Shown here in pieces: positions 1 to 64,000 of a stretch of 64,000 nucleotides of DNA (position 1 is the stretch's first letter; each line of letters begins with the position of its first letter). This stretch comes from Blautia sp. An81. Lineage in GTDB: Bacteria > Bacillota > Clostridia > Lachnospirales > Lachnospiraceae. The notes beneath the pieces were generated by a model, which saw nothing but the letters and a program-made list of their open reading frames with translations, did not search any database and had not been told where the DNA came from. Where the stretch lies: NCBI RefSeq assembly GCF_002161285.1, contig NZ_NFHH01000007.1, forward strand, positions 1 through 64,000. Direction: 5' to 3'. Position numbers and translations under genes: made by a program.

Positions 1-124
1 GTTTAGCTAATTATAGCAGAAAACAGGAGATTCCGCTTAAAAATTTCCTGCAAAATCTGTAAAAAATAAAGTGTGATGGAATTTACCTCTTCACTGGAAT
101 TTAAAATTTCAATTTAGCAAATTT

Positions 125-976
125 TTATAATTCAAAACTTTCTATACCCAGCAATTTTTCAATTCCCCAGGCCACCCCGGCTCTGTCATTGGAAGGCGCG
201 ATCCAGTCTGCTGCCCTCTTACACTCCGGAGAGGCGTTCTCCATAGCAATCCCTATCCGGGCATAAGCAAGGAGCTCTTTATCATTGTCCCCGTCGCCAA
301 AAGCCGCCAGGCCTTCTCTGTTTAAGCCCAGATATTCCAGCAGGAAACGGATTCCTGCATCCTTTCCCGAATCTCTGTGAGAAATCTCCAAAAGCTGAGG
401 GACCGAAGAAGTAATATACACATCTTTTACATTTTCCTGAAGAGTTTTCCACAAATCCCTCTTCTTTTCCTCACTTTTCACCACAATGTCCAAACAGTCC
501 AGCTTATCCTGGTTTTCCCTGATAAAGGTTTCCATATCTGCCACAGGCTCCCTGGTACTCTGGATATATGGAATAGCTCTTTCACTGGCCCCAAAGCTTA
601 CCGGGTCCTCCACATACTCTTTCTGAGCATAGGGCTTTCCCTTAATAAAAGCCTCAAAAACTACCTCTTCCTTCTCTGCACAGACCAGAATCTCGTTTAC
701 GGAATCACCGGAAAGCCTGGACTGTTTCAGACATTTTCTGTCAGAAAGCCTGTACACTGCAGCTCCGTTAGATGTGATCCCATATTGGATACCTTCAATT
801 TCCAGAATGTCCTTTGGCAGAGAATCCAGGGACCTGCCACTGGCCGCCACTACCTGTATTCCTGCATCCAGAGCCTTCTTTATAGCCTCCCGATTTCTTC
901 TGCCAAGTCTCCCCTGAGGGTTTAAAGTTGTTCCATCTAAGTCTAAAGCAATACATGTAATCTCCACTTGTTCCAC
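125..976 (-). CDS. Cof-type HAD-superfamily hydrolase
   Basis: A 283-residue cytosolic HAD phosphatase, probably acting on a small phosphorylated metabolite; the substrate cannot be told. Motif I DLDGT lies at residues 12-16 (nucleophile Asp12, acid/base Asp14), motif II is the Ser of VAASGRS, and motif IV is GDGDND near 227-232. The long cap insert between motifs II and IV is typical of Cof/YbiV-type proteins. The reading frame stays open upstream to 1078, but a GTG at 976 preceded by AGGAGA at good spacing, just after the stop of the upstream gene, is the better start. It is the last gene of the helicase operon and may simply be co-transcribed. Family assignment is firm; function is generic. 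Confidence 0.9.
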   Translation of the reverse strand: MEQVEITCIALDLDGTTLNPQGRLGRRNREAIKKALDAGIQVVAASGRSLDSLPKDILEIEGIQYGITSNGAAVYRLSDRKCLKQSRLSGDSVNEILVCAEKEEVVFEAFIKGKPYAQKEYVEDPVSFGASERAIPYIQSTREPVADMETFIRENQDKLDCLDIVVKSEEKKRDLWKTLQENVKDVYITSSVPQLLEISHRDSGKDAGIRFLLEYLGLNREGLAAFGDGDNDKELLAYARIGIAMENASPECKRAADWIAPSNDRAGVAWGIEKLLGIESFEL

Positions 977-987
977 CTCTTCTCCTG

Positions 988-1365
988 TCAGATTCCTCTC
1001 TTTTGAAATTCTTCCCGAAAGGCTTCTGCTTCCTCCAGAGTATTTTTCCATTGATATCGTTTTAAATCTACTTTCCACCCTTTTTCTGTCAGTCTGACCT
1101 CCACCCCCTCCTGCTCCAGAAGAAGTTTCTGCATATCAAAAGTCTCAAAGGCCGCCGCTCCTGACAGAATCCCCTGGGCGTTTACCACCTTATATGCGGG
1201 AATATCCTCCCCCATGAGATTTCTCCCCAGGCCATATCCCACCTGCCGGGAATTTCCCGGTTTTCCGCAGAGCAGGGCAATCTGTCCGTAAGTGGCTACT
1301 TTCCCCTGAGGAATGCTTTTTAATACCAGGGCTCCCCTTTTATAAAAATCCATTTTACTTTCCAT
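988..1365 (-). CDS. alkyltransferase-like protein (MGMT fold, no acceptor Cys)
   Basis: A 125-residue protein with the C-terminal DNA-binding fold of O6-alkylguanine-DNA alkyltransferase: YGQIA helix, RQVGYGL (recognition helix and arginine finger) and the active-site segment. The invariant PCHRV is replaced by PAYKV at residues 56-60, so the alkyl-accepting Cys is Ala57 and it cannot be a suicide methyltransferase. Known alkyltransferase-like (ATL) proteins bind alkylated bases and hand them to nucleotide excision repair. The ATG at 1365 is chosen because AGGTGAG precedes it; a GTG at 1374 and an ATG at 1353 are alternatives. It overlaps the end of the UvrD-like gene and is followed within 12 nt by the HAD gene, so all are one operon. 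Confidence 0.85.
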   Translation of the reverse strand: MESKMDFYKRGALVLKSIPQGKVATYGQIALLCGKPGNSRQVGYGLGRNLMGEDIPAYKVVNAQGILSGAAAFETFDMQKLLLEQEGVEVRLTEKGWKVDLKRYQWKNTLEEAEAFREEFQKRGI

Positions 1366-3536
1366 GAGTCTCACCTGTCTCCTGAGAAAGGAACTCTATC
1401 TCTCCCAGAGCTTTCAAAAACTGTTTCCGTCCATAGCCAGGGAATTCCACCTCTACAGTCAGTTCATTTTGAGAGAGCAGTATTCCCTCCCCATACTTTC
1501 TGTGACGGACCCTTGGGCCAGGTACCACATTCCCAGTTTCCCTTTCATCTGGTTTCTCCGAAAGTTCTTCTCTTCTGCCCTCTGGCTCAGCATCTGTATT
1601 CCTCTTGTCTGGAGCCAATTCCTTTTCTGCTTCTTTCTTCTTCCGCAGTTCTTCCCGGACTTCTCTTCCCAGTTTTCGGAGATTTTCTTCCCCTCTTTCC
1701 CTCCTGACGTCTTCCTCCCAGTCCAGAAGCTCCGGAGGGATGCCCAGAAGATACCGGCTTCCTTCTCCGAAAACTCCCGGCTCTCTTGGGTTGACATAAT
1801 AAGAAAGTTCCAGCTCCTCTTTTGCCCTTGTCATGCCTACAAAAAACAGCCGCCGCTCCTCTTCCTCCTGCTCCATAGTTTTACAGCGAAGAGGAATCAG
1901 CCCCTGATTCACACCGATCAGATATACCCGGTGAAACTCCAGTCCCTTTGAGGCGTGGAGGGTCATCAGCCGGACGCCCTTTAAAGATTCTTCTCTCCCC
2001 CATGATTTCTCCAAGGTCCATGCCATAGAGGGCCCCATCATTTAAAAAAGCTCTGGTCCCTTCCCAGAGAGACAATTCTTTTTTCTCACAGTACACTCTC
2101 AGCCATTCCAGAAGTTTCCCTGCCTGTTCTTCTCTTTCCTTATAGCCAGCCGAAGTGGGACCAAAGGCTTCTCCAAGACCGAAATAATCAAAGATTTCCC
2201 TCCACTTGGGAATCTTTGTCTGGCTGGAAGACCAGGCCTGAAAGCTTTTCATCTGCTCATATAAAAAACTCTTCCCTTTTCCCTCCTCCAGAAGGTCCCG
2301 GACTTTCTTTTTCGTAAGCTTCTCCCCGAATCCCGGATTCAGCAGCACCTCTTCCCCTGTCTGCCGGTCTCTGGGATTTACAGAAAACCGAAGGATTTTC
2401 ACCACCCAGTCCAGGGCAGGAATATCCTTTACCGTCTGTTTTACCGAAATCTGATAAGGAATTCCCCTCTTTTCAAAAACCTTCTCCAGAAGCTCCCCCT
2501 GCCTCTGAAGACGGTAAAGGATTGCGGTATCCTCATAGCTCTCTCCTGTTTTATGTAAACTTTCAATCTGTTCCGCCAGATATTCTGCCTCTGTAAAAGG
2601 GTCATACTGCCGTTTTACCTTAATAAGCTTTCCCTCTTCCCGGCAGCCCTGGATCCTGGTTCCAAACTGCCGGAAATGGTTAGCCGCTTCCAGAATCCTT
2701 GCGTTAGAACGGTAATTTACCGGCAGGGAAAGTTCTTTTGCCGAAAACCTCCTTTTCAGGGCAAAAAAGGTACTGTCGCTGGAGCCTCTCCAGCTGTAGA
2801 TTACCTGGTTTGGGTCCCCCACGGCAAAAAGCCTGGTCTCCTCTCCCACCAGAGCTTCCAGAAATTCCAGCTGGAGGTTATCGCTGTCCTGGATTTCATC
2901 TGCGATCACCCAGGCGGGGTGAAAACCTTCCTCTTTTATCAGCTCGGTGCTTACCAGAAGCAAGTCCGAAAAGCTCATTTTGTTCTCCCGCTGTTTCTCC
3001 TGTTTCAGCAGAGGGTACAGCCGGAACAGGTCGTCCCCATACCTGGAAGCTTCTCTTCCTTCCAGATAAGCCTTGTATTCCTGCTCCAGGCGCTTTTTCA
3101 GCCGGTTCTTATATTTGATATTCAATTTTTCTTCTTTAATGATCCTCTGGGCCAGCTCTGTTTCTTCTTCAGGTTCCATTACAGAGAAGTCCCTGTCCCA
3201 GCCGGCTTTTTCCACAGGGAGCTTTTCTTTTAAAAGCCTCAGGCCCACGCTGTGAAAGGTTCCGAACCCGGCTCTCTGCTTCGGAGAAAGTTCTGGCCCT
3301 CTGAGCAAAAGGCGGCTGAGGATCTCCTGGGCTGCCTTGTTAGTAAAAGTCAGCACCAGCATATCTTCCAGAGGCACTTTTTTCTCTAAATAAAGATACA
3401 AAACCTTTGCAATGAGCACCGTGGTCTTCCCGCTGCCTACATTGGCATTTACCACACAGGCCGGACTGTCATCCAGCACTGCCTCCTTTTGGTATTCATT
3501 AAGTTTTTCCCAGTCCTTATTCTCCCTTGTCTCCAT
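1355..3536 (-). pseudogene. UvrD/PcrA-like superfamily 1 helicase, split by a +1 frameshift
   Basis: Two overlapping frames together make one roughly 726-residue UvrD-type 3'-5' helicase. The N-terminal part (start ATG 3536) has the Q motif LNEYQKEAV at 12-20, Walker A NVGSGKTT at 32-39, the DEIQD box and GDPNQVIYSWRG. The C-terminal part (stop 1355) has LHASKGLEF, FFVGMTRAKEEL and a terminal PcrA-like Tudor segment (VRHRKYGEGIL). The frames join at a run of five C on the plus strand (1997-2001): removing one base restores I-M-G-R-E-E-S-L-K. Without the repair the first product stops before motifs V-VI and should be dead. The start overlaps the mrfA-like 3' end by 20 nt. It may be a true mutation or a sequencing/assembly error. 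Confidence 0.85.
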
Positions 3537-6165
3537 ATTTTCTGCGCAGCCTTCCTTTTATCTTTTCTGCATTTTCCCGGTCTTCCTCTGCCCGGACTTC
3601 TATTTTCATATCAGAGGGGCACACCGCATGCCATCTCAGGGTGTTCTCCAGTTCCCTGAGATTCTCTCCTTCCAGAAGCCAGTCCCGGTAAAATCCATTT
3701 TTCACCGTAAGTACCAGAGTATGGTCCTCCACTCCTACCTCCTGGATAGTTTTTAAAAAGTCTCCCCCCTTCTCTCCGTTTTCTTTCACGCTCTGGCAGA
3801 ACTCCTGCCACTGTATAGGAAGAGTAAAAAACGAATATTCCTTTTCCATTACCGGCCTGGCCTCTTGTTCCGGCACTTTTACTTGTTCCGGAGGAAGGCT
3901 TTCCTCCAGGAGATTTTCCAGGCCCCACAGAACCATGGCTTTATCCAGGGTATAATCTCCCACGCAGGCGGGGCAGCCATCCTCGCAGGAACATCCCTTT
4001 ACCATATGAATGGCCTTTTCCAGGATTTCAGGTACCAGATCATAAATTTTTTCCGAGTATCCCAGTCCCCCCTCATACCGGTCATAGATAAAGAGGGACA
4101 CCTTTTCTTCCTGGAAAATATCCGGTATTCTGGCATTGTTGGAAATCACTGTATCAATATCTGAACTTTCTGTCATAGTCACCATCATGGCAGCATTCTT
4201 TACCGCAAAGGCCAGTCCCTCAAAATGGTTATTCAGCATCAGCTCCCCACTTTTCGCAGGCACCAGCAGATTTCGATAAACTCTTGTGACATTCTCCGGA
4301 ATATGGATCCAGGTACTCTCCGTATCATAATCCTTCCGCAAAGGCCTTAGGAGGCTTACATAGCCCAGATTCTGATGATTATGGAACTGGAGCTTCTTGT
4401 ACATGGAGATGACTTCCTCCACGTTAATATCCCCAAAATGGATCCTGCACCTTCCCAGCTCTTCCTCTCTGAAAGTCTGAAGGATCCTGGTCTCCTGGGT
4501 CCCTGAGGGTACCGTGTAATAATTTCCGGAAAAGGGAACTCCATAGGCGGTCCTGGACTCCAGATCCAGCTTCAGCACCTCATACAGCTCCCCTTCATGG
4601 ATATATACCGCTCCCGGGTAAAGCTCATGGAAAGCCTGGGTTTCATCCATCTGAGTAATCTCCCGGTTTTCCTTTTCAAGAAGCAGCTTATATCTGGACT
4701 TGTCCATATTCCGCAGACTGTAGTCCCCTGCTGGAAATACCTCTCCCGCCCAGGCAAAACGTCCAGCCATACTCTCCACTTCTCCTGCATTTAAAAGCAC
4801 CGGGATAATCTCCCCCAGATCCGGAAAAAGGCCCGCATCATCTAAAGACAGGGGCATCTCCGCCGCAGCCGCCCGGATATGGGCCAGTTCAATGAGAAGA
4901 TTGTCCGGGTCCACAATAGCATTTTCGCTGCTTTTGGAAAACAGCCACTCCGGGTCCAGAGCAATATACTGGTCAAAAGGCTGATTTTCCAGGATAAGAT
5001 AGTTTACGCATTTTTCCCCGTTTCTTCCGGCTCTTCCCGTCTGCTGCCAGAATGAAGCCCGTGTTCCCGGATACCCTGCCAGTACCGTACAGTCCAGACT
5101 GCCAATATCAATCCCCAGTTCCAGGGCATTGGTAGATACCAGGCCGGCCAGTTCTCCTGTGATCATTTTCTCCTCAATGCTCTTCCTCTCCACAGGGGTA
5201 TATCCCCCTCTGTACCCGGCAATTTTCCTGGAAATCCCGTTTTCCTCCATTTTATCTCTGGCTTCCTTCAGGATAACCTCCACATTTCTCCTGGATTTTC
5301 CAAACACAATAAAATGATGATTCCCTGCTGCCAGAGCCGGTACCAACTCCGCTGCCAGCCAGGAGGCCGGCCTTCTGCCGTAAATCTTATCATTCTTTCC
5401 CTTAATTTCCGGTGGAAGGAGCAGCCGGTATTCTTTTTCTGGAGCGGCTGACCCGTCCTTATCCACCAGAACAAATTTTTCCCCGCAGATCCTCTCCGCC
5501 AACTCTGCGGGATTGGCAATGGTGGCCGAACTGCACAGGAATTGAGGTTTTGATCCGTAGTAGCCGCAGACACGCTTCATCCGCCGGAAAATATTGGCCA
5601 GATGAGCCCCGAAAGCACCCCGGTAGGTGTGGAGTTCATCAGTGACCACATATTTCAGATTGGAGAAAATAAAGTCGAACCCATAGCTGCTGTGATTTGG
5701 AAGAAAAGCAGAATTCAGCATTTCCGGATTGGTCAGGATAATGTTGGCACTTTTCCGTATCCTGCTCCGTTCCGCCTGCATAGTATCTCCATCATAAACC
5801 CCAGCGTTGATCCGTCCATTTCCGAAATATTCCAGAACAGGCTGCAACGCCCGGTACTGGTCGCTGGCAAGGGCTTTGGTAGGATAGACAAAAACTGCTC
5901 TGGTCAGAGGATTCTTTAAAATCTCCTGGAGTACCGGCAAAAGAAAGCTGAGGGTCTTCCCACTGGCCGTGGAAGTGGTGATCACCACGTTCTTTCCCTC
6001 CCGGGCCCTCTCAAACATTTCTGCCTGATGGCTGTACAGGCTGGGAATTCCTTCCAGTTTCAGAAACTCCCGGATATCCGGATGGAGAGAAGATGGAAAC
6101 TCCTGAAAAACTGCCTTTCGCTCTGGCACGGTCTTCTGATAAACGGTAAAGTTTTCTATATTCAT
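3517..6165 (-). CDS. MrfA/YprA-like DEXH helicase with DUF1998 domain
   Basis: An 882-residue superfamily 2 helicase. Walker A TASGKT is at residues 66-71, the DEXH box reads DELH at 176-179, and the helicase-C core contains STNALELGIDIG and QTGRAGR. The C-terminal DUF1998 region carries a four-Cys metal site (Cys725, 727, 731, 734 in CSCEDGCPAC), as in B. subtilis MrfA, where these cysteines bind zinc and the protein acts in mitomycin C repair with MrfB. About 100 further residues follow. The start at 6165 is preceded by AAGGAGGACGC; the frame is open to 6261 but without a comparable RBS. It heads an operon with the UvrD-like helicase, ATL and HAD genes. No MrfB-like exonuclease is adjacent. 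Family is firm; the repair role is inferred by homology. Confidence 0.9.
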   Translation of the reverse strand: MNIENFTVYQKTVPERKAVFQEFPSSLHPDIREFLKLEGIPSLYSHQAEMFERAREGKNVVITTSTASGKTLSFLLPVLQEILKNPLTRAVFVYPTKALASDQYRALQPVLEYFGNGRINAGVYDGDTMQAERSRIRKSANIILTNPEMLNSAFLPNHSSYGFDFIFSNLKYVVTDELHTYRGAFGAHLANIFRRMKRVCGYYGSKPQFLCSSATIANPAELAERICGEKFVLVDKDGSAAPEKEYRLLLPPEIKGKNDKIYGRRPASWLAAELVPALAAGNHHFIVFGKSRRNVEVILKEARDKMEENGISRKIAGYRGGYTPVERKSIEEKMITGELAGLVSTNALELGIDIGSLDCTVLAGYPGTRASFWQQTGRAGRNGEKCVNYLILENQPFDQYIALDPEWLFSKSSENAIVDPDNLLIELAHIRAAAAEMPLSLDDAGLFPDLGEIIPVLLNAGEVESMAGRFAWAGEVFPAGDYSLRNMDKSRYKLLLEKENREITQMDETQAFHELYPGAVYIHEGELYEVLKLDLESRTAYGVPFSGNYYTVPSGTQETRILQTFREEELGRCRIHFGDINVEEVISMYKKLQFHNHQNLGYVSLLRPLRKDYDTESTWIHIPENVTRVYRNLLVPAKSGELMLNNHFEGLAFAVKNAAMMVTMTESSDIDTVISNNARIPDIFQEEKVSLFIYDRYEGGLGYSEKIYDLVPEILEKAIHMVKGCSCEDGCPACVGDYTLDKAMVLWGLENLLEESLPPEQVKVPEQEARPVMEKEYSFFTLPIQWQEFCQSVKENGEKGGDFLKTIQEVGVEDHTLVLTVKNGFYRDWLLEGENLRELENTLRWHAVCPSDMKIEVRAEEDRENAEKIKGRLRRKYGDKGE

Positions 6166-6231
6166 ATGCGTCCTCCTTCTCTCCTGGTAAACTTCCGATG
6201 TTTTGCTCACAAATTTACTTATATAAAATTC

Positions 6232-6260
6232 AGTATATCGAAAATCCCTTTCTCTGTCCA
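6232..6260 (-). promoter_or_regulatory. sigma70-type promoter of the helicase operon
   Basis: On the minus strand TGGACA (6255-6260) and TATACT (6232-6237) are separated by 17 bp, about 65 bp upstream of the ATG at 6165. It faces away from the padR promoter, making this a divergent control region. Confidence 0.6.
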
Positions 6261-6315
6261 TACAGGAAAAAGCCGGAGAAAGCAGCTGCTCAGATCAGAA
6301 AAGTTCCATTTTCAG

Positions 6316-6344
6316 TTGACATCTATATATCCCAGTGCTATATT
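6316..6344 (+). promoter_or_regulatory. padR operon promoter
   Basis: TTGACA (6316-6321) and TATATT (6339-6344) with exactly 17 bp between them and a TGC extension before the -10. Transcription should start near 6351, just before the palindromes at 6355-6378. Confidence 0.75.
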
Positions 6345-6354
6345 AAAATTATAA

Positions 6355-6378
6355 TATCGCAGTGCGATACATCGCACT
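6355..6378 (+). promoter_or_regulatory. two overlapping palindromes, probable PadR operator
   Basis: TATCGCA-G-TGCGATA (6355-6369) and AGTGCGAT-AC-ATCGCACT (6361-6378) are each perfect inverted repeats and share one half-site. They sit at about +5 to +28 of the predicted transcript, directly before a padR gene, which fits autorepression by a dimeric winged-helix regulator. The assignment to PadR is inference from position. Confidence 0.6.
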
Positions 6379-6413
6379 AAAAACTATTTATCTAATCTCC
6401 GAGGTGACCCTAT

Positions 6414-6743
6414 ATGAATACACATATCAAAAAAGTCTATGTACCTATGACCGAGACCGGGTTTTATATCCTGCTATGTCTTCTGGAAGAATCTCATGGA
6501 TACGGCATTGTCCAGAAGGTAGAGTCTCTGACCCACGGAGAAATACGTTTAAGTCCCGGAACCCTTTACGGCAGTCTCTCCAAAATGGAAAAAGACGGCC
6601 TGATCCAATTCATACGGGAGGAAGAGAAACGGAAGATCTACAAGATTACAGATTTAGGAAGACAGGTCCTGGACCTGGAAATGAAACGGATAGAACGGCT
6701 GTATCAGAATATGATGGAGGTGCGTGAAAATGAAAGATCGTAA
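6414..6743 (+). CDS. PadR-family transcriptional regulator
   Basis: A 109-residue winged-helix repressor of the short PadR type. Residues 14-90 hold the diagnostic pattern: FYILLCLLEESHGYGI (helix 1-2), LSPGTLYGSLSKMEKDGLI (recognition helix) and the wing EEEKRKIYKITDLGR. A short dimerisation helix ends the protein. GAGGTGA stands 6 nt before the ATG. Its 3' end overlaps the start of the DUF2812 gene, the usual arrangement in which the regulator controls the membrane protein encoded with it. The palindromes at 6355-6378 are the likely operator. The inducing signal is unknown; many PadR/DUF2812 pairs respond to membrane-active or toxic small molecules, but nothing here shows that. Confidence 0.93.
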   Translation: MNTHIKKVYVPMTETGFYILLCLLEESHGYGIVQKVESLTHGEIRLSPGTLYGSLSKMEKDGLIQFIREEEKRKIYKITDLGRQVLDLEMKRIERLYQNMMEVRENERS

Positions 6744-7278
6744 AATAAAATTCCGGTATTTTACTATTATGGAATGGGAAAAAGAGCAGGACTTCCTCCG
6801 CCAGGAGGGATTAAAAGGCTGGCGTTTTACAAAAGCCACATTACTGGGGATCTATCACTTTGAGAAATGCGAGCCGGAAGACGTGGTTTATCAGTTGGAC
6901 TATAATCCTGACGGAATTGCTCACAAAGAACAATATGTCCAGATGTTCCAGGACTGCGGCTGGGAATATATCCAGGATTATTTCGGCTACAGCTATTTCC
7001 GGAAGCCGGCTTCTGAAATGGCCGGGAATGAAGAAATCTTCTGTGATGACGAATCCAGGCTGGAGATGGTAAAGCGGATTTTTCTCAGCCGTATGGTTCC
7101 CCTTATAGCCATTTTCTTTTTGCTGATTATTCCCAACCTGTATACCCAAAGTACGAATCATTCCTTAGCAGGGTATGCGCTGAACTGGGGATTCTGGATA
7201 CTTTTTATCCTGTATCTCTTTCTTTTTCTGGTACTTGGCCGTCAGTTTTGGAAATACTGGAAAAAACTGAGCAGATAA
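6730..7278 (+). CDS. DUF2812 domain membrane protein
   Basis: A 182-residue protein. The N-terminal ~110 residues are the soluble DUF2812 domain (start KIKFRYFTIMEWEKEQDFL, then GWRF, YQLDYNP, CGWEYIQDYFGYSYFRK). Two hydrophobic segments follow (about residues 118-135 and 155-175), so the domain is probably anchored in the cytoplasmic membrane. GGAGG at 6716-6720 fits the ATG at 6730 better than the GTG at 6724. It overlaps the padR gene end by 14 nt and is surely co-transcribed. DUF2812 proteins are regularly encoded next to PadR regulators in Firmicutes; their biochemical role is not known. Confidence 0.88.
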   Translation: MKDRKIKFRYFTIMEWEKEQDFLRQEGLKGWRFTKATLLGIYHFEKCEPEDVVYQLDYNPDGIAHKEQYVQMFQDCGWEYIQDYFGYSYFRKPASEMAGNEEIFCDDESRLEMVKRIFLSRMVPLIAIFFLLIIPNLYTQSTNHSLAGYALNWGFWILFILYLFLFLVLGRQFWKYWKKLSR

Positions 7279-7366
7279 GATTTCCCTCCTGTCCAGTTTC
7301 TGCTTTTATCTTTACCGGCAGCAAAAGGCTGGATTTTATTAAAATTTTCATTAAGGAGGACTATCG

Positions 7367-7543
7367 ATGGATCGTTTTAAGAAAGTGTACCGGCAAGGCA
7401 CTATTGAAGTGGTTGAAATCTGGGTCGATACCGAGACAGGTGTCAATTATCTGTTTCACCGGAATGGGAATGCGTCAGGTTTAACACCATTGCTTGACAA
7501 AGATGGCAAACCTGTTGTATCATCTGAGCTTTCTCATAAGTAG
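7367..7543 (+). CDS. DUF6440-family small protein
   Basis: A 58-residue protein that starts MDRFKKVYRQG, has the core WVDTETGVNYLFHRNGNASG and then LTPLLDKDGKPVV. That VDxETGVxYLF...GLTPLLDxDGKP pattern is characteristic of the small DUF6440 family of Firmicutes, function unknown. AAGGAGGA lies 6 nt before the ATG. It follows the DUF2812 gene by 88 nt and ends before the terminator at 7583, so it is probably the third gene of the padR operon. No membrane segment is visible. I assign the family from memory of its motif. Confidence 0.8.
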   Translation: MDRFKKVYRQGTIEVVEIWVDTETGVNYLFHRNGNASGLTPLLDKDGKPVVSSELSHK

Positions 7544-7582
7544 GTGCAAGGCCTAGAGCTCACCTCGATATCGTAGAAAAAC

Positions 7583-7624
7583 CGGACAGAAAAGGCAGCC
7601 GTCTGGCCCTTTCTGTCCGATTTT
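7583..7624. terminator. bidirectional intrinsic terminator
   Basis: Arms CGGACAGAAAAGG (7583-7595) and CCCTTTCTGTCCG (7607-7619), one mismatch, with a T-rich tail on the plus side. It separates the padR operon from the convergent gene ending at 7634. Confidence 0.8.
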
Positions 7625-7633
7625 AATTTCTCT

Positions 7634-9358
7634 TTATTTTTTCTTTCTGCCGCAGCAGTACTTATATTTCTTCCCGCTTCCGCAGGGGCATGGATCATTG
7701 GGATAGATCTTTTTTGTTCCGGGAAAGGCGACTACCTTACAATCCTTATCCGTCTCTTTCTTAGAATCTGCCAGCACACGGCTGGCATCCTGTTTTTCCG
7801 TTCTCATTGCTTCCACCTCATAATCCGTAAATCCCCGGTTCTCCCAGGTGCGGACATATGGCTGCAGATTTTTAATGATCTTTGTCAGCTTTATCTTCCG
7901 GCCTTTCCTGGTTTCTTTACAGTATTCCATAGCCAGAGAAGCACATTCTTCCGGCTCTCCATTCTTCTGCAGGGAATCCAGAACCGCATAGTATAGAATT
8001 AGACTGTGAGGCATATCCTGATCCATCTCCTCAGAAAAAAATTCCAGCATAGGCAGGGTATGTTCGTCTGGTTCCTGGCATTCTACTTCTCCGTACCGAA
8101 GAAAGTCTTCTTTATCCATGGGCAAATAATAAGGCAACTTCTCCTGGTCTTCTAAAAGTCGTACATATAGATCCACTTCTTCCAATTCTTCTTCCATAAG
8201 ATATCCGTCTTTTACTGTCATTTCCCCGGGATACCGGGCAGCTATATCTGCCAGTTCTTTTGCTGTGATCTTCTTATGCTCATATCCCCGGTAAATCTTC
8301 GCCAGATCTTCAAGGCTTATCACTCCGTAAAGATATACAGCGCTTTTACAGTATCCGAAAAGTTCCCAGTGTCTCTCCAATTCCCTCTGAAAACTTCCCG
8401 TATAAATTTTTCGGAACTTTTCTTCTACATCTTTTGGCACTGTAAGAAACTCTCCGTCTCTAAGGCCGCAGTAAAAAGACAGGAGAGGTGATACGGAAAC
8501 CAGTTCTGCCTGGATATAAATCCCTTTTTCCTCTATCGCCTCCTGGAAAAATCCCACTTCCTCCTGGGTTGATTCCGTCAGTACTTTCCTGAACTGTCCG
8601 GACTCCAGAAGACTGTTTTTCAGCCACTGGGCCAGCTCTGCCTTTTTGAATCTTGCCGGTTTTGGCAGATTGGCGTCTCGTGCGATTTCCAGAAGATCAT
8701 CCTTTTTATAATTTTTGAAAACCTCCTCCAGAGACTCTTCCGGCTCTAACTCTCCAAAGTCCTCAAAATTCTCTTCTCCTCCGGCCCCTGCCATAGTTTT
8801 CAGGTATTTCCGGAGTTCCTCGTACATTTCCTTTTCACTATAAGGAAGACCATAATCTTCCGGATACGTACTTCCCTCAAACTTCGAGAATTTCATATGG
8901 GCCTTTAAATATTCATTGACCTTTTCCATTTCAAAAGGCTCCGCCTGGTCTATCACGTCATAAAAACCCCAGATCCCGCCGCAGTCCTCGATCATATTGG
9001 GGCCTTTAAATTTCACTACCTGGGGATAACGCTTATCATAATCCAGGATTTTTTCCACCAGTATGGTATGCTCCCAGTCATCTCCAAAATCATATGTATA
9101 AATAATCTTAGCCTTCTCATAAAACCACCGGTCAATCCCTTCCTGTACGGCCTCTTCATCTCCGGCTTCCGAAGGACCATTAAAATAAATTCTTTCCTTG
9201 GGGATCACAAAACTAAAAAGATGGTCATGGGTCCAGCCGAATATGTATTCAATCACATTGTCCAGATCTTCAAAACTTATTTTCTCCGGCACGATCACTC
9301 TTCTCCAGATGGGAGGGGAACTGCCCTTAATCGTTATCTTTAGTTGATATCCTTTCAT
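7634..9358 (-). CDS. pRiA4b ORF-3-like protein with SEC-C metal-binding tail
   Basis: A 574-residue multidomain protein. Residues 1-180 form the plasmid pRiA4b ORF-3-like domain (YQLKITIKGSSPPIWRRVIVP, GWTHDHLFSF, YTYDFGDDWEH). Around 215-260 is a SAP/Rho-N-like helical patch (DDLLEIARDANLPKPARFKKAELAQWL). The C-terminus is a SEC-C motif, CPCGSGKKYKYCC, with Cys557, 559, 568 and 569 as zinc ligands, followed by basic residues. Such proteins are widespread in Firmicutes and are often loosely linked to mobile elements, but no transposase is adjacent here. RBS GGGAGAA precedes the ATG. Function unknown. It is monocistronic between two intergenic spaces. Confidence 0.85.
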   Translation of the reverse strand: MKGYQLKITIKGSSPPIWRRVIVPEKISFEDLDNVIEYIFGWTHDHLFSFVIPKERIYFNGPSEAGDEEAVQEGIDRWFYEKAKIIYTYDFGDDWEHTILVEKILDYDKRYPQVVKFKGPNMIEDCGGIWGFYDVIDQAEPFEMEKVNEYLKAHMKFSKFEGSTYPEDYGLPYSEKEMYEELRKYLKTMAGAGGEENFEDFGELEPEESLEEVFKNYKKDDLLEIARDANLPKPARFKKAELAQWLKNSLLESGQFRKVLTESTQEEVGFFQEAIEEKGIYIQAELVSVSPLLSFYCGLRDGEFLTVPKDVEEKFRKIYTGSFQRELERHWELFGYCKSAVYLYGVISLEDLAKIYRGYEHKKITAKELADIAARYPGEMTVKDGYLMEEELEEVDLYVRLLEDQEKLPYYLPMDKEDFLRYGEVECQEPDEHTLPMLEFFSEEMDQDMPHSLILYYAVLDSLQKNGEPEECASLAMEYCKETRKGRKIKLTKIIKNLQPYVRTWENRGFTDYEVEAMRTEKQDASRVLADSKKETDKDCKVVAFPGTKKIYPNDPCPCGSGKKYKYCCGRKKK

Positions 9359-9768
9359 AGTCTTCTCCCTTCATATAATTTTAGATTTTTAACTTCCGAA
9401 TCTGTCCCTATGCCAAACGAAGGACCATGTAAAGTTCCTAATATCGCTATGGTAATTTTCAATTTAGTATTTTTCATATTTTCCTCTGATCCCCCATTTA
9501 TATATAGAAAACGTCCCCTGTACTTTTCAATATCAAATTAAAAGATTTCCGCTCTGTTATTCATTCATTATATTAGCATACCATTCCTCTGCCCTCAATA
9601 TCTTCCAGCCATGAAGTCACGGCAAACGCATGAATATGTTTACCAAAAATTTTCTGTTTAATGGTTAGACGGCGATGATTAAACGGTAACTAGCCTGCGG
9701 TATTAAGCCCTGCCGTATTTCAAAAAGGGAATAGAAACCCCCAGTGCTGCAGCATATTTTGGGGGATA
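9359..9768. other. gene-poor spacer downstream of the V-ATPase operon
   Basis: No convincing gene. An open frame on the minus strand at 9573-9689 (38 codons, ending IHAFAVTSWLEDIEGRG..C) reads more like protein than chance, but has no start with an RBS and may be a decayed coding fragment. A CCCCC...GGGGG hairpin lies at about 9738-9765. Confidence 0.35.
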
Positions 9769-9824
9769 AAAAGAGCCGCCGCATTAACTAAGAATATTCT
9801 CGACTTTAATGCAACAGCTCTTTC
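9769..9824 (-). terminator. terminator of the V-ATPase operon
   Basis: Minus-strand hairpin with arms at 9770-9787 and 9806-9823 (15 of 18 positions pair) followed by TTTTT; 50 nt after the stop of the subunit D gene. Confidence 0.7.
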
Positions 9825-9874
9825 ATTTTTGTCCCAGTCCTACTGTCTCGTATCCGGACAAAATTTTATCAATT

Positions 9875-10537
9875 TTAGTATTCTCTATCTTTATAATGAT
9901 GAGCCTCTTCCAGCATCATATCCTTTACCTTCATCAGACGGATCTGGGTACTTCTCTCATTCTCGTCCAGTTTCATGGTAATATATTTGATATTCTCCTG
10001 GGTCTCCGGAATGATCACATGTTCCAGAGCGTTTACCCTTCTTCTGGTCTTCTCGATCTCCGCCGCCATAAGCTGGCAGGATTTCTCTACCTCGGCCAGG
10101 CGGAGCATATCCGGAAGGATATCTGCCAGAGATTTTACTGCATCATCCAGATCTCCGGAAGTAAAAGCAAATCCGTAAGAATAAATGTCGTTTGCGTCTG
10201 CGGTCCTGGTCCTGGTCTTAAACACCGGAATATCCACGCTCATAACATTTTTCTTACTGGCTTCCAGATATACCTCCTGTTTGGGAGACATAAGAGCCGT
10301 GTTCAGGATCTGCTCTGACATTCCAGCTTTGGCAATGACAAAGTTCTTGTTGGCAGACAGGATCCCTGCCTCCACTTTCTGTCTGAGAGCCATATTCTCC
10401 CTTACCAGATCCAGGAACTGACGCATCAGCTCATCCCGTTTATCCTTTAAAAGTTTGTGTCCCTTGGTAGCCGTTACCAGCTTTTTCTTCAGCCTGGTAA
10501 GCTCCATCCTGGTAGGATTCACCTGGGTAGCTGCCAA
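9875..10537 (-). CDS. atpD: V-type ATP synthase subunit D
   Basis: A 220-residue central-stalk subunit of the V-type (A/V) ATPase, homologous to NtpD/AtpD and analogous to gamma of F-ATPases. It begins with the hallmark QVNPTRMELTRLKKKL and is almost wholly helical, forming the antiparallel coiled coil that rotates inside the A3B3 ring; the C-terminal helix carries RLMKVKDMMLEE. The start is a TTG at 10537 placed 7 nt after AGGAGG; the GTG at 10546 lies inside that RBS and is rejected. Last gene of the operon, 15 nt after the subunit B stop. Confidence 0.95.
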   Translation of the reverse strand: MAATQVNPTRMELTRLKKKLVTATKGHKLLKDKRDELMRQFLDLVRENMALRQKVEAGILSANKNFVIAKAGMSEQILNTALMSPKQEVYLEASKKNVMSVDIPVFKTRTRTADANDIYSYGFAFTSGDLDDAVKSLADILPDMLRLAEVEKSCQLMAAEIEKTRRRVNALEHVIIPETQENIKYITMKLDENERSTQIRLMKVKDMMLEEAHHYKDREY

Positions 10538-10551
10538 AGCCGTCACCTCCT

Positions 10552-11922
10552 TTATTTCCCATAGTACTGATCAAGGAATTTGTCGTCAATACGTTTCAGC
10601 TCGCTTCTTGGAAGAATGGATAACAGCTTCCAGCCAATATTCAGGGTCTCCTCAATATCTCTGTCTGTATTGTATCCCTGGGATACATACTCCTGTTCAA
10701 AGGCGTCTGCAAATTTGGCATAGATCAGGTCAATATCGGAAAGAGCTGCTTCTCCTAAGATTACCATCAGCTCCTTGGCTTCTTTTCCTCTTGCGTAGGC
10801 TGCGAACAGCTGGTTCATGGTATTGGAGTGATCTGCTCTTGTCTTTCCTTCACCGATACCTTTATCTTTCAGACGAGACAGAGAAGGAAGTACATCGATA
10901 GGCGGTGTAACGCCTTTTCTGTAAAGCTCACGGCTTAAGATGATCTGTCCCTCTGTGATATAGCCTGTCAGGTCAGGAATCGGATGGGTCTTGTCATCCT
11001 CAGGCATGGTCAGGATAGGGATCATGGTAATACTTCCCTTTTTGCCCTTCTGTCTTCCGGCTCTTTCATACATGGTCGCCAGGTCTGTGTACATATATCC
11101 CGGATATCCACGGCGTCCCGGTACTTCTTTGCGGGCTGCAGAAACCTCACGGAGGGCGTCTGCATAGTTGGTGATATCTGTCAGGATGACCAGTACATGC
11201 ATATCCTTTTCAAAAGCCAGATACTCTGCAGCAGTCAGGGCCATTTTCGGAGTGGCGATACGCTCAACTGCCGGGTCGTTAGCCAGATTGATAAAAAGCA
11301 CAGTTCTGTCAATAGCTCCGGTTTCCTTGAAACTTTCTGTAAAGAAGTTAGCTTCCTCGAAAGTAATACCAAGAGCTGCAAATACTACGGCGAAATTCTC
11401 TCCTGAACCTCTTACCTTGGCCTGTCTGGCAATCTGGGCTGCAAGCTGAGCATGAGGCAGACCGGAAGCTGAGAAGATTGGCAGCTTCTGGCCCCTTACC
11501 AGTGTATTCAGACCGTCAATGGCGGAAACCCCTGTCTGGATAAACTCTTCCGGATAGCTTCTGGCCGCCGGGTTCATAGGAAGGCCGTTTACGTCTCTTC
11601 TCTCATCAGGAAGGATTTCCGGACCATCGTCAATGGGACGGCCCAGGCCGTCAAATACACGGCCCAGCATATCTTCCGATACGCCCAGCTTCATGCTCCT
11701 TCCCAGGAACCGTACCTTGCTGTTGGAAAGGTTGATACCTGTAGAGCTTTCAAAGAGCTGTACCAAGGCATTGCTTCCATCAATCTCCAGCACCTTGCAT
11801 CGTCTGGTCTCTCCGCTTGCCAGCTCGATCTCTCCCAGTTCATCGTAATGTACGTTCTCAACTCCCCGTACCAGCATCAGAGGGCCGGCAACTTCCTGTA
11901 TGGTTCTATATTCTTTTGGCAT
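10552..11922 (-). CDS. atpB: V-type ATP synthase subunit B (non-catalytic)
   Basis: A 456-residue regulatory nucleotide-binding subunit of the V1 head. It starts [19 protein letters not shown] and shows [17 protein letters not shown] in place of a Walker A motif, as expected of the non-catalytic B subunit, plus [22 protein letters not shown] and the C-terminal [17 protein letters not shown]. Three copies alternate with A. The ATG at 11922 touches the TAA of atpA (11923-11925) and its RBS, AAGGAGG, lies inside atpA, so translation is coupled. Length matches the family. Confidence 0.97.
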
Positions 11923-13689
11923 TTAGAAGCCCTCCTTTCCTAATACATTGGATATTTCCTTGGCAAGCTGGTCCATGATATTCTTGTATTCCTCATCCAG
12001 CTTATCCTCTAAAGTATATTTAAAACGTCCGATTTTTTCTCTTACTTCCAGTTTCACCAGATCCTGAATGGAAGCGCCCTGGTTAAGGGCTTCCACACCA
12101 TGGTCATAGTATGCCAGCACCAGCTTCATCAGCAGATACTGCTTTTTCAGAGAACTGTAGGTATCTACCTCATGGAACGAGTTCTGGTGAAGAAAGTCCT
12201 CACGGATGGATCTGGCTGCTTCCATCTTCAGCCGGTCACCGGCAGAAAGGGCATCCATACCTACCATCTTTACGATTTCCTCCAGCTCTGCCTCTTCCTG
12301 AAGAAGGCTCATCATTTTCTGGCGGTCAGACATCCAGTCAGAAGCTACATTCTCGTTAAACCATTTCTCCATATTGTCCAGATACAGAGAGTAGCTGGTC
12401 AGCCAGTTAATAGCCGGGAAATGTCTCTTATAAGCCAGGGAAGAATCCAGTCCCCAGAATACCTTTACAATACGAAGGGTAGCCTGAGATACCGGCTCGG
12501 AAATATCTCCTCCCGGAGGAGACACGGCGCCGATTACGGACAGGGCCCCTTCTCTCTTATCCTTGCCCAGAGAAATTACGTGACCTGCTCTCTCGTAGAA
12601 CTGTGCCAGACGGGAACCCAGGTATGCGGGGTAGCCTTCCTCACCGGGCATCTCTTCCAGACGGCCTGACATCTCACGGAGAGCCTCTGCCCAACGAGAT
12701 GTAGAATCAGCCATCAACGCTACCGAATATCCCATATCGCGGAAGTACTCTGCAATGGTGATACCTGTATAGATAGAAGCCTCACGGGCTGCCACAGGCA
12801 TATCTGAGGTATTGGCGATAAGCACCGTCCTCTGCATCAGGGACTGTCCGGTCTTGGGGTCTTTCAGTTCCGGGAACTCGTTAAGAACGTCGGTCATCTC
12901 ATTTCCGCGTTCTCCGCAGCCGATATAAACCACAATATCCGCTTCCGCCCATTTTGCCAGCTGGTGCTGAATAACGGTCTTGCCGCTTCCGAAAGGTCCC
13001 GGAACGGCAGCAACTCCTCCCTTTGCAATAGGGAAGAAGGTATCAATTACACGCTGTCCTGTGATCAATGGTTTCTCAGGAGGCAGTTTTTTCAGGTAAG
13101 GACGGCCCTGGCGTACCGGCCATTTCTGCATCAAAGTCAGTTCTCTGTCCCCCTGGTCCGTAGCGATCACTGCCACTACCTCTTCCACGGTGAACTCTCC
13201 TGCTTTGATCTCCTTTACCTTTCCCTTTATTCCGTAAGGCACCATGATCTTGTGGTTCACGATCTGGGTTTCCTGAACGGTTCCGATCACGTCCCCGTTT
13301 TCCACCTGGTCTCCCACCTGTACTGTGGGAACAAAATTCCATTTTAAATCTCTCTTTAAAGAAGGAACCTCTACTCCTCTTTTTAAGTTGGTCCCTGAAA
13401 TCTTCATAATATCATCCAGGGGACGCTGGATTCCATCATAGATACTGGTGATCAGGCCCGGTCCCAGTTCCACGGACAGAGGCGCTTCTGTAGACTCTAC
13501 CGGTTCTCCCGGTCCCAGTCCTGAAGTCTCCTCATATACCTGGATAGAGGCTTCATCCCCATGCATCTCAATGATCTCACCGATAAGGCGCTGGCTGCTT
13601 ACGCGGACCACGTCAAACATATTTGCGTCCCGCATGCCCTCTGCGATAACCAGCGGCCCCGCCACTTTCTTAATCGTACCTTTGCTCAT
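11923..13689 (-). CDS. atpA: V-type ATP synthase subunit A (catalytic)
   Basis: A 588-residue catalytic subunit that couples ATP hydrolysis or synthesis to rotation. Walker A GPFGSGKT is at 231-238, the catalytic glutamate segment is GCGERGNEM, and the Walker B region is [18 protein letters not shown]. The long non-homologous insert (about 110-200), diagnostic of V/A-type over F-type ATPases, is present. Its length matches Enterococcus and Thermus homologues. The RBS before ATG 13689 is weak and distant (AGGTGAT). It lies 20 nt after the subunit F stop in the single minus-strand operon. Confidence 0.97.
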
Positions 13690-13709
13690 TGGAACGAATC
13701 ACCTGCTTT

Positions 13710-14030
13710 CTAATTATTACTGAATAAAATATCAGAACCTACTGCCCGCTCTACAGAGTCTTTCACACCCTGAACTCCCATTCCCGTATTCCCGGAAACT
13801 CCGGGGATCTGGATAATAGCCGGCAGTACCTGTTCCTGATATTTCTCGATAGTCTGTTTGCACTCTGCTGCCAGGGCTTCTGTGATATAGATGATCCCAT
13901 ATCCTTTCCCTGCCAGAGCTTCTAATTTTTCTTCCGCTTCTTTACGGTTGGCTGCTGGATAAATGTCAAGACCCAGTGCGGCGAAACCGTAAATGCTGTC
14001 GTAATCCCCGATCACTGCAATCTTATACAT
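13710..14030 (-). CDS. atpF: V-type ATP synthase subunit F
   Basis: A 106-residue Rossmann-like central-stalk subunit that binds subunit D. It begins YKIAVIGDYDSIYGFAALGLD, the family signature, and has IIYITEALA and LPAIIQIPG. Its ATG at 14030 overlaps the end of the subunit C gene by 8 nt, implying coupled translation. The symbol follows V-type naming and is not the F-type b subunit. Confidence 0.95.
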   Translation of the reverse strand: MYKIAVIGDYDSIYGFAALGLDIYPAANRKEAEEKLEALAGKGYGIIYITEALAAECKQTIEKYQEQVLPAIIQIPGVSGNTGMGVQGVKDSVERAVGSDILFSNN

Positions 14031-15000
14031 ACATATCCCTTACCCTTTCCCGGATAGAATCATCAGAAAAACCATTCTGCTTTCCTGACAAGATGATCCG
14101 TACCGTTTTAATCTCATTCTGCCTTGCCAGCACATAGGCCACCAGAGGGCCTACAGAAAACACCTCATATTTCTGCGGCTGCATATCCTGCATCAGACGA
14201 TTGTCACACCACCGCTCAAAAGCTGAGGGGGACTCTGCAATAGCCTGGCCACCCTGGGCGTAGGCTGTCTGAGACAGATATTCTGTCACCGCCTCTATGC
14301 CCCCTGCTGCAGCTCTGGCAAGCTGATCTACATTTAATGATTCACATTCTGCCATTGCACGCTTCATAAACTCCACTGTCTTCCCGGTTTTCTGGGAACG
14401 GACGGCAATCCGGATGTCTGCCACTGCCACTACCGATTCTGCATAATCTTTAATGATCTTGTCCCTGGCCTTCTGCCCCGCCTGATAAATAGCATCCAGC
14501 GCCGCCCGGTCTATGATCACATCGCAGAGCTGCCCATCTCTGGTATGAAGAAGGGCTTCATAGGCTTCTTTGGCAGGTTCCGCCATGATTTGAGGCAGCC
14601 TGGAAAATTCCTTATTCTGAATGATCTCCAGCATCTCCTGGGGAGGAATACTGGTATCCTCATAATAAATATTCGTAGGCCGGCTCCCTTCCGGGGTGCA
14701 GGCTTCTTTAATAGCCGCTTTCAGATTATGGAAAAGATTGGGGTAGGACAGCACATCGAATACCGACATATCTACGCCCATCTCCTGGATAGTCTCCCAG
14801 GTCTTCTCTTCCTCTCTGTTCAGAATAGCCTCTCCGTTTCCGGAAGTCTCCTGATCTCCCCAGCCTTTTTCTTCCAGAAACTGGATGCACTCTTCCTCTG
14901 TGGCACAGCCTATTAACTGATCGATCACCGCCTGGTTAAACAGCTTTGTCTCCAAAGCCCGGATTCGCGCAACCGCATAGGTGTATTTGGTATTACTCAA
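14023..15000 (-). CDS. atpC: V-type ATP synthase subunit C
   Basis: A 325-residue helical socket subunit (NtpC/subunit d type) that joins the central stalk to the membrane K ring. It starts SNTKYTYAVARIRALETKLF, the usual N-terminus, and later has LARAAAGG and FERWCDNRLM. The start codon is TTG at 15000 with AAGGAGG at 6-nt spacing. Its 3' end overlaps atpF. Confidence 0.95.
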   Translation of the reverse strand: MSNTKYTYAVARIRALETKLFNQAVIDQLIGCATEEECIQFLEEKGWGDQETSGNGEAILNREEEKTWETIQEMGVDMSVFDVLSYPNLFHNLKAAIKEACTPEGSRPTNIYYEDTSIPPQEMLEIIQNKEFSRLPQIMAEPAKEAYEALLHTRDGQLCDVIIDRAALDAIYQAGQKARDKIIKDYAESVVAVADIRIAVRSQKTGKTVEFMKRAMAECESLNVDQLARAAAGGIEAVTEYLSQTAYAQGGQAIAESPSAFERWCDNRLMQDMQPQKYEVFSVGPLVAYVLARQNEIKTVRIILSGKQNGFSDDSIRERVRDMYV

Positions 15001-15027
15001 ATCGATTCCTCCTTCTGCGGTTACCGC

Positions 15028-15621
15028 TTATGAAAATAATACTTCATGAACTTTATCCGAAAGCTCATCTTTTCTGGAATTAAACATTGCCTGGAAACTG
15101 CAGTTCTCTTCGATTCCTCCATATATCAGGATAAAACCGCCGTTTATATCTCTGGTTTCCTCTGAAAGGACCAAGGCCCCTCCATTCTCTTTGGCAATCC
15201 TCTGAATTTCCTCTTCAAAGCCCTTAGGCATTCGCTCCAGATCTTTTTTCGAAAAGCAGATTTCTCCCGCCTGGCTGGCTGCGTATTTTCCGATCATCTT
15301 CCGGATGATCCGGAAATAAGTTTCCTCATCAGCCTCTGCCAGGGTATTGTAGGCTTTCTCCAGCACCTGAGCAATGATCTCCTGTTTGGTTTCCAGAAGT
15401 ACTTTTCTCTTCTGAAGAGCACAGGAAGATACGGACCGCTCTTCAGCATTCTTTACCTCTGCCCTGGATCTTTCCAGGATGCGGGTACATTCTGCCTGAG
15501 CTTCTTCCTGAGCCGCTTCTCTGATTTCCACCGCTTCTTTCTTCGCCTCTTCCAGGATTTCATCTGCATTCTTTTGGGCTTCATCAAGAATCTGGCTCTT
15601 CATTTTTTCCAATCCAGTCAT
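15028..15621 (-). CDS. atpE: V-type ATP synthase subunit E
   Basis: A 197-residue peripheral-stalk subunit. Residues 1-95 are a long, charged coiled coil rich in Ala/Glu/Lys (ADEILEEAKKEAVEI), which pairs with the subunit encoded at 18219-18527; the C-terminal globular part (about 100-197, RGGFILIYGGIEEN-type region) binds the A3B3 head. RBS AGGGAGAA precedes the ATG. It follows the K-ring gene by 54 nt and precedes subunit C by 27 nt. Confidence 0.94.
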   Translation of the reverse strand: MTGLEKMKSQILDEAQKNADEILEEAKKEAVEIREAAQEEAQAECTRILERSRAEVKNAEERSVSSCALQKRKVLLETKQEIIAQVLEKAYNTLAEADEETYFRIIRKMIGKYAASQAGEICFSKKDLERMPKGFEEEIQRIAKENGGALVLSEETRDINGGFILIYGGIEENCSFQAMFNSRKDELSDKVHEVLFS

Positions 15622-15675
15622 TCTCTCATTCTCCCTTTCCTGAACATTTCTTTTATCCGTCTTTCCGCCGACTGC

Positions 15676-18185
<2,510 letters not shown>

Positions 18186-18218
18186 ACTTGCATCCCTCCT
18201 TTACTTACCGTTTTTTCG

Positions 18219-18527
18219 TCACAGCAGTTTCTGTATTACACCATCTACTGCTGTCTTTTCCAGCTCACTGGCCTTTTCTCTCAGCCGTCCGGCTTCTTCT
18301 CCCGCTTCTTTCTTTGCTGCCTCCATTTTTTTTGCAGCGGCGCTTTCAGCCTCTTTTAAAGCTTCTTCTGCCTGTCGGCTGGCTTTGGCAATCATATCGT
18401 TTTTTATCTGGGCAGCTTCTGTTTTGGCAGATTCTGTCATTTTAGCAGCCTCTTTTTTGGCTTTTTCTATAAGTTCTTCTGCCTTCTGCTCAGTGTCCTT
18501 GATCACCTGAATCGTGTCCTTTACCAA
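18219..18527 (-). CDS. V-type ATP synthase subunit G/H (peripheral stalk coiled coil)
   Basis: A 102-residue, nearly pure coiled coil full of Lys/Glu/Ala heptads (EQKAEELIEKAKKEAAKMTES), as in AhaH/NtpF-type subunits that pair with subunit E. The frame extends upstream to 18605, but the promoter lies there; a TTG at 18527 preceded by AAGGTGGTGA is the likely start. First gene of the V-ATPase operon, 33 nt before atpI. Confidence 0.88.
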   Translation of the reverse strand: MVKDTIQVIKDTEQKAEELIEKAKKEAAKMTESAKTEAAQIKNDMIAKASRQAEEALKEAESAAAKKMEAAKKEAGEEAGRLREKASELEKTAVDGVIQKLL

Positions 18528-18552
18528 AATATCACCACCTTCATATAACCTG

Positions 18553-18581
18553 ATATTACTATGGATTATGCATTTTGTCAA
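18553..18581 (-). promoter_or_regulatory. promoter of the V-ATPase operon
   Basis: On the minus strand TTGACA (18576-18581) and TAATAT (18553-18558) are 17 bp apart, about 25 bp before the TTG start of the first subunit gene. Confidence 0.75.
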
Positions 18582-18653
18582 TTTATTAACAGTTTTTTGC
18601 GGCATTTTCCACTACTATTATCCCTCAACCGACGTTTTTTACCCATTCAAAAA

Positions 18654-18688
18654 GAGAGATTGAACAATTTCTTTCAATCTCTCTCAAT
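18654..18688 (-). terminator. intrinsic terminator after the sugar-binding protein gene
   Basis: Perfect 11-bp arms GAGAGATTGAA (18654-18664) and TTCAATCTCTC (18673-18683), with a T run on the minus-strand exit side at 18649-18653. It insulates the gene at 18710 from the V-ATPase promoter. Confidence 0.8.
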
Positions 18689-18709
18689 TTTTCTATATAT
18701 TTTAACGGA

Positions 18710-19948
18710 TTACCCATATAAATAACTGCTGTACTCCTCATTTTCCAGATTGCTGCTGTCAATCCACTGGTAACTGGTGTTGATAAAAGTATCCACCTCC
18801 AGATTCTGGTCTGCGCGAACGCCTGCTATCACCGCTGCATATCCCATACCGTAAGGATTCTGGGCAAAAAATCCCAATTCCGTGCCATTTTTCACTGCGT
18901 TTTGCTGCTGCTCACCGGAGTCGAATCCAATTACTGTAATCTCTTTTCCTGCAGCATCTAACGCATCCAGCACAGCCCCTGACGCATCTTCATTGGTGCA
19001 GAAATATCCTTCCACTTCAGGATAAAGTGTAAAAACAGCATCTGCCATCTTTTCCATGGTAAAATCATCATTTTCATGGGAAATATTTACAATTTCTATA
19101 TTGGGGTGATTCTTGCTGATCTCATCAGTAAATCCCTTTTCTCTGTCCTGACTGGTCTGAGTGCTTTCTGTATGCGTCATCACTGCTATCTGGCCTTCAT
19201 CTCCTATTGCTTCCGCCATCTTCTTGGCAGCTTCTGTGCCCGCTGCATAATTGTCCGTAGCGCACAGTGCCGAGATAGGTCCGCTCTCCACTCCTGAATC
19301 TAACATCACTACTGGAATATCATTTTCCGCTGCCATCTCCAGCTGGGCCTCACAGGACTGTCTGTCAATCGCTGCAATACATAAAATTGTAGGATTCTCG
19401 GAAAGCACTGTGTCGATCAAGTCAATCTGCTTTTCTACATCTGAGTCATCCGTGGGTCCGTCAAAAGAAACCATTATCTGATCTTCTCCCGTATACCCCA
19501 TTTTTTCGTTAAGAGCTTTTACAGCATCCTCTATTCCGTCCCTGACAGTTGTCCAGAATTCATCTCTGGTACTCTTTAGCACTACAGCAATCCTGCTCCC
19601 TGCCTCTGGCGTCAATTCTTCAAGTGATGTATAGTCCACGGTTCCTGCCTGGTCTTTAAGAACCGACATAGTCAGGTCTTCTGTCATATCCCGATCCTGG
19701 CTGTCTTCCTGGTCTCCGGCTTCCTGATCCTCTTCTCCAGTACTTTCTGCGACCTGGGCATTTTCTTCCTTTTCAGCGGTTTCTTCCTGGCTCTCTTCTG
19801 GTTCCTCCTGGGAATCCTGTGGCTCCTGGGATTCTTCTGCCCCAGTATTTTCCTGGGCAGCTTCAGATTCCGGTTCCCTTTCTGCGCAGCCGCTGATCAT
19901 TCCTGTGGTCAGCATGATACACAGAAAGGCCGCTATTGCCTTTTTCAT
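18710..19948 (-). CDS. periplasmic-type sugar-binding lipoprotein
   Basis: A 412-residue extracytoplasmic substrate-binding protein of the RbsB/LacI-like class (Peripla_BP_4). The signal peptide ends in the lipobox ISGC (Cys21), so it is a lipoprotein. Residues 22-95 are an extremely acidic Glu/Gln/Ser/Asp spacer. The binding fold starts near 115 (GSRIAVVLKSTRDEFWTTVRDGIEDAV) and shows IPVVMLDSGV and VIGFDSGEQQQNAV, typical of ribose/galactose-type binding proteins. No ABC ATPase or permease is adjacent, so its partner must be elsewhere or it serves as a chemoreceptor-type or sensor protein. RBS is weak (AGGCAGGG). Confidence 0.88.
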   Translation of the reverse strand: MKKAIAAFLCIMLTTGMISGCAEREPESEAAQENTGAEESQEPQDSQEEPEESQEETAEKEENAQVAESTGEEDQEAGDQEDSQDRDMTEDLTMSVLKDQAGTVDYTSLEELTPEAGSRIAVVLKSTRDEFWTTVRDGIEDAVKALNEKMGYTGEDQIMVSFDGPTDDSDVEKQIDLIDTVLSENPTILCIAAIDRQSCEAQLEMAAENDIPVVMLDSGVESGPISALCATDNYAAGTEAAKKMAEAIGDEGQIAVMTHTESTQTSQDREKGFTDEISKNHPNIEIVNISHENDDFTMEKMADAVFTLYPEVEGYFCTNEDASGAVLDALDAAGKEITVIGFDSGEQQQNAVKNGTELGFFAQNPYGMGYAAVIAGVRADQNLEVDTFINTSYQWIDSSNLENEEYSSYLYG

Positions 19949-20086
19949 GTTTTTACCCTGCCTTTACATGTTTATCATCCTGTTCAAAACTACGCTTTCA
20001 TTATACACGAAACTTTTTATTAGTCTATAAAATTTCACATTGTTTATAAAAATTTTTTAAAGTCTTAGAAAAGTCTTTGTAATTAT

Positions 20087-21124
20087 TCATTCCCGCAGCA
20101 AATCCCATTCCCTGAATATTCCATATAAAAGCAGAGCGGACAGTGGCCCCAGCACAAATCCGAATCCCCCGTATAGGATTACTCCCAAATATACCGAAAG
20201 AAGGACCAGCAGGGGAGAAAGTCCCACCTGGCTTCCTATAAGTCTTGGTTCCAGGATCTGCCGGATTCCTGCCGTAAGGATATAAAGCAGAAAAAATCCA
20301 ATGCCCACAGCCGTTTTCCCCTGAAAAAGCAGAAATATCCCCCCAGGTATAAGAAATGTCCCAGTCCCCAGTATCGGCAAGGCGTCCATGATTCCCGTTG
20401 CCAGCCCCCAGCCAAAGAAGTATGGGACTTTCAGCATCCAGAATCCGGCAATACATATCAGACTGATCAAAGAGGTAATTTTAAACTGGGCTTTTAAATA
20501 CCCTTTGGTCCCCTCCAGTAATTCTCTTCCCAGTTTTCCCGCCTTTTGAAAAAATCTTTTTTTCTCTAAAACACTCCTGATTTTCTCTCTTTCCTGGAGA
20601 AATAAAATAGCAGAAACAATTCCTACGATAAATGCGCTCAAAACTGTAATGCAGATTTTTACTGAATCCATTGCATGGTTCATGCTTATCCCATCTTCCA
20701 TAAGATAGTCTTGAAACTCTCCCACCTGCCTGAAAATAAAATCTCTGCTTTCCACAGCCGGTATACCGGTAAGACTTTCCACACCCTGGCAGCACTGCCC
20801 CACCAGCTCTACTGCTTCGGCTTTTATCTGAGGATAGTATTTCATACAATCCCCTATTTTACTGGTTACATACTGGGCTCCCATAAGTAACAGTCCTATT
20901 CCTATAACTGTAAAAACCAGGATAAAAAAGCCGCCGAATCCGCTTTCTCTGATATGGAGTTTTTTACTCCACCTCTTTTCCGCAAAATATCGGGCCAGAG
21001 GATGGACAGCCTCTGCTAAAAGCCAGCCCATGAAAAAGGGGAGCATTACAGGAAAGACATATTTCATGCCCAAAATCACTCCTGCTATAACTCCCATTTG
21101 CAAAGCAAGTTTCTTTATTTTCAT
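20087..21124 (-). CDS. AI-2E-family transporter, YtvI-like
   Basis: A 345-residue polytopic membrane protein of the AI-2E/PerM family (PF01594): hydrophobic pairs at the N-terminus (VFPVMLPFFMGWLLAEAVHPL, then FFILVFTVIGIGLLLMGA), a central soluble loop, and four C-terminal helices with LPILGTGTFLIPGGIFLL and IGSQVGLSPLLVLLSVYLG. The layout and length match sporulation membrane protein YtvI of Bacillus and its clostridial homologues, which suggests but does not prove a sporulation link. It lies 50 nt downstream of the pseudouridine synthase gene and may be co-transcribed with it. Confidence 0.85.
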   Translation of the reverse strand: MKIKKLALQMGVIAGVILGMKYVFPVMLPFFMGWLLAEAVHPLARYFAEKRWSKKLHIRESGFGGFFILVFTVIGIGLLLMGAQYVTSKIGDCMKYYPQIKAEAVELVGQCCQGVESLTGIPAVESRDFIFRQVGEFQDYLMEDGISMNHAMDSVKICITVLSAFIVGIVSAILFLQEREKIRSVLEKKRFFQKAGKLGRELLEGTKGYLKAQFKITSLISLICIAGFWMLKVPYFFGWGLATGIMDALPILGTGTFLIPGGIFLLFQGKTAVGIGFFLLYILTAGIRQILEPRLIGSQVGLSPLLVLLSVYLGVILYGGFGFVLGPLSALLLYGIFREWDLLRE

Positions 21125-21174
21125 CTGACCCTCACCCCATCTCTTTTTTCTTAGTATAGGGAAAGAGCAAATAC

Positions 21175-21849
21175 TTATACTATAGGAAAATTCCCATCTG
21201 GGTTTACCTGAAATTCCATCTTTTTCCCGGTCTGGGGATGACGGAAAGACAGCTTACTGGCACACAGCCCCATTTCCTTCCATTCACCTTTGCCATCTTC
21301 TTTTTCGTTATATTTTGTATCTCCTATGATTGGAAAGCCAGCATGAGCTAACTGTACCCTGATCTGATGATGTCTTCCGGTCTTTAAATCAATTTCCAAA
21401 AGACTTTGGCCCTCTTTTTCTTTCAAAACTTTATATTTCAACACAGCTTTTTTACTGTTTTTTGTTTTCTCTTCCACAACCCTGGAAAAATTGCTCCCAG
21501 GGATTTTCTCCATCTGGTTTTCCAGTGTTCCCTCTTTTTCTTCTGGCACTCCCTGGACACAGGCCAGATAAGTTTTTTTCATCTGCCCTGTCTGCACCTG
21601 CCGACTAAGGCCGGCGGCACTTTTCTGATTTTTCCCAAATACCAGGATTCCCTGAACAGGCTGGTCCAGTCTGTGAATGACTGCCAGATAACTGTCTTCT
21701 CCTTTTGTAACCAGATAATTTTTTATCCAGCTTTCCAAATCCATCATTCCCGTTCTTCTGGTCTGAACTGGTACTCCTCCTGGTTTCCTGCATACGATAA
21801 TATCTTTGTCTTCATATAAAATTGTTTCTTCGATACTTAGCCTTCCCAT
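21175..21849 (-). CDS. RluA-family pseudouridine synthase
   Basis: A 224-residue stand-alone catalytic domain that isomerises uridine in rRNA or tRNA. The catalytic Asp62 is in HRLDQPVQG, where most relatives have HRLDxxTSG; the T-S to V-Q change is unusual but found in a clostridial subgroup. Other motifs are KTYLA, ALLKY-like KAVLKYKVL, TGRHHQIRVQLAHAGFPIIGD and the final CASKLSFRHPQTGKKM. There is no S4 domain. RBS AGAGG precedes the ATG. The long structured stretch at 21881-22854 lies directly upstream on the same strand, so this gene could also be read from that promoter. Confidence 0.9.
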   Translation of the reverse strand: MGRLSIEETILYEDKDIIVCRKPGGVPVQTRRTGMMDLESWIKNYLVTKGEDSYLAVIHRLDQPVQGILVFGKNQKSAAGLSRQVQTGQMKKTYLACVQGVPEEKEGTLENQMEKIPGSNFSRVVEEKTKNSKKAVLKYKVLKEKEGQSLLEIDLKTGRHHQIRVQLAHAGFPIIGDTKYNEKEDGKGEWKEMGLCASKLSFRHPQTGKKMEFQVNPDGNFPIV

Positions 21850-21880
21850 AATACCTCTTATACAACTATTTTTTCACAAA

Positions 21881-21927
21881 GGAACAACCGCCATATCTTC
21901 AAATTTTTTCCGATACAACGGTTGTCC
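21881..21927 (-). terminator. possible 3' terminator hairpin of the candidate RNA
   Basis: Minus-strand arms GGACAACCG (21919-21927) and CGGTTGTTCC (21881-21890) followed by TTTGTG. The T tail is poor, so it may instead be a long-range closing helix. Confidence 0.4.
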
Positions 21928-22819
21928 TAATGCTCTTCTTTATTCAATTTTTAAACCTCGTTTTCTTGCTTTCTTTTCTGATACTTTTCTTTAAAGATAT
22001 TTTCTTTATTCAGTATCAATATTCTGATTGATGCTCTTTTAAATTTTCTTTAATATCAGTATCATTTGTATGGTTTTTAGTTACCATGTATCTTTATTTT
22101 TATCCCCTTGATAAATTCTATTCAGAACTTATTGAAAGTTTTATATCAATCTCTATATAGGATAATAAAAAGTTTCCAACAAATAGTTCGGGCTATTTTG
22201 TTTTTCAAACATTTCTTTATATATTTCTTATCAGTGTATCGAATCTTCTTCCCTAAGATTCTCGAATACAACAGGCTTATTTCTACGAATACAACTCATC
22301 ATATCTTCTCATCTCTTCAACTTCTATACACTTTCAATTGATATATAAATACTTTGTTTTTTTAAAATATATTTCTTTACATATATTTTAAAATCTTTCT
22401 ATTATTTTTGTGGTAAATATTCAATATGAGGACATCCTTGATATATTTACCTGAAACTTTTTATCCTATCTCTTTTCTGCTTTTTAAGGATTCTTCTGAT
22501 TATTCTCTATTTCAGGTCTTTCTTTAGGGGAGTAATGTCTTACCACTCTCATATTGATAATTTGATTCATCCGTTCCCATTGGACTAAACCTCCTTATCT
22601 TTATTAAAAAACCTTTCACCAAACTTTTACTTTTTTCCTTGGACGATTAACTTTTAATTATTATCTATAAGTCTTATTTTGTATTCTCCATACACCTAAA
22701 GTTTTATAAACAACAATTACTTTTTAATCTTTATTCCTTGTGGCCATCTTCAAAATTGATTTCTCGTTTCTAATTTTGAAATGGTTATGAAGTTTTGATT
22801 TGGTGTTTTGTTTTTTGTT
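21881..22819 (-). ncRNA. candidate large structured RNA (~0.94 kb)
   Basis: An AT-rich, ORF-free stretch whose minus strand is purine-rich and full of local helices. Perfect or near-perfect arm pairs visible in plus-strand coordinates: 22749-22757/22772-22780 (9 bp), 22412-22420/22443-22451 (9 bp, with inner 22421-22424/22438-22441 and 22430-22432/22435-22437), 22360-22372/22381-22393 (13 bp), 22233-22239/22326-22332 (7 bp), 22241-22247/22255-22261 (7 bp), 22178-22186/22193-22202 (one bulge), 22070-22074/22083-22087, 21979-21985/22012-22018 (7 bp). A 10-nt direct repeat CGAATACAAC occurs at 22263 and 22286. A promoter lies at 22826-22854 and a closing or terminator-like helix at 21881-21890/21919-21927. 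Could be GOLLD/ROOL-like, a new class, or a long leader of the rluA-type gene. Confidence 0.5.
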
Positions 22820-22825
22820 GATATT

Positions 22826-22854
22826 ATAATACAACACAGCCCGAGATTTGTCAA
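22826..22854 (-). promoter_or_regulatory. promoter of the candidate RNA
   Basis: On the minus strand TTGACA (22849-22854) and TATTAT (22826-22831) with 17 bp between. It points into the ORF-free stretch; the nearest coding start on that strand is about 970 nt away. Confidence 0.7.
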
Positions 22855-23022
22855 CCTATTTTTCAAAAAAAGTTTTATTTTTTTATATTATCTTTTCCAT
22901 ATTAATTTATGCTGTAAATTAAATGTACTTCTTCAAATTATATATACAATTATAATATTTTTAAAAATGCTGAACTATCTCAGAAAGAAGTCCCTGGAGA
23001 GTTTCTCTCCATCAACAGAAAA

Positions 23023-23078
23023 CCGCCGCATAAATGCTGCTGAAAGTTCTTCTGCTCCAGCTCTGCTTTATACGGCGG
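23023..23078 (-). terminator. terminator of the hydratase gene
   Basis: Arms at 23023-23034 and 23067-23078 (12 bp, one wobble) rich in G/C at the base, with TTTTCTGTT following on the minus strand; 38 nt after the stop at 23116. Confidence 0.75.
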
Positions 23079-23115
23079 CACTCTTTTGTTTATTGTTTTA
23101 TGGTCAGTCTGAAAA

Positions 23116-25410
23116 TCATTTGCCGGATCTGTAATAGTTGATCAGACATCCCTCCAGAATGATTTCTCTCTCATCTTCTGTCATGTCTCCCAGGCCCAGT
23201 GTAAATTCTTTCATCTGATCACCTACTGTATAGACTTTGATCTCTTTTCTTCCCTCTTCTACCGCTCTGCGGATATCCGGAATAAAGAGATAATCCCCTT
23301 TCTCAAATGGAAGCTCTCCTTCCGGAATCAGGAAAGGAAGCATGCCCCAGTTGATCAGGTTTGAGCGATAACGCTTTGTCGCATATTCGTTGGCAATATT
23401 GGCCCATCCGCCCAATACTTTCTGGCAGGAAGCTGCCTGCTCTCTTGCAGAACCGTCTCCAGGTTTCACTGCAAAGATCGTACTTCCCACTCCTGTATTG
23501 TCCTTATCGGCATCCGGATAAGACTCTGCAATCTTGTCCCACACCGGTTTCAGCTCTGAAAAAGCATCTGCCGGGTTCTCTCCTGCTTCTCTGGCTTTTT
23601 CTGCCACCTGAACTTCTTTGGCAAGCCCTACGTAGTCCGGGTCTTTTCTGGAAAGAGCAAACTCTGCCAGCTTCAGCGGGTTGGAACGGTAAGAAGAAGT
23701 TTCACCAGATGGGATCAGCTCATCGGTAGTTGTTACCGGATCATGAATCTCGGAAACGACTTTCAGTACAAGATTATCTGTAAGTCCAGGCATTTCCGGC
23801 CAGTCTTTAATATTGGGACCAAACTGGATCTCTACTGTAGGATCTGCCTTTCCTTTGCTGTCGAACACTCTGTTTTCATAAATAGTCTTGTCGAAGAAAT
23901 ACTGGGGATGTCTGTATTCTCCTGCGAATTCTGTAGCCGGCGTAAGCCGCCCTTTATTTGCTGCTGTAGCGGCGATTGAACGGGCATCCATAAGGGCCAC
24001 AGAAGAAATCTGGCCGTTCTGTATCTTAGAGCCTTCTCTGTTAGGGAAGTTTCTGGTAGAATGACGGATGCTCAGTGCATTATTGGCAGGTGTGTCTCCT
24101 GCTCCAAAGCATGGACCGCAGAAAGCAGTTTTCACTACTGCTCCTGTCTGAAGCAGATCAGCCAGAACCCCGTTCTTGGCCAGCTCCATATAAATCGGCG
24201 TACTTGCAGGATAAATGCTTAAAGTAAAGGCATCGGAACCTATGCTTGCTCCTCTGAGGATATCTGCTGCATCACAGATATTTTCGAAGCCGCCGCCCGC
24301 ACAGCCGGCGATGATTCCCTGCTCTACATACAATTTTCCGTCTTTCACTTTATCTTTCAATGTATACGGAATCTTGCCGTCCAGGCTGACCTGGGCTTTC
24401 TTCTCCACATCATCCAGAATATCCATGAGATTTGCGTTCAGTTCTTCTATTGTATAGGTATTGCTTGGATGGAAAGGCATGGCGATCATTGGGCGGATCT
24501 TATCCAATTCCACATATACAAGACCATCGTAATAGGTCACTGCCCCAGGATTCAGTTCTTTGTAATCCTGGCCTCTTCCATGGATATTATAGAAGTCTTT
24601 CACAGCGGAATCTGTCTTCCAGATAGAGGAAAGACAGGTAGTTTCTGTAGTCATAACATCAACGCCGATACGGAAATCAGCACTGAGGTTTTCTACGCCT
24701 GGGCCTACAAATTCCATTACTTTATTTTTCACATAGCCGTTTGCGAAAACAGCACCGATAATGGCCAGCGCCACATCCTGAGGTCCTACGCCGGGAACCG
24801 GTTTTCCGGTGAGATAGATTCCCACTACTTCAGGACATTTAATATCATAGGTTCTTCCCAGCAGCTGTTTTACCAGCTCCGGTCCCCCTTCTCCCATGGC
24901 CATAGTACCCAAAGCTCCGTAACGGGTATGGCTGTCAGAGCCCAGGATCATTTTTCCGCCTTCTGCCAGGATTTCTCTTGCAAACTGATGGATAACCGCT
25001 TGATGAGGGGGTACGTAAACTCCGCCATATCGTTTTGCACAGGTAAGTCCAAACATATGGTCATCTTCATTAATAGTACCTCCTACTGCACAGAGAGAGT
25101 TGTGACAGTTGGTCAATACATAGGGAATCGGGAATTTTTCCAGGCCTGAAGCTCTGGCTGTCTGAATAATTCCCACGAAAGTGATATCATGGGAGGTGAG
25201 CTTGTCAAATTTAATCTTCAGTTCGTCCATATTGTCTGAAGTATTATGAGCTTTTAAAATAGAATAGGCAATGGTATTCTTAGCAGCCTCCTTCTTATCC
25301 AGGGCTGTTTTACCATATTTATTCTGAATGATCTCTCCGGCCTGAGGGCTGTCCGGCAGAAGTTCTTTGCCATCGATCAGCCACGCACCACCGTCGTATA
25401 ATTTTATCAT
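23116..25410 (-). CDS. aconitase-family hydratase
   Basis: A 764-residue [4Fe-4S] hydro-lyase of the aconitase superfamily, closer in length and N-terminus to the YbhJ-type hydratases than to AcnA/AcnB. Visible are [12 protein letters not shown] at 157-168, the cluster-binding [10 protein letters not shown] and CGPC (near residue 430), [14 protein letters not shown] and, in the swivelling C-terminal domain, NWGMLPF. It probably interconverts hydroxy di- or tricarboxylic acids; the exact substrate is not evident, and true aconitase is possible. The ATG at 25410 (GGAGG 8 nt upstream) is preferred to the one at 25431. It lies downstream of a CdaR-type regulator gene on the same strand. Confidence 0.85.
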
Positions 25411-25573
25411 GATACTTTCCTCCAATTTCAAAGGTTTTCTACTATTATAGAATCTATTGCTTTAAAAAGCAAGCAGTTTAGCACAATAAATCATTTGTAT
25501 ACAATAGTACAATCCTCAGGGATAAAGAACAGCCCGAAAGCAGAACTCCCCTGTCTCCGAGCTGTTTTCCTGG

Positions 25574-26662
25574 TTACATATCCTGTTTTTTCATAAAGTC
25601 CATATAACTGGACACCATAAGGGCAATCTTAAATGTCAAGGCATCATCGAATACTCTGATATCAAGACCTGTGCTTTTCTGGATTTTCTCCAGCCTGTAA
25701 ACCAGCGTATTTCTGTGAAGAAACAGCTGCCTGGAAGTCTCAGAAATATTCAGACTGTTGTCAAAGAATTTGTTGATAGTATTCAGTGTTTCGTCATCCA
25801 GAGCGTCTGGCAGCTTTCCTCCAAATACCTCTTTTATAAACATTTCGCACAAGGGCATAGGAAGCTGATAAATCAGTCGTCCAATGCCCAGATTGTTGTA
25901 TCCTACGATTGTTTTGTCTACGTAGAAGATTTTTCCTACGTCCATGGCCATCTTGGCTTCTTTGTAGGATCTGGATACATCTTTGATTTCATGGATAATA
26001 TTTCCATAGGAAACACGGACCTGGGACATGGCTTCAGCATTGAGCATGTCTACAATGGTATTGGCAATCTTGTCGATTTCCTCGTATCCCTCGTTTTCCT
26101 CCAAACTGCGGACAATAATGATATTCTTTTCATCAATGGCAGTAATAAAATCATTTGTTCTGGAAACAAAAAGATTTTTCAGGATTTCCATAGAATCCTG
26201 GTCCTTCTCATTTTTGGTCTCTATAAGCAGGACCACCCGTTTTGCTTCAACGGCAATGTGAAGCTTTTTTGCCCGATTATAAACATCTACTAAAAGCAGG
26301 TTATCCAGTATAAGATTCTGAATAAAGTTTGACTTATCAAAACGCTCTTTGTACGCTACGATCAGATTCTGGATTTCAGCAACCGCAACCCTGCCGATCA
26401 TATATGCGTCCTCATTGCTTCCCTTTGCAATAAGCACGTACTCTACCGCCTGATTGTCAAAAATCTTAAAGAAATGGTATCCTCTCATCACCTGACTGTC
26501 AGCCATGGAATCTGCAAATGCTCTCACATCTCCGAAGTCTTCATTTTCCACAGGAAAAGTTGAAGAATTTACTTTCCCGTCAACGTCCATAACGCACAAA
26601 TCTATTCTGGTAATCGTCCGTAATTCATCTAATGTTTTCTGTATAATTTGACTTGAAATCAT
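25574..26662 (-). CDS. CdaR/PucR-type transcriptional regulator
   Basis: A 362-residue regulator. The N-terminal sugar-diacid-recognition-like region (VMDVDGKVNSSTFP, later YHFFKIFDNQAVEYVLIAKG) is followed by a degenerate GGDEF-like CdaR domain and a C-terminal PucR helix-turn-helix: NKFFDNSLNISETSRQLFLHRNTLVYRLEKIQKSTGLDIR. Members sense carbohydrate diacids and activate their catabolism. The start ATG 26662 has AAAGGAGAA upstream; the frame is open to 26689. Gene order suggests it may control the hydratase gene that follows 163 nt downstream, which is inference. An imperfect hairpin lies at about 25525-25570. Confidence 0.87.
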   Translation of the reverse strand: MISSQIIQKTLDELRTITRIDLCVMDVDGKVNSSTFPVENEDFGDVRAFADSMADSQVMRGYHFFKIFDNQAVEYVLIAKGSNEDAYMIGRVAVAEIQNLIVAYKERFDKSNFIQNLILDNLLLVDVYNRAKKLHIAVEAKRVVLLIETKNEKDQDSMEILKNLFVSRTNDFITAIDEKNIIIVRSLEENEGYEEIDKIANTIVDMLNAEAMSQVRVSYGNIIHEIKDVSRSYKEAKMAMDVGKIFYVDKTIVGYNNLGIGRLIYQLPMPLCEMFIKEVFGGKLPDALDDETLNTINKFFDNSLNISETSRQLFLHRNTLVYRLEKIQKSTGLDIRVFDDALTFKIALMVSSYMDFMKKQDM

Positions 26663-26706
26663 GTTTTTCTCCTTTATCTGGCTTTTCACGAATCTTTTTA
26701 CTTATA

Positions 26707-26735
26707 ATAATACCGTATTTTTTTTGAAATCGCAA
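26707..26735 (-). promoter_or_regulatory. promoter of the CdaR-type gene
   Basis: Minus-strand TTGCGA (26730-26735) and TATTAT (26707-26712) with 17 bp between, 45 bp before the ATG. Confidence 0.55.
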
Positions 26736-26798
26736 CAGAACCTGAGGAGAAAATCTCAGATTTCATATCAATCCAATATCTGTCCATTTATACACAGT

Positions 26799-26834
26799 AC
26801 CGGGAGGCCGCCTTTATGCAGGCAGTCTCCCGGT
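26799..26834 (-). terminator. hairpin after the arabinose isomerase gene
   Basis: ACCGGGAG (26799-26806) pairs with CTCCCGGT (26827-26834), with an inner GCC/GGC extension; no strong T tail on the minus strand. Confidence 0.5.
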
Positions 26835-26854
26835 CTGTAATGTACTTATATTTT

Positions 26855-28360
26855 CTAGATATGAAGTCTGAATGCTGCTGCATTCCAGCGGAGTTCATTT
26901 TTGAAATCTCTAATATTTGTGTCTTTGTCAATATATACTGCTTCGATACCCATTGCGGCTGCCCAGTCACCCATCTGTTCTGCAGTCAGATCATAGCTGA
27001 AAGCTGTGTGATGAGCTCCGCCGGCCAGTATCCATGCCTCGGCTCCTGTCTGCAGGTTGGGCTGTGGTGTCCAGAAAGCTGTAGCTACTGGAAGTTTCGG
27101 CATTGGTTTCTCTACTTTCTTGCAGTCTACATCATTAATGATCAGGCGGAATCTGTCTCCCAGGTCAATCAGGGAAGTAGCCACTGCTTTGCCTGTCTTA
27201 GAAGTAAATACCAGTCTTGCAGGATCTTCTCTGTCTCCCATAGAAAGAGGCTGGCATTTAATGCTGATAGGACCCTCTGCGATGGTCGGGCAGACTTCCA
27301 GCATATGGGCTTCCAGAATTCCTTCTTTTCCCGGAACCAGATTGTAAGTATAGTCTTCCATGAAAGAAGTTCCTTTGGCATCTTTCTTGCCCTGTGTCAT
27401 GATCTTCATCAGGCGTACCATAGCTGCTGTCTTCCAGTCTCCTTCGCCGCCGAATCCATAGCCTTTTTCCATCAGTCTCTGGATAGCCAGACCTGGAAGC
27501 TGTTTTAAGCTGCCCAGATCTCCGAAGTGGGTTACAATGGCCTGATAATTCTTTTCTTCCAGAAATCTTTCAAATCCCAGCTCAATCTGAGCCTGAACAG
27601 CAACATGTTTTTTGAATTCTTCCGGATCTCTTCCTTCCAGGAGAATATCATATTTGCTGTAGTATTCTTCAACCAGAGCATCTGTGTCTGCTTTAGACAC
27701 AGCTTCCACTGCTTCTGCAATCTCATTTACCGGATAAGCGTCTACTTCCCAGCCAAATTTGATCTGGGCTTCTACTTTATCGCCTTCAGTAACAGCTACA
27801 TTACGCATGTTATCTGCAACTCTCATAACACGGATATGGCTGCTTTCAATAACACCGATAGCAGTCCTCATCCAGGATGCGATTCTCTCCTGAACCTCTT
27901 TGTCATCCCAGAATCCTACGATTACTTTTCTTTCAATTCCCATGCGGCTCACAATATGTCCGTACTCTCTGTCGCCATGAGCTGCCTGGTTTTCATTCAT
28001 AAAATCCATGTCAATGGTGTCATAAGGAATCTCTCTGTTAAACTGGGTGTGAAGATGGAGTAAAGGTTTTCTGTACTCCTGAAGTCCCAGTATCCAGGAT
28101 TTTGCCGGGGAGAAAGTATGCATCCAGGTAATAACACCAGCACAGTTTTCATCGGCATTAGCCTCATTGAAAGTCTGGCGGATCATAGCATTTGTCAGCA
28201 GGGTAGGTTTCCATACTACTTCAAAAGGCAATACCCCTGACTTATTCAGCCTGTCTACAATAATCTTAGAATGTTCTGCCACATGGTCCAGGCACTCCTG
28301 GCCATATAAATCCTGTGAACCTGTACAGAACCAGAATTTGTACTCTTTCATTTTTAACAT
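26855..28360 (-). CDS. araA: L-arabinose isomerase
   Basis: A 501-residue cytosolic Mn2+-dependent enzyme converting L-arabinose to L-ribulose. It begins KEYKFWFCTGSQDLYGQECL, the classic AraA N-terminus, and retains the metal and catalytic residues in FGGEGDWKTAAMVRLMK, MEDYTYNL, EAHMLEVCP and GGAHHTAFS. Length is that of the family. GGAGGT lies 8 nt before the ATG at 28360. No araB or araD is adjacent, so the rest of the pathway is encoded elsewhere. A divergent AraC-type regulator gene starts at 28575; the 214-bp gap between them must hold both promoters. Confidence 0.97.
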   Translation of the reverse strand: MLKMKEYKFWFCTGSQDLYGQECLDHVAEHSKIIVDRLNKSGVLPFEVVWKPTLLTNAMIRQTFNEANADENCAGVITWMHTFSPAKSWILGLQEYRKPLLHLHTQFNREIPYDTIDMDFMNENQAAHGDREYGHIVSRMGIERKVIVGFWDDKEVQERIASWMRTAIGVIESSHIRVMRVADNMRNVAVTEGDKVEAQIKFGWEVDAYPVNEIAEAVEAVSKADTDALVEEYYSKYDILLEGRDPEEFKKHVAVQAQIELGFERFLEEKNYQAIVTHFGDLGSLKQLPGLAIQRLMEKGYGFGGEGDWKTAAMVRLMKIMTQGKKDAKGTSFMEDYTYNLVPGKEGILEAHMLEVCPTIAEGPISIKCQPLSMGDREDPARLVFTSKTGKAVATSLIDLGDRFRLIINDVDCKKVEKPMPKLPVATAFWTPQPNLQTGAEAWILAGGAHHTAFSYDLTAEQMGDWAAAMGIEAVYIDKDTNIRDFKNELRWNAAAFRLHI

Positions 28361-28574
28361 AATGTTGTACCTCCCATTTCTTTTATAAAATCACAACGTA
28401 CCTTGATATGATTTCAGTATATCTCCTGCTGAAAAAAAGAAAAGAAATCTGTTACTTGTTTATGGACATTTATTATCTTTTTTGTTACAGTGAACTTAAC
28501 CTATCTATTCAGGGCATCCGTTTCTGCCCTTTTTGTAAAGAGCGGCAAATTTTCAGAAAGGCAGGTATCTTTTT

Positions 28575-29447
28575 ATGCTGGCTAATTTTGAACTCAGGGA
28601 AAACAAAGGCCGGGACAGCGTATGGGCAGGAAGATATGAAAACCTCCACAATCTTCCCCACTGGCACATGGAATGTGAATTGTTGTATATAGAAAAAGGA
28701 CAGGTTACAGTTTCTCTGAATAATACTGTCTATGAGCTGAAAAAAGGAAATGCTTTCTTTATTGACAGCAGAGAAATCCACTATATCAAGGGAAGTCCAT
28801 CCAGTATTACAGAAATCATCATGTTTGACTCCAGAATCCTGGTAGAGATTGCTCCTGGCCACAGGCCCCAGCATCCTCAGCTCTCTCCCCATTCTTTTAT
28901 AGCAGACTATTATCGAGAAATCAAAAAAGAACTCTCTCTTCAGGAACGGTATTTTGACCTGAGGGTCCGCAGCCTGCTGACCTTGCTGATGCTGGATATC
29001 TTCAGAAAGGAGCCTCTGGTCCACCGGGGAAAAAGCAGAGACAACACCTCCATGGAAAATTACAAGAATCTCCTGGGAGAGATTGAAGAAAAATGCAGCT
29101 ACATCACTTTTGAGGACGCCGCTGCCTTTATGGGATTATCAAAGCCCTATTTTTCACGTTTTTTTAAGACGGTTTCCGGTATGACTTTTTCTCAGTACCT
29201 GAACATCATCCGGCTGGAAAAAGCCATCTATCTTTTAAACCACAATACCAGGCAGCTCTCTATTACTGATATTGCCTCCTGCTGCGGATTCGATACTATC
29301 CGGCATTTTAACCGGGTATTCCGGGAATTGACCGGTTTTTCTCCCAGGGAGCTTCCCGAAAACTATATACTTACCTCCCATTCTGTAAAAAGTATGGGGA
29401 AAAATTTCAATCCTACTCTCCCCAGCTCCCTGCTCCTGGAAGATTAA
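28575..29447 (+). CDS. AraC-family transcriptional regulator
   Basis: A 290-residue activator. Residues 15-110 form a cupin-type sensor (NLPHWHMECELLYIEKGQVTVSLNN, then GNAFFIDSREIHYI). The C-terminal 100 residues are the double helix-turn-helix: ITFEDAAAFMGLSKPYFSRFFKTVSGMTFSQYLN followed by ITDIASCCGFDTIRHFNRVFRELTGFSPRE. Divergent orientation from araA suggests that it senses arabinose or a derived sugar and activates araA, but the ligand is inferred. The RBS is weak (AGGCAGGT). Confidence 0.9.
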   Translation: MLANFELRENKGRDSVWAGRYENLHNLPHWHMECELLYIEKGQVTVSLNNTVYELKKGNAFFIDSREIHYIKGSPSSITEIIMFDSRILVEIAPGHRPQHPQLSPHSFIADYYREIKKELSLQERYFDLRVRSLLTLLMLDIFRKEPLVHRGKSRDNTSMENYKNLLGEIEEKCSYITFEDAAAFMGLSKPYFSRFFKTVSGMTFSQYLNIIRLEKAIYLLNHNTRQLSITDIASCCGFDTIRHFNRVFRELTGFSPRELPENYILTSHSVKSMGKNFNPTLPSSLLLED

Positions 29448-29460
29448 AAAAATATAAAAA

Positions 29461-29493
29461 GGGAAGCAGGTATGCCTGAGCATCCTGTTTCCC
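29461..29493. terminator. bidirectional terminator between araC-type and msmX-type genes
   Basis: GGGAAGCAGG (29461-29470) and CCTGTTTCCC (29484-29493), one mismatch. The minus-strand exit has a long T-rich tail, the plus side TTCTCT. Confidence 0.8.
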
Positions 29494-29541
29494 TTCTCTA
29501 TTGGCATCAACGGAATTCCCCGTTGGTATCCATATTCTTTT

Positions 29542-30654
29542 TTAGTTTGTGATAACCTGCTCTGTCTCTTTGTCGAAGATGTGGATTTTTTCCATATCCA
29601 GAGCAAATTTAACTGTATCGCCAGATCTTGCTGTTGTACGAGGATTAACTCTTGCTGTCATAGAGAATCCTTCTGTATCAAAGTACAGGTAAACTTCAGC
29701 GCCAAGTAATTCGTAAACAGTGATCTTTCCTTCGATTACGCTGTTCGGGAATGCCTGGATACGAGCTTCGTCATCGTATACATGCTCTGGACGAATACCC
29801 ATAACAACTGTCTTTCCGTCATATCCGCCGTCAATAAGAGCTTTCTTCTTGGAAGCTGGAACATGAAGAACAGTCTTGCCAATCTGAAGCTGAACATCGT
29901 CGCCTTTTACATGAACAGTTGCATCTAAGAAGTTCATCTGAGGAGATCCGATGAATCCTGCAACGAACAGATTGCAAGGAGCGTTGTATAATGTCTGAGG
30001 TGTATCAACCTGCTGAACAACACCGTCTTTCATAACTACGATTCTTGTACCAAGAGTCATAGCTTCTGTCTGGTCATGGGTTACGTAGATGATTGTAGCG
30101 CCCAGTCTCTCATGCAGTTTGGAAATCTCAGTACGCATCTGAACACGAAGTTTTGCATCCAGGTTTGACAGAGGCTCGTCCATAAGGAATACTTTAGGCT
30201 CACGTACGATAGCACGACCCATAGCAACACGCTGTCTCTGACCACCGGAAAGAGCTTTCGGTTTACGGTCTAACAGTTTCTCCAGGTCAAGGATCTTAGC
30301 TGCTTCTTTAACCATTTTGTCAATCTGATCTTTTGGAACTTTTCTCAGTTTCAGACCAAATGCCATGTTATCATAAACTGTCATATGAGGATACAGAGCG
30401 TAGTTCTGGAATACCATTGCGATATCTCTGTCTTTTGGCTCTACATCATTTACTACTTTATCGCCAATCTTTAATGTACCGCCACTAATCTCTTCCAGTC
30501 CGGCGATCATACGAAGGGTTGTGGATTTACCACATCCTGAAGGTCCTACGAAGATGATAAATTCTTTATCTGCGATTTCAAGGTTAAAATCCTTAACTGC
30601 TTCAAATCCGTTTGGGTAAGTTTTGTTAATATGCTGCAATGATAAACTTGCCAT
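29542..30654 (-). CDS. carbohydrate ABC importer ATPase, MsmX/UgpC type
   Basis: A 370-residue ATPase that energises type I carbohydrate importers from the cytosolic side. Walker A GPSGCGKST (37-45), Q-loop, signature LSGGQRQRVAMGRA, Walker B VFLMDEPLSNLD and the switch His in THDQTEAM are all present, followed by a C-terminal OB-fold regulatory domain (MGIRPEHVYD, ARVNPRTTARSGDTVKFALD). No permease or binding protein is adjacent; such orphan MsmX proteins serve several importers at once. TAGGAGGAA precedes the ATG. Clean monocistronic unit. Confidence 0.95.
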   Translation of the reverse strand: MASLSLQHINKTYPNGFEAVKDFNLEIADKEFIIFVGPSGCGKSTTLRMIAGLEEISGGTLKIGDKVVNDVEPKDRDIAMVFQNYALYPHMTVYDNMAFGLKLRKVPKDQIDKMVKEAAKILDLEKLLDRKPKALSGGQRQRVAMGRAIVREPKVFLMDEPLSNLDAKLRVQMRTEISKLHERLGATIIYVTHDQTEAMTLGTRIVVMKDGVVQQVDTPQTLYNAPCNLFVAGFIGSPQMNFLDATVHVKGDDVQLQIGKTVLHVPASKKKALIDGGYDGKTVVMGIRPEHVYDDEARIQAFPNSVIEGKITVYELLGAEVYLYFDTEGFSMTARVNPRTTARSGDTVKFALDMEKIHIFDKETEQVITN

Positions 30655-30865
30655 TTTTCATTTCCTCCTAAAATAGTTATATGTCCTGCTTTTGAACTGT
30701 ACTCAGTATACCCCTATCCGTCTTTTTTTTCCATAGTTCAATTCAACAAAGATTGAGGTGACTCTTAGTAAGCATGGACAAAAACCTCCGCCCCCTTGTC
30801 ATTTTGACAGTTTTTTGTAATTTCTGTAAGCAATCTGCACAATCAGCTATAAAATGCAAAGAAGC

Positions 30866-30894
30866 TTTACACTTTACCTTCAGTTTTTTATAAT
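30866..30894 (+). promoter_or_regulatory. promoter of the gene at 30928
   Basis: TTTACA (30866-30871) and TATAAT (30889-30894) with 17 bp between. Confidence 0.65.
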
Positions 30895-30927
30895 ATAGCC
30901 GAAAAAGCAAAGAAGAAAGGAAATGCT

Positions 30928-31194
30928 ATGTTTCGCATAATGGGTACAATTTATAAAGATACACATATATTGAAAAGCCTGGTAGTCTGTGATGATACCA
31001 AGGACAGCCGGACTAAGAAGGTTTTTCATGCCCTGGATACGATCTGTCATGAATTTGATCTTGGTTCCCCCATCTGGCTGGATGCCAATATTAAAGATTT
31101 TCAGAGATTTTCCAAGGTGAGGTTTTCTCAGGACAATTTTATAGAGGTACTGGATTTTGATTATTTCCAGCTGGAAATCATAGAAGAGGACTGA
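30928..31194 (+). CDS. small conserved-looking protein of unknown function
   Basis: An 88-residue acidic cytosolic protein (FRIMGTIYKDTHILKSLVVC ... SPIWLDANIKDFQRFSKVRF ... DFDYFQLEIIEED). The RBS AAAGGAAA, the promoter at 30866-30894 and the terminator at 31207-31247 support a real gene. The pattern of alternating hydrophobic strands resembles a small alpha/beta fold; I do not recognise a named family. No membrane segment or signal peptide. Confidence 0.8.
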   Translation: MFRIMGTIYKDTHILKSLVVCDDTKDSRTKKVFHALDTICHEFDLGSPIWLDANIKDFQRFSKVRFSQDNFIEVLDFDYFQLEIIEED

Positions 31195-31206
31195 GAGCAG
31201 AAATGT

Positions 31207-31247
31207 GCCGGGACTGTTTCCCAAAGGAATCAACACCCCGGCTTTTT
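31207..31247 (+). terminator. terminator overlapping the convergent XRE gene end
   Basis: GCCGGG (31207-31212) pairs with CCCGGC (31237-31242), then TTTTT. The hairpin reaches into the last codons of the minus-strand gene ending at 31230. Confidence 0.6.
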
Positions 31248-31601
31248 CCATGCGCTCTTTAATTTTGCTTCTTTTCGGAGCGTCTTTTTAGCGGCCGCTG
31301 CAATATCCGCGATCACCCGGATTTCATAGTCATCACAGTCGCTGAGAATGGTCTGTATATCCTGTTCAAATACTGCCTTAGACTGTACAACACTGTCTGC
31401 CAGCAGACTGTCTACTGATACATGGAGAGCATTTGCAAGCTTCACAATGGTAGATAGACTTACCTTTGTGGTACCGGTCTCAATATTACTGAGATGACTG
31501 GGAGACAGATTCACCTTCTCTGCAAGGCGTTCCTGGGTCATATCCAGGCTTATGCGCGCAGCTTTAATCCGCCTTCCTATAGATTTGTAGTCAATACTCA
31601 T
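31230..31601 (-). CDS. XRE-family transcriptional regulator
   Basis: A 123-residue single-domain regulator. The Cro/C1-type helix-turn-helix occupies residues 8-65: IGRRIKAARISLDMTQERLAEKVNLSPSHLSNIETGTTKVSLSTIVKLANAL. The rest is a helical tail (FEQDIQTILSDCDDYEIRVIADIAAAAK). AAAGGAGGAAGAC precedes the ATG at 31601; the frame is open to 31739 but without an RBS. It diverges from the HPr-like gene at 31779, so it may control it; the target is unknown. Confidence 0.9.
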   Translation of the reverse strand: MSIDYKSIGRRIKAARISLDMTQERLAEKVNLSPSHLSNIETGTTKVSLSTIVKLANALHVSVDSLLADSVVQSKAVFEQDIQTILSDCDDYEIRVIADIAAAAKKTLRKEAKLKSAWKKPGC

Positions 31602-31702
31602 GTCTTCCTCCTTTAAATCTACACAGAGATATTTTAGCCACGGAAATAACAAATTATAATAATCCATATCCGTAAAGTACGGATGCAGATTAAGTTTTTT
31701 TC

Positions 31703-31731
31703 TTGAAACATTTAGATGTTTGCTATATAAT
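31703..31731 (+). promoter_or_regulatory. promoter of the HPr-like gene
   Basis: TTGAAA (31703-31708) and TATAAT (31726-31731) with 17 bp between, 48 bp before the ATG. Confidence 0.75.
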
Positions 31732-31778
31732 ACAGGCAAAATGTATATTTATGCAGCCAGTAAAAGGAGGGACAACAG

Positions 31779-32033
31779 ATGAAAAAACAGACCATCACCA
31801 TATCCGATTTAGAAAAATCCTGTAAACACCCATTTTCTGAATTGGTTGGTACTGCCTGTCGGTTTCAGAGCAAGATTTTATTGTCATGCGGCGAAACACA
31901 GATAAATGCCAAGAGCATCATGGGAGTAATGGCTTTTAACCTCTCACCGGGAACATCTATTGATATCATTGCAGAGGGCCCAGACGAAGATATGGCTGTA
32001 AAGGCTATTGAGGCCTTTCTGCTTTGTCGCTGA
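31779..32033 (+). CDS. HPr-like protein with Cys at the phospho-His position
   Basis: An 84-residue protein of the HPr fold and length. Aligned by eye to HPr, the active-site His15-Ala-Arg-Pro segment reads Cys15-Lys-His-Pro, while the regulatory Ser46 is kept in NAKSIMGVMAF (KSIMG signature). It therefore cannot act as a normal PTS phosphocarrier at residue 15 but could be phosphorylated at Ser46 by HPr kinase, like B. subtilis Crh, a CcpA cofactor. His17 is shifted and unlikely to replace His15. AAAGGAGGG precedes the ATG; a strong promoter and terminator make it monocistronic. Confidence 0.85.
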   Translation: MKKQTITISDLEKSCKHPFSELVGTACRFQSKILLSCGETQINAKSIMGVMAFNLSPGTSIDIIAEGPDEDMAVKAIEAFLLCR

Positions 32034-32053
32034 GCATTCTCTTTTCCATAGGA

Positions 32054-32127
32054 AATACGGGACTGCTGTATAAAATGTAAAATCCCTTAGGATCTTTCAT
32101 TTTATACTGCAGCCCCGTATTTTTTTA
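32054..32127 (+). terminator. long intrinsic terminator
   Basis: Arms at 32054-32077 and 32098-32121 pair at 22 of 24 positions, then a T run to 32127. Confidence 0.8.
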
Positions 32128-32194
32128 GATAAGGGTGAGCGTCCTCCTGCAGAAATCTCTTCCAGGAAACCTTACACCTTTATACCGCCTTAAA

Positions 32195-33544
32195 TTACAG
32201 TCTCTTTAACAGCTCTTCTCTTCTTTCCTCATATCCCGGTTTGCCCAGAAGAGCAAACATATTTTTCTTATAACTTTCTACTCCAGGCTGATTAAATGGA
32301 TTCACTCCTGTAAGATATCCGCTGATACCACAGGCAAACTCAAAGAAATAGAATAACTGTCCCAGATAGAACTCATTCTGCTCTGGAATTTTCACCATAA
32401 GGTTCGGTGTATTTCCATCTGTATGAGCCAGAATCGTTCCATTCATAGCGCTCTTATTTACAAAATCCAGGCCCTTTCCAGCCAGATAGTTCAGGCCGTC
32501 CAGATCACTGGCCTCTTCTTTGATCACTACATCTGTCTTGGGCTCTTCAATTGCAAGAACTGTTTCGAACATGATCCTTGATCCGTCCTGGATAAACTGT
32601 CCCAGGGAATGAAGGTCTGTAGTAAAGTCTACAGATGCAGGGTAAATACCCTTCTGGTCTTTACCTTCGCTTTCTCCATAGAGCTGTTTCCACCACTCAG
32701 CCACATAATGAAGAGTAGGTTCATAATCTGCCAGGATTTCTACAGATTTGCCTTTTTTATGAAGGATATTCCGAACTGCGGCGTAAAGCATAGCATCGTT
32801 CTCCTCATATGGAGTATTTAAAGCCAGCTCTCTTCCTGAAGCAGCGCCTTCCATAAGCTTGTCTATAGAAACACCGCTCACTGCGATAGGAAGAAGTCCT
32901 ACTGCGGTAAGTACAGAGAAACGGCCTCCTACATCGTCAGGCACTACAAAGGTCTCATATCCTTCTTCGTTGGCCAGAGTCTTCAAAGCTCCCTTTGCTT
33001 TGTCAGTGGTGGCATAGATTCTCTTAGCCGCCTCTTCTTTGCCATATTTGTTTTCCATCATTTCCTTAAAGAAACGGAACGCAATAGCCGGTTCTGTAGT
33101 AGTACCGGATTTGGAGATAACGTTAATGGAAAAGTCTCTGTCCCCGACTACCTCTGCCAGGCCCTTCACATATGCGCCGCTGATATTGTTTCCTACATAA
33201 TAGATTTCCGGAGTTTTCCTGTTCTCTTTGCTCAGATTGTTGTAGAAAGGATGGCTCAGAAAATCAATGGCTGCTCTGGCGCCCAGGTAGGAACCTCCGA
33301 TTCCGATAACCAGAAGTACTTCTGAATCTTCCTGGATTTTCTTTGCGGCTTTTTTAATCCTGTCAAACTCTTCCTTGTCATAATCTACTGGAAGGTCTAT
33401 CCAGCCCAGAAAATCATTTCCCAGTCCTGTCTTTGATACCAGAACTTCTTTCGCTGTTTCTGTCATCTTCTTCATTGCCGCTACTTCTTCTTCACGGACA
33501 ACGTTTGCTGCCTTAGAGTAGTCAAATGTTACCTTATTTCCCAT
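32195..33544 (-). CDS. pgi: glucose-6-phosphate isomerase
   Basis: A 449-residue glycolytic enzyme interconverting glucose 6-phosphate and fructose 6-phosphate. It begins [11 protein letters not shown] and shows the first SIS domain with [30 protein letters not shown], the catalytic region [15 protein letters not shown], then [13 protein letters not shown] and, near the end, [24 protein letters not shown]. This is the short Gram-positive form. The ATG at 33544 (AAAGGAG at 9 nt) is preferred to the one at 33550. It stands alone between two intergenic gaps. Confidence 0.97.
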
Positions 33545-33606
33545 TTTCATCTTCTCCTTTGCGAAAAATATTTCTTTCTTTAGTTTAGCAAATCCCTATC
33601 TGTTTA

Positions 33607-34365
33607 TCAAGTTAGAAATTCTTTAATTACATCCTTTACAATGGCCTCCTCTTCCTTATTCAGCAGATGACTGTATCTGCTGTCTGCAGCGGCAGCTTCC
33701 AGGATCCCCTGTTCCATCTGCCTGGCAGCCTTGTCACGGCTGTCTTTGGGAGCCTGGCTTTCTTTCTCCTTTTCCTTCTTTTTCTGGGTCCGGTTCTCAC
33801 GAGTACCGGAATTCCGGGCATTTTCCAGGGGAATAATCTTTGCCGGCTCCCGCCACCGGTTCTCCACATAGTCCAGAAGGCTTGTCTCTATTACATCTTC
33901 CTGGTAGCCTGTACCCAGTACCAGCCGCACAGCCAGGAGAAAAACCTCTGTGCAGATTCCTGCTACCATGGAAAAAGTAAATACTGTGGTCTCCCGCCCC
34001 AGAAAAGCTATGGGCTCCAGTCCGGTCTGGGGCGGCCAGGCATATAGAATCTGCAGTCCCACAAATAAAAAAGAGAGGATGAAAGTTCCCCAGGATATAT
34101 TCTTCATCTGGCGGATGCTCCAGGCTCCTATCTTTCGTCCTCTCATTCTTTTTATTACATAAACCGAAGGGTTCTGTATTCTTGTGTTTTCTTTCAGAAG
34201 TTTCTGGTGTTCCAGCATAAAAGCCAGCAGCCACTTGTCCTTTTCCTCTCCAGGCTGCTTCAAATCCTTCAATACTCTTTTGTTGCTGTTATAAACTGCC
34301 AGCATACTTATAAGACAGAAAAGTCCCATAAGGCAGGCACCCCAGTAAAAAAACAGGCGCTCCAT
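33607..34365 (-). CDS. uncharacterised membrane protein
   Basis: A 252-residue protein with one N-terminal hydrophobic helix (FFYWGACLMGLFCLISMLAVY), a short basic loop, two further helices (WGTFILSFLFVGLQILYAW and TVFTFSMVAGICTEVFLLAVRLV), then a highly charged cytosolic tail rich in Lys/Glu/Arg (about 175-225) ending in NKEEEAIVKDVIKEFLT. AAGGAGGAATT precedes the ATG at 34365; the open frame further upstream lacks an RBS. It lies 166 nt downstream of the mtnN gene on the same strand. I do not recognise a family. Confidence 0.75.
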   Translation of the reverse strand: MERLFFYWGACLMGLFCLISMLAVYNSNKRVLKDLKQPGEEKDKWLLAFMLEHQKLLKENTRIQNPSVYVIKRMRGRKIGAWSIRQMKNISWGTFILSFLFVGLQILYAWPPQTGLEPIAFLGRETTVFTFSMVAGICTEVFLLAVRLVLGTGYQEDVIETSLLDYVENRWREPAKIIPLENARNSGTRENRTQKKKEKEKESQAPKDSRDKAARQMEQGILEAAAADSRYSHLLNKEEEAIVKDVIKEFLT

Positions 34366-34531
34366 AATTCCTCCTTGATTTCGGCGGCAGACTGGCGGAT
34401 ATATCCCTTTTTCCAATCTCTGTCCGCTCTTTTTAGGCTTGTCCCCTGGCCGGCTGTAAGGGGAGGCCTTTGGTTTCATTATATAGCGCCTGATTCCTTT
34501 TGAAAACAAAAATCGCTCGACAAATTCTTTC

Positions 34532-35233
34532 CTAATCCAGCAGTCCCATCATGTTCTCTACCAGGCGAACGCTGTGGAGAATAGCCTGTTTTTCAAAGGT
34601 TGGATAGTCCATCTGGGCGCTGTCGTCAGCTTTGTCAGAGATTGCCCGGATCACCAGATAGGGAATATGGTTCAGGTAGGCAGCCTGTCCGATAGCTGCC
34701 CCTTCCATCTCTGTACAGCTTCCATCGGTAATGGAAATGATCTCTTCTTTTTTCCCTTTGTCAGCGATAAACTGGTCCCCGCTGACTACCCGTCCTTCCC
34801 AGACGCCGATTTCCGGATTTACCTGGGCGCAGACTTTAGCCGCCAGTTTCCGCAGTCCTTCATCTGCCGGAAAGGCCAGAGTATCCATTCTGGGAATCTG
34901 TCCTGCCGGATAGCCAAACTCTCTGGCATCTACATCATGCTGCATGGTATCTGTGGACAGGACAATGTCTCCAATATTGATCTCAGCCCTGAGAGAACCT
35001 GCAATTCCTGTATTGATCACAGCATCTACCTGGAAATCATCTGCCAGGATCTGGGTGCAGATACCTGCATTTACTTTACCGATACCTGAACGCACTACTA
35101 CAGCTTCATGTCCCTTTAACTGTCCATGAAAAAATTCCATACCGGCTTTTTCTTTAACCGTCACCTCTCTCATCTTTTCCTTTAACATAGCCACTTCTTC
35201 TTCCATGGCTCCGATAATTCCTATGACTTTCAT
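34532..35233 (-). CDS. mtnN: 5'-methylthioadenosine/S-adenosylhomocysteine nucleosidase
   Basis: A 233-residue cytosolic nucleosidase that splits MTA and SAH to adenine plus the thioribose, recycling methionine and clearing SAH. It shows IGIIGAMEEEVAMLKEKM, SGIGKVNAGICTQIL, VINTGIAGSL, the active-site SGDQFIAD, EMEGAAIGQAAYLN (Met-Glu binding ribose) and RAISDKAD, whose Asp is catalytic. Length matches E. coli Pfs. It has its own start with GAGGTATA upstream; the divergent TSCPD gene starts at 35378. Confidence 0.96.
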   Translation of the reverse strand: MKVIGIIGAMEEEVAMLKEKMREVTVKEKAGMEFFHGQLKGHEAVVVRSGIGKVNAGICTQILADDFQVDAVINTGIAGSLRAEINIGDIVLSTDTMQHDVDAREFGYPAGQIPRMDTLAFPADEGLRKLAAKVCAQVNPEIGVWEGRVVSGDQFIADKGKKEEIISITDGSCTEMEGAAIGQAAYLNHIPYLVIRAISDKADDSAQMDYPTFEKQAILHSVRLVENMMGLLD

Positions 35234-35310
35234 TGTATATACCTCTTTCTTATTTTCTTTGTGAACTGTAACCTATTTTACACTTTTTCCTCTGGTTTTT
35301 CCACAGCCGT

Positions 35311-35339
35311 TTTACATTTCTTTCCGCACATGCTATAAT
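35311..35339 (+). promoter_or_regulatory. promoter of the TSCPD-domain gene
   Basis: TTTACA (35311-35316) and TATAAT (35334-35339) with 17 bp between. Confidence 0.7.
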
Positions 35340-35377
35340 GACTTGGTCAAAAGAATGCGGGTAAGGAGGTATAAAAC

Positions 35378-35623
35378 ATGGTCTATAAAACAAAAGGGGT
35401 CTGTTCCCGTTCTATCGATATTGAGCTGGACGGCGATACCATAAAATCTGTAAAATTCAACGGAGGCTGCAACGGAAATACAAAAGGCATTGCCAGCCTG
35501 GTCCAGGGAATGAAAATTGATGATGTGATTGCCAGACTAAAGGGCACTGACTGCGGTGGAAGAGGCACTTCCTGTCCGGACCAGCTTGCCAAAGCTCTAG
35601 AACTGGCAAAAGCAGAGCAGTAA
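35378..35623 (+). CDS. TSCPD-domain protein (TIGR03905-like)
   Basis: An 81-residue stand-alone TSCPD domain, the fold found at the C-terminus of some B12-dependent ribonucleotide reductases. Motifs: CSRSIDIELDGDTIKSVKFNGGCNGNTKGIASLV and CGGRGTSCPDQLAKAL, with conserved Cys residues that could bind metal. AAGGAGGTATAAAAC precedes the ATG. Role unknown; widespread in Clostridia as a single gene. Strong promoter and shared terminator. Confidence 0.9.
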   Translation: MVYKTKGVCSRSIDIELDGDTIKSVKFNGGCNGNTKGIASLVQGMKIDDVIARLKGTDCGGRGTSCPDQLAKALELAKAEQ

Positions 35624-35655
35624 TTCAGAGTCTGCTCTTTCAGCTGCACGAGATG

Positions 35656-35710
35656 AAAGGCTGTCCCATTAAGCCTGTTTCCGGACTCCGGCTTAATGGG
35701 GCAGCCTTTT
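35656..35710. terminator. strong bidirectional terminator
   Basis: AAAGGCTGTCCCATTAAGCC (35656-35675) pairs with the arm at 35691-35710 (one mismatch), T tail on both exits. It serves the TSCPD gene and the convergent helicase fusion. Confidence 0.88.
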
Positions 35711-35725
35711 GCGTTTATGATCTAT

Positions 35726-38700
35726 TTACTCCTTCAGAAAATTGAAGAGATTCATCTGTTCCCCTGAGATTTCCTGTCTCTGTTTCCCTGCCTTTTCTTT
35801 TAAAGCAAGTTCTTCCGGTATATCTTCCAGGAAGGGGGAAGGTTCTTTTGCATAAGTGAGGATCAGCTGGTCTTTTGCTCTTGTCATGCCTACGAAGAAA
35901 AGTCTTCTCTCCTCTTCCAGGTCTGTGGGGTAGTCTGCCTTTTCCAGCGGAAGGGTTCCTTCCTGTGTTCCGCAGAGAAATACAAGGGGAAATTCCAGAC
36001 CCTTAGAGCCATGAAGCGTCATAAGGGTAACAGCCCCGGCACTGTAGTTTTTTTGAGGCCGGCGGATAAGGTCTCCTTCCTCCCCAAGAGACAGGTCACG
36101 GAGGAATTCCTCCATAGTAGAATATTGAAGGGCGGTCTGATAAAGTCTGGTCACAGCGGCATTTTTCTTCAGGTTCATGTCCTCCTGCCAGGATTTCAGG
36201 ATTTTTTCCGGCTTATGTTTCTTTATCTGGGGCAGATATTTTCTCTTTGCCTCCTGGTATACACTGTCCCCCACCTCTGTGTCAGGTAAGTCCCAGAGGA
36301 GTTTTAATGCAAGTTCCTTTGTCTGAGGCTCCTCTTCCTCAAGGCTTTTGAAAAAACTGACTGTTCCTCTTACTGCGGAATCCAGCAGAAAATCCCCTCT
36401 TCCCACTGTCATATAGGGAATCCCTTCCTGAGACAGACATTTTTCCAGGATTCGGAACTGCCGATGGGTCCTGCAGAGAACGGCAATATCGGAAAAGCTT
36501 CTCTGTCTCCGTTCTATCTCAGCCTGAAATCCACTCTGAACGTCCAGCATGTCCAGACCGCCGGTCTGACGGTTAATTTCTTTTGCCACAAAGATTCCTT
36601 CTGAGAAATCTGAGGCAGCTTCCACCACCCGGATTTTTTCTCCTTCTCCTCTGTAAGCCCTCAGATGTCTTGCCTCTCCTGGATTGCGGGAAATCACTGC
36701 CATAGCAGCATCTACTACTGCGGAAACAGACCGGTAGTTTTCTTCCAGGCAGATCATTCTGGTATCGGGCCTGTCCTCTCTGAGGCGGTTAAAGCACTGG
36801 GAATCTGAACCACGGAAGCCGTAAATAGCCTGGTCAGGATCGCCGATAACAAAAAGCTCCCTGCCTCCTTTTGCCCATTCCAGCATAAGGCTGTACTGGA
36901 CAGGGTTCACGTCCTGAAATTCATCTACCAGGAGATATGTAAATCTTTTCTTATAATCCTGATCCTCAGAAAACCGGGCCAGGCTCAAAGCTCTCAGGAG
37001 CAGATCATCAAAATCAGCCAGATTTCTGTCTTTTAAAAGTTTCTGGTAATGGCTAAAAGCCTCTTCCCAGACCCGGTCATTAAATCCTCGTTCTTCCGGC
37101 GCAGATTTGTACAGGGAGATTTCAGAAAGAAAGTCTCTTACGGATATCTTCATATTCCAGGTATCTATGGTCTCCTGAGCCAGTTCCTTTACCTGAATCT
37201 CATCTGCAAGAGTAAAGTTTTCTCCTTCTTCTTTAAGGATATCCAGGCAGATGGAATGAAAGGTTCCGATCTGAACCTGTTTCAGGGCTCTTTTATTTCC
37301 CAATTCCCGCTCCAGACGTTCCCTCATCTCCTGGGCAGCTTTATTTGTAAAGGTCACCGCCGTGATCTCCGAGGGTTTTACTTTCCTTCTCTCTATAAGA
37401 TAAAGTATCTTTTCGATCAGAGTCTTGGTCTTTCCTGTACCTGGTCCTGCAATAACCGCAGTAACTGGATGAATACTTTCCACTGCTTCCTGCTGCCGCT
37501 CATTTAATACAGGACGGGCTTCCACACCTTTTCCCGTCACTCTGTTTTCTTCCATGGCTGAGGAACTTTTGGCCGGTTGTAACTGGTCTGGATTCTGTTC
37601 TGGTTCAGCCTGAAGAGCTGTCTTGCTCTCCTCCTGCTCCCCTTCTGTCTGGGAGGATACTTCCAGCCCGAAGCCGTCAAAAAGGCTTATCTGGCCCTGG
37701 GTATCTTCAAGTTCACTTCCCCGGAAAAGTTTAATGGTCCCGTATTCTCCATCAAACCCAGGATGACGTTCCACCTGGCCTTCACGAAGTCTCCGGATAC
37801 CTTCTCCTATAAAGTATCCTGCCTGCCTCTGGATATCTTCCACCGGCACCTTCCGCAGGATCTCAAACTCCGGCCCCAGAGTCTTTAACATTTCTCCATA
37901 GAGCCTTTCAGTCTTGGCACTTCCTGCAGAGTGGCCTGTGGCCTGGGCGATCAGCTCAGGCAGGGGCATAAGGGATTCAAAAGCCCTGGCGTTTTCCCTG
38001 ATAAAGCCTTCCGGGCGGTCTGCCAGCTCTTCAACCCGGTGTTCCACTCCAATCGTCAGTTTTCTCCCGCATACCGGACAGCGGCCCTGATATTCTTTGG
38101 TCTGAGCAGGGGAAAGGCAGAGATGGCATTTTCTGTGACCGTCATAATGATATTTTCCTTCTTCCGGGAAAAACTCGATGGTTCCCTCCAGGCCTTCTCC
38201 TGTCTGAATGGCCTTCCAAAGGCCTTCATAAGAAAGCTCTGTATCCATCAGATTAGCCTCTCTTCCCAGTTTTCCCGGAGAATGAGCGTCTGAATTAGAA
38301 ATCAACTGGTATCTGTCCAGGGCAGAAACTCTCCAGTTCATAGGCGGGTCTGAAGAAAGTCCTGTCTCCACTGCGTGAATATAAGGGGTCAGGTCTTCAA
38401 AACACTCCTCCACGGTATCAAATCCGGAGAAAGCTCCAAACATAGCAAAATGAGGCGTCCAGATATGGGCTGGAACGAAGATTCCCGTCTCTGCTGTCTC
38501 CAGCATAATCTCTAAAAGATCCCGACAGTCAAGGCCCAGAATAGGCCGTCCGTCAGAATGAATGTTTCCGATTTCCTCCAGCCTGGCAGAGAGGCGGTCT
38601 GCTTCTTCCAGGCCAGGAAGTATCAGAAGGTTATGTACCTTTCGAGTCTTGTCATTCTTTTTATAAATGGAACTGATTTCCCCGGTTACCACAAATCGCG

Positions 38701-38944
38701 GTTCTATATTATCCGGCGTCATGCCGTCCTGAATCTGATATTCCTTTTTCAGCCTGTACAGACCGTTTCCTTCAGGTTCCAGTTTTTCTTTAAGCTCTTC
38801 TCTCCACTGAGGGTGTGTAAAATCTCCCGTTCCCACCAGATGGATTCCCTTTTTCCTGGCCCAAAGTTCCAGATGTTCCGGGTCTCCTTCCTTGCTGGTA
38901 GCCCTGGAAAACCTGGAGTGGATATGTAAATCTGATATATACAT
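35726..38944 (-). CDS. endonuclease Q-like PHP nuclease fused to UvrD-type helicase
   Basis: A 1072-residue fusion. Residues 1-425 resemble endonuclease Q: PHP metal motifs (DLHIHS with His7/His9, GTGDFTHP, VPAHIWTP, SNSDAHS), then a zinc finger CHLC...CPVC (Cys273, 276, 289, 292). EndoQ nicks DNA 5' of deaminated or abasic bases. Residues 430-475 are an acidic/Gln linker. Residues 478-1060 are a UvrD-like helicase: NERQQEAVESI, Walker A AGPGTGKT (499-506), DEFQDVN, GDPDQAIYGFRG, LHGSKGLEF, FFVGMTRAKDQL. All motifs seem intact, so it may nick and unwind in one polypeptide. Monocistronic. Domain calls are firm; EndoQ activity is inferred. Confidence 0.9.
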   Translation of the reverse strand: MYISDLHIHSRFSRATSKEGDPEHLELWARKKGIHLVGTGDFTHPQWREELKEKLEPEGNGLYRLKKEYQIQDGMTPDNIEPRFVVTGEISSIYKKNDKTRKVHNLLILPGLEEADRLSARLEEIGNIHSDGRPILGLDCRDLLEIMLETAETGIFVPAHIWTPHFAMFGAFSGFDTVEECFEDLTPYIHAVETGLSSDPPMNWRVSALDRYQLISNSDAHSPGKLGREANLMDTELSYEGLWKAIQTGEGLEGTIEFFPEEGKYHYDGHRKCHLCLSPAQTKEYQGRCPVCGRKLTIGVEHRVEELADRPEGFIRENARAFESLMPLPELIAQATGHSAGSAKTERLYGEMLKTLGPEFEILRKVPVEDIQRQAGYFIGEGIRRLREGQVERHPGFDGEYGTIKLFRGSELEDTQGQISLFDGFGLEVSSQTEGEQEESKTALQAEPEQNPDQLQPAKSSSAMEENRVTGKGVEARPVLNERQQEAVESIHPVTAVIAGPGTGKTKTLIEKILYLIERRKVKPSEITAVTFTNKAAQEMRERLERELGNKRALKQVQIGTFHSICLDILKEEGENFTLADEIQVKELAQETIDTWNMKISVRDFLSEISLYKSAPEERGFNDRVWEEAFSHYQKLLKDRNLADFDDLLLRALSLARFSEDQDYKKRFTYLLVDEFQDVNPVQYSLMLEWAKGGRELFVIGDPDQAIYGFRGSDSQCFNRLREDRPDTRMICLEENYRSVSAVVDAAMAVISRNPGEARHLRAYRGEGEKIRVVEAASDFSEGIFVAKEINRQTGGLDMLDVQSGFQAEIERRQRSFSDIAVLCRTHRQFRILEKCLSQEGIPYMTVGRGDFLLDSAVRGTVSFFKSLEEEEPQTKELALKLLWDLPDTEVGDSVYQEAKRKYLPQIKKHKPEKILKSWQEDMNLKKNAAVTRLYQTALQYSTMEEFLRDLSLGEEGDLIRRPQKNYSAGAVTLMTLHGSKGLEFPLVFLCGTQEGTLPLEKADYPTDLEEERRLFFVGMTRAKDQLILTYAKEPSPFLEDIPEELALKEKAGKQRQEISGEQMNLFNFLKE

Positions 38945-39145
38945 GAATATAACCTTCTTTTCTTAATATTATGATACCTGATTGCTCCGCACTATGTGCT
39001 CCCGCAATCCTCAAAACATTTATAATATTATACTCCTCCCGTCGGGATAGGGGCAAGATTCTATGACTTTGGATTGCTTTTTTTCTTGTGCAGCACTATA
39101 CTATGCATAGCTGAACGATTAAGACAGAAGGGGGACATTTATATC

Positions 39146-40510
39146 ATGAGCAGTAATTCTTCAGCAGTTTCTATGACCACTGGTCCTATCTGGAAAAGGA
39201 TCGTTTTTTTTGCCATACCGCTTTTCTTCGGCAATCTCTTCCAACAGCTTTATAATACAGCGGATTCTCTCATTGTGGGAAGATTCCTGGGCAGCACCGC
39301 TTTGGCTGCGGTAAGCTCCTCAGGAAATCTGATCTTTCTCATGGTGGGATTTTTTAACGGTCTTGCTATCGGTGCAGGCGTAGTGGTAGCCAAGTATTAC
39401 GGCGCCAAGAAATTTCATATTGTCCAGAGAGCCATCCATACCATTATGGCTCTGGGGCTTATTTCCGGAATTCTTCTCACTGTTGTAGGCGTTCTGGCAG
39501 CGCCTCAGATTTTAGTCCTTATGGGTACGCCTTCAGAAGTCCTCCCCAATTCTATTACCTACTTCCGGATCTACTTCAGCGGTTCCCTGGCTTTCGTCAT
39601 GTATAACTTTATGGTGGGAATCCTCCAGTCTGTAGGAGACAGCCGTCATCCTCTGATCTACCTGGTAATTTCCTCTATAGTGAACATTGTGCTGGACCTG
39701 CTTTTTGTAGGCGTCTTTCACCTGGGAGTAGGCTCTGCAGCTCTGGCCACCATTATCTCCCAGTTTATCAGTGCTTTTCTCTGTCTGTGGCAGCTTATGA
39801 GAAGTCCTGAAGAATATCGGGTACGCCTTTCCAAAATCCGTCTGGATTTTCTGGTCCTGCGGCAGATCATCGCAAACGGCCTTCCGGCAGGACTGCAAAA
39901 CTCTATTATTTCTCTGGCAAATGTTGTGGTCCAGTCCAACATTAACAAGTTCGGAGAAATGGCTGTAGCCGGCTGCGGTTCCTACTCTAAAGTAGAAGGC
40001 TTCGGATTTCTTCCTATCACCTGCTTTGCCCTGGCCCTTACCACTTTTATCAGCCAGAATTTAGGAGCAAAGGAATACCAGCGGGCCAAAAAAGGTGCTG
40101 TCTTTGGGGTTGTCTGTTCTATTACCCTTGCGGAACTTATTGGCCTGGTGATTTATGGACTGGCCCCTGTGCTGATTTCTGCCTTCAGCAGCACTCCGGA
40201 AGTAATTTCCTATGGCACAGCTCAGGCCCGTGTAGTCACCTTATTTTATTTTCTCCTTGCCTTTTCCCACTGTATGGCCGGAATTTTACGGGGTGCAGGA
40301 AAGTCCACCGTGCCGATGCTGGTCATGCTGGCATGCTGGTGCATCATCCGGGTAACTTACATAACGATCACCGTAAAGCTGATTCCCGATATAAGGGTGA
40401 TCTTCTGGGCTTATCCTTTGACCTGGACTTTAAGTTCTATTGTATTTTTCATCTATTTTCTGAAGTCAGACTGGATCCATGCCTTTGAAAAATCTCGTAA
40501 CCGTATATAA
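39146..40510 (+). CDS. MATE-family efflux transporter
   Basis: A 454-residue inner membrane antiporter with about twelve hydrophobic helices in two MatE halves. It begins TTGPIWKRIVFFAIPLFFGNLFQQLYNTADSLIVGRFLG, typical of the DinF/NorM-like clostridial branch, and repeats the pattern in the second half (LPAGLQNSIISLANVVVQSNIN). Likely exports cationic or toxic organic compounds using Na+ or H+; the substrate is not predictable. ATG 39146 with AGGGGGA upstream is preferred over the open frame from 39074. Confidence 0.93.
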   Translation: MSSNSSAVSMTTGPIWKRIVFFAIPLFFGNLFQQLYNTADSLIVGRFLGSTALAAVSSSGNLIFLMVGFFNGLAIGAGVVVAKYYGAKKFHIVQRAIHTIMALGLISGILLTVVGVLAAPQILVLMGTPSEVLPNSITYFRIYFSGSLAFVMYNFMVGILQSVGDSRHPLIYLVISSIVNIVLDLLFVGVFHLGVGSAALATIISQFISAFLCLWQLMRSPEEYRVRLSKIRLDFLVLRQIIANGLPAGLQNSIISLANVVVQSNINKFGEMAVAGCGSYSKVEGFGFLPITCFALALTTFISQNLGAKEYQRAKKGAVFGVVCSITLAELIGLVIYGLAPVLISAFSSTPEVISYGTAQARVVTLFYFLLAFSHCMAGILRGAGKSTVPMLVMLACWCIIRVTYITITVKLIPDIRVIFWAYPLTWTLSSIVFFIYFLKSDWIHAFEKSRNRI

Positions 40511-40523
40511 AACTGCTGAAAAA

Positions 40524-40571
40524 CCCCCTGTGTAAAAGCCTCTATCTCTTTTACACAGGGGGCTGTTTTTT
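40524..40571. terminator. bidirectional terminator
   Basis: CCCCCTGTGTAAAA (40524-40537) and TTTTACACAGGGGG (40549-40562), perfect, with T7 on the plus side; shared with the convergent gene ending at 40575. Confidence 0.9.
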
Positions 40572-40574
40572 TGG

Positions 40575-41801
40575 TTATTCTGCCGCTTCTTCTGAACTTC
40601 CGTCCTCTGTCTGCGTATCTGTGGAGCCTTCTGTCTGGCTCTCTTCAGATGCAGCTTCTTCTGTCTCACCTGTTGTATCCTCTACGGCCTCAGTATCGCC
40701 TGTACTCTCTGTGGTATCGGCGGTACTGTCTTCTGTAGTTTCTTCTGTCTCAGGCTGTTTAATGGTATACTGCTCTGTATCTGTAAGCGTGACTTTCTCC
40801 CACTGGTCGTTATTAACAGTTATATCTGTCTCTTCTTTCCACTGGTCCAGAAGATCATTATATGCTTCCTGCTGTCTTTCAGATACAATGGATTCTTTCT
40901 CCTGGTCTGTAGCCTCTCTGTCCAGAACGCTGTCCATTCTTACTACGAAATATGCGTTCTCTCCTTCCACTACCTCACCATAAACCTGTCCGTCCTGAAG
41001 GGTTTTTGCTGCTTCTTTCAGTTTATCATCCAGAAGTGTGTCATCATCACCGAAAGTATTGTCTACTGCATTAAGGTCCTCGCTGACACCTTTGGCAATA
41101 GCGTCCATATCTGCACTGGCCGGATCTGCAGAGGCCTGAAGCTGATCCAGGATAGCCTGGGCCTGGTCTTTCTTGGCCTGTTTTTCTTCGTCTGTAAGAG
41201 GTGTTGTAGTTCCGTCGTCATTCTGGGTATCGCTGATATCAATCCTGCAGTAAGTAATCCTGCTCTGGGCAGCCTCAGAATCTTCTACATTTGTATCTAC
41301 ATCTGCTACCATCGGGTCATACATCTTTGTCTGATAGGTATAAAGCTCCAGAAGTGTCTCCACATCTGACTGAGTAACTGATAAAGTCTGGATGGTTTCT
41401 TCTGTATTGGCATCCATAAAGGCCTTGGCCGCCTCTTCAATCTTACTCTGCTCTTCCTCTGAAATGGACACATCATAATCTGCTGCATGCTGTTTCTGGA
41501 CCAGCATGTTCTCCAGTTCATCCAGCACATTTGCCTTGGTCGTATCTCCGTAGGTCTCTCCTTCTCCTGAATCCTGAGACCAGATTCCAGTGGTGCTGCC
41601 TCCCATCATAGAATAATAAGATAGCATAGTCGCCTGATTCATCCTCAGCATCAGGTTTCCGGTTCCTACAGTTATGGTATCTTCCCCGGAAGTAAGGAGA
41701 GGCTGGGTCCCATCCATAGGAGTATTACATCCTGCCAGAGCCGCTGCTCCCAATGCTCCCGCCAGAAGAACACCTGTTATTTTCTTAGCTGCTTTATTCA
41801 T
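40575..41801 (-). CDS. SurA/PrsA-like foldase lipoprotein
   Basis: A 408-residue secreted lipoprotein: signal peptide with lipobox LAGC (Cys25). The fold resembles SurA/PrsA chaperones, with a helical N-domain (VLDELENMLVQKQHAADYDVSISEEEQSKIEEAAKAF), then a candidate parvulin-like or degenerate insert (SRITYCRIDIS ... KGVSEDLNAVDNTFGDDDTLLDDKLKEAA) and a C-terminal helix. The last ~65 residues are a low-complexity Thr/Glu/Ser/Asp tail. It probably assists folding of exported proteins on the outer face of the membrane; catalytic peptidyl-prolyl isomerase activity is not certain. AGGAGGAGATT precedes the ATG. It lies 107 nt after mfd, perhaps the last gene of that operon. Confidence 0.8.
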   Translation of the reverse strand: MNKAAKKITGVLLAGALGAAALAGCNTPMDGTQPLLTSGEDTITVGTGNLMLRMNQATMLSYYSMMGGSTTGIWSQDSGEGETYGDTTKANVLDELENMLVQKQHAADYDVSISEEEQSKIEEAAKAFMDANTEETIQTLSVTQSDVETLLELYTYQTKMYDPMVADVDTNVEDSEAAQSRITYCRIDISDTQNDDGTTTPLTDEEKQAKKDQAQAILDQLQASADPASADMDAIAKGVSEDLNAVDNTFGDDDTLLDDKLKEAAKTLQDGQVYGEVVEGENAYFVVRMDSVLDREATDQEKESIVSERQQEAYNDLLDQWKEETDITVNNDQWEKVTLTDTEQYTIKQPETEETTEDSTADTTESTGDTEAVEDTTGETEEAASEESQTEGSTDTQTEDGSSEEAAE

Positions 41802-41908
41802 AATCTCCTCCTGTAGTTACAAAAAATGTCCTTTTCCCATTATAGACGCTTTTATTCTCCGGGGCAAGAGCCATTTTCCCCGAAGAATGTGAACATACTG
41901 TGAAAGCC

Positions 41909-44900
41909 TTATTCCTCCGCCAATGGAAGAAAATCTGTTAGGATACTTTTCAGAAGCACCAGCACATCCAGGGTTTCTTTTGGTTTTCTTCCTTTAAGGG
42001 AAACCTGGAAATAAGGCGGCTCTTCCAAATGCATCTTCAGATTATTCTTATATTTTTCCAAGATTCCAGGAAATCCTGCCGGGTCCAGTTTTGCCCGTTT
42101 AAACATTGTAATTTTTACGTCTTTTCCTGTCTGCTTGATTTCTGTAATATAAACCTTATGGGCAAGAGCCTTAAGGGCTGCTATTGCCAGAAGATTCTCC
42201 ACTGCTTTAGGAGGCTCTCCGAACCGGTCCATAAGTTCTTCCAGCATATCTTCATACTCTTCCTGCGACTCAATAGCTGCAATACGTTTATATACATCCA
42301 GCTTCTGATATTCATTGGGAATATATTTCGGCGGGATAAAGGCGTTCAGTTCCAGATCAATGGCAGTCTCAAAGTCTTCCTGTTGTTTAATGCCTTTTGC
42401 CTCTTTCACTGCCTCGTCCAGCATTTTACAGTACAGGTCATAACCCACTGCCTGCATATGACCATGCTGCTCAGCACCCAGAAGATTTCCCGCTCCACGG
42501 ATTTCCAGGTCCCGCATGGCAATCTTAAATCCGCTGCCCAGATCTGTAAATTCCCGAATAGCATGGAGCCTTTTCTCTGCAACTTCTTTGAGCATTTTAT
42601 TTCTGCGGTACATAAGGAAGGCATAGGCTGTTCTGTTAGAGCGGCCCACACGGCCACGAAGCTGGTAAAGCTGAGAAAGTCCCATCTGGTCTGCATCGTG
42701 GACAATCATGGTATTGGCATTGGAAATATCCAGCCCTGTCTCAATAATAGTAGTGGATACCAGTACGTCAATATCCCCATTAATAAAGCCATACATGATC
42801 TTCTCCAGCTGGTGCTCCCGCATCTGCCCATGGGCAAAGGCCACATTAGCCTCCGGTACCAGTTTTGCCACCCGGTTGGCGATCTCGTCAATGTCATTCA
42901 CCCGATTGTATACATAATACACCTGACCGCCTCTGGCCAGCTCCCTGGTTATGGCCTCCCGGACCAGTTCTTCATTGTATTCCATAACAAATGTCTGGAT
43001 AGGCATTCTATCCATAGGTGCTTCTTCCAGTACGCTCATGTCCCGGATACCGATCAGGCTCATGTGAAGGGTTCTGGGAATAGGTGTGGCAGTCAGTGTG
43101 AGAACGTCTACATTTTCCTTTAGTTTTTTAATCTTTTCTTTATGGGTAACCCCAAAACGCTGCTCCTCGTCAATGATCAGAAGTCCCAGATCTTTATACT
43201 TTATATCTTTGGAAAGGACACGATGGGTGCCTATGACAATATCCACCAGGCCTTTCTTAAGGTCTTCAATGGTCTTCTTCTGTTCTGCCGGAGTACGGAA
43301 CCTGCACAGAAGGTCAATACGCACAGGGAAATCCTTCATTCTCTGGACAAAGGTATTGTAATGCTGCTGGGCCAGAATGGTAGTGGGCACCAGATATACC
43401 ACCTGTTTGCTTTCCTGAACCGCCTTAAAGGCAGCCCGGATGGCAATCTCCGTCTTGCCGTATCCCACGTCTCCGCAGATCAGACGGTCCATGATCTTAG
43501 TGCTCTCCATATCTCCCTTGGTGGCCTCTATGGCTGCCAGCTGGTCTTCTGTCTCCTCAAAAGGAAACATTTCCTCAAATTCCCTCTGCCATACGGTATC
43601 TTTTCCATACTGATAGCCGGACTGGGCCTGCCTTGCAGCGTAAAGGGCCACCAGATCTTTGGCGATATTCTTGACTGCGCCTTTTACCTTTGTCTTTGTC
43701 TTATTCCAGTCCTGGGTTCCCAGTTTATTCAGCTTAGGGGCTTTAGCGTCAGCTCCTGCATATTTCTGAAGCAGGTCCAGCTGATTGGGAAGGATATACA
43801 GGGTACTGTTATCTCCATACTCAATCTTAATGTAGTCCTTAGCTACCCGGTCTACATCAATCTTCTCAATTCCTCTATAGATTCCCAGTCCATGATTTTC
43901 ATGGACCACATAATCACCAACGCTCAGCTCGCTGAAATTCTGGATACGTTTGCCGCTGTATTCTGTCTTCTTTCTCTTTTTCTTCTTTTCCTGTCCGAAG
44001 ATATCTGTTTCCGTGATCAGCACAAACTTGATGAGAGGATACTCAAAGCCTCTCCTGGCGTGGCCAAAAGCTGTCATGATTTCTCCCGGAGCAATGGTCC
44101 GGTCCATATCTTCTGTGTAAAAGCTGTTCAGTCCTTCCTGGCTTAAGTCCTTTGCCAGTCTGGCAGCTCTGGTACGTGAAGGGGAAAGAAGTAAAACCTG
44201 ATATCCATTTTTCTTAAAGTATTCCATGTCCTTAACCAGCAGCTCGAAGCTGTTGTTGTAGGGACTGACAGATTTTACTGTAGTATAAAACTGCTCCCGG
44301 ATATCCCAGTCTCCTCTCTGCTGTTCCATGGTACACAGAGATACGCAGTTTTTCTTATTTATGTTCTGGATCACCTGGCGGCAGGGCATGAGCAGGTCTG
44401 TCTGTCCGGCCAGAAGATATCCTTTCTCCAACCGATGCTCCATGCTCTCCCGAAATTCTGTTTCAATGGCATTACCCTGTTCCGTCAGTCGATTGGTCTC
44501 ATCCAGAAATACCAGAGTATCTTCTGCGGGAAAATAATCCAGAAAAGTTACCGCATTCTTATAAAAATACCGTACAAAATGTTCTGCTGCTGAAAAGTCC
44601 TGATACTCTTTCAGGCTATCCACAGCCTCTTCTACCATCCGGGTAAGCCTGGCCCCTTCTTCGGTCAGAAAATCATCTCGGAATTTTTTTACCATGGCTT
44701 TTTTCTCTTTTTCGATGGCCTTCAGACCTTTTTCCAGGACCTCCTGGTCCAGGACCATCTCTGCTGCCGGGTAAATAGTAACTTCTTCCAGATTTTCTAT
44801 AGAACGCTGGCTTTCCGGGTCGAAACTTCGTATAGAATCAATCTCATCTCCCCACAACTCGATCCGCACCGGATTATCCAGAGTCAGAGGAAAAATATCT

Positions 44901-45457
44901 ATGATGCCGCCTCTGACAGAAAACTGTCCCGGAGCCTCTGCCTGGGCGTTTCCCTCATATCCCATACCCAGAAGCTGTTTTCTCAGTTTCCCCAGTTCTA
45001 CCGGACTGTCGCTTTTAAAGACAAGAGTATGGTCCTTTATAACCTCCAGAGGAAGAAGGTAGTCCATGCAGCCGCCTATACTGGTGATCACAGTAACCCC
45101 TTTCTTCTCCAAAAGGGCAGCCACCGCCTTCATCCGGTCTCTTGTCAGCAGATTTCCATGTACATCGGCCTGAAAGAAGATCAGGTCCTTGGCCGGATAG
45201 AGGTAAACCTCCTGGTCATACATCCGGTAATCTTCGTAGATTTCCCTGGCTTTCAGATCGTTCTCCGCTATGATGAGACAATTCATATTTTCTCTTTTAG
45301 CATCTTTCTGCATACCGCGAAAAAGCCCATACATCATATGGGCTTTCTGTGATTCCACACAGCCGGAGAGCTGAAGGACTCCCCGGTTTTTCGGAAGTCT
45401 TGACCGTATCTCCCGGTACTCTGTTAAATTTTCCAATGGCTGCATAAATACCTGCAT
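41909..45457 (-). CDS. mfd: transcription-repair coupling factor
   Basis: A 1182-residue Mfd: it displaces RNA polymerase stalled at lesions and recruits UvrA. Domains in order: UvrB-like D1-D2 (to about 350, with YPAKDLIFFQADVHG), D3, RNA-polymerase-interacting domain (GDYVVHENHGLGIYRGIEKI, about 530-600), RecG-like translocase with Walker A GDVGYGKTEIA, DEEQ box and TATPIPRTLHM, and the C-terminal TRCF D7 (LNAFIPPKYIPNEYQKLDVYKRIA). Full length. AGGAG precedes the ATG at 45457, only 3 nt after the pth stop, so the two are translationally coupled. Confidence 0.97.
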   Translation of the reverse strand: MQVFMQPLENLTEYREIRSRLPKNRGVLQLSGCVESQKAHMMYGLFRGMQKDAKRENMNCLIIAENDLKAREIYEDYRMYDQEVYLYPAKDLIFFQADVHGNLLTRDRMKAVAALLEKKGVTVITSIGGCMDYLLPLEVIKDHTLVFKSDSPVELGKLRKQLLGMGYEGNAQAEAPGQFSVRGGIIDIFPLTLDNPVRIELWGDEIDSIRSFDPESQRSIENLEEVTIYPAAEMVLDQEVLEKGLKAIEKEKKAMVKKFRDDFLTEEGARLTRMVEEAVDSLKEYQDFSAAEHFVRYFYKNAVTFLDYFPAEDTLVFLDETNRLTEQGNAIETEFRESMEHRLEKGYLLAGQTDLLMPCRQVIQNINKKNCVSLCTMEQQRGDWDIREQFYTTVKSVSPYNNSFELLVKDMEYFKKNGYQVLLLSPSRTRAARLAKDLSQEGLNSFYTEDMDRTIAPGEIMTAFGHARRGFEYPLIKFVLITETDIFGQEKKKKRKKTEYSGKRIQNFSELSVGDYVVHENHGLGIYRGIEKIDVDRVAKDYIKIEYGDNSTLYILPNQLDLLQKYAGADAKAPKLNKLGTQDWNKTKTKVKGAVKNIAKDLVALYAARQAQSGYQYGKDTVWQREFEEMFPFEETEDQLAAIEATKGDMESTKIMDRLICGDVGYGKTEIAIRAAFKAVQESKQVVYLVPTTILAQQHYNTFVQRMKDFPVRIDLLCRFRTPAEQKKTIEDLKKGLVDIVIGTHRVLSKDIKYKDLGLLIIDEEQRFGVTHKEKIKKLKENVDVLTLTATPIPRTLHMSLIGIRDMSVLEEAPMDRMPIQTFVMEYNEELVREAITRELARGGQVYYVYNRVNDIDEIANRVAKLVPEANVAFAHGQMREHQLEKIMYGFINGDIDVLVSTTIIETGLDISNANTMIVHDADQMGLSQLYQLRGRVGRSNRTAYAFLMYRRNKMLKEVAEKRLHAIREFTDLGSGFKIAMRDLEIRGAGNLLGAEQHGHMQAVGYDLYCKMLDEAVKEAKGIKQQEDFETAIDLELNAFIPPKYIPNEYQKLDVYKRIAAIESQEEYEDMLEELMDRFGEPPKAVENLLAIAALKALAHKVYITEIKQTGKDVKITMFKRAKLDPAGFPGILEKYKNNLKMHLEEPPYFQVSLKGRKPKETLDVLVLLKSILTDFLPLAEE

Positions 45458-45460
45458 AAT

Positions 45461-46078
45461 CTACTCCTGCGGGCTTTCCGCCTCTTCCTGGGTTTTTGCT
45501 TTTTTCTTTTTGGCAGCTCCGTTATAGTGGTTCATAGCCGCTTCTATCCCTTGGGAAAGAATCATCTCCACCGCCTCTGCCGCCTGTACAACGGCCTGAT
45601 CCACCAATTCTCTTTCCTGAGGTGAAAAACGGCCCAGCACATAATCTGCCAGGTCCCATCCCTTAGGTTTCGCTCCCACGCCGACTTTCACCCGGTAAAA
45701 GTTCTGAGTGCCAAGCTGGGCGATAATGCTCTTAATTCCATTATGGCCTCCGGCACTGCCTTTTTTGCGGATACGTATCTGCCCCGGCTCCAGATCGATA
45801 TCGTCATAAATGACGATCATCTCTGATTCCGGATCCAGTTTATAATAGTTTACGAATTCCCTGAGGGAGTCTCCGCTTAAATTCATGTAGGTAAGGGGCT
45901 TTGCCAGAATCACCTTTTCTCCGTTGATAATTCCCTTGCCGTACATAGCCTTATGGGCAATCCCTCCCTGAGGAATCCTGTGACGTTCAATTAATTCATC
46001 TATGGTGTCAAATCCCATATTATGTCTGGTCTTTTCATACTGTCTCCCTGGGTTTCCAAGGCCTGCTATCAAAAACAT
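45461..46078 (-). CDS. pth: peptidyl-tRNA hydrolase
   Basis: A 205-residue Pth that recycles tRNA from drop-off peptidyl-tRNA. Motifs: LIAGLGNPGRQYEKTRHNMG with catalytic His19, LAKPLTYMNLSG, VIYDDIDLEPGQIRIRKKGSAGGHNGIKSII, and VGVGAKP. The C-terminal 15 residues are a Lys/Glu-rich extension. AAGGAGAATCAT precedes the ATG. It lies between the G3E fusion gene and mfd with gaps of 10 and 3 nt; pth-mfd adjacency is classical in Firmicutes. Confidence 0.97.
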   Translation of the reverse strand: MFLIAGLGNPGRQYEKTRHNMGFDTIDELIERHRIPQGGIAHKAMYGKGIINGEKVILAKPLTYMNLSGDSLREFVNYYKLDPESEMIVIYDDIDLEPGQIRIRKKGSAGGHNGIKSIIAQLGTQNFYRVKVGVGAKPKGWDLADYVLGRFSPQERELVDQAVVQAAEAVEMILSQGIEAAMNHYNGAAKKKKAKTQEEAESPQE

Positions 46079-46088
46079 ATGATTCTCC

Positions 46089-47042
46089 TTAATTAAAATA
46101 TACCAGCTCCTGAGCCAGAGGTTCTGCAGGCTCCAGAGAAATGGCAGTAAGCACCGGTCCTTCCTTATGATAAGACTCTACATATTCATATCCTACCTCA
46201 GCTACCAGCTTCACCCATTTTCCTGTCTTCAGGTTTTTTGCCTCTGGTGTTCTGCAGATATATCCAATAAAGCTGGTGTCATCTGCACAGCAGGTCATGG
46301 CCATCCTTCCTGGCACAAAAACATTTTTTGGCAGTTCTCTGGATTTCAGCACCATGGCTGTAAAGGATACTTTTTTACCTTCATAAGTCTCCGGATGGTC
46401 CATGGCGTCAATAAACCAGATGCCATAGTCTTCATCCATAATGTCAATGACATCTGCTTCCACATCAAAAGGCATTTTCTCAGCGAAAATATCTTCAATC
46501 TCGCCTTCATCATCCTCAAAAATAATTTCGGCAGACTGATTCACTACCTTCACGCTTCTTCTGAAAGAAGCCAAGGGCATGTCCTTTGTACAGCGGTTAA
46601 AGAGAACCATATCTGCTCCTCTTACCATTTCTACAAACAGAGACTTCATGTTATTCATGTAAATCTGGAAGGTACTGGCATCTACAGTAACGATCTGCTG
46701 TACAAGGCCCCAGTCCTTTGGAAGCTGCATCTCTTCAAACTTGCTTACCTGCCACATACCGTTGTATTCAACGATCACCCGCTCTGGCCGATAGAATGCA
46801 TCATAAGCCACCAGGCGCTCTGGCGTCAGGTCTTCAAATTTATCGATAACTTCTACGCTGGTCCTGCTTTTCTTCAGTTTTTTAGGGTCAAATTCCACCT
46901 CTCCCTCTTCACAGAGGATAAGAAGCGTGGGACCATCTATCTGAAAATAATCCTGATCAATCGTAAAATCCAGGAAGGTACTCTTGCCGCTTTCCAGGAA
47001 TCCTGCCATAAAATATATGGGAACTCTGATTTCTTCTTCCAT
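46089..47042 (-). CDS. G3E/CobW-type GTPase fused to a TIGR03943/DUF1980-like domain
   Basis: A 317-residue protein. The N-terminal ~200 residues resemble a CobW-type P-loop GTPase (PIYFMAGFLESGKSTFLDF, Walker A at 14-21; ERVIVEYNGMWQ), but the CxCC metal motif of its neighbour is missing. The last ~95 residues (YEGKKVSFTAMVLKS, FVPGRMAMTCCADDTSFIGY with Cys251-Cys252) match the C-terminal domain of TIGR03943/DUF1980 proteins, which elsewhere pair with a metal-related permease. ATG 47042 with AAGGGA is preferred to a TTG at 47054. It follows the CobW gene by 27 nt, suggesting a shared metal-trafficking role. Confidence 0.8.
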   Translation of the reverse strand: MEEEIRVPIYFMAGFLESGKSTFLDFTIDQDYFQIDGPTLLILCEEGEVEFDPKKLKKSRTSVEVIDKFEDLTPERLVAYDAFYRPERVIVEYNGMWQVSKFEEMQLPKDWGLVQQIVTVDASTFQIYMNNMKSLFVEMVRGADMVLFNRCTKDMPLASFRRSVKVVNQSAEIIFEDDEGEIEDIFAEKMPFDVEADVIDIMDEDYGIWFIDAMDHPETYEGKKVSFTAMVLKSRELPKNVFVPGRMAMTCCADDTSFIGYICRTPEAKNLKTGKWVKLVAEVGYEYVESYHKEGPVLTAISLEPAEPLAQELVYFN

Positions 47043-47069
47043 ATCTTTGTCCAATCCCTTCTATAATTA

Positions 47070-48182
47070 TTATACGCCAAAGAGCTCGGCCAGTTTATCC
47101 TCTGCAAGCTTGGAACCAATGACGCAAAGCCTTCCTGTATAATCTGGAGCGCCCTGACGGATATCCGCCTCACCGGGAACCATATCGAAATAAATCCACT
47201 GTCCGTCTTTGCCTTCTACCATGCCTTTGGCCCTCAGCACCATTCCATAAGATCCATCCTCAGACAGAGTATCCAGAATCTTCTGGATTTCCTTCTGAGA
47301 ATAAGCCTTTACAGTCTCTTTACCCCAGCTTGTAAAGACTTCATCTGCATGGTGATGTCCATGATGATGGTCATGGTCGTGATGATGCTCGTGGCTGCAT
47401 TCTTCATGGTCGTGATGATGCTCGTGGCCGCATTCTTCATGATCATGATGGTGTTCATGGCTGCATTCTTCATGGTCATGGTGGTGATGATCGTGGTCAC
47501 ATTCTTCATGGTCGTGATGATGGTGATGGCCGCCGCATACCGGGCAGGTTTCTTCTTCCATCAGCTCTTTTTCCAGGGAAGTATTATGCTCCATAGTGTT
47601 CAGTATCTTTTCTCCTGAAAGCTGTGCTATAGGTGTGGTGATCACAGCTGCAGTCTTATTTAAGGAACGTATCAGCTCTACTGCCGCCTCTACTTTCTCC
47701 TGAGTTGCCTTTTCTGTGTCTGTACGGCTAAGGATAATGGTTCCTGCATATTCAATCTGATTACTGAAAAATTCTCCGAAATTTTTCATATACATTTTGC
47801 ATTTTGTCACATCTACCAAAGTGGTAAAGCTGTTTAACTTTATGTCAACTGAATCTTCAATCTTCTGCACAGCTTTGATCACATCGGAAAGTTTCCCTAC
47901 TCCTGAAGGTTCAATGATAATCCTGTCCGGGCTGTATTTTCCGATTACTTCCTTTAAAGCTTCTCCAAAGTCTCCTACCAGAGAGCAGCAGATACAACCG
48001 GAATTCATTTCCCGTATCTCAATGCCTGCTTCTTTCAAAAATCCGCCGTCAATGCCGATTTCTCCAAATTCATTTTCAATCAGTACAACCTGCTCTCCTT
48101 TATAAGCTTCTTTTAAAAGCTTCTGGATCAGTGTGGTCTTTCCGGCTCCCAGAAATCCAGAAAAAATATCAATTTTTGTCAT
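47070..48182 (-). CDS. CobW-family zinc-type metallochaperone GTPase
   Basis: A 370-residue G3E GTPase. Walker A GFLGAGKT (9-16), the metal motif GCICC (Cys63, 65, 66), the Walker B/base region IIIEPSGVG and a CobW C-terminal domain (about 282-370). Between them is CPVCGG followed by a His-rich tract (219-278) with four DHEEC-type units, strongly suggestive of zinc or nickel binding. COG0523 proteins of this type deliver Zn2+ to client enzymes. AAAGGAGATTTCACA precedes the ATG. No Zur-like palindrome was recognised in the 172 bp upstream, which otherwise holds no gene. Confidence 0.92.
   Translation of the reverse strand: MTKIDIFSGFLGAGKTTLIQKLLKEAYKGEQVVLIENEFGEIGIDGGFLKEAGIEIREMNSGCICCSLVGDFGEALKEVIGKYSPDRIIIEPSGVGKLSDVIKAVQKIEDSVDIKLNSFTTLVDVTKCKMYMKNFGEFFSNQIEYAGTIILSRTDTEKATQEKVEAAVELIRSLNKTAAVITTPIAQLSGEKILNTMEHNTSLEKELMEEETCPVCGGHHHHHDHEECDHDHHHHDHEECSHEHHHDHEECGHEHHHDHEECSHEHHHDHDHHHGHHHADEVFTSWGKETVKAYSQKEIQKILDTLSEDGSYGMVLRAKGMVEGKDGQWIYFDMVPGEADIRQGAPDYTGRLCVIGSKLAEDKLAELFGV
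47349..47528 (-). repeat. tandem repeat encoding a His-rich metal-binding tract
   Basis: Coding repeat inside the CobW gene: units of about 33-36 bp giving His-Asp-His-Glu-Glu-Cys, at residues 224, 236, 247 and 258. Near-identical copies at DNA level suggest slippage-prone length variation. Confidence 0.85.
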
Positions 48183-48354
48183 TGTGAAATCTCCTTTCTG
48201 CTATGATATGTGCAGTTTATACATGGGAAAAGGGGACGAAAGTACTGCTCCCGCCCCTTACTGCTGTATACTTCAATGTTCTTCGGTGGTTTCTAAAACC
48301 ATCCCGCTGTGGCTAGTATATCACATCTTTTTCAAAAAACAAGTCCCCAACAAC

Positions 48355-49197
48355 TTAGATTCCCTGAAAAAAGTCCTCAAACAGCTGGATTTTACATATC
48401 CGCTTTACGCTTCCGATCATCTTTACTTCCCAGTCTTCGTCAATCTGAGTCCAGAGTTTTCCTCCCGGCATGTGGACCATAACGTCAGAATCAATGAGCC
48501 CCCGCTTATATGCCGCTCCCGCTGCAGCACAGGCGCCGGTAGCAGAGGCCAGGGTATAGCCTACTCCTCGTTCAAAGATTTCAATTTCAATATTATTTTT
48601 ATCTAATATTTTCACGATTTCGGTATTGATTCCCTCAGGAAAACATTCTGCCCTTTCAGAATATTTTCCTATCCGGCATACGGTCTCTCTGTCCGTATCT
48701 TCCAGCACAATGACACAGTGAGGATTTCCTGCGGAAACACAGGTACAGTCATATTCTTCCCCTCCGAAATTAAAAAATTCATGGACTGCCTCTCTGTCGG
48801 GGCCTGAAAGTCCCAGGGCTTTGCTGGAAAAGCGGAGTTTTCCCATGGTCATCTGGATCCGGTTCCCCTCTCTGTTCAGATATCTGATCTGGGAAATCCC
48901 GCTCTTGGTGTATAATTCAAAAGATTCTTTCTGTATATCTCCAATAGTTTTCAGATAATGGGCAAAGATCCTCAGGGCATTTCCTCCCTGCTCCGCCTCT
49001 GTGCCGTCCGGATTAAAAACCCGCACATACATATTCCCGTCTTTTTCATAGGGACCTGCCACAATACCGTCAGACCCGATACCAAAGTTCCGGCTGCAAA
49101 CCCGGACGATTTTTTCCTGGTCCAGCTCCTCCTGATTTTTCCGGATATCATATACCAGATAATCGTTTCCCAGACTGTGATATTTATAAAATTCCAT
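48355..49197 (-). CDS. dapF: diaminopimelate epimerase-like protein lacking the first catalytic Cys
   Basis: A 280-residue DapF-fold protein, normally converting LL- to meso-diaminopimelate for peptidoglycan and lysine. It has KYHSLGNDYLVYD, FNPDGTEAEQ, VSAGNPHCVIV and ATGACAAAGAAY with Cys223 as one catalytic base. The partner Cys, normally in MCGNGxR, is Gly71 in EQGGNALRIF. Some clostridial DapF-like proteins have Ser at this site, so it may be a divergent subfamily rather than a dead enzyme. First gene of the run towards CobW-pth-mfd, but separated from CobW by 172 bp. Confidence 0.85.
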   Translation of the reverse strand: MEFYKYHSLGNDYLVYDIRKNQEELDQEKIVRVCSRNFGIGSDGIVAGPYEKDGNMYVRVFNPDGTEAEQGGNALRIFAHYLKTIGDIQKESFELYTKSGISQIRYLNREGNRIQMTMGKLRFSSKALGLSGPDREAVHEFFNFGGEEYDCTCVSAGNPHCVIVLEDTDRETVCRIGKYSERAECFPEGINTEIVKILDKNNIEIEIFERGVGYTLASATGACAAAGAAYKRGLIDSDVMVHMPGGKLWTQIDEDWEVKMIGSVKRICKIQLFEDFFQGI

Positions 49198-49399
49198 AGA
49201 TGATTCCTTTCTTTAATATCTGATATAGTTATTTTATACACTGAGCCTGGGACTGTCAAATACAGGATTGAAGGTTTCCAAAGGAGAGAATTTCCTCTGT
49301 GCAGAAAAGATTTTTTATGTTAAAATGTATCTACAGCTTGTCTTTTGGGCTATCCGGAAGTAGTTTCCGGAATTTTCACACAGGAAGAGAGGTATACTC

Positions 49400-50440
49400 A
49401 TGTATAGTTTTCAGAACGACTACAGCGAAGGCGCCCATCCGAATATTCTCAGGGCCCTGGAAACCATTAACTATCACCAAAATAACTCTTACGGACTGGA
49501 TGAACATTCCAATGCTGCCCGGGAACTGATTCAAGAGGCATTGGAAGATTACAGCGCAGATATCCACTTTATCTCAGGCGGGACTCTGACGAATCTCACT
49601 TTTATTTCTCATGTATTAAAGCCTTATGAGGCAGTGATCAGCGCTCAGACAGGGCACATCAACACCCATGAAACAGGCGCTATCGAAGCTACCGGACACA
49701 AAGTCTTCTCTATTTCCACAGAAGACGGCAAATTAACACCCGACCTGATCCGTCCGGTTCTGGACCTTCATGAAAATGAGCACTGGGTAGAGCCCAGGCT
49801 GGTTTATATATCAAATCCTACAGAAATCGGCACCGTATATACAAAAGAAGAGCTGGAAGTTCTCTACGGATTCTGTCAGCGCCATCATTTGTATCTGTAT
49901 ATGGACGGAGCCCGTCTGGCTGCTGCACTGGCAGCAGAAGAGGTCTCTCACCTGACCTTCCCGGACCTGCCTAAATTATGTGATGCCTTTTATATCGGAG
50001 GTACCAAGTCAGGAGCCATGTTTGGAGAGGCCCTGGTCCTTATCCGGGAGGAATTTAAGGATCATTTCCGCTTTAACATGAAACAGCGGGGAGCTATTAT
50101 GGCAAAAGGATGGATGATCGGCGTTCAGTTTGAAGAATTGTTCAAAGATAATCTTTACATAGAATTGGGAAAGGAAAGTATCCGGCGCATGGAGCCTATC
50201 AAGGAAGTCTTTGCGGAAACCGGAATCCCCTTGCTGTGCGATGCTCCTACCAATCAGATTTTCCCCATTTTCCCCAATGAACTGGCTGAGGAAATCAACA
50301 GTAAGTATCTGACTACTTTCCAGTGCAAGCCGGATTCAGACCATACCTGCCTTCGATTCTGCACTTCCTGGGTTACCAATGAAGATGCGGTTTCTGATTT
50401 TGTAGAAAGCTTTAGGGATATGGTTATTAAGTATCGGTAG
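49400..50440 (+). CDS. low-specificity threonine aldolase / beta-eliminating lyase family
   Basis: A 346-residue PLP enzyme (fold type I). It starts YSFQNDYSEGAHPNILRAL, has the cofactor region SGGTLTNLTFI, the Asp that holds the pyridine nitrogen in MDGARLAAAL, and Lys203 in YIGGTKSGAM as the Schiff-base residue. It likely cleaves L-threonine or L-allo-threonine to glycine and acetaldehyde. GAGAGGTATACTC precedes the ATG. Monocistronic, closed by a strong terminator. Confidence 0.92.
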   Translation: MYSFQNDYSEGAHPNILRALETINYHQNNSYGLDEHSNAARELIQEALEDYSADIHFISGGTLTNLTFISHVLKPYEAVISAQTGHINTHETGAIEATGHKVFSISTEDGKLTPDLIRPVLDLHENEHWVEPRLVYISNPTEIGTVYTKEELEVLYGFCQRHHLYLYMDGARLAAALAAEEVSHLTFPDLPKLCDAFYIGGTKSGAMFGEALVLIREEFKDHFRFNMKQRGAIMAKGWMIGVQFEELFKDNLYIELGKESIRRMEPIKEVFAETGIPLLCDAPTNQIFPIFPNELAEEINSKYLTTFQCKPDSDHTCLRFCTSWVTNEDAVSDFVESFRDMVIKYR

Positions 50441-50478
50441 CATAAGTTTTACTGGCTAATTACATTAACACTAAAAAA

Positions 50479-50535
50479 GATTATTCCGTAATTTCAGCTT
50501 TTAAGCTTCGATTTACCGCGGAATAATCTTTTTTT
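50479..50535 (+). terminator. terminator of the threonine aldolase gene
   Basis: GATTATTCCG (50479-50488) pairs with CGGAATAATC (50519-50528) followed by T7. Confidence 0.85.
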
Positions 50536-50578
50536 ATCAGCTCCTCTTACCCTCGTTACACAAAGGTAATGTCATGTA

Positions 50579-51622
50579 TTAAAATTCCCTTATCTTCTTT
50601 GCTAGAGAGAACGGAATAATATCTCCAGGTCTAGTTTCGATATATGCCTTCTCTTCATGCATATAATCAATAATTTCTTTTGCTTTATAATTTTTGAATT
50701 TTTTAATCACTTTATCTATGATATTCTTTTCGTCATCGTTTAAAATAGAATAATCCATCCCTCTAGTCGGATATATATGCAACATAGAATCATAATTATA
50801 GCTCTCTTCTTCACGAACGTTTAGGTTCTCCAGATTCATAAGACTATAATGTCCAATGGGAAGCGCCCCCATATCATTATGTCTATAAACCATACCTGTC
50901 ATAGCACATCCGTTCAGCTTATAAGAAAAAGCATCTACATACCAGAGCATTTTCATGAGTTTTACTTTAAATAAATTAGAAACATTTTCAGCAATGTATG
51001 AAATCACAGCCTCGATTTTATCAATATCCAATGTTGTAAATCCATTGGAGTCAGAGGGTTCTTCATAATTGACATATTCTCCTTCAAATGCCTGTCGTGT
51101 CAAATACTCTTTTCCATAAGAGTCCAGCTTCTCTATAATATTTTTTCTTACCTCCACTCTATTTGCTCCTGAAAATTTAGCAGCATTCTTCTTCAAAAAT
51201 TCTAAAGCTTGTAACGGATTATCCTTAATCAGCCGAAGCATTGTATCGTAGGCTTCATCCTGAATTGTTTTGCTCTCATATCTTGAAATTGTAGCTTCTC
51301 CCCATCCAAGTAATCTTGCAAGATCAACTTGTGAAAGGCCATAGCTTTCCCTTATTGAAACTATCTCATCAGATGTAAGTAAACCATGCTTAATGCGATA
51401 GGCGTTACGTGCATTGAGAAGATTTTCGTTGGTCATGGTTCCAGTTTCAAATTCATTTTCTTCTTCATCTGCATTTACACAAAAATAAAACCTCTCCTCA
51501 TAGTTCACTTCATCACCCTTCAGCAAGATTGTTGCAAAACGTTTTCTTTCTTCAACTTCATGAGCCTTTCCACATAGTGGACAATCCATATGGATCTTTC
51601 TAATTAAAACACCAGTCTCCAT
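50579..51622 (-). CDS. Panacea-domain (DUF4065/SocA) antitoxin with zinc ribbon and HTH
   Basis: A 347-residue protein in three parts: a YgiT/MqsA-like zinc-ribbon start (Cys14, Cys17 in CPLCG), an XRE helix-turn-helix (ESYGLSQVDLARLLGWGEATISRYES) and a C-terminal Panacea domain (VKLMKMLWYVDAFSYKLNG, MTGMVYRHNDMGALPIGHY). Such proteins act as antitoxins that bind the promoter through the HTH and neutralise a toxin through the Panacea part. AAAGGAGGTAGGACA precedes the ATG at 51622. A short reading frame with the position of a toxin gene lies immediately upstream in the same transcript. Confidence 0.87.
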   Translation of the reverse strand: METGVLIRKIHMDCPLCGKAHEVEERKRFATILLKGDEVNYEERFYFCVNADEEENEFETGTMTNENLLNARNAYRIKHGLLTSDEIVSIRESYGLSQVDLARLLGWGEATISRYESKTIQDEAYDTMLRLIKDNPLQALEFLKKNAAKFSGANRVEVRKNIIEKLDSYGKEYLTRQAFEGEYVNYEEPSDSNGFTTLDIDKIEAVISYIAENVSNLFKVKLMKMLWYVDAFSYKLNGCAMTGMVYRHNDMGALPIGHYSLMNLENLNVREEESYNYDSMLHIYPTRGMDYSILNDDEKNIIDKVIKKFKNYKAKEIIDYMHEEKAYIETRPGDIIPFSLAKKIREF

Positions 51623-51647
51623 TGTCCTACCTCCTTTTCGTCTCCGA

Positions 51648-51836
51648 TTATGCATATGGTGTCGAATGTTCCATGTCGTCTTTTTTATTTTTGCGTATCA
51701 TAACAAGATCCGTATCTATATTAAAGTCGTCATTTCCCAGAAGTGCTTTTAGCTCTTCCAGAAAAGCAATGACATCTCTTTTTTTCGACTGTGTACTAAG
51801 AAAAATATCGCTCACCCCCAGCGAAAAGTTCTTCAC
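51648..51836 (-). pseudogene. short ORF in toxin position, probable truncated toxin
   Basis: About 62 codons ending in a TAA 23 nt before the antitoxin start. The product (SKKRDVIAFLEELKALLGND, FNIDTDLVMIRKNKKDD) looks like the N-terminal part of the ~100-residue toxins usually encoded before this antitoxin type; the expected C-terminal half is missing. Start uncertain: a GTG at 51836 is nearly leaderless relative to the promoter, and no good RBS plus ATG is visible. Family assignment is from memory and weak; it could also be an intact small protein. Confidence 0.4.
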
Positions 51837-51876
51837 TATCAATTGATTGTATATGCTTTAATTGATAGTTTGTCAA
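51836..51876 (-). promoter_or_regulatory. promoter with palindromic operator of the toxin-antitoxin locus
   Basis: Minus-strand TTGACA (51871-51876) and TATACA (51848-51853), 17 bp apart. A perfect 9-bp inverted repeat, CTATCAATT at 51836-51844 and AATTGATAG at 51860-51868, brackets the -10 element, as expected for autorepression by the HTH antitoxin. Confidence 0.7.
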
Positions 51877-51959
51877 GGGGTTTAAAACAGCAAAGCCGGA
51901 AATAAACACTCTACATTCAAAAGTATTTATTCCCGGCAGCTATACAAGTCTATATAAAA

Positions 51960-52955
51960 CTATCCAAGGTTCTCCCATAAAAACCTGTCCGCATTTTTCC
52001 AAAAAATTTTTTCTGTCAGCCTATAAGAAATTCCCGCCTTTTCCATAGCTTCTGCAAGTTTTTCCATTCCCCCGGCATCTTCCATCTCCGGGGCCTCTTC
52101 TATCCCGTCAAAGTCAGAGCCAAGGCCCAGGCACTCCTCCCCTCCCACATTCACTATGTACCGGATCTGCCGGATCAGCTCTTCCATGGATGCTCCCGGC
52201 TGGCCGGGCCTCCAGTCTTTACGCACAAAGCTGACACAGTAATTCAGTCCCAGAATCCCTCCCCGCTCTGCCAAAGCACGGATCATATCATCTGTGAGAT
52301 TTCTGGCAGCTTCCGGGGCAGCTCCTCTGGCATTGGAATGAGTGGCTAAAAATGGCTTTTTATAATATTTCGCCACATCCCAGAATCCTCCGTCAGACAA
52401 ATGAGAAACATCCGGGATCATTCCCAGGCTTTCCATCTGTTCCAGGGACCTGATCCCTTTTTCTTTCAGTCCCCGCTCATCTCCCCAGCTCCAGGGATGG
52501 TCTTTAAAAGGATTCCCCTGGTGATTGGGATATCCCAGATCATTTTCATGATTCCAGGTTAAAGTAGCAATCCTGGCTCCCTGGTCATAGAGCCACTGTA
52601 AATGCCGGGAGGATTTTTCAAAAATGGTGCCTTCCTCCAGGGAAAGGAGAGCAGATATCCGGCCCTCTTCTCTATTCTTTTGGATATCTGCATAGGAATA
52701 AACCTGAGCGATCTTATCCTGATTTACTTCCAGCTCCTTTTTAAACAGCTCTATCATTTCTTTCGCCGCTGCAAAACAGTCCTCTGTATTTTCTTTGTCC
52801 AGAAAAATAGCAAAGGTCTGAAGCTGGTAGTCCCCTTTTTTCATTTTCTCCAGATCTACCTGAAGGCTGCTGGCAGAAAGGAAAAGATCCTTTCCTTCTT
52901 TCCTGCCTTCCCAGATAGCGCTGATGGTATCGCAGTGAAGGTCATAGACATTCAT
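51960..52955 (-). CDS. membrane dipeptidase family (M19) peptidase
   Basis: A 331-residue zinc dipeptidase of the renal-dipeptidase family. Zinc ligands are visible in DLHCDT (His7, Asp9), the Glu of SLEEGTIF, and His residues in IPDVSHLSD and FLATHSNARG; GSDFDGIEEAPE near the end is typical. No signal peptide, so it is probably cytosolic. It hydrolyses dipeptides, perhaps D-Ala-containing ones. GGAGGGAAACT precedes the ATG; it follows the metal exporter gene by 15 nt and is co-transcribed with it. Confidence 0.94.
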   Translation of the reverse strand: MNVYDLHCDTISAIWEGRKEGKDLFLSASSLQVDLEKMKKGDYQLQTFAIFLDKENTEDCFAAAKEMIELFKKELEVNQDKIAQVYSYADIQKNREEGRISALLSLEEGTIFEKSSRHLQWLYDQGARIATLTWNHENDLGYPNHQGNPFKDHPWSWGDERGLKEKGIRSLEQMESLGMIPDVSHLSDGGFWDVAKYYKKPFLATHSNARGAAPEAARNLTDDMIRALAERGGILGLNYCVSFVRKDWRPGQPGASMEELIRQIRYIVNVGGEECLGLGSDFDGIEEAPEMEDAGGMEKLAEAMEKAGISYRLTEKIFWKNADRFLWENLG

Positions 52956-52970
52956 AGTTTCCCTCCGATT

Positions 52971-53876
52971 TTAAAAGGCAATGCCGAGAATTTCAAACAA
53001 AATTCCCCAGAATACGCTGATGCCATAGAGCAGACCGATGATTCCCAGGTTTTCTTTTGCTCCCCGGTTGGTACGGCACAGCACCAGGATCCCTACGCCG
53101 GCTCCTGCCAAAAGGCCTGCCATCATCTGTCCGGTTCCCAGGATTCCTCCCAGATACATCTGGGTAATGATCACAGAACCGGCACAGTTGGGAATCATTC
53201 CTACCAGACCTGCCAGCAGAACGCCCAGTACAGGCTGGCTGCTGATGATCGCTCCAATCTGGTCCTCACCCAGAACTTCCACCAGAAATCCGATAACCAG
53301 GGTTACCAGAAAGATAAAGAGGGTGATCTGAAGAGAATGGATTATAGCAGATTTCAGAATACTGCCTTCTTCGCAGTGGCAGTGTTCATGTTCACATAGA
53401 TCATGTATATCTTTCTCATGATGTTCCCTGTGAATGTGTTTGTGCTCATGATATTCTTTCCGTTTCCTGCTTCCTGCCCTCCAGAGGATATCCAGAGCAA
53501 AGCCTGACACAGTTCCAATAAGTATCTTCACTCCCAGTATCTTTAAAATCACTGAGATTTCCACCGCCTCTGAAATGAAGATCGGCAGCATCTCATCAGA
53601 TGTGGAAAGAAAAACCGCCATAAGAGTTCCCACTGAGATTACTCCTCCCGCATAAAAACTGGAGGCAGCAGCTGAAAAACCGCACTGTGGAAATACTCCG
53701 GCGATTCCTCCGATAAGAGGGCCCAGCTTTCCTGCTCTGCGTATCATCTGCTGAGTGGTCTCCTGGGTTTTGTGCTCCAGATACTCCATCACCAGGTACG
53801 TAAGAAACAGAAAGGGCACCAGACGCAGTGTATCGCTTACAGCATGCATAAGGGTATGCCAAATCAGTTCTGTCAT
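52971..53876 (-). CDS. ArsP_2-type 10-TM heavy-metal exporter
   Basis: A 301-residue membrane protein of the putative arsenic/heavy-metal efflux family (PF11449-like). Two homologous halves of about four to five helices carry GGIAGVFPQCGFSAAASSFYAGG and GMIPNCAGSVIITQMYLGG, matching substrate-path Cys motifs. The cytosolic loop between them (about 150-190) is His-rich (EYHEHKHIHREHHEK, CEHEHCHCEE), a likely metal-binding platform. AAAGGAGATTAAT precedes the ATG at 53876. Its promoter has a 19-bp spacer typical of MerR-type control. Confidence 0.87.
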   Translation of the reverse strand: MTELIWHTLMHAVSDTLRLVPFLFLTYLVMEYLEHKTQETTQQMIRRAGKLGPLIGGIAGVFPQCGFSAAASSFYAGGVISVGTLMAVFLSTSDEMLPIFISEAVEISVILKILGVKILIGTVSGFALDILWRAGSRKRKEYHEHKHIHREHHEKDIHDLCEHEHCHCEEGSILKSAIIHSLQITLFIFLVTLVIGFLVEVLGEDQIGAIISSQPVLGVLLAGLVGMIPNCAGSVIITQMYLGGILGTGQMMAGLLAGAGVGILVLCRTNRGAKENLGIIGLLYGISVFWGILFEILGIAF

Positions 53877-53903
53877 ATTAATCTCCTTTTTGATCTTATA
53901 TAC

Positions 53904-53934
53904 TATATACTTCGTGTACAAGGTAGAGTATCAA
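53904..53934 (-). promoter_or_regulatory. MerR-type promoter with 19-bp spacer
   Basis: Minus-strand TTGATA (53929-53934) and TATATA (53904-53909) are 19 bp apart; the spacer CTCTACCTTGTACACGAAG is nearly dyad-symmetric around GTAC. Overlong spacers with a central dyad are the hallmark of MerR-activated promoters. Confidence 0.6.
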
Positions 53935-54056
53935 TTTAGCACAAAAATTTAAAAAACACAAGAGTGGAACTGCTGCGTTAAACATATGTCAGGAATATTT
54001 ATACATTTTATGCGAATTTGTCGAGCACAGCTTTGAGACCATAGGCTCAAAGAAGC

Positions 54057-57000
54057 TTAAATACCTTTAAAGGAGAAAGCGAACTCCATTTTTCCTTCTG
54101 TATTCAATAGAAATTCCGGATGTGTGGGGCTTCCCCAGCTGTCATCTCCGGCAATACCCATCTGTCCCAGAGCTGCCCGTACTACTGTATAATGTACCTC
54201 CGGCAGTTCATAAGGATGTCTGGCATTTTCCATCTCATGAGGCGTATAAGGCAGGGCGGAAAACATCATGGGACCGCTCTTCTCGTCCATTTCAAAAAGC
54301 ATTCCTCTGCCTTTCCGGTCTGTTACTTTCGCATACCGGACGCCGGCCTTGGCTCCGCACTCCTGAGGCACTACATAAGCGGCCATATTGTCTTTTACCA
54401 GGTTTCTGTAAATTCCCAGCTTTGCCCCTTTCTGCCTGTCTGCATAGGTCTCAGCCGGTCCCAGTCCATACCATTCCAGATGGTCATAGTCTGCATTCAG
54501 CTTAAACATTACGCCAAATTCCGGCATATCTCCCAGTTCTTTCACCGGGTCATAGGAAAGGACGGCTGTCACTTTTCCTTCTCCGTCTACCTCATAGGAA
54601 AGCTGGCACTGAGATACAGGCCTTGTAGGAAGAAGGTATGTAAAAGTAACCTTTGCAGTATTCTCCTTAACCTCCAGTTCAGGTTTTATGATCTTCGCAT
54701 AGGTGTTTTCCCGGTAGTCTTTATGGGTGGCATAGAGGCTGGCAATCTTCCACTGTCCGTATCTTGCAGGCATAAAGTTGCCGTTGTCATTGTCCGTAGG
54801 AGCTCTCCAGAAATTCGGCTTTGGAATTGCCTCAATCATTTCCTTCCCCCCATATTTATAGGAAGCCAGTCCTCCATTAAGACCGGAAAAGATTACCTCA
54901 AAGTTCTCTCCCTTAACACCGATATTATGAGTACTTCTGATGACTTCAATCTTTTTGGCAGATTTCTTTTTCTCTGCCTGGACACTATAGACATACTGGC
55001 CGAAAGCCACTTCATGACCTGCGGCTGCCCATACTTTGTCTTCCTTCAAAAGGAAAGCCACAGTGACTGCATACTCCCCTGGTCTGGTCTCCTGGGGAAC
55101 AGGAAGGGCATAGGTCTTTTCGGATAAGGGTTCAACATCCGTCTCAAGTCCTGCTCTGCGGATGATCTTTCCATCTCTTTCTACAGTTACAAGGCAGTTA
55201 AAGGTATTGGTATTTACAAAAAGATTCTTGTTGATAACCTTAACCTCTCCAGCTCCCACCTGAACGGTAATGTTCTGATAATTGAATTTTACTTCCTGCA
55301 TCTTAGGTGAAGGATTTCTCTCTCCTCCATGAGCAATGCCGTTAGCGCTGAACTCATAGTCTGTGGGACGCTCTCTGAAGTCTCCTCCGTAGGCCTGAAA
55401 TTCTTTTCCGTATCTGTCTTTTTTATACAGCGTCTGGTCAATATAATCCCAGATAAATCCACCCTGATATAAAGGCTCGGTATCTGTCAGGTCTGTATAC
55501 TTATACATAGCTCCGCAGGAGTTTCCCATAGCATGGGTATATTCACAGCAGATAAAAGGCTTGCTCCTGTCTTTCTCTAAGAACTTCTTAATGTTCTCCA
55601 CTGAAGTATACATCTGGCTTTCGATATCGCTGGTATCATTGTATCTCCGGTCATGGAATACTCCTTCGTAATGAACCAGACGGGTAGGATCCTCTTTTCT
55701 GAAAAACTGGGACATTTCAAAGATATCCTTTCCTCCGAAAGATTCATTGCCGCAGGACCAGATCAAAACAGCCGGATGGTTCTTATCTCTCTGATACATG
55801 GAGTTGGCGCGGTCCAGCATCATATCCAGCCATTCCGGTCTGTCACAGGGAACTACTCCTGAAATATCACCTGTCTCTTCCACAGTATCCCAGGAACCAT
55901 GGGATTCCAAGTTCGTCTCATCGATAAGATACAGTCCGTACTCATCGCAGAGACGATACAGTGGAGACGCATCTGGATAATGACAGGTGCGGATGGCATT
56001 GATATTATTTTGCTTCATGGTCTTCAGGTCTTTGATAAGTTCTTCTTCGGACACATGGCGCCCGGAAACAGAACTGAATTCATGGCGGTTCACACCCTTG
56101 AATACAATACGTTTTCCATTCAGAGTCATGATATGGTCTTTTATTTCAAATCTGCGGAATCCCACCCGTTCCGGGATATATTCCTGAAGGTTTCCATCCT
56201 GGTCATATATCTGGATAGTCAAATCATAAAGCTGAGGCTCTTCTGCACTCCACAGCGCTGGATTTTCGATCTCCATAGTAAGTCCGCCCTTGTCCAGATC
56301 ATACTCTCCTTCAAAGGTCCTGCCGTCTTTGGACAGGCAGACCAGGGCTTTTCCCTGTCCCCAGGCTTCTGTGCGGATTTCCAGAGTGCCTCTGGTCAAT
56401 GTCTCGTCAGGTATGGCCCGGATTCTCAGGTCTCTGATATGTACATCGGGAACCGTGTACAGATATACGTCTCTGTAAATTCCGGAAAATCTGTAAAAAT
56501 CCTGGTCCTCGCACCAGCTGCTGGAAGTCCATTTAAACACCTGGGCTGCCAGCTTGTTTTCTCCTTCCTTTACATATTCTGTCAGTTCAAATTCTGACGG
56601 AGTAAAGGTGTCCTCACTGTATCCCACAAAATGTCCGTTCAGCCAGAGAGCCAGACCGCTTTCCGCACCCTGAAAGGAGATAAAAAGCCTTCTGCCCTTC
56701 ATATGTTCCGGAACTTCAAAATATTTCACATAGCTGGCCACCGGATTAAAGTTTTCCGGGATCTCACCTGGCTGAATCTCTTCATGTCCTTCCCAGGGGT
56801 ACTGAGTGTTAGCGTACTGAGGCACATCGTAGCCTTCCATCTGAATGTGAGCCGGCACCCGGATATCCTCCCAGTTCCTGCAGTTATATTCTTCCGTCTC
56901 AAATCCCTGTATGGCAGAATTATAATTTCTGGCATAGTGAAACTTCCACAAGCCGTTCAGGCTTTCAGTAAATACACATACTTTTTCTTCTGCATCCTCT

Positions 57001-57095
57001 GCTGATGCATAATATGGATGGTCGGAATGAGCTTCCATTCTTCCTTCCTGAAAATAACGCGGTTCTTTTACTTTCTGATAATCAAATGCACCCAT
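54057..57095 (-). CDS. lacZ: beta-galactosidase, GH2 (LacZ type)
   Basis: A 1012-residue cytosolic glycosidase. Domains: sugar-binding jelly roll (about 40-220, NGLWKFHYARN, GYSEDTFTPSEFELT), Ig-like (220-330), TIM barrel (330-620) and the large C-terminal beta-sandwich (740-1012). Acid/base Glu451 is in WSCGNES and nucleophile Glu518 in CCEYTHAMGNS; GVNRHEF and NINAIRTCHYPD are also intact. ATG 57095 follows AGGAGGAAATGGACC; the frame runs open to 57404 into the divergent flavodoxin gene and that extension is not real. No lactose transporter is adjacent. Confidence 0.96.
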   Translation of the reverse strand: MGAFDYQKVKEPRYFQEGRMEAHSDHPYYASAEDAEEKVCVFTESLNGLWKFHYARNYNSAIQGFETEEYNCRNWEDIRVPAHIQMEGYDVPQYANTQYPWEGHEEIQPGEIPENFNPVASYVKYFEVPEHMKGRRLFISFQGAESGLALWLNGHFVGYSEDTFTPSEFELTEYVKEGENKLAAQVFKWTSSSWCEDQDFYRFSGIYRDVYLYTVPDVHIRDLRIRAIPDETLTRGTLEIRTEAWGQGKALVCLSKDGRTFEGEYDLDKGGLTMEIENPALWSAEEPQLYDLTIQIYDQDGNLQEYIPERVGFRRFEIKDHIMTLNGKRIVFKGVNRHEFSSVSGRHVSEEELIKDLKTMKQNNINAIRTCHYPDASPLYRLCDEYGLYLIDETNLESHGSWDTVEETGDISGVVPCDRPEWLDMMLDRANSMYQRDKNHPAVLIWSCGNESFGGKDIFEMSQFFRKEDPTRLVHYEGVFHDRRYNDTSDIESQMYTSVENIKKFLEKDRSKPFICCEYTHAMGNSCGAMYKYTDLTDTEPLYQGGFIWDYIDQTLYKKDRYGKEFQAYGGDFRERPTDYEFSANGIAHGGERNPSPKMQEVKFNYQNITVQVGAGEVKVINKNLFVNTNTFNCLVTVERDGKIIRRAGLETDVEPLSEKTYALPVPQETRPGEYAVTVAFLLKEDKVWAAAGHEVAFGQYVYSVQAEKKKSAKKIEVIRSTHNIGVKGENFEVIFSGLNGGLASYKYGGKEMIEAIPKPNFWRAPTDNDNGNFMPARYGQWKIASLYATHKDYRENTYAKIIKPELEVKENTAKVTFTYLLPTRPVSQCQLSYEVDGEGKVTAVLSYDPVKELGDMPEFGVMFKLNADYDHLEWYGLGPAETYADRQKGAKLGIYRNLVKDNMAAYVVPQECGAKAGVRYAKVTDRKGRGMLFEMDEKSGPMMFSALPYTPHEMENARHPYELPEVHYTVVRAALGQMGIAGDDSWGSPTHPEFLLNTEGKMEFAFSFKGI

Positions 57096-57277
57096 GGTCC
57101 ATTTCCTCCTGTTGGATTGTTCTATGCTTACAGTATAATACAAAGAGGCCCGGCAGTGTATCACTTGTTTAACTAAAGAATATAAGATTTCGAAACAAAT
57201 ATAGAAATGTCTCAACAGAGTTTCCCCAAAAAGGATTTCTGTACGTGAAAGGCATTTTCTACAATACCATATAAGCA

Positions 57278-57307
57278 TTAGACTTTTCCTATTCCTGATC
57301 CTATAAT
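57278..57307 (+). promoter_or_regulatory. promoter of the flavodoxin gene
   Basis: TTAGAC (57278-57283) and TATAAT (57302-57307), 18 bp apart. Confidence 0.55.
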
Positions 57308-57346
57308 AGAAAGAAAAAGACAAAATATAAGATTGGAGGAACAGAC

Positions 57347-57823
57347 ATGAGTAAAAAATTAGTAGCGTATTTTTCCGCAAGCGGCGTAACGGAAGCTGTA
57401 GCAAAGAATCTGGCTCAGGCCGCAGAGGCTGATCTGTATAAAATCCAGCCGGCTATTCCCTATACTGCTGCAGATCTGGACTGGATGAATAAAAAGAGCC
57501 GCAGCTCTTTGGAGATGAACGATCCTTCTTCTCGCCCGGAGATCATGAAAGAGGATCTGGATGCCGGCAGTTATGACGTAATCTTCCTTGGTTTTCCTGT
57601 ATGGTGGTATGTAGCCCCTACTATCATTAATACTTTCTTAGAGTCCTGTGACTTTGCCGGAAAAACTGTAATTCCTTTCGCTACTTCCGGCAGCAGCGGT
57701 GTGGAAAATTGCGAGAAAAAACTCCGTCAGCAATATCCATCTATAAACTGGAAGCCAGGAAAGCTTCTCAACGGCGCCCCAACGAAAGAGGCTCTGGCAG
57801 CTTGGGTAAATACACTGGAATAA
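57347..57823 (+). CDS. flavodoxin
   Basis: A 158-residue FMN-binding electron carrier of the flavodoxin_4 type. It begins [22 protein letters not shown], where SASGVTE is the phosphate loop, and has [24 protein letters not shown] (isoalloxazine loop) and [19 protein letters not shown]. Length fits a short-chain flavodoxin or flavin-dependent reductase-like protein. GGAGGAACAGAC precedes the ATG. Its last codons lie inside the terminator palindrome at 57814-57865. Confidence 0.94.
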
Positions 57824-57865
57824 AGAAAACGCAGGTTTAACTCCCTGCGTTTTCTTTATTCCAGT
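57814..57865. terminator. 22-bp perfect palindromic terminator shared by two converging gene ends
   Basis: Arms 57814-57835 and 57844-57865 are perfectly complementary over 22 bp with an 8-nt loop. The stop codons of the plus gene (57821-57823) and of the minus gene (57837-57839) both lie within it. Confidence 0.9.
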
Positions 57866-58865
57866 AAATCCTCAATTTCTTCTCATCAAGTGATTCTACA
57901 AATCTTTTCTTATATATCAGAAATTCTTCCAAATCCATCATAATATGATATACTTTTGCTTTTCCTTCAAATTCCTCCCAGTTTTCAGGCAAAGGAGTCT
58001 TTTCCATATCTGCCAGAACCTGGTGGAGGCGTTCCAGCTGAACTTTTGGATTATTCATTTCTGTTACGTGTTCTTTCATGTAAAGGATGTATTCTGCTAC
58101 TACTTCCGCCTGTTCCGGCATATTCCTTATCTTTTTAATCTCATAGTGGAGATTATGCAAAATCCCATACTGTTTTTCTCTCATCTCAAAATAATCAATG
58201 TAATAAGCTGGATGAAAATGCCAGGTATTGTTCTGATACTCATAAGCCTGTTCAATAAAAAATTTCAGTTTATCCTCCAAACGGATAATATCCGCCCATA
58301 TGCTTCCCACAGTTTCCTCTCTCCTCAGGTAGCCCGCCAGTCTTTCCAGGATTATCTGAAGCTGCTGCTCCGTATAGCGCATATTTTTTATAAGCATTTT
58401 TTTGTGAGCCCTATTCCCGTTGAAAAGATTCAGGACGAAAGCCAGGCCAACTCCAATCAGCACCAGGAAAAATTCATTGAGTAAAAAGTCCACCGAAAAA
58501 TCCTGGGCCGCCAGAATATGGGTAGCAATAACTGCGTTTACCGAAAGGGTATTTCTAAGACCGGTCAGTTCACAAAGCCCTACCATGAAAAAAAGAAAAA
58601 TTCCAAATCCTATCCAGTCTCCCCGGACGTACTGAAGAATCAGCCAGCATCCTGCTGCAGTTATGAGAAATGTAAGAATACGCAGAAGAGAAAGTTTCAG
58701 TGTTCCCCACTTTGTGGTCAAAACAGACAGAAGGGTAATGATCCCCGCAGAAGCAGCATACTCCAGCTGAAGGTATTCTGCTATGTAAATAGCCAGACTG
58801 GCTCCTATTGCGATTTTTACAGACAGCAGTAAAATTTTTCCCGCCTTCAGTCTTTTCTCCCCCAT
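57837..58865 (-). CDS. aromatic acid exporter/FUSC-like membrane protein
   Basis: A 342-residue protein. Residues 8-165 hold about six hydrophobic helices (VKIAIGASLAIYIAEYLQLEYAASAGIITLLSV ... FLVLIGVGLAFVLNLF), the ArAE_1-type membrane domain; the rest is a cytosolic helical domain (NMRYTEQQLQIILERLAGYL, LEDKLKFFIEQAYEYQN). Probably exports aromatic acids or similar compounds, substrate unknown. GGGGAGGAGACA precedes the ATG at 58865. Confidence 0.88.
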   Translation of the reverse strand: MGEKRLKAGKILLLSVKIAIGASLAIYIAEYLQLEYAASAGIITLLSVLTTKWGTLKLSLLRILTFLITAAGCWLILQYVRGDWIGFGIFLFFMVGLCELTGLRNTLSVNAVIATHILAAQDFSVDFLLNEFFLVLIGVGLAFVLNLFNGNRAHKKMLIKNMRYTEQQLQIILERLAGYLRREETVGSIWADIIRLEDKLKFFIEQAYEYQNNTWHFHPAYYIDYFEMREKQYGILHNLHYEIKKIRNMPEQAEVVAEYILYMKEHVTEMNNPKVQLERLHQVLADMEKTPLPENWEEFEGKAKVYHIMMDLEEFLIYKKRFVESLDEKKLRIYWNKENAGS

Positions 58866-58983
58866 TGTCTCCTCCCCGAGCAGTAAAATATAAACCAACT
58901 TGTTTTTTTCATTATAACTTACCGGCTTTTATTTGTATACACAAAAGCCGCCTCTTTCCGCTATTCATGTCTTTATATTTCTT

Positions 58984-59556
58984 TTAATTCAGCAGCTTAT
59001 TCCCTTTTTCACAGATTTCATAAATCTCATCATATTTCGCTTCTATGAGAGGATTCATCTTTTCTGTCTGTTTTCTGACTCCCCATTTATACAGAAAAAA
59101 GGGAAATATCCAGCCCAGAAATCCCGGAACAGCCAAAATAATGCATAACAGTATCAGAGGAGGATCTGCTGTTACTGCAAAAGTGGAGCCGGCCATAAAG
59201 GCAGTTCCTATGATTCCCACAGACAGCGCCTGTATCCCAGGACGGGAAGTCTTTTCTTTCTCCAGGTTCTTGATTTCTGCCACACAGGCCTCAAAGTTTC
59301 TCTGAAGTCTTGTAAGCTCCATTTTATTGACGATTTTCCTGTTTCTCTTCAATCGCAGCATTATTTTTCTTTGGTGGGGAGCCCCTGTCTTCTCTGGGTA
59401 TCTGTCATTTCCATACTGCACCGCATTCTCATCCACTTCCCAGCCGAAATTTTCGTATCCGTCTATAAGAAAAGAAATCTGCCCTGGCTCCGCTGATACT
59501 TCTTTATATTCATATCCTATAAAGTCCCTATGTCTTCTACTCTCATTCTCCAACAT
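58984..59556 (-). CDS. membrane protein of unknown function in two-component operon
   Basis: A 190-residue protein with a soluble N-terminal half (HRDFIGYEYKEVSAEPGQISFLIDGYENFGW, then a basic and coiled-coil stretch), two hydrophobic helices (VGIIGTAFMAGSTFAV and LILLCIILAVPGFLGWIFPFFLY) and a short cytosolic tail. GGAGGTTGATAA precedes the ATG; it starts 3 nt after the histidine kinase stop, so it is in the same operon. Co-occurrence suggests a role in signalling or in the response. I do not recognise a family name. Confidence 0.8.
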   Translation of the reverse strand: MLENESRRHRDFIGYEYKEVSAEPGQISFLIDGYENFGWEVDENAVQYGNDRYPEKTGAPHQRKIMLRLKRNRKIVNKMELTRLQRNFEACVAEIKNLEKEKTSRPGIQALSVGIIGTAFMAGSTFAVTADPPLILLCIILAVPGFLGWIFPFFLYKWGVRKQTEKMNPLIEAKYDEIYEICEKGNKLLN

Positions 59557-59559
59557 TTA

Positions 59560-60654
59560 TCAACCTCCAATGGCCTCTTTTCCTTCCTTCTGTCTGGGAA
59601 GCTTTACTGTAAAGGTACTCCCTTTTCCCTTTTCACTGATAACCTGGATCTCTCCATTCATCAAATCCAGGATTCGCCTTACCAGAGCCAGGCCAAGTCC
59701 GTTTCCTTCTTTTGAATGGGAAGTATCTCCCTGATAAAATTTGTCAAATATATGCCGGACGCTTTCTCTGCTCATGCCGCAGCCAGTGTCTGAGACAGAC
59801 ACCTCCACATGATCACTGGTTCCAGTCTGACGTATGGTTACTTTTCCTCCCGGTTCCGTAAACTTAATGGCATTGGAAATCAGGTTATTCCACACCAGTT
59901 CCATAAGACTGGGGTCTGCCTGTATTACAGCCCCTTCCTCTATATCTACCTCCAGCTCCAGTTCCTTCTCATCCCATAGTTCTTCGTACTGCAGGATGCA
60001 TTCTTCCAGCTGACCGCATAGGTCGTAGCTCTCAATCTCCGGGTCGATCCGCTGGTTCTCCAGCTTGTTCAGCTTCAGGATATTGCTGATCAGTGCAGAC
60101 AGCTTTCCTGCGGCCTCTCGAATATTTTCTGCATATTCCAGCTTTTCTTCTTCACTTACGTTTTTCATCTGGAGCAGTTCCGCATAATTTTTGATAATGG
60201 CAATAGGGGTCTTCATCTCATGGGAAACATTGGAAACAAAATCTGTCTTCAAGGTCTCTACGCTTCCCAGTTCTTCCACCATCTTGTTAAAGTCCAAAAT
60301 CATCACATCCAGATAATCCAGTTTGTCAGAGGTGTGAACTGTGGGAACATACACAGAAAAATCCCCTCCGGCTACCTGCTCGGTAGCTTCTGCCAGCCTG
60401 TGAAGAGGTGCCTCGTAAGTATCCTTTATTTTCTTCCTTGTAAAGAAGGTCAGACCTACTGCCACGGCACTCCAGTATATGGTAGGAATAAGGGTCTGAA
60501 TGACGCTGTTCAATGCAAGAGCGTTCATAAGCACTACCAGTCCCTGATGGATTCCTGACATCAGAAGAATGACTCCCAGATAGATAGCGAAAAGAGAAAC
60601 TGGAAAAAGGCTGTCCTTAATGATCCGTTTCCCGGTTTTATCTTTCCTGGTCAT
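59560..60654 (-). CDS. sensor histidine kinase
   Basis: A 364-residue membrane kinase with two N-terminal hydrophobic helices (about 15-35 and 55-72) around a very short external loop, a HAMP linker (80-130), a HisKA dimerisation domain with His145 in SHEMKTPIAIIKNYAELL, and a HATPase domain with NLISNAIKFT (N box), DTGCGM (G1) and GNGLGLALVRRIL (G2). The small sensor part suggests intramembrane sensing of cell-envelope stress. The ATG overlaps the regulator stop (ATGA). Confidence 0.95.
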   Translation of the reverse strand: MTRKDKTGKRIIKDSLFPVSLFAIYLGVILLMSGIHQGLVVLMNALALNSVIQTLIPTIYWSAVAVGLTFFTRKKIKDTYEAPLHRLAEATEQVAGGDFSVYVPTVHTSDKLDYLDVMILDFNKMVEELGSVETLKTDFVSNVSHEMKTPIAIIKNYAELLQMKNVSEEEKLEYAENIREAAGKLSALISNILKLNKLENQRIDPEIESYDLCGQLEECILQYEELWDEKELELEVDIEEGAVIQADPSLMELVWNNLISNAIKFTEPGGKVTIRQTGTSDHVEVSVSDTGCGMSRESVRHIFDKFYQGDTSHSKEGNGLGLALVRRILDLMNGEIQVISEKGKGSTFTVKLPRQKEGKEAIGG

Positions 60655-61322
60655 TGAAGCACCGCCTTATATCCCAGTCCCCGTACTGTCACAATCTTAA
60701 ATCCATCACAACCAGACAGTTTATTTCTAAGTTTTGTCATATATACATCCACCGCCCTAAGGCTGGTGTCGCTGTCCAGGTCCCAGAATTCGTCCATTAG
60801 CTGAGCTCTGGAAAAAGTCTTTTTGGGATAAGAAAGAAGCTTATATATAATATTGAATTCTCTGGTAGTCAGGCTGATTTCCTCTCCATCTACTTCTGCA
60901 CTCATTCCATCGGCGTCCAGCACCAGGTTTCCCACTGTGATCTTTCTCTCCAGCTCGATATTGGCCCGGCGCAGAAGGGCTCGTACCCGAAGGACAAGTT
61001 CATCCAGTTCCACAGGCTTTACCATATAATCGTCGATTCCCAACTGGAATCCTTTCTGCTTGGAAGGAAGATCATCCTTGGCAGACATGAAGAGAATGGG
61101 GATTCTCTGGTTCACCTTCCGCACCGTTCGGGCAAATTCGAATCCATCAATTTCCGGCATCATAATGTCTGAAATGATCAGGTCGTAAAGCTGATTGTAC
61201 ATTTCATCATAAGCCTCCCTGGCATTCAGACAGCCCTTCGCCTGAAAACCACTGTCATTCAGATAAGTACAGACAATCCGGTTCAGTTTCTCATCATCTT
61301 CCACCACGAGGATGTGTACCAT
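60651..61322 (-). CDS. OmpR/PhoB-family response regulator
   Basis: A 223-residue regulator: receiver domain 1-118 with acidic pocket VVEDDE, phospho-acceptor Asp52 in LIISDIMMPEIDG, switch FMSAKDD and Lys in YMVKPVELDEL; winged-helix effector domain 130-223 with SLTTREFNIIYKLLSYPKKTFSRAQLMDEFW and VDVYMTKLRNKL. AAAGGAGGAAAAGAAG precedes the ATG. First gene of the three-gene two-component operon. Confidence 0.96.
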   Translation of the reverse strand: MVHILVVEDDEKLNRIVCTYLNDSGFQAKGCLNAREAYDEMYNQLYDLIISDIMMPEIDGFEFARTVRKVNQRIPILFMSAKDDLPSKQKGFQLGIDDYMVKPVELDELVLRVRALLRRANIELERKITVGNLVLDADGMSAEVDGEEISLTTREFNIIYKLLSYPKKTFSRAQLMDEFWDLDSDTSLRAVDVYMTKLRNKLSGCDGFKIVTVRGLGYKAVLQ

Positions 61323-61410
61323 CTTCTTTTCCTCCTTTTCTCTGTCTCTGACAAACAGGATAACTTCTTTCTGTTGCTGTAATGTTTAACTTTTGTTTCT
61401 GAATTGTTAA

Positions 61411-61839
61411 TTATACATATTTATTCAGGTCTTTCATTACATCTGCCAGAGTAATGGCCTTCAGCTCTTTTTCCATAGCTTCCTGGACTCTGAGCAGCTT
61501 ATCATCCAGGATGTTATGGATATTCTTTCCCACAGGACAGTTCATATTAGGATTTTCATGAAAATGGAACAGCGTATTTTCCTCTATGCATTCTACTGCC
61601 TGATATACATCCAGAAAAGTAATCTCTTCCAGAGGCTTTACCACAGCGGCGCCTCCGGTTCCTCTCTTTACTTCGATAAGGCCTTTCTCTTTCAGCTGTG
61701 ACAAGATCCTGCGGATGATCACAGGGTTCACATTAATGCTGGAGGCCAGGAAGTCACTGGTTATCTTATATTCATCCTTAAAATTTTCCATACATGTAAG
61801 CATATGTATGGCAATGGTAAATCTGCTTGAAATCTGCAT
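61411..61839 (-). CDS. Rrf2-family transcriptional regulator
   Basis: A 142-residue winged-helix regulator of the YwnA type: SSRFTIAIHMLTCMENF, recognition helix SSINVNPVIIRRILSQLKEKGLI and wing EVKRGTGGAAVVKPLEEITFLDVYQAVE. The three-Cys Fe-S ligand cluster of IscR/NsrR is absent (only Cys101 in the region), so it is probably not an iron-sulphur sensor. AAAGGAGACGCC precedes the ATG. The promoter 61864-61892 contains an inverted repeat likely to be its own operator. Confidence 0.9.
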   Translation of the reverse strand: MQISSRFTIAIHMLTCMENFKDEYKITSDFLASSINVNPVIIRRILSQLKEKGLIEVKRGTGGAAVVKPLEEITFLDVYQAVECIEENTLFHFHENPNMNCPVGKNIHNILDDKLLRVQEAMEKELKAITLADVMKDLNKYV

Positions 61840-61863
61840 GGGCGTCTCCTTTCTTTGTATTTT

Positions 61864-61900
61864 ATTTTAACTGGCAGCTATTGTAATGTCAATTATTACA
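61864..61900 (-). promoter_or_regulatory. rrf2-type promoter with inverted repeat
   Basis: Minus-strand TTGACA (61887-61892) and TAAAAT (61864-61869) with 17 bp between; TGTAAT (61882-61887) and ATTACA (61895-61900) form an inverted repeat across the -35. Confidence 0.65.
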
Positions 61901-61984
61901 TTTTCACTCAGACTTTCCAGAAATTTCAGCCTGCCCTCTGTTCGAAACAATCTGTCATAAACTTTCAGCTTAGAATCAAAGTTA

Positions 61985-62013
61985 TTGACATGCTCAAAAC
62001 AGACGTTTATACT
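61985..62013 (+). promoter_or_regulatory. promoter of the repeat leader and nuclease gene
   Basis: TTGACA (61985-61990) and TATACT (62008-62013) with 17 bp between; transcription would begin near 62020 and read the 88-nt-spaced repeats. Confidence 0.7.
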
Positions 62014-62019
62014 ATGATT

Positions 62020-62212
62020 AACAGTTAAGTTCAACTGTTCTTCTCTGTTGCGGAGAAGTAAAAAATGAGCAAAAAGTATACTTTTTAAAATTACAGCATA
62101 AAGTATATAATCAGGTGCAGCTCCTGGTTTCTCTGCTGCGGAGAGTTTAAATATGAGCAGAATAAATTTAGCTGCGTGGAAGGGTTCTGGTCAGTGCAGA
62201 ACCCTTTCTTTT
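62020..62212 (+). ncRNA. leader RNA with two tandem repeats, candidate RNA antitoxin or attenuator
   Basis: Two copies, exactly 88 nt apart, of a hairpin and its flank: TTCTCTGTTGCGGAGA (62041-62056) and TTCTCTGCTGCGGAGA (62129-62144), each followed nine nt later by ATGAGCA (62065, 62153). Between them is a perfect palindrome AAAAAGTATACTTTTT (62071-62086). An intrinsic terminator closes the stretch. Each repeat also makes a small reading frame with an RBS: MSKKYTF (62065-62088) and a 39-codon frame (62153-62272) that overlaps the nuclease start by 8 nt. This could be a type III-like antitoxin RNA or a translation-controlled attenuator. Confidence 0.5.
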
Positions 62213-62213
62213 T
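62179..62213 (+). terminator. terminator between leader repeats and nuclease gene
   Basis: AAGGGTTCTG (62180-62189) pairs with CAGAACCCTT (62197-62206), perfect 10 bp, followed by TCTTTTT. It stands 52 nt before the nuclease ATG, so read-through would be needed for toxin expression. Confidence 0.75.
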
Positions 62214-62264
62214 CAGAAGAACAGGTCACTTGTCCTACGTCTTTTATCTTATTTCGGAGGTCAA

Positions 62265-62894
62265 ATGTATAGTGCTACCGATTTAAATAATCTTACTATA
62301 AAACCAAAGATAAACGACATCACTCTGGAAGTCTTGAGAGAATTCTACGAAATGTTCTTATATCCCTTCATTTTCACATATACTGTCACTGCAAATAACA
62401 GTTCCCGCAAAATCAAGTTAGCATTTAATACTCGTAATTTTTGCCATTTATTGGGAGTAGAGTCTATTGCCAAACGCTCTGTAAAATATTCCGATTTACA
62501 TAATTACCGGGGTGAAGATGGATGGAATAATATTAAAAATGGATTGATAGACATAAAACAGTTAAAGCAATTAAATAAAAAACAGTTTAATAATGTTAAG
62601 GCAAAATATGTCTATTTTTATCTGCTTCCTTCATTGTTAGAGAATCCATTAGCTGTAAACTATAATAAAAATAAAGTGAAACCGCCTACAAATATCGACT
62701 GTGAACTGCTGTTTTACAGCACATATGATAATGCTGTTATCCACTTAGGCATAGATTGGGATTCACATGAAAATTATTACATCCCCAGAATTTTCTTCGT
62801 AGAAAAATTGAGAAAATCAAAAACTATAGATATTCACACAGAAAATCAAGAGCAAGTCACTGTTAAAAAAGAGGATAGAATTATCTTGATATAG
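62265..62894 (+). CDS. PBECR4-domain (BECR-fold) nuclease-like protein
   Basis: A 209-residue low-GC gene, unlike its neighbours in base composition, suggesting transfer. The product (TYTVTANNSSRKIKLAFNTRNFCHLLGV, YRGEDGWNNIKNGLIDIK, NVKAKYVYFYLLPSLLENP, then HLGIDWDSHENYYIPRIFFVEK) fits the PBECR4 family of Barnase-EndoU-ColicinE5/D-RelE-fold nucleases known from polyvalent phage proteins and Firmicutes. A metal-independent RNase is the expected activity; catalytic residues are not assigned. CGGAGGTCAA precedes the ATG. The leader with repeats and terminator directly upstream suggests control by RNA. No protein antitoxin is adjacent. Confidence 0.75.
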   Translation: MYSATDLNNLTIKPKINDITLEVLREFYEMFLYPFIFTYTVTANNSSRKIKLAFNTRNFCHLLGVESIAKRSVKYSDLHNYRGEDGWNNIKNGLIDIKQLKQLNKKQFNNVKAKYVYFYLLPSLLENPLAVNYNKNKVKPPTNIDCELLFYSTYDNAVIHLGIDWDSHENYYIPRIFFVEKLRKSKTIDIHTENQEQVTVKKEDRIILI

Positions 62895-62942
62895 GCTGCT
62901 CAAAAATTTGTATAAAGATTATTTTTCTTCCAGTTTTTAATC

Positions 62943-62985
62943 AGGGGTACCCCAAGTCATTTCTGACCTGGGGTACCCCTCCTTT
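62943..62985. terminator. strong hairpin between the nuclease and VWA genes
   Basis: AGGGGTACCCC (62943-62953) pairs with GGGGTACCCCT (62970-62980); the stem extends inward with one mismatch to a 4-nt loop. Serves both converging genes. Confidence 0.85.
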
Positions 62986-62992
62986 ATCAAAT

Positions 62993-64000
62993 CTAGATGT
63001 TGACTACAGACTCACAGCATCTGAAGTCTGTATCAATGGTATTAGCGATTACCTGAGCCTTAAATTTTCTTTCTTCGCACATTGTCCCTGGAGTTCCTCC
63101 GCATACATTTATGTCATCCGGAACCACAAATTTAACGCATTTTACCTGAATATCCCGGCATCCAGGATAGTGGTGGGCAGGAATTGTCATGGTTTTCAGG
63201 CCTCTCTGGTACTCCTTTCCATAGCAGTCAACTTCTGTAAGGATAATCCCCAGAGCCACTCTTTTATCCGGGCACACATTCTTAATGGTGAGGTTAAGTT
63301 CCAGTATTCTTCCCTGGGATTCCAGATATACATCCCCCAGATCTATCACAGCAAAGTCCTTACATCCTTCCACTTTAAAGTCTATGGGGCGTGGGCATTT
63401 CTCCGGGGTCACCGGCTTCTCGCAGTCTACAATCACATAAGGTTCCGGGAAAATCACCTTATTTCCATCTTTATCGGAATAGGTAATAGAAGCATTCACA
63501 AGTTTTTTCCCCGAGGTCTGGCCTATATGCTTAATAAAGAACTCCAGGGAAGCTCCCTCATTTCCGGAAACCCCCAGCTCAGAAATTTTCCACTGAAGTG
63601 TGGTGGAATTTACCATCTCAGCGGTACCTTTGCTGGGAGGATTGATGCTCACGATGCTGAAATCTGGGTTTACTTCCTCGTCAATAACAATATCAAGGGC
63701 CCCAGGTTTTGAAATGTCAGCCGCTAAATCTGCAAATAAATCCTCCAGTTCTTCCTCATCCGGCGTCACCGCCACATGAGATGCATCCGGGTCTGTGGCC
63801 CAGTCGTTAAGCACTTCCACGTCTATTCCATCGTCCCCCAGAAGTCCGATACAGTAGATGACGATTCCTGCATCCCTGGCTTCTGCCGCCACAGGGGCTG
63901 GAGGAGCTCCGGCTGTGGTTTTTCCATCTGTAAACATAATGATCACCCTGGCATTGGAGGAGGCGGGATCGAAAAGCTGGATAGCCTTGGAAAAAGCGTC
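62993..64000 (-). CDS. VWA-domain surface protein, 5' end outside the window
   Basis: The frame is open to the window edge, so only the C-terminal 335 residues are seen. The first part is a von Willebrand A domain (VIIMFTDGKTTAGAPP, the Asp-Gly of the MIDAS second motif; IVIYCIGLLGDDGIDVEVLNDWATDPDASHVAV). It is followed by a beta-sandwich (about 105-175, FSIVSINPPSKGTAEMVNSTTLQWKISEL) and a Cys-rich C-terminal domain (CPRPIDFKVEGCKDFAVIDLGDVYLESQG ... CVKFVVPDDINVCGG). The mix suggests a secreted or surface adhesive protein, but signal peptide and anchor are not visible. No sortase motif at the C-terminus. Confidence 0.85.
   Translation of the reverse strand, partial: DAFSKAIQLFDPASSNARVIIMFTDGKTTAGAPPAPVAAEARDAGIVIYCIGLLGDDGIDVEVLNDWATDPDASHVAVTPDEEELEDLFADLAADISKPGALDIVIDEEVNPDFSIVSINPPSKGTAEMVNSTTLQWKISELGVSGNEGASLEFFIKHIGQTSGKKLVNASITYSDKDGNKVIFPEPYVIVDCEKPVTPEKCPRPIDFKVEGCKDFAVIDLGDVYLESQGRILELNLTIKNVCPDKRVALGIILTEVDCYGKEYQRGLKTMTIPAHHYPGCRDIQVKCVKFVVPDDINVCGGTPGTMCEERKFKAQVIANTIDTDFRCCESVVNI

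Follow-up and report, generated by a model that had tools for sequence, protein, structure and literature searches.

A candidate class of large structured RNA with a micro-ORF interlocked with a pseudoknot in Blautia and other Lachnospiraceae

A candidate RNA gene of approximately 946 nt is located on the minus strand of Blautia sp. An81 (Table 1), between two genes of the same strand: an aconitase-family gene (23116-25431) upstream, and an RluA-type pseudouridine synthase gene (rluA; 21175-21849) downstream. Positions are those of the window, that is, the whole 64,000-nucleotide stretch of contig NZ_NFHH01000007.1 that was analysed. The candidate RNA contains 26.8% GC, versus 44.7% in the window. 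The purine bias that had been predicted for its transcribed strand is present, in that its purine content of 63.4% falls at the 97th percentile of minus-strand stretches of the same length, but the coding strand of rluA is equally purine-rich (63.4%). A 10-nt direct repeat (22263 and 22286), likewise predicted, is retained in the nearest Blautia relatives and degrades in more distant ones. Outside the RNA, an inverted repeat (TGCCGCCGTATAAA..TTTATGCGGCGG, followed by TTTTC; 23080-23021, minus strand) was seen by eye 3' of the aconitase gene, and is probably the terminator of that gene.

The original prediction placed a TTGACA-17-TATTAT promoter immediately upstream of the RNA and pointing into it, and comparison with relatives agrees. 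TTGACAAAT, followed by an unconserved spacer and a TA-rich -10 element, occurs in every Blautia sequence that reaches the 5' end (18 of 20 loci). Moreover, 84 of 90 loci have a loosely defined promoter pattern no more than 450 nt upstream of the homologous core, and 72 of 90 have one under a strict definition (a 17-nt spacer and a TGn extended -10), while the same patterns occurred in 2.7% and 0%, respectively, of 1,800 controls (20 mononucleotide shuffles per upstream stretch). At the other end, the terminator-like hairpin comprises 16 bp and is paired in 100% of cells in 16 Blautia RNAs, with one-sided changes only and no double changes; in other genera its sequence is rewritten and the palindrome is kept. 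The tail that follows is weak in the window's own clade (TTTGTG). An automatic 3'-end pattern, which is crude, missed the window's own terminator and may include false ones, was found in 45 of 90 loci. The RNA measures 782-1,039 nt among 17 complete Blautia RNAs, and a median of 795 nt over 41 loci delimited by the crude pattern, for which the extremes of 429 and 1,274 nt are provisional; overall, the class spans about 0.6-1.05 kb.

Table 1. Features of the candidate RNA locus (window coordinates)
Feature	Position	Strand	Remarks
RNA gene	21874..22819	-	5' end inferred from promoter -10 box, 3' end from terminator
Sigma-A-type promoter TTGACA-17-TATTAT	22826..22854	-	Relatives: TTGACAAAT, variable spacer, TAnnAT
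5' hairpin (22744..22784), outer helix	22784-22779/22749-22744	-	Doubly changed: two outer pairs, one inner pair
Hairpin around TGTAyGGAGArTACA	22673..22701	-	Lower helix with double changes at two pairs; upper helix invariant
Shine-Dalgarno TAAGGAGGT, within conserved block AGGAGGNNNAGTCCAATGG	22589..22597	-	Comparison
Micro-ORF MGTDESNYQYESGKTLLP, then stop	22524..22580	-	Most relatives: 15-18 or 24-35 codons
H1 5' strand TCAATATGAG	22548..22557	-	nt +24 to +33 of micro-ORF
H2 5' strand GTGGTAA (pseudoknot)	22540..22546	-	Covariation
H3 5' strand, inside H1	22535..22539	-	In 15-codon forms, stop codon overlaps last nucleotide
H4 5' strand ACCTGAAA	22510..22517	-	Covariation
H4 3' strand TTTCAGGT	22449..22456	-	Covariation
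H3 3' strand	22431..22435	-	Covariation
H1 3' strand CTCATATTGA	22421..22430	-	Covariation
H2 3' strand TTACCAC (pseudoknot)	22410..22416	-	Covariation
Second domain	22162..22405	-	Comparison
Second domain, closing helix	22405-22395/22172-22162	-	One-sided changes only
Second domain, 13-bp hairpin	22393-22381/22372-22360	-	Double changes at 4 pairs
Second domain, helix	22359-22355/22211-22207	-	Comparison
Second domain, helix	22349-22342/22223-22216	-	Comparison
Second domain, helix	22332-22324/22241-22233	-	Comparison
Second domain, last helix	22305-22293/22277-22265	-	One-sided changes only
Hairpin 22131-22124/22119-22112	22112..22131	-	Double changes at three pairs
Conserved AATTGAATA, 5' of terminator hairpin	21941..21949	-	Comparison
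Intrinsic-terminator-like hairpin 21927-21912/21897-21882, short T-rich tail	21875..21927	-	Comparison

The stretch had also been described as having no credible ORF, which holds for long conserved reading frames but overlooked a micro-ORF with an ideal Shine-Dalgarno sequence. The plus-strand ORF 22108-22341 is stop-free over at least 67 of 77 residues in only three other Blautia loci (L002, L006 and L010), and the ORF 21806-21994 gives a full-length stop-free alignment in no locus, the longest covering 58 of 62 residues (L006); in the remaining loci, both ORFs are broken up or contain stops. Judged from sequence only, the locus has what is expected of a large structured non-coding RNA gene, namely a promoter, a terminator, a fold with covariation and no long conserved ORF, and the data support an independent RNA gene with its own promoter, a terminator-like hairpin and a covariation-supported fold.

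Only one copy of the RNA stretch occurs in the window's own genome. When 145 related genomes were searched at the DNA level, 46 matched: all 20 from Blautia (the window's own included), and 26 outside the genus, where the matches were weak. Ten of the weak matches were fetched as loci; five (L021 to L024 and L030) fit a profile of the genus alignment, and five (L025 to L029) had no match to R2, a core covariance model built from 69 matches (duplicates left out). A pattern scan returned 33 records that carry the names of Lachnospiraceae genera or of the broader Eubacteriales (e.g. B. hansenii NZ_JAAITA010000007.1 and B. parvula NZ_CP084061.1). Among 397 sampled genomes of the family, the core covariance model R1 matched 74 at E<=0.01, and R2 matched 90 (75 of 334 genera), 82 of them at E<=1e-5; the eight weak R2 matches among the 90 may be due to chance, and 307 of the 397 genomes had no R2 match. 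In the order (392 genomes), R2 yielded 34 matches, 28 of them at E<=1e-5; in the class (391 genomes), R3 yielded three, including the window's own genome. All of the matches listed were Lachnospiraceae, in samples to which other families may have contributed a small or a large share. The weak R2 matches in G041 and G537 were not recovered by R3 in the class sample. R3 found one copy per genome in 19 of 20 Blautia, the exception (G006) being a contig that starts inside the RNA. Homologues with compensatory changes exist, as the prediction required, both within Blautia and in other Lachnospiraceae genera, and the comparison supports a class that was found in this analysis only in Lachnospiraceae.

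Copy number and core composition vary in places. G373 carries two core copies about 2.8 kb apart on the same strand (G373:C24:101786-102016 and 104628-104862; L117 and L136), a second match lies on another contig in G155 and G323, and a weak second match occurs in G186 and G206. The locus L030, from G041, gave a weak R2 match of 31.7 bits (L030:1633-1808, minus strand), which retains AGGAGGTAGAGTCCAATGG and the 3' terminator element and seems to be without helix H1.

Comparison supports a fold centred on an H-type pseudoknot, in which H3 lies within H1, the 5' strand of H2 lies between them, and the 3' strand of H2 lies beyond H1. In a MAFFT alignment of 20 cores (16 from Blautia and four from other genera), the four helices were paired in 93.8% of cells, and 11 of 30 core pairs carried double changes (0 of 500 shuffles). 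Among 90 R2-aligned cores (alignment A4), where the pairing of H1, H3 and H4 is flattered because A2 and A4 were made against these three helices, 90.8% of cells were paired, 24 of 30 pairs were doubly changed (16.4 in shuffles), and 394 cells were doubly changed (138.7 in shuffles; 0 of 500). H1 was paired in 98.3% of these cells, with six doubly changed pairs, and showed no double changes within Blautia alone (16 RNAs). H2, which is absent from the model, was nonetheless paired in 95.8%, with double changes at five of its seven pairs. When the 3' partners were slid by one to three columns, pairing fell to 27-46% in the same 90 cores. All loci of A4 were previously pattern or model matches; near-identical or truncated copies (e.g. 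L004 to L007, L013 to L015, L019, L058, L060, L080, L091 and L112) and some weaker genome matches (e.g. G456, G426 and G221) were excluded. Since the sequences are related, neither the covariation counts nor the reading-frame counts given below are independent. A 9-bp stem (22451-22443/22420-22412) singled out in the original prediction is present in the window and was rejected as a conserved helix; on A2, it was paired in 76.2% of cells, no better than in shuffles (75.9%), and showed no covariation. This stem competes with H2 and H4, and part of its 3' arm pairs in the pseudoknot instead.

RNAalifold, applied to a MAFFT alignment of 16 full-length Blautia RNAs (A3; 16 of the 17 complete ones, with L005 left out), returned 128 pairs, 24 of which were doubly changed. 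From these, nine pairs in small helices were dropped, including a 3-bp helix at the Shine-Dalgarno sequence, and H2 and H4 were added by hand. The resulting structure has 134 pairs in 18 helices, with 97.6% of cells paired. In A3, where, as in A1, the structure was derived from the very sequences tested, 26 pairs and 84 cells were doubly changed, versus 14.5 and 27.7 in shuffles (0 of 500); for further pair types (77), 7 of 500 shuffles had at least as many. Double changes in these RNAs uphold the 13-bp hairpin of the second domain, which had been noticed from the window's letters. In the hairpin at 22701-22673 (minus strand), all aligned Blautia sequences share the loop GGAGA, which resembles a second Shine-Dalgarno-like element.

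The micro-ORF is built into the core. The conserved block AGGAGGNNNAGTCCAATGG lies immediately 5' of H1, and the QYESG codons double as the 5' strands of H1 and H2. H1 starts at nucleotide +24 of the reading frame, and H3 ends at +46. Relatives have either a form M-x-QYESGxA of 15-18 residues or a longer form of 24-35 residues, such as MDNFEFTSQYVSGMANESSQRISLNHRG. A script parsed a Shine-Dalgarno sequence and a start codon in 75 of 90 cores, and at least six of the 15 unparsed cores (L062, L072, L073, L079, L089 and L093) do have the ORF; L024 is without a start codon at the usual place. The spacer between the start codon and H1 is read through in 63 of the 75 parsed cores, with a length of 24 nt (32 cores), 27 nt (26) or 30 nt (2) in 60 of them; the other three are out of frame with QYESG. 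In the remaining 12, the frame ends ahead of H1, in ten cases after 2-4 codons (e.g. MG, MRTT, MGR and MY, each followed by a stop), and the ribosome-binding site and start codon are retained. Among distinct spacers, without requiring read-through, lengths were multiples of three in 52 of 61 with a parsed start. In-frame stops were present in 12 of 63 distinct spacers, as compared to 27 and 26 in the other two frames, and to a mean of 28.4 and a minimum of 17 in 500 shuffles. These frame and stop statistics favour translation of the micro-ORF.

Comparison with known RNAs points to a new class. Rfam 15 (4227 covariance models) gave no match at gathering scores over the 64 kb, and over 21600-23100 at E<=10 it gave one chance-level match (E 9.9), far below the gathering score; membership in any Rfam family was hence rejected. 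Either a member of the GOLLD/ROOL/OLE size class or a new kind of RNA gene had been foreseen, and the latter appears to be the case. The candidate resembles GOLLD, ROOL and OLE in size, in its multi-helix fold with a pseudoknot, and in having a function unknown or only partly known, but differs from them as a chromosomal gene between housekeeping genes, with a micro-ORF inside its core and no Rfam match. In the excerpts of PMC12286853, GOLLD and ROOL are described as phage- or prophage-encoded, frequently close to tRNA islands; the window contains no tRNA, and the neighbours are aconitase and rluA. Viral contigs L110 (146-237) and L111 (6422-6513) share one 92-nt stretch with the exact core pattern. 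These two non-extending matches were the only ones in a single exact-pattern scan of viral contigs, which divergent phage copies would escape; a phage origin was rejected, as both are the same stretch of about 92 nt and score 16.8 bits to the model. The raiA motif (ModT) is another structured RNA of Bacillota, reported in the excerpted part of PMC11706538 to act in trans, but it is approximately 215 nt long, versus approximately 946 nt for the candidate. Its model had no match in the window, and none in the window's own genome or in 200 genomes of the family; the 14 control genomes were silent too, so raiA may nevertheless be present in these genomes.

Other RNAs combine structure with a short reading frame. 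RNAIII-type dual-function RNAs are structured regulatory RNAs with an embedded short ORF; in the candidate, by contrast, the ORF codons themselves form pseudoknot strands, the sequence relation being compared through Rfam alone. Like tmRNA, the candidate would combine a pseudoknot with a short reading frame at the core of the RNA, but it has a canonical Shine-Dalgarno sequence and start codon, and both ARAGORN and Rfam were negative for tmRNA in the window. A replacement of tmRNA or 6S RNA was rejected, as both are encoded elsewhere in the genome (on C1 and C23, respectively). The odc1, uORFC-8-2 and uORFC-6-1 motifs are structured RNAs with a conserved short uORF, which, as excerpted from PMC8632094, are found ahead of a particular gene and are treated as controlling in cis; the candidate differs from this description in its varying neighbours and its own terminator-like end. 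Among the literature matches listed, the RNA is not named in titles or abstract openings, and a short piece of it may be among the supplementary candidates of PMC8040213. The excerpt of PMC5171806 describes clops3132 of C. phytofermentans as an unassigned, very strongly initiated transcript that has the strongest start site on cellulose and corn stover, and proposes it to be non-coding; homology to the candidate RNA is possible. No relation to GOLLD, ROOL, OLE, raiA, tmRNA or 6S was found in these sequence comparisons, and what appears to be new is a large structured non-coding RNA set apart by a micro-ORF interlocked with a pseudoknot.

The neighbourhood bears on whether the RNA is instead the long leader of the rluA-type gene, the alternative given in the original prediction. 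According to this view, translation of the micro-ORF would control read-through of the hairpin at 21927-21882, as in an attenuator. In Blautia, rluA is the next gene in 19 of 20 loci (in the remaining one, the contig ends first), and read-through into rluA is possible since the window's own hairpin is followed by a weak tail. The order aconitase, RNA, rluA is a recurrent one. In other genera, among loci with a neighbouring ORF of at least 120 aa (some of them near relatives of each other), 9 of 42 have an aconitase homologue upstream and 9 of 38 have rluA downstream. In the other 29, however, the next ORF is not rluA, and in eight of the 38 it is antisense; three of these are backed by Pfam or homology (L034, L042 and L045), and some of the others may be spurious. 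Ten other neighbours were scanned, and nine had Pfam matches: Na/Ca exchanger, TPR protein, NYN/OST-HTH protein, GCS2, periplasmic binding protein, HhH-GPD/NUDIX protein, histidine phosphatase, zinc-ribbon protein and Cys/Met-metabolism enzyme. In some genera, a Na/Ca exchanger or NYN-domain gene is antisense downstream. Thus, rluA does not lie downstream on the same strand in all members, as a cis-regulatory leader would have it. Because a conserved terminator-like hairpin precedes rluA and the next gene differs in many genera, a leader function is disfavoured; it was rejected as a general role on this variation of neighbours, and as such is unlikely. The ORF moreover lies about 600 nt away from the hairpin, and we consider attenuation of rluA quite improbable.

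We tentatively propose, at a little short of an even chance, that the RNA is a trans-acting structured RNA with a ribosome-gated pseudoknot and a micro-ORF built into its core. Comparative evidence speaks for the structure; the RNA would be transcribed from its own promoter, the micro-ORF would be translated, and the pseudoknot would be gated in an RNA that acts in trans. Given the general footprint of a ribosome, one on the start codon would lie directly 5' of H1, and one close to the stop codon would cover H1 to H3. The proposal is made because of where H1 begins and H3 ends relative to this footprint. A ribosome on the start codon would not yet reach H1, but H1, H2 and H3 would all be unwound as it moved on towards the stop codon, and the core would be folded or remodelled according to the cell's efficiency of initiation and elongation, its state being reported to the second domain or to a partner bound to the RNA. 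The micropeptide is probably of secondary importance, since in some relatives the frame ends after 2-4 codons although core and ribosome-binding site are kept. Those relatives also suit a scaffold or docking RNA like OLE or GOLLD, whose fold would bind proteins, itself or the ribosome, and whose Shine-Dalgarno sequence and start codon would hold ribosomal subunits rather than serve a peptide or unwinding. The large multi-helix fold and the 12 early-stopping parsed cores are consistent with this, and ribosomes are reported to be pulled down together with GOLLD (PMC12286853, in the part excerpted), but the selection on the reading frame hints that in most lineages elongation is important, and we regard a scaffold as rather unlikely, if worth serious consideration.

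If the micropeptide were the main product, the locus would be a messenger or dual-function RNA, with structure serving stability or translational control. The start codon, the frame and a QY(E/V/G)(S/C)G motif are conserved, and many loci encode a longer version (e.g. ..QYVSGMANxSSxRISLNHR). However, it is in paired strands that the conserved residues are encoded, so that pairing of the RNA could by itself explain their conservation, the N-terminal part is variable, and several lineages without the peptide keep the core; this makes a messenger unlikely, more so than a scaffold. That the stretch is a decayed protein gene, or that its structure arose by chance in AT-rich DNA, would accord with the very low GC content, but compensatory changes exceed shuffles in three alignments, the promoter recurs, and conservation of a long ORF is absent. 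A decayed gene was rejected on the lack of such an ORF and on covariation, which is strongly against it, and the chance of either explanation is close to nil.

To our knowledge, few bacterial RNA classes of such size and complexity are known, and most of them are without known function. The ribosome-gated pseudoknot proposed above has a more specific form, in which the micro-ORF and the pseudoknot occupy the same nucleotides and the ribosome is the ligand; the RNA would then sense initiation and elongation via its own unfolding, and signal in trans through the second domain. We hold this form to be conceivable and distinctly doubtful. With the candidate RNA, a possible direct interaction between a large RNA and translating ribosomes can be put to the test, and in gut bacteria that can be cultured. 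If the proposal is true, this would be an RNA class whose ligand is, in effect, the ribosome.
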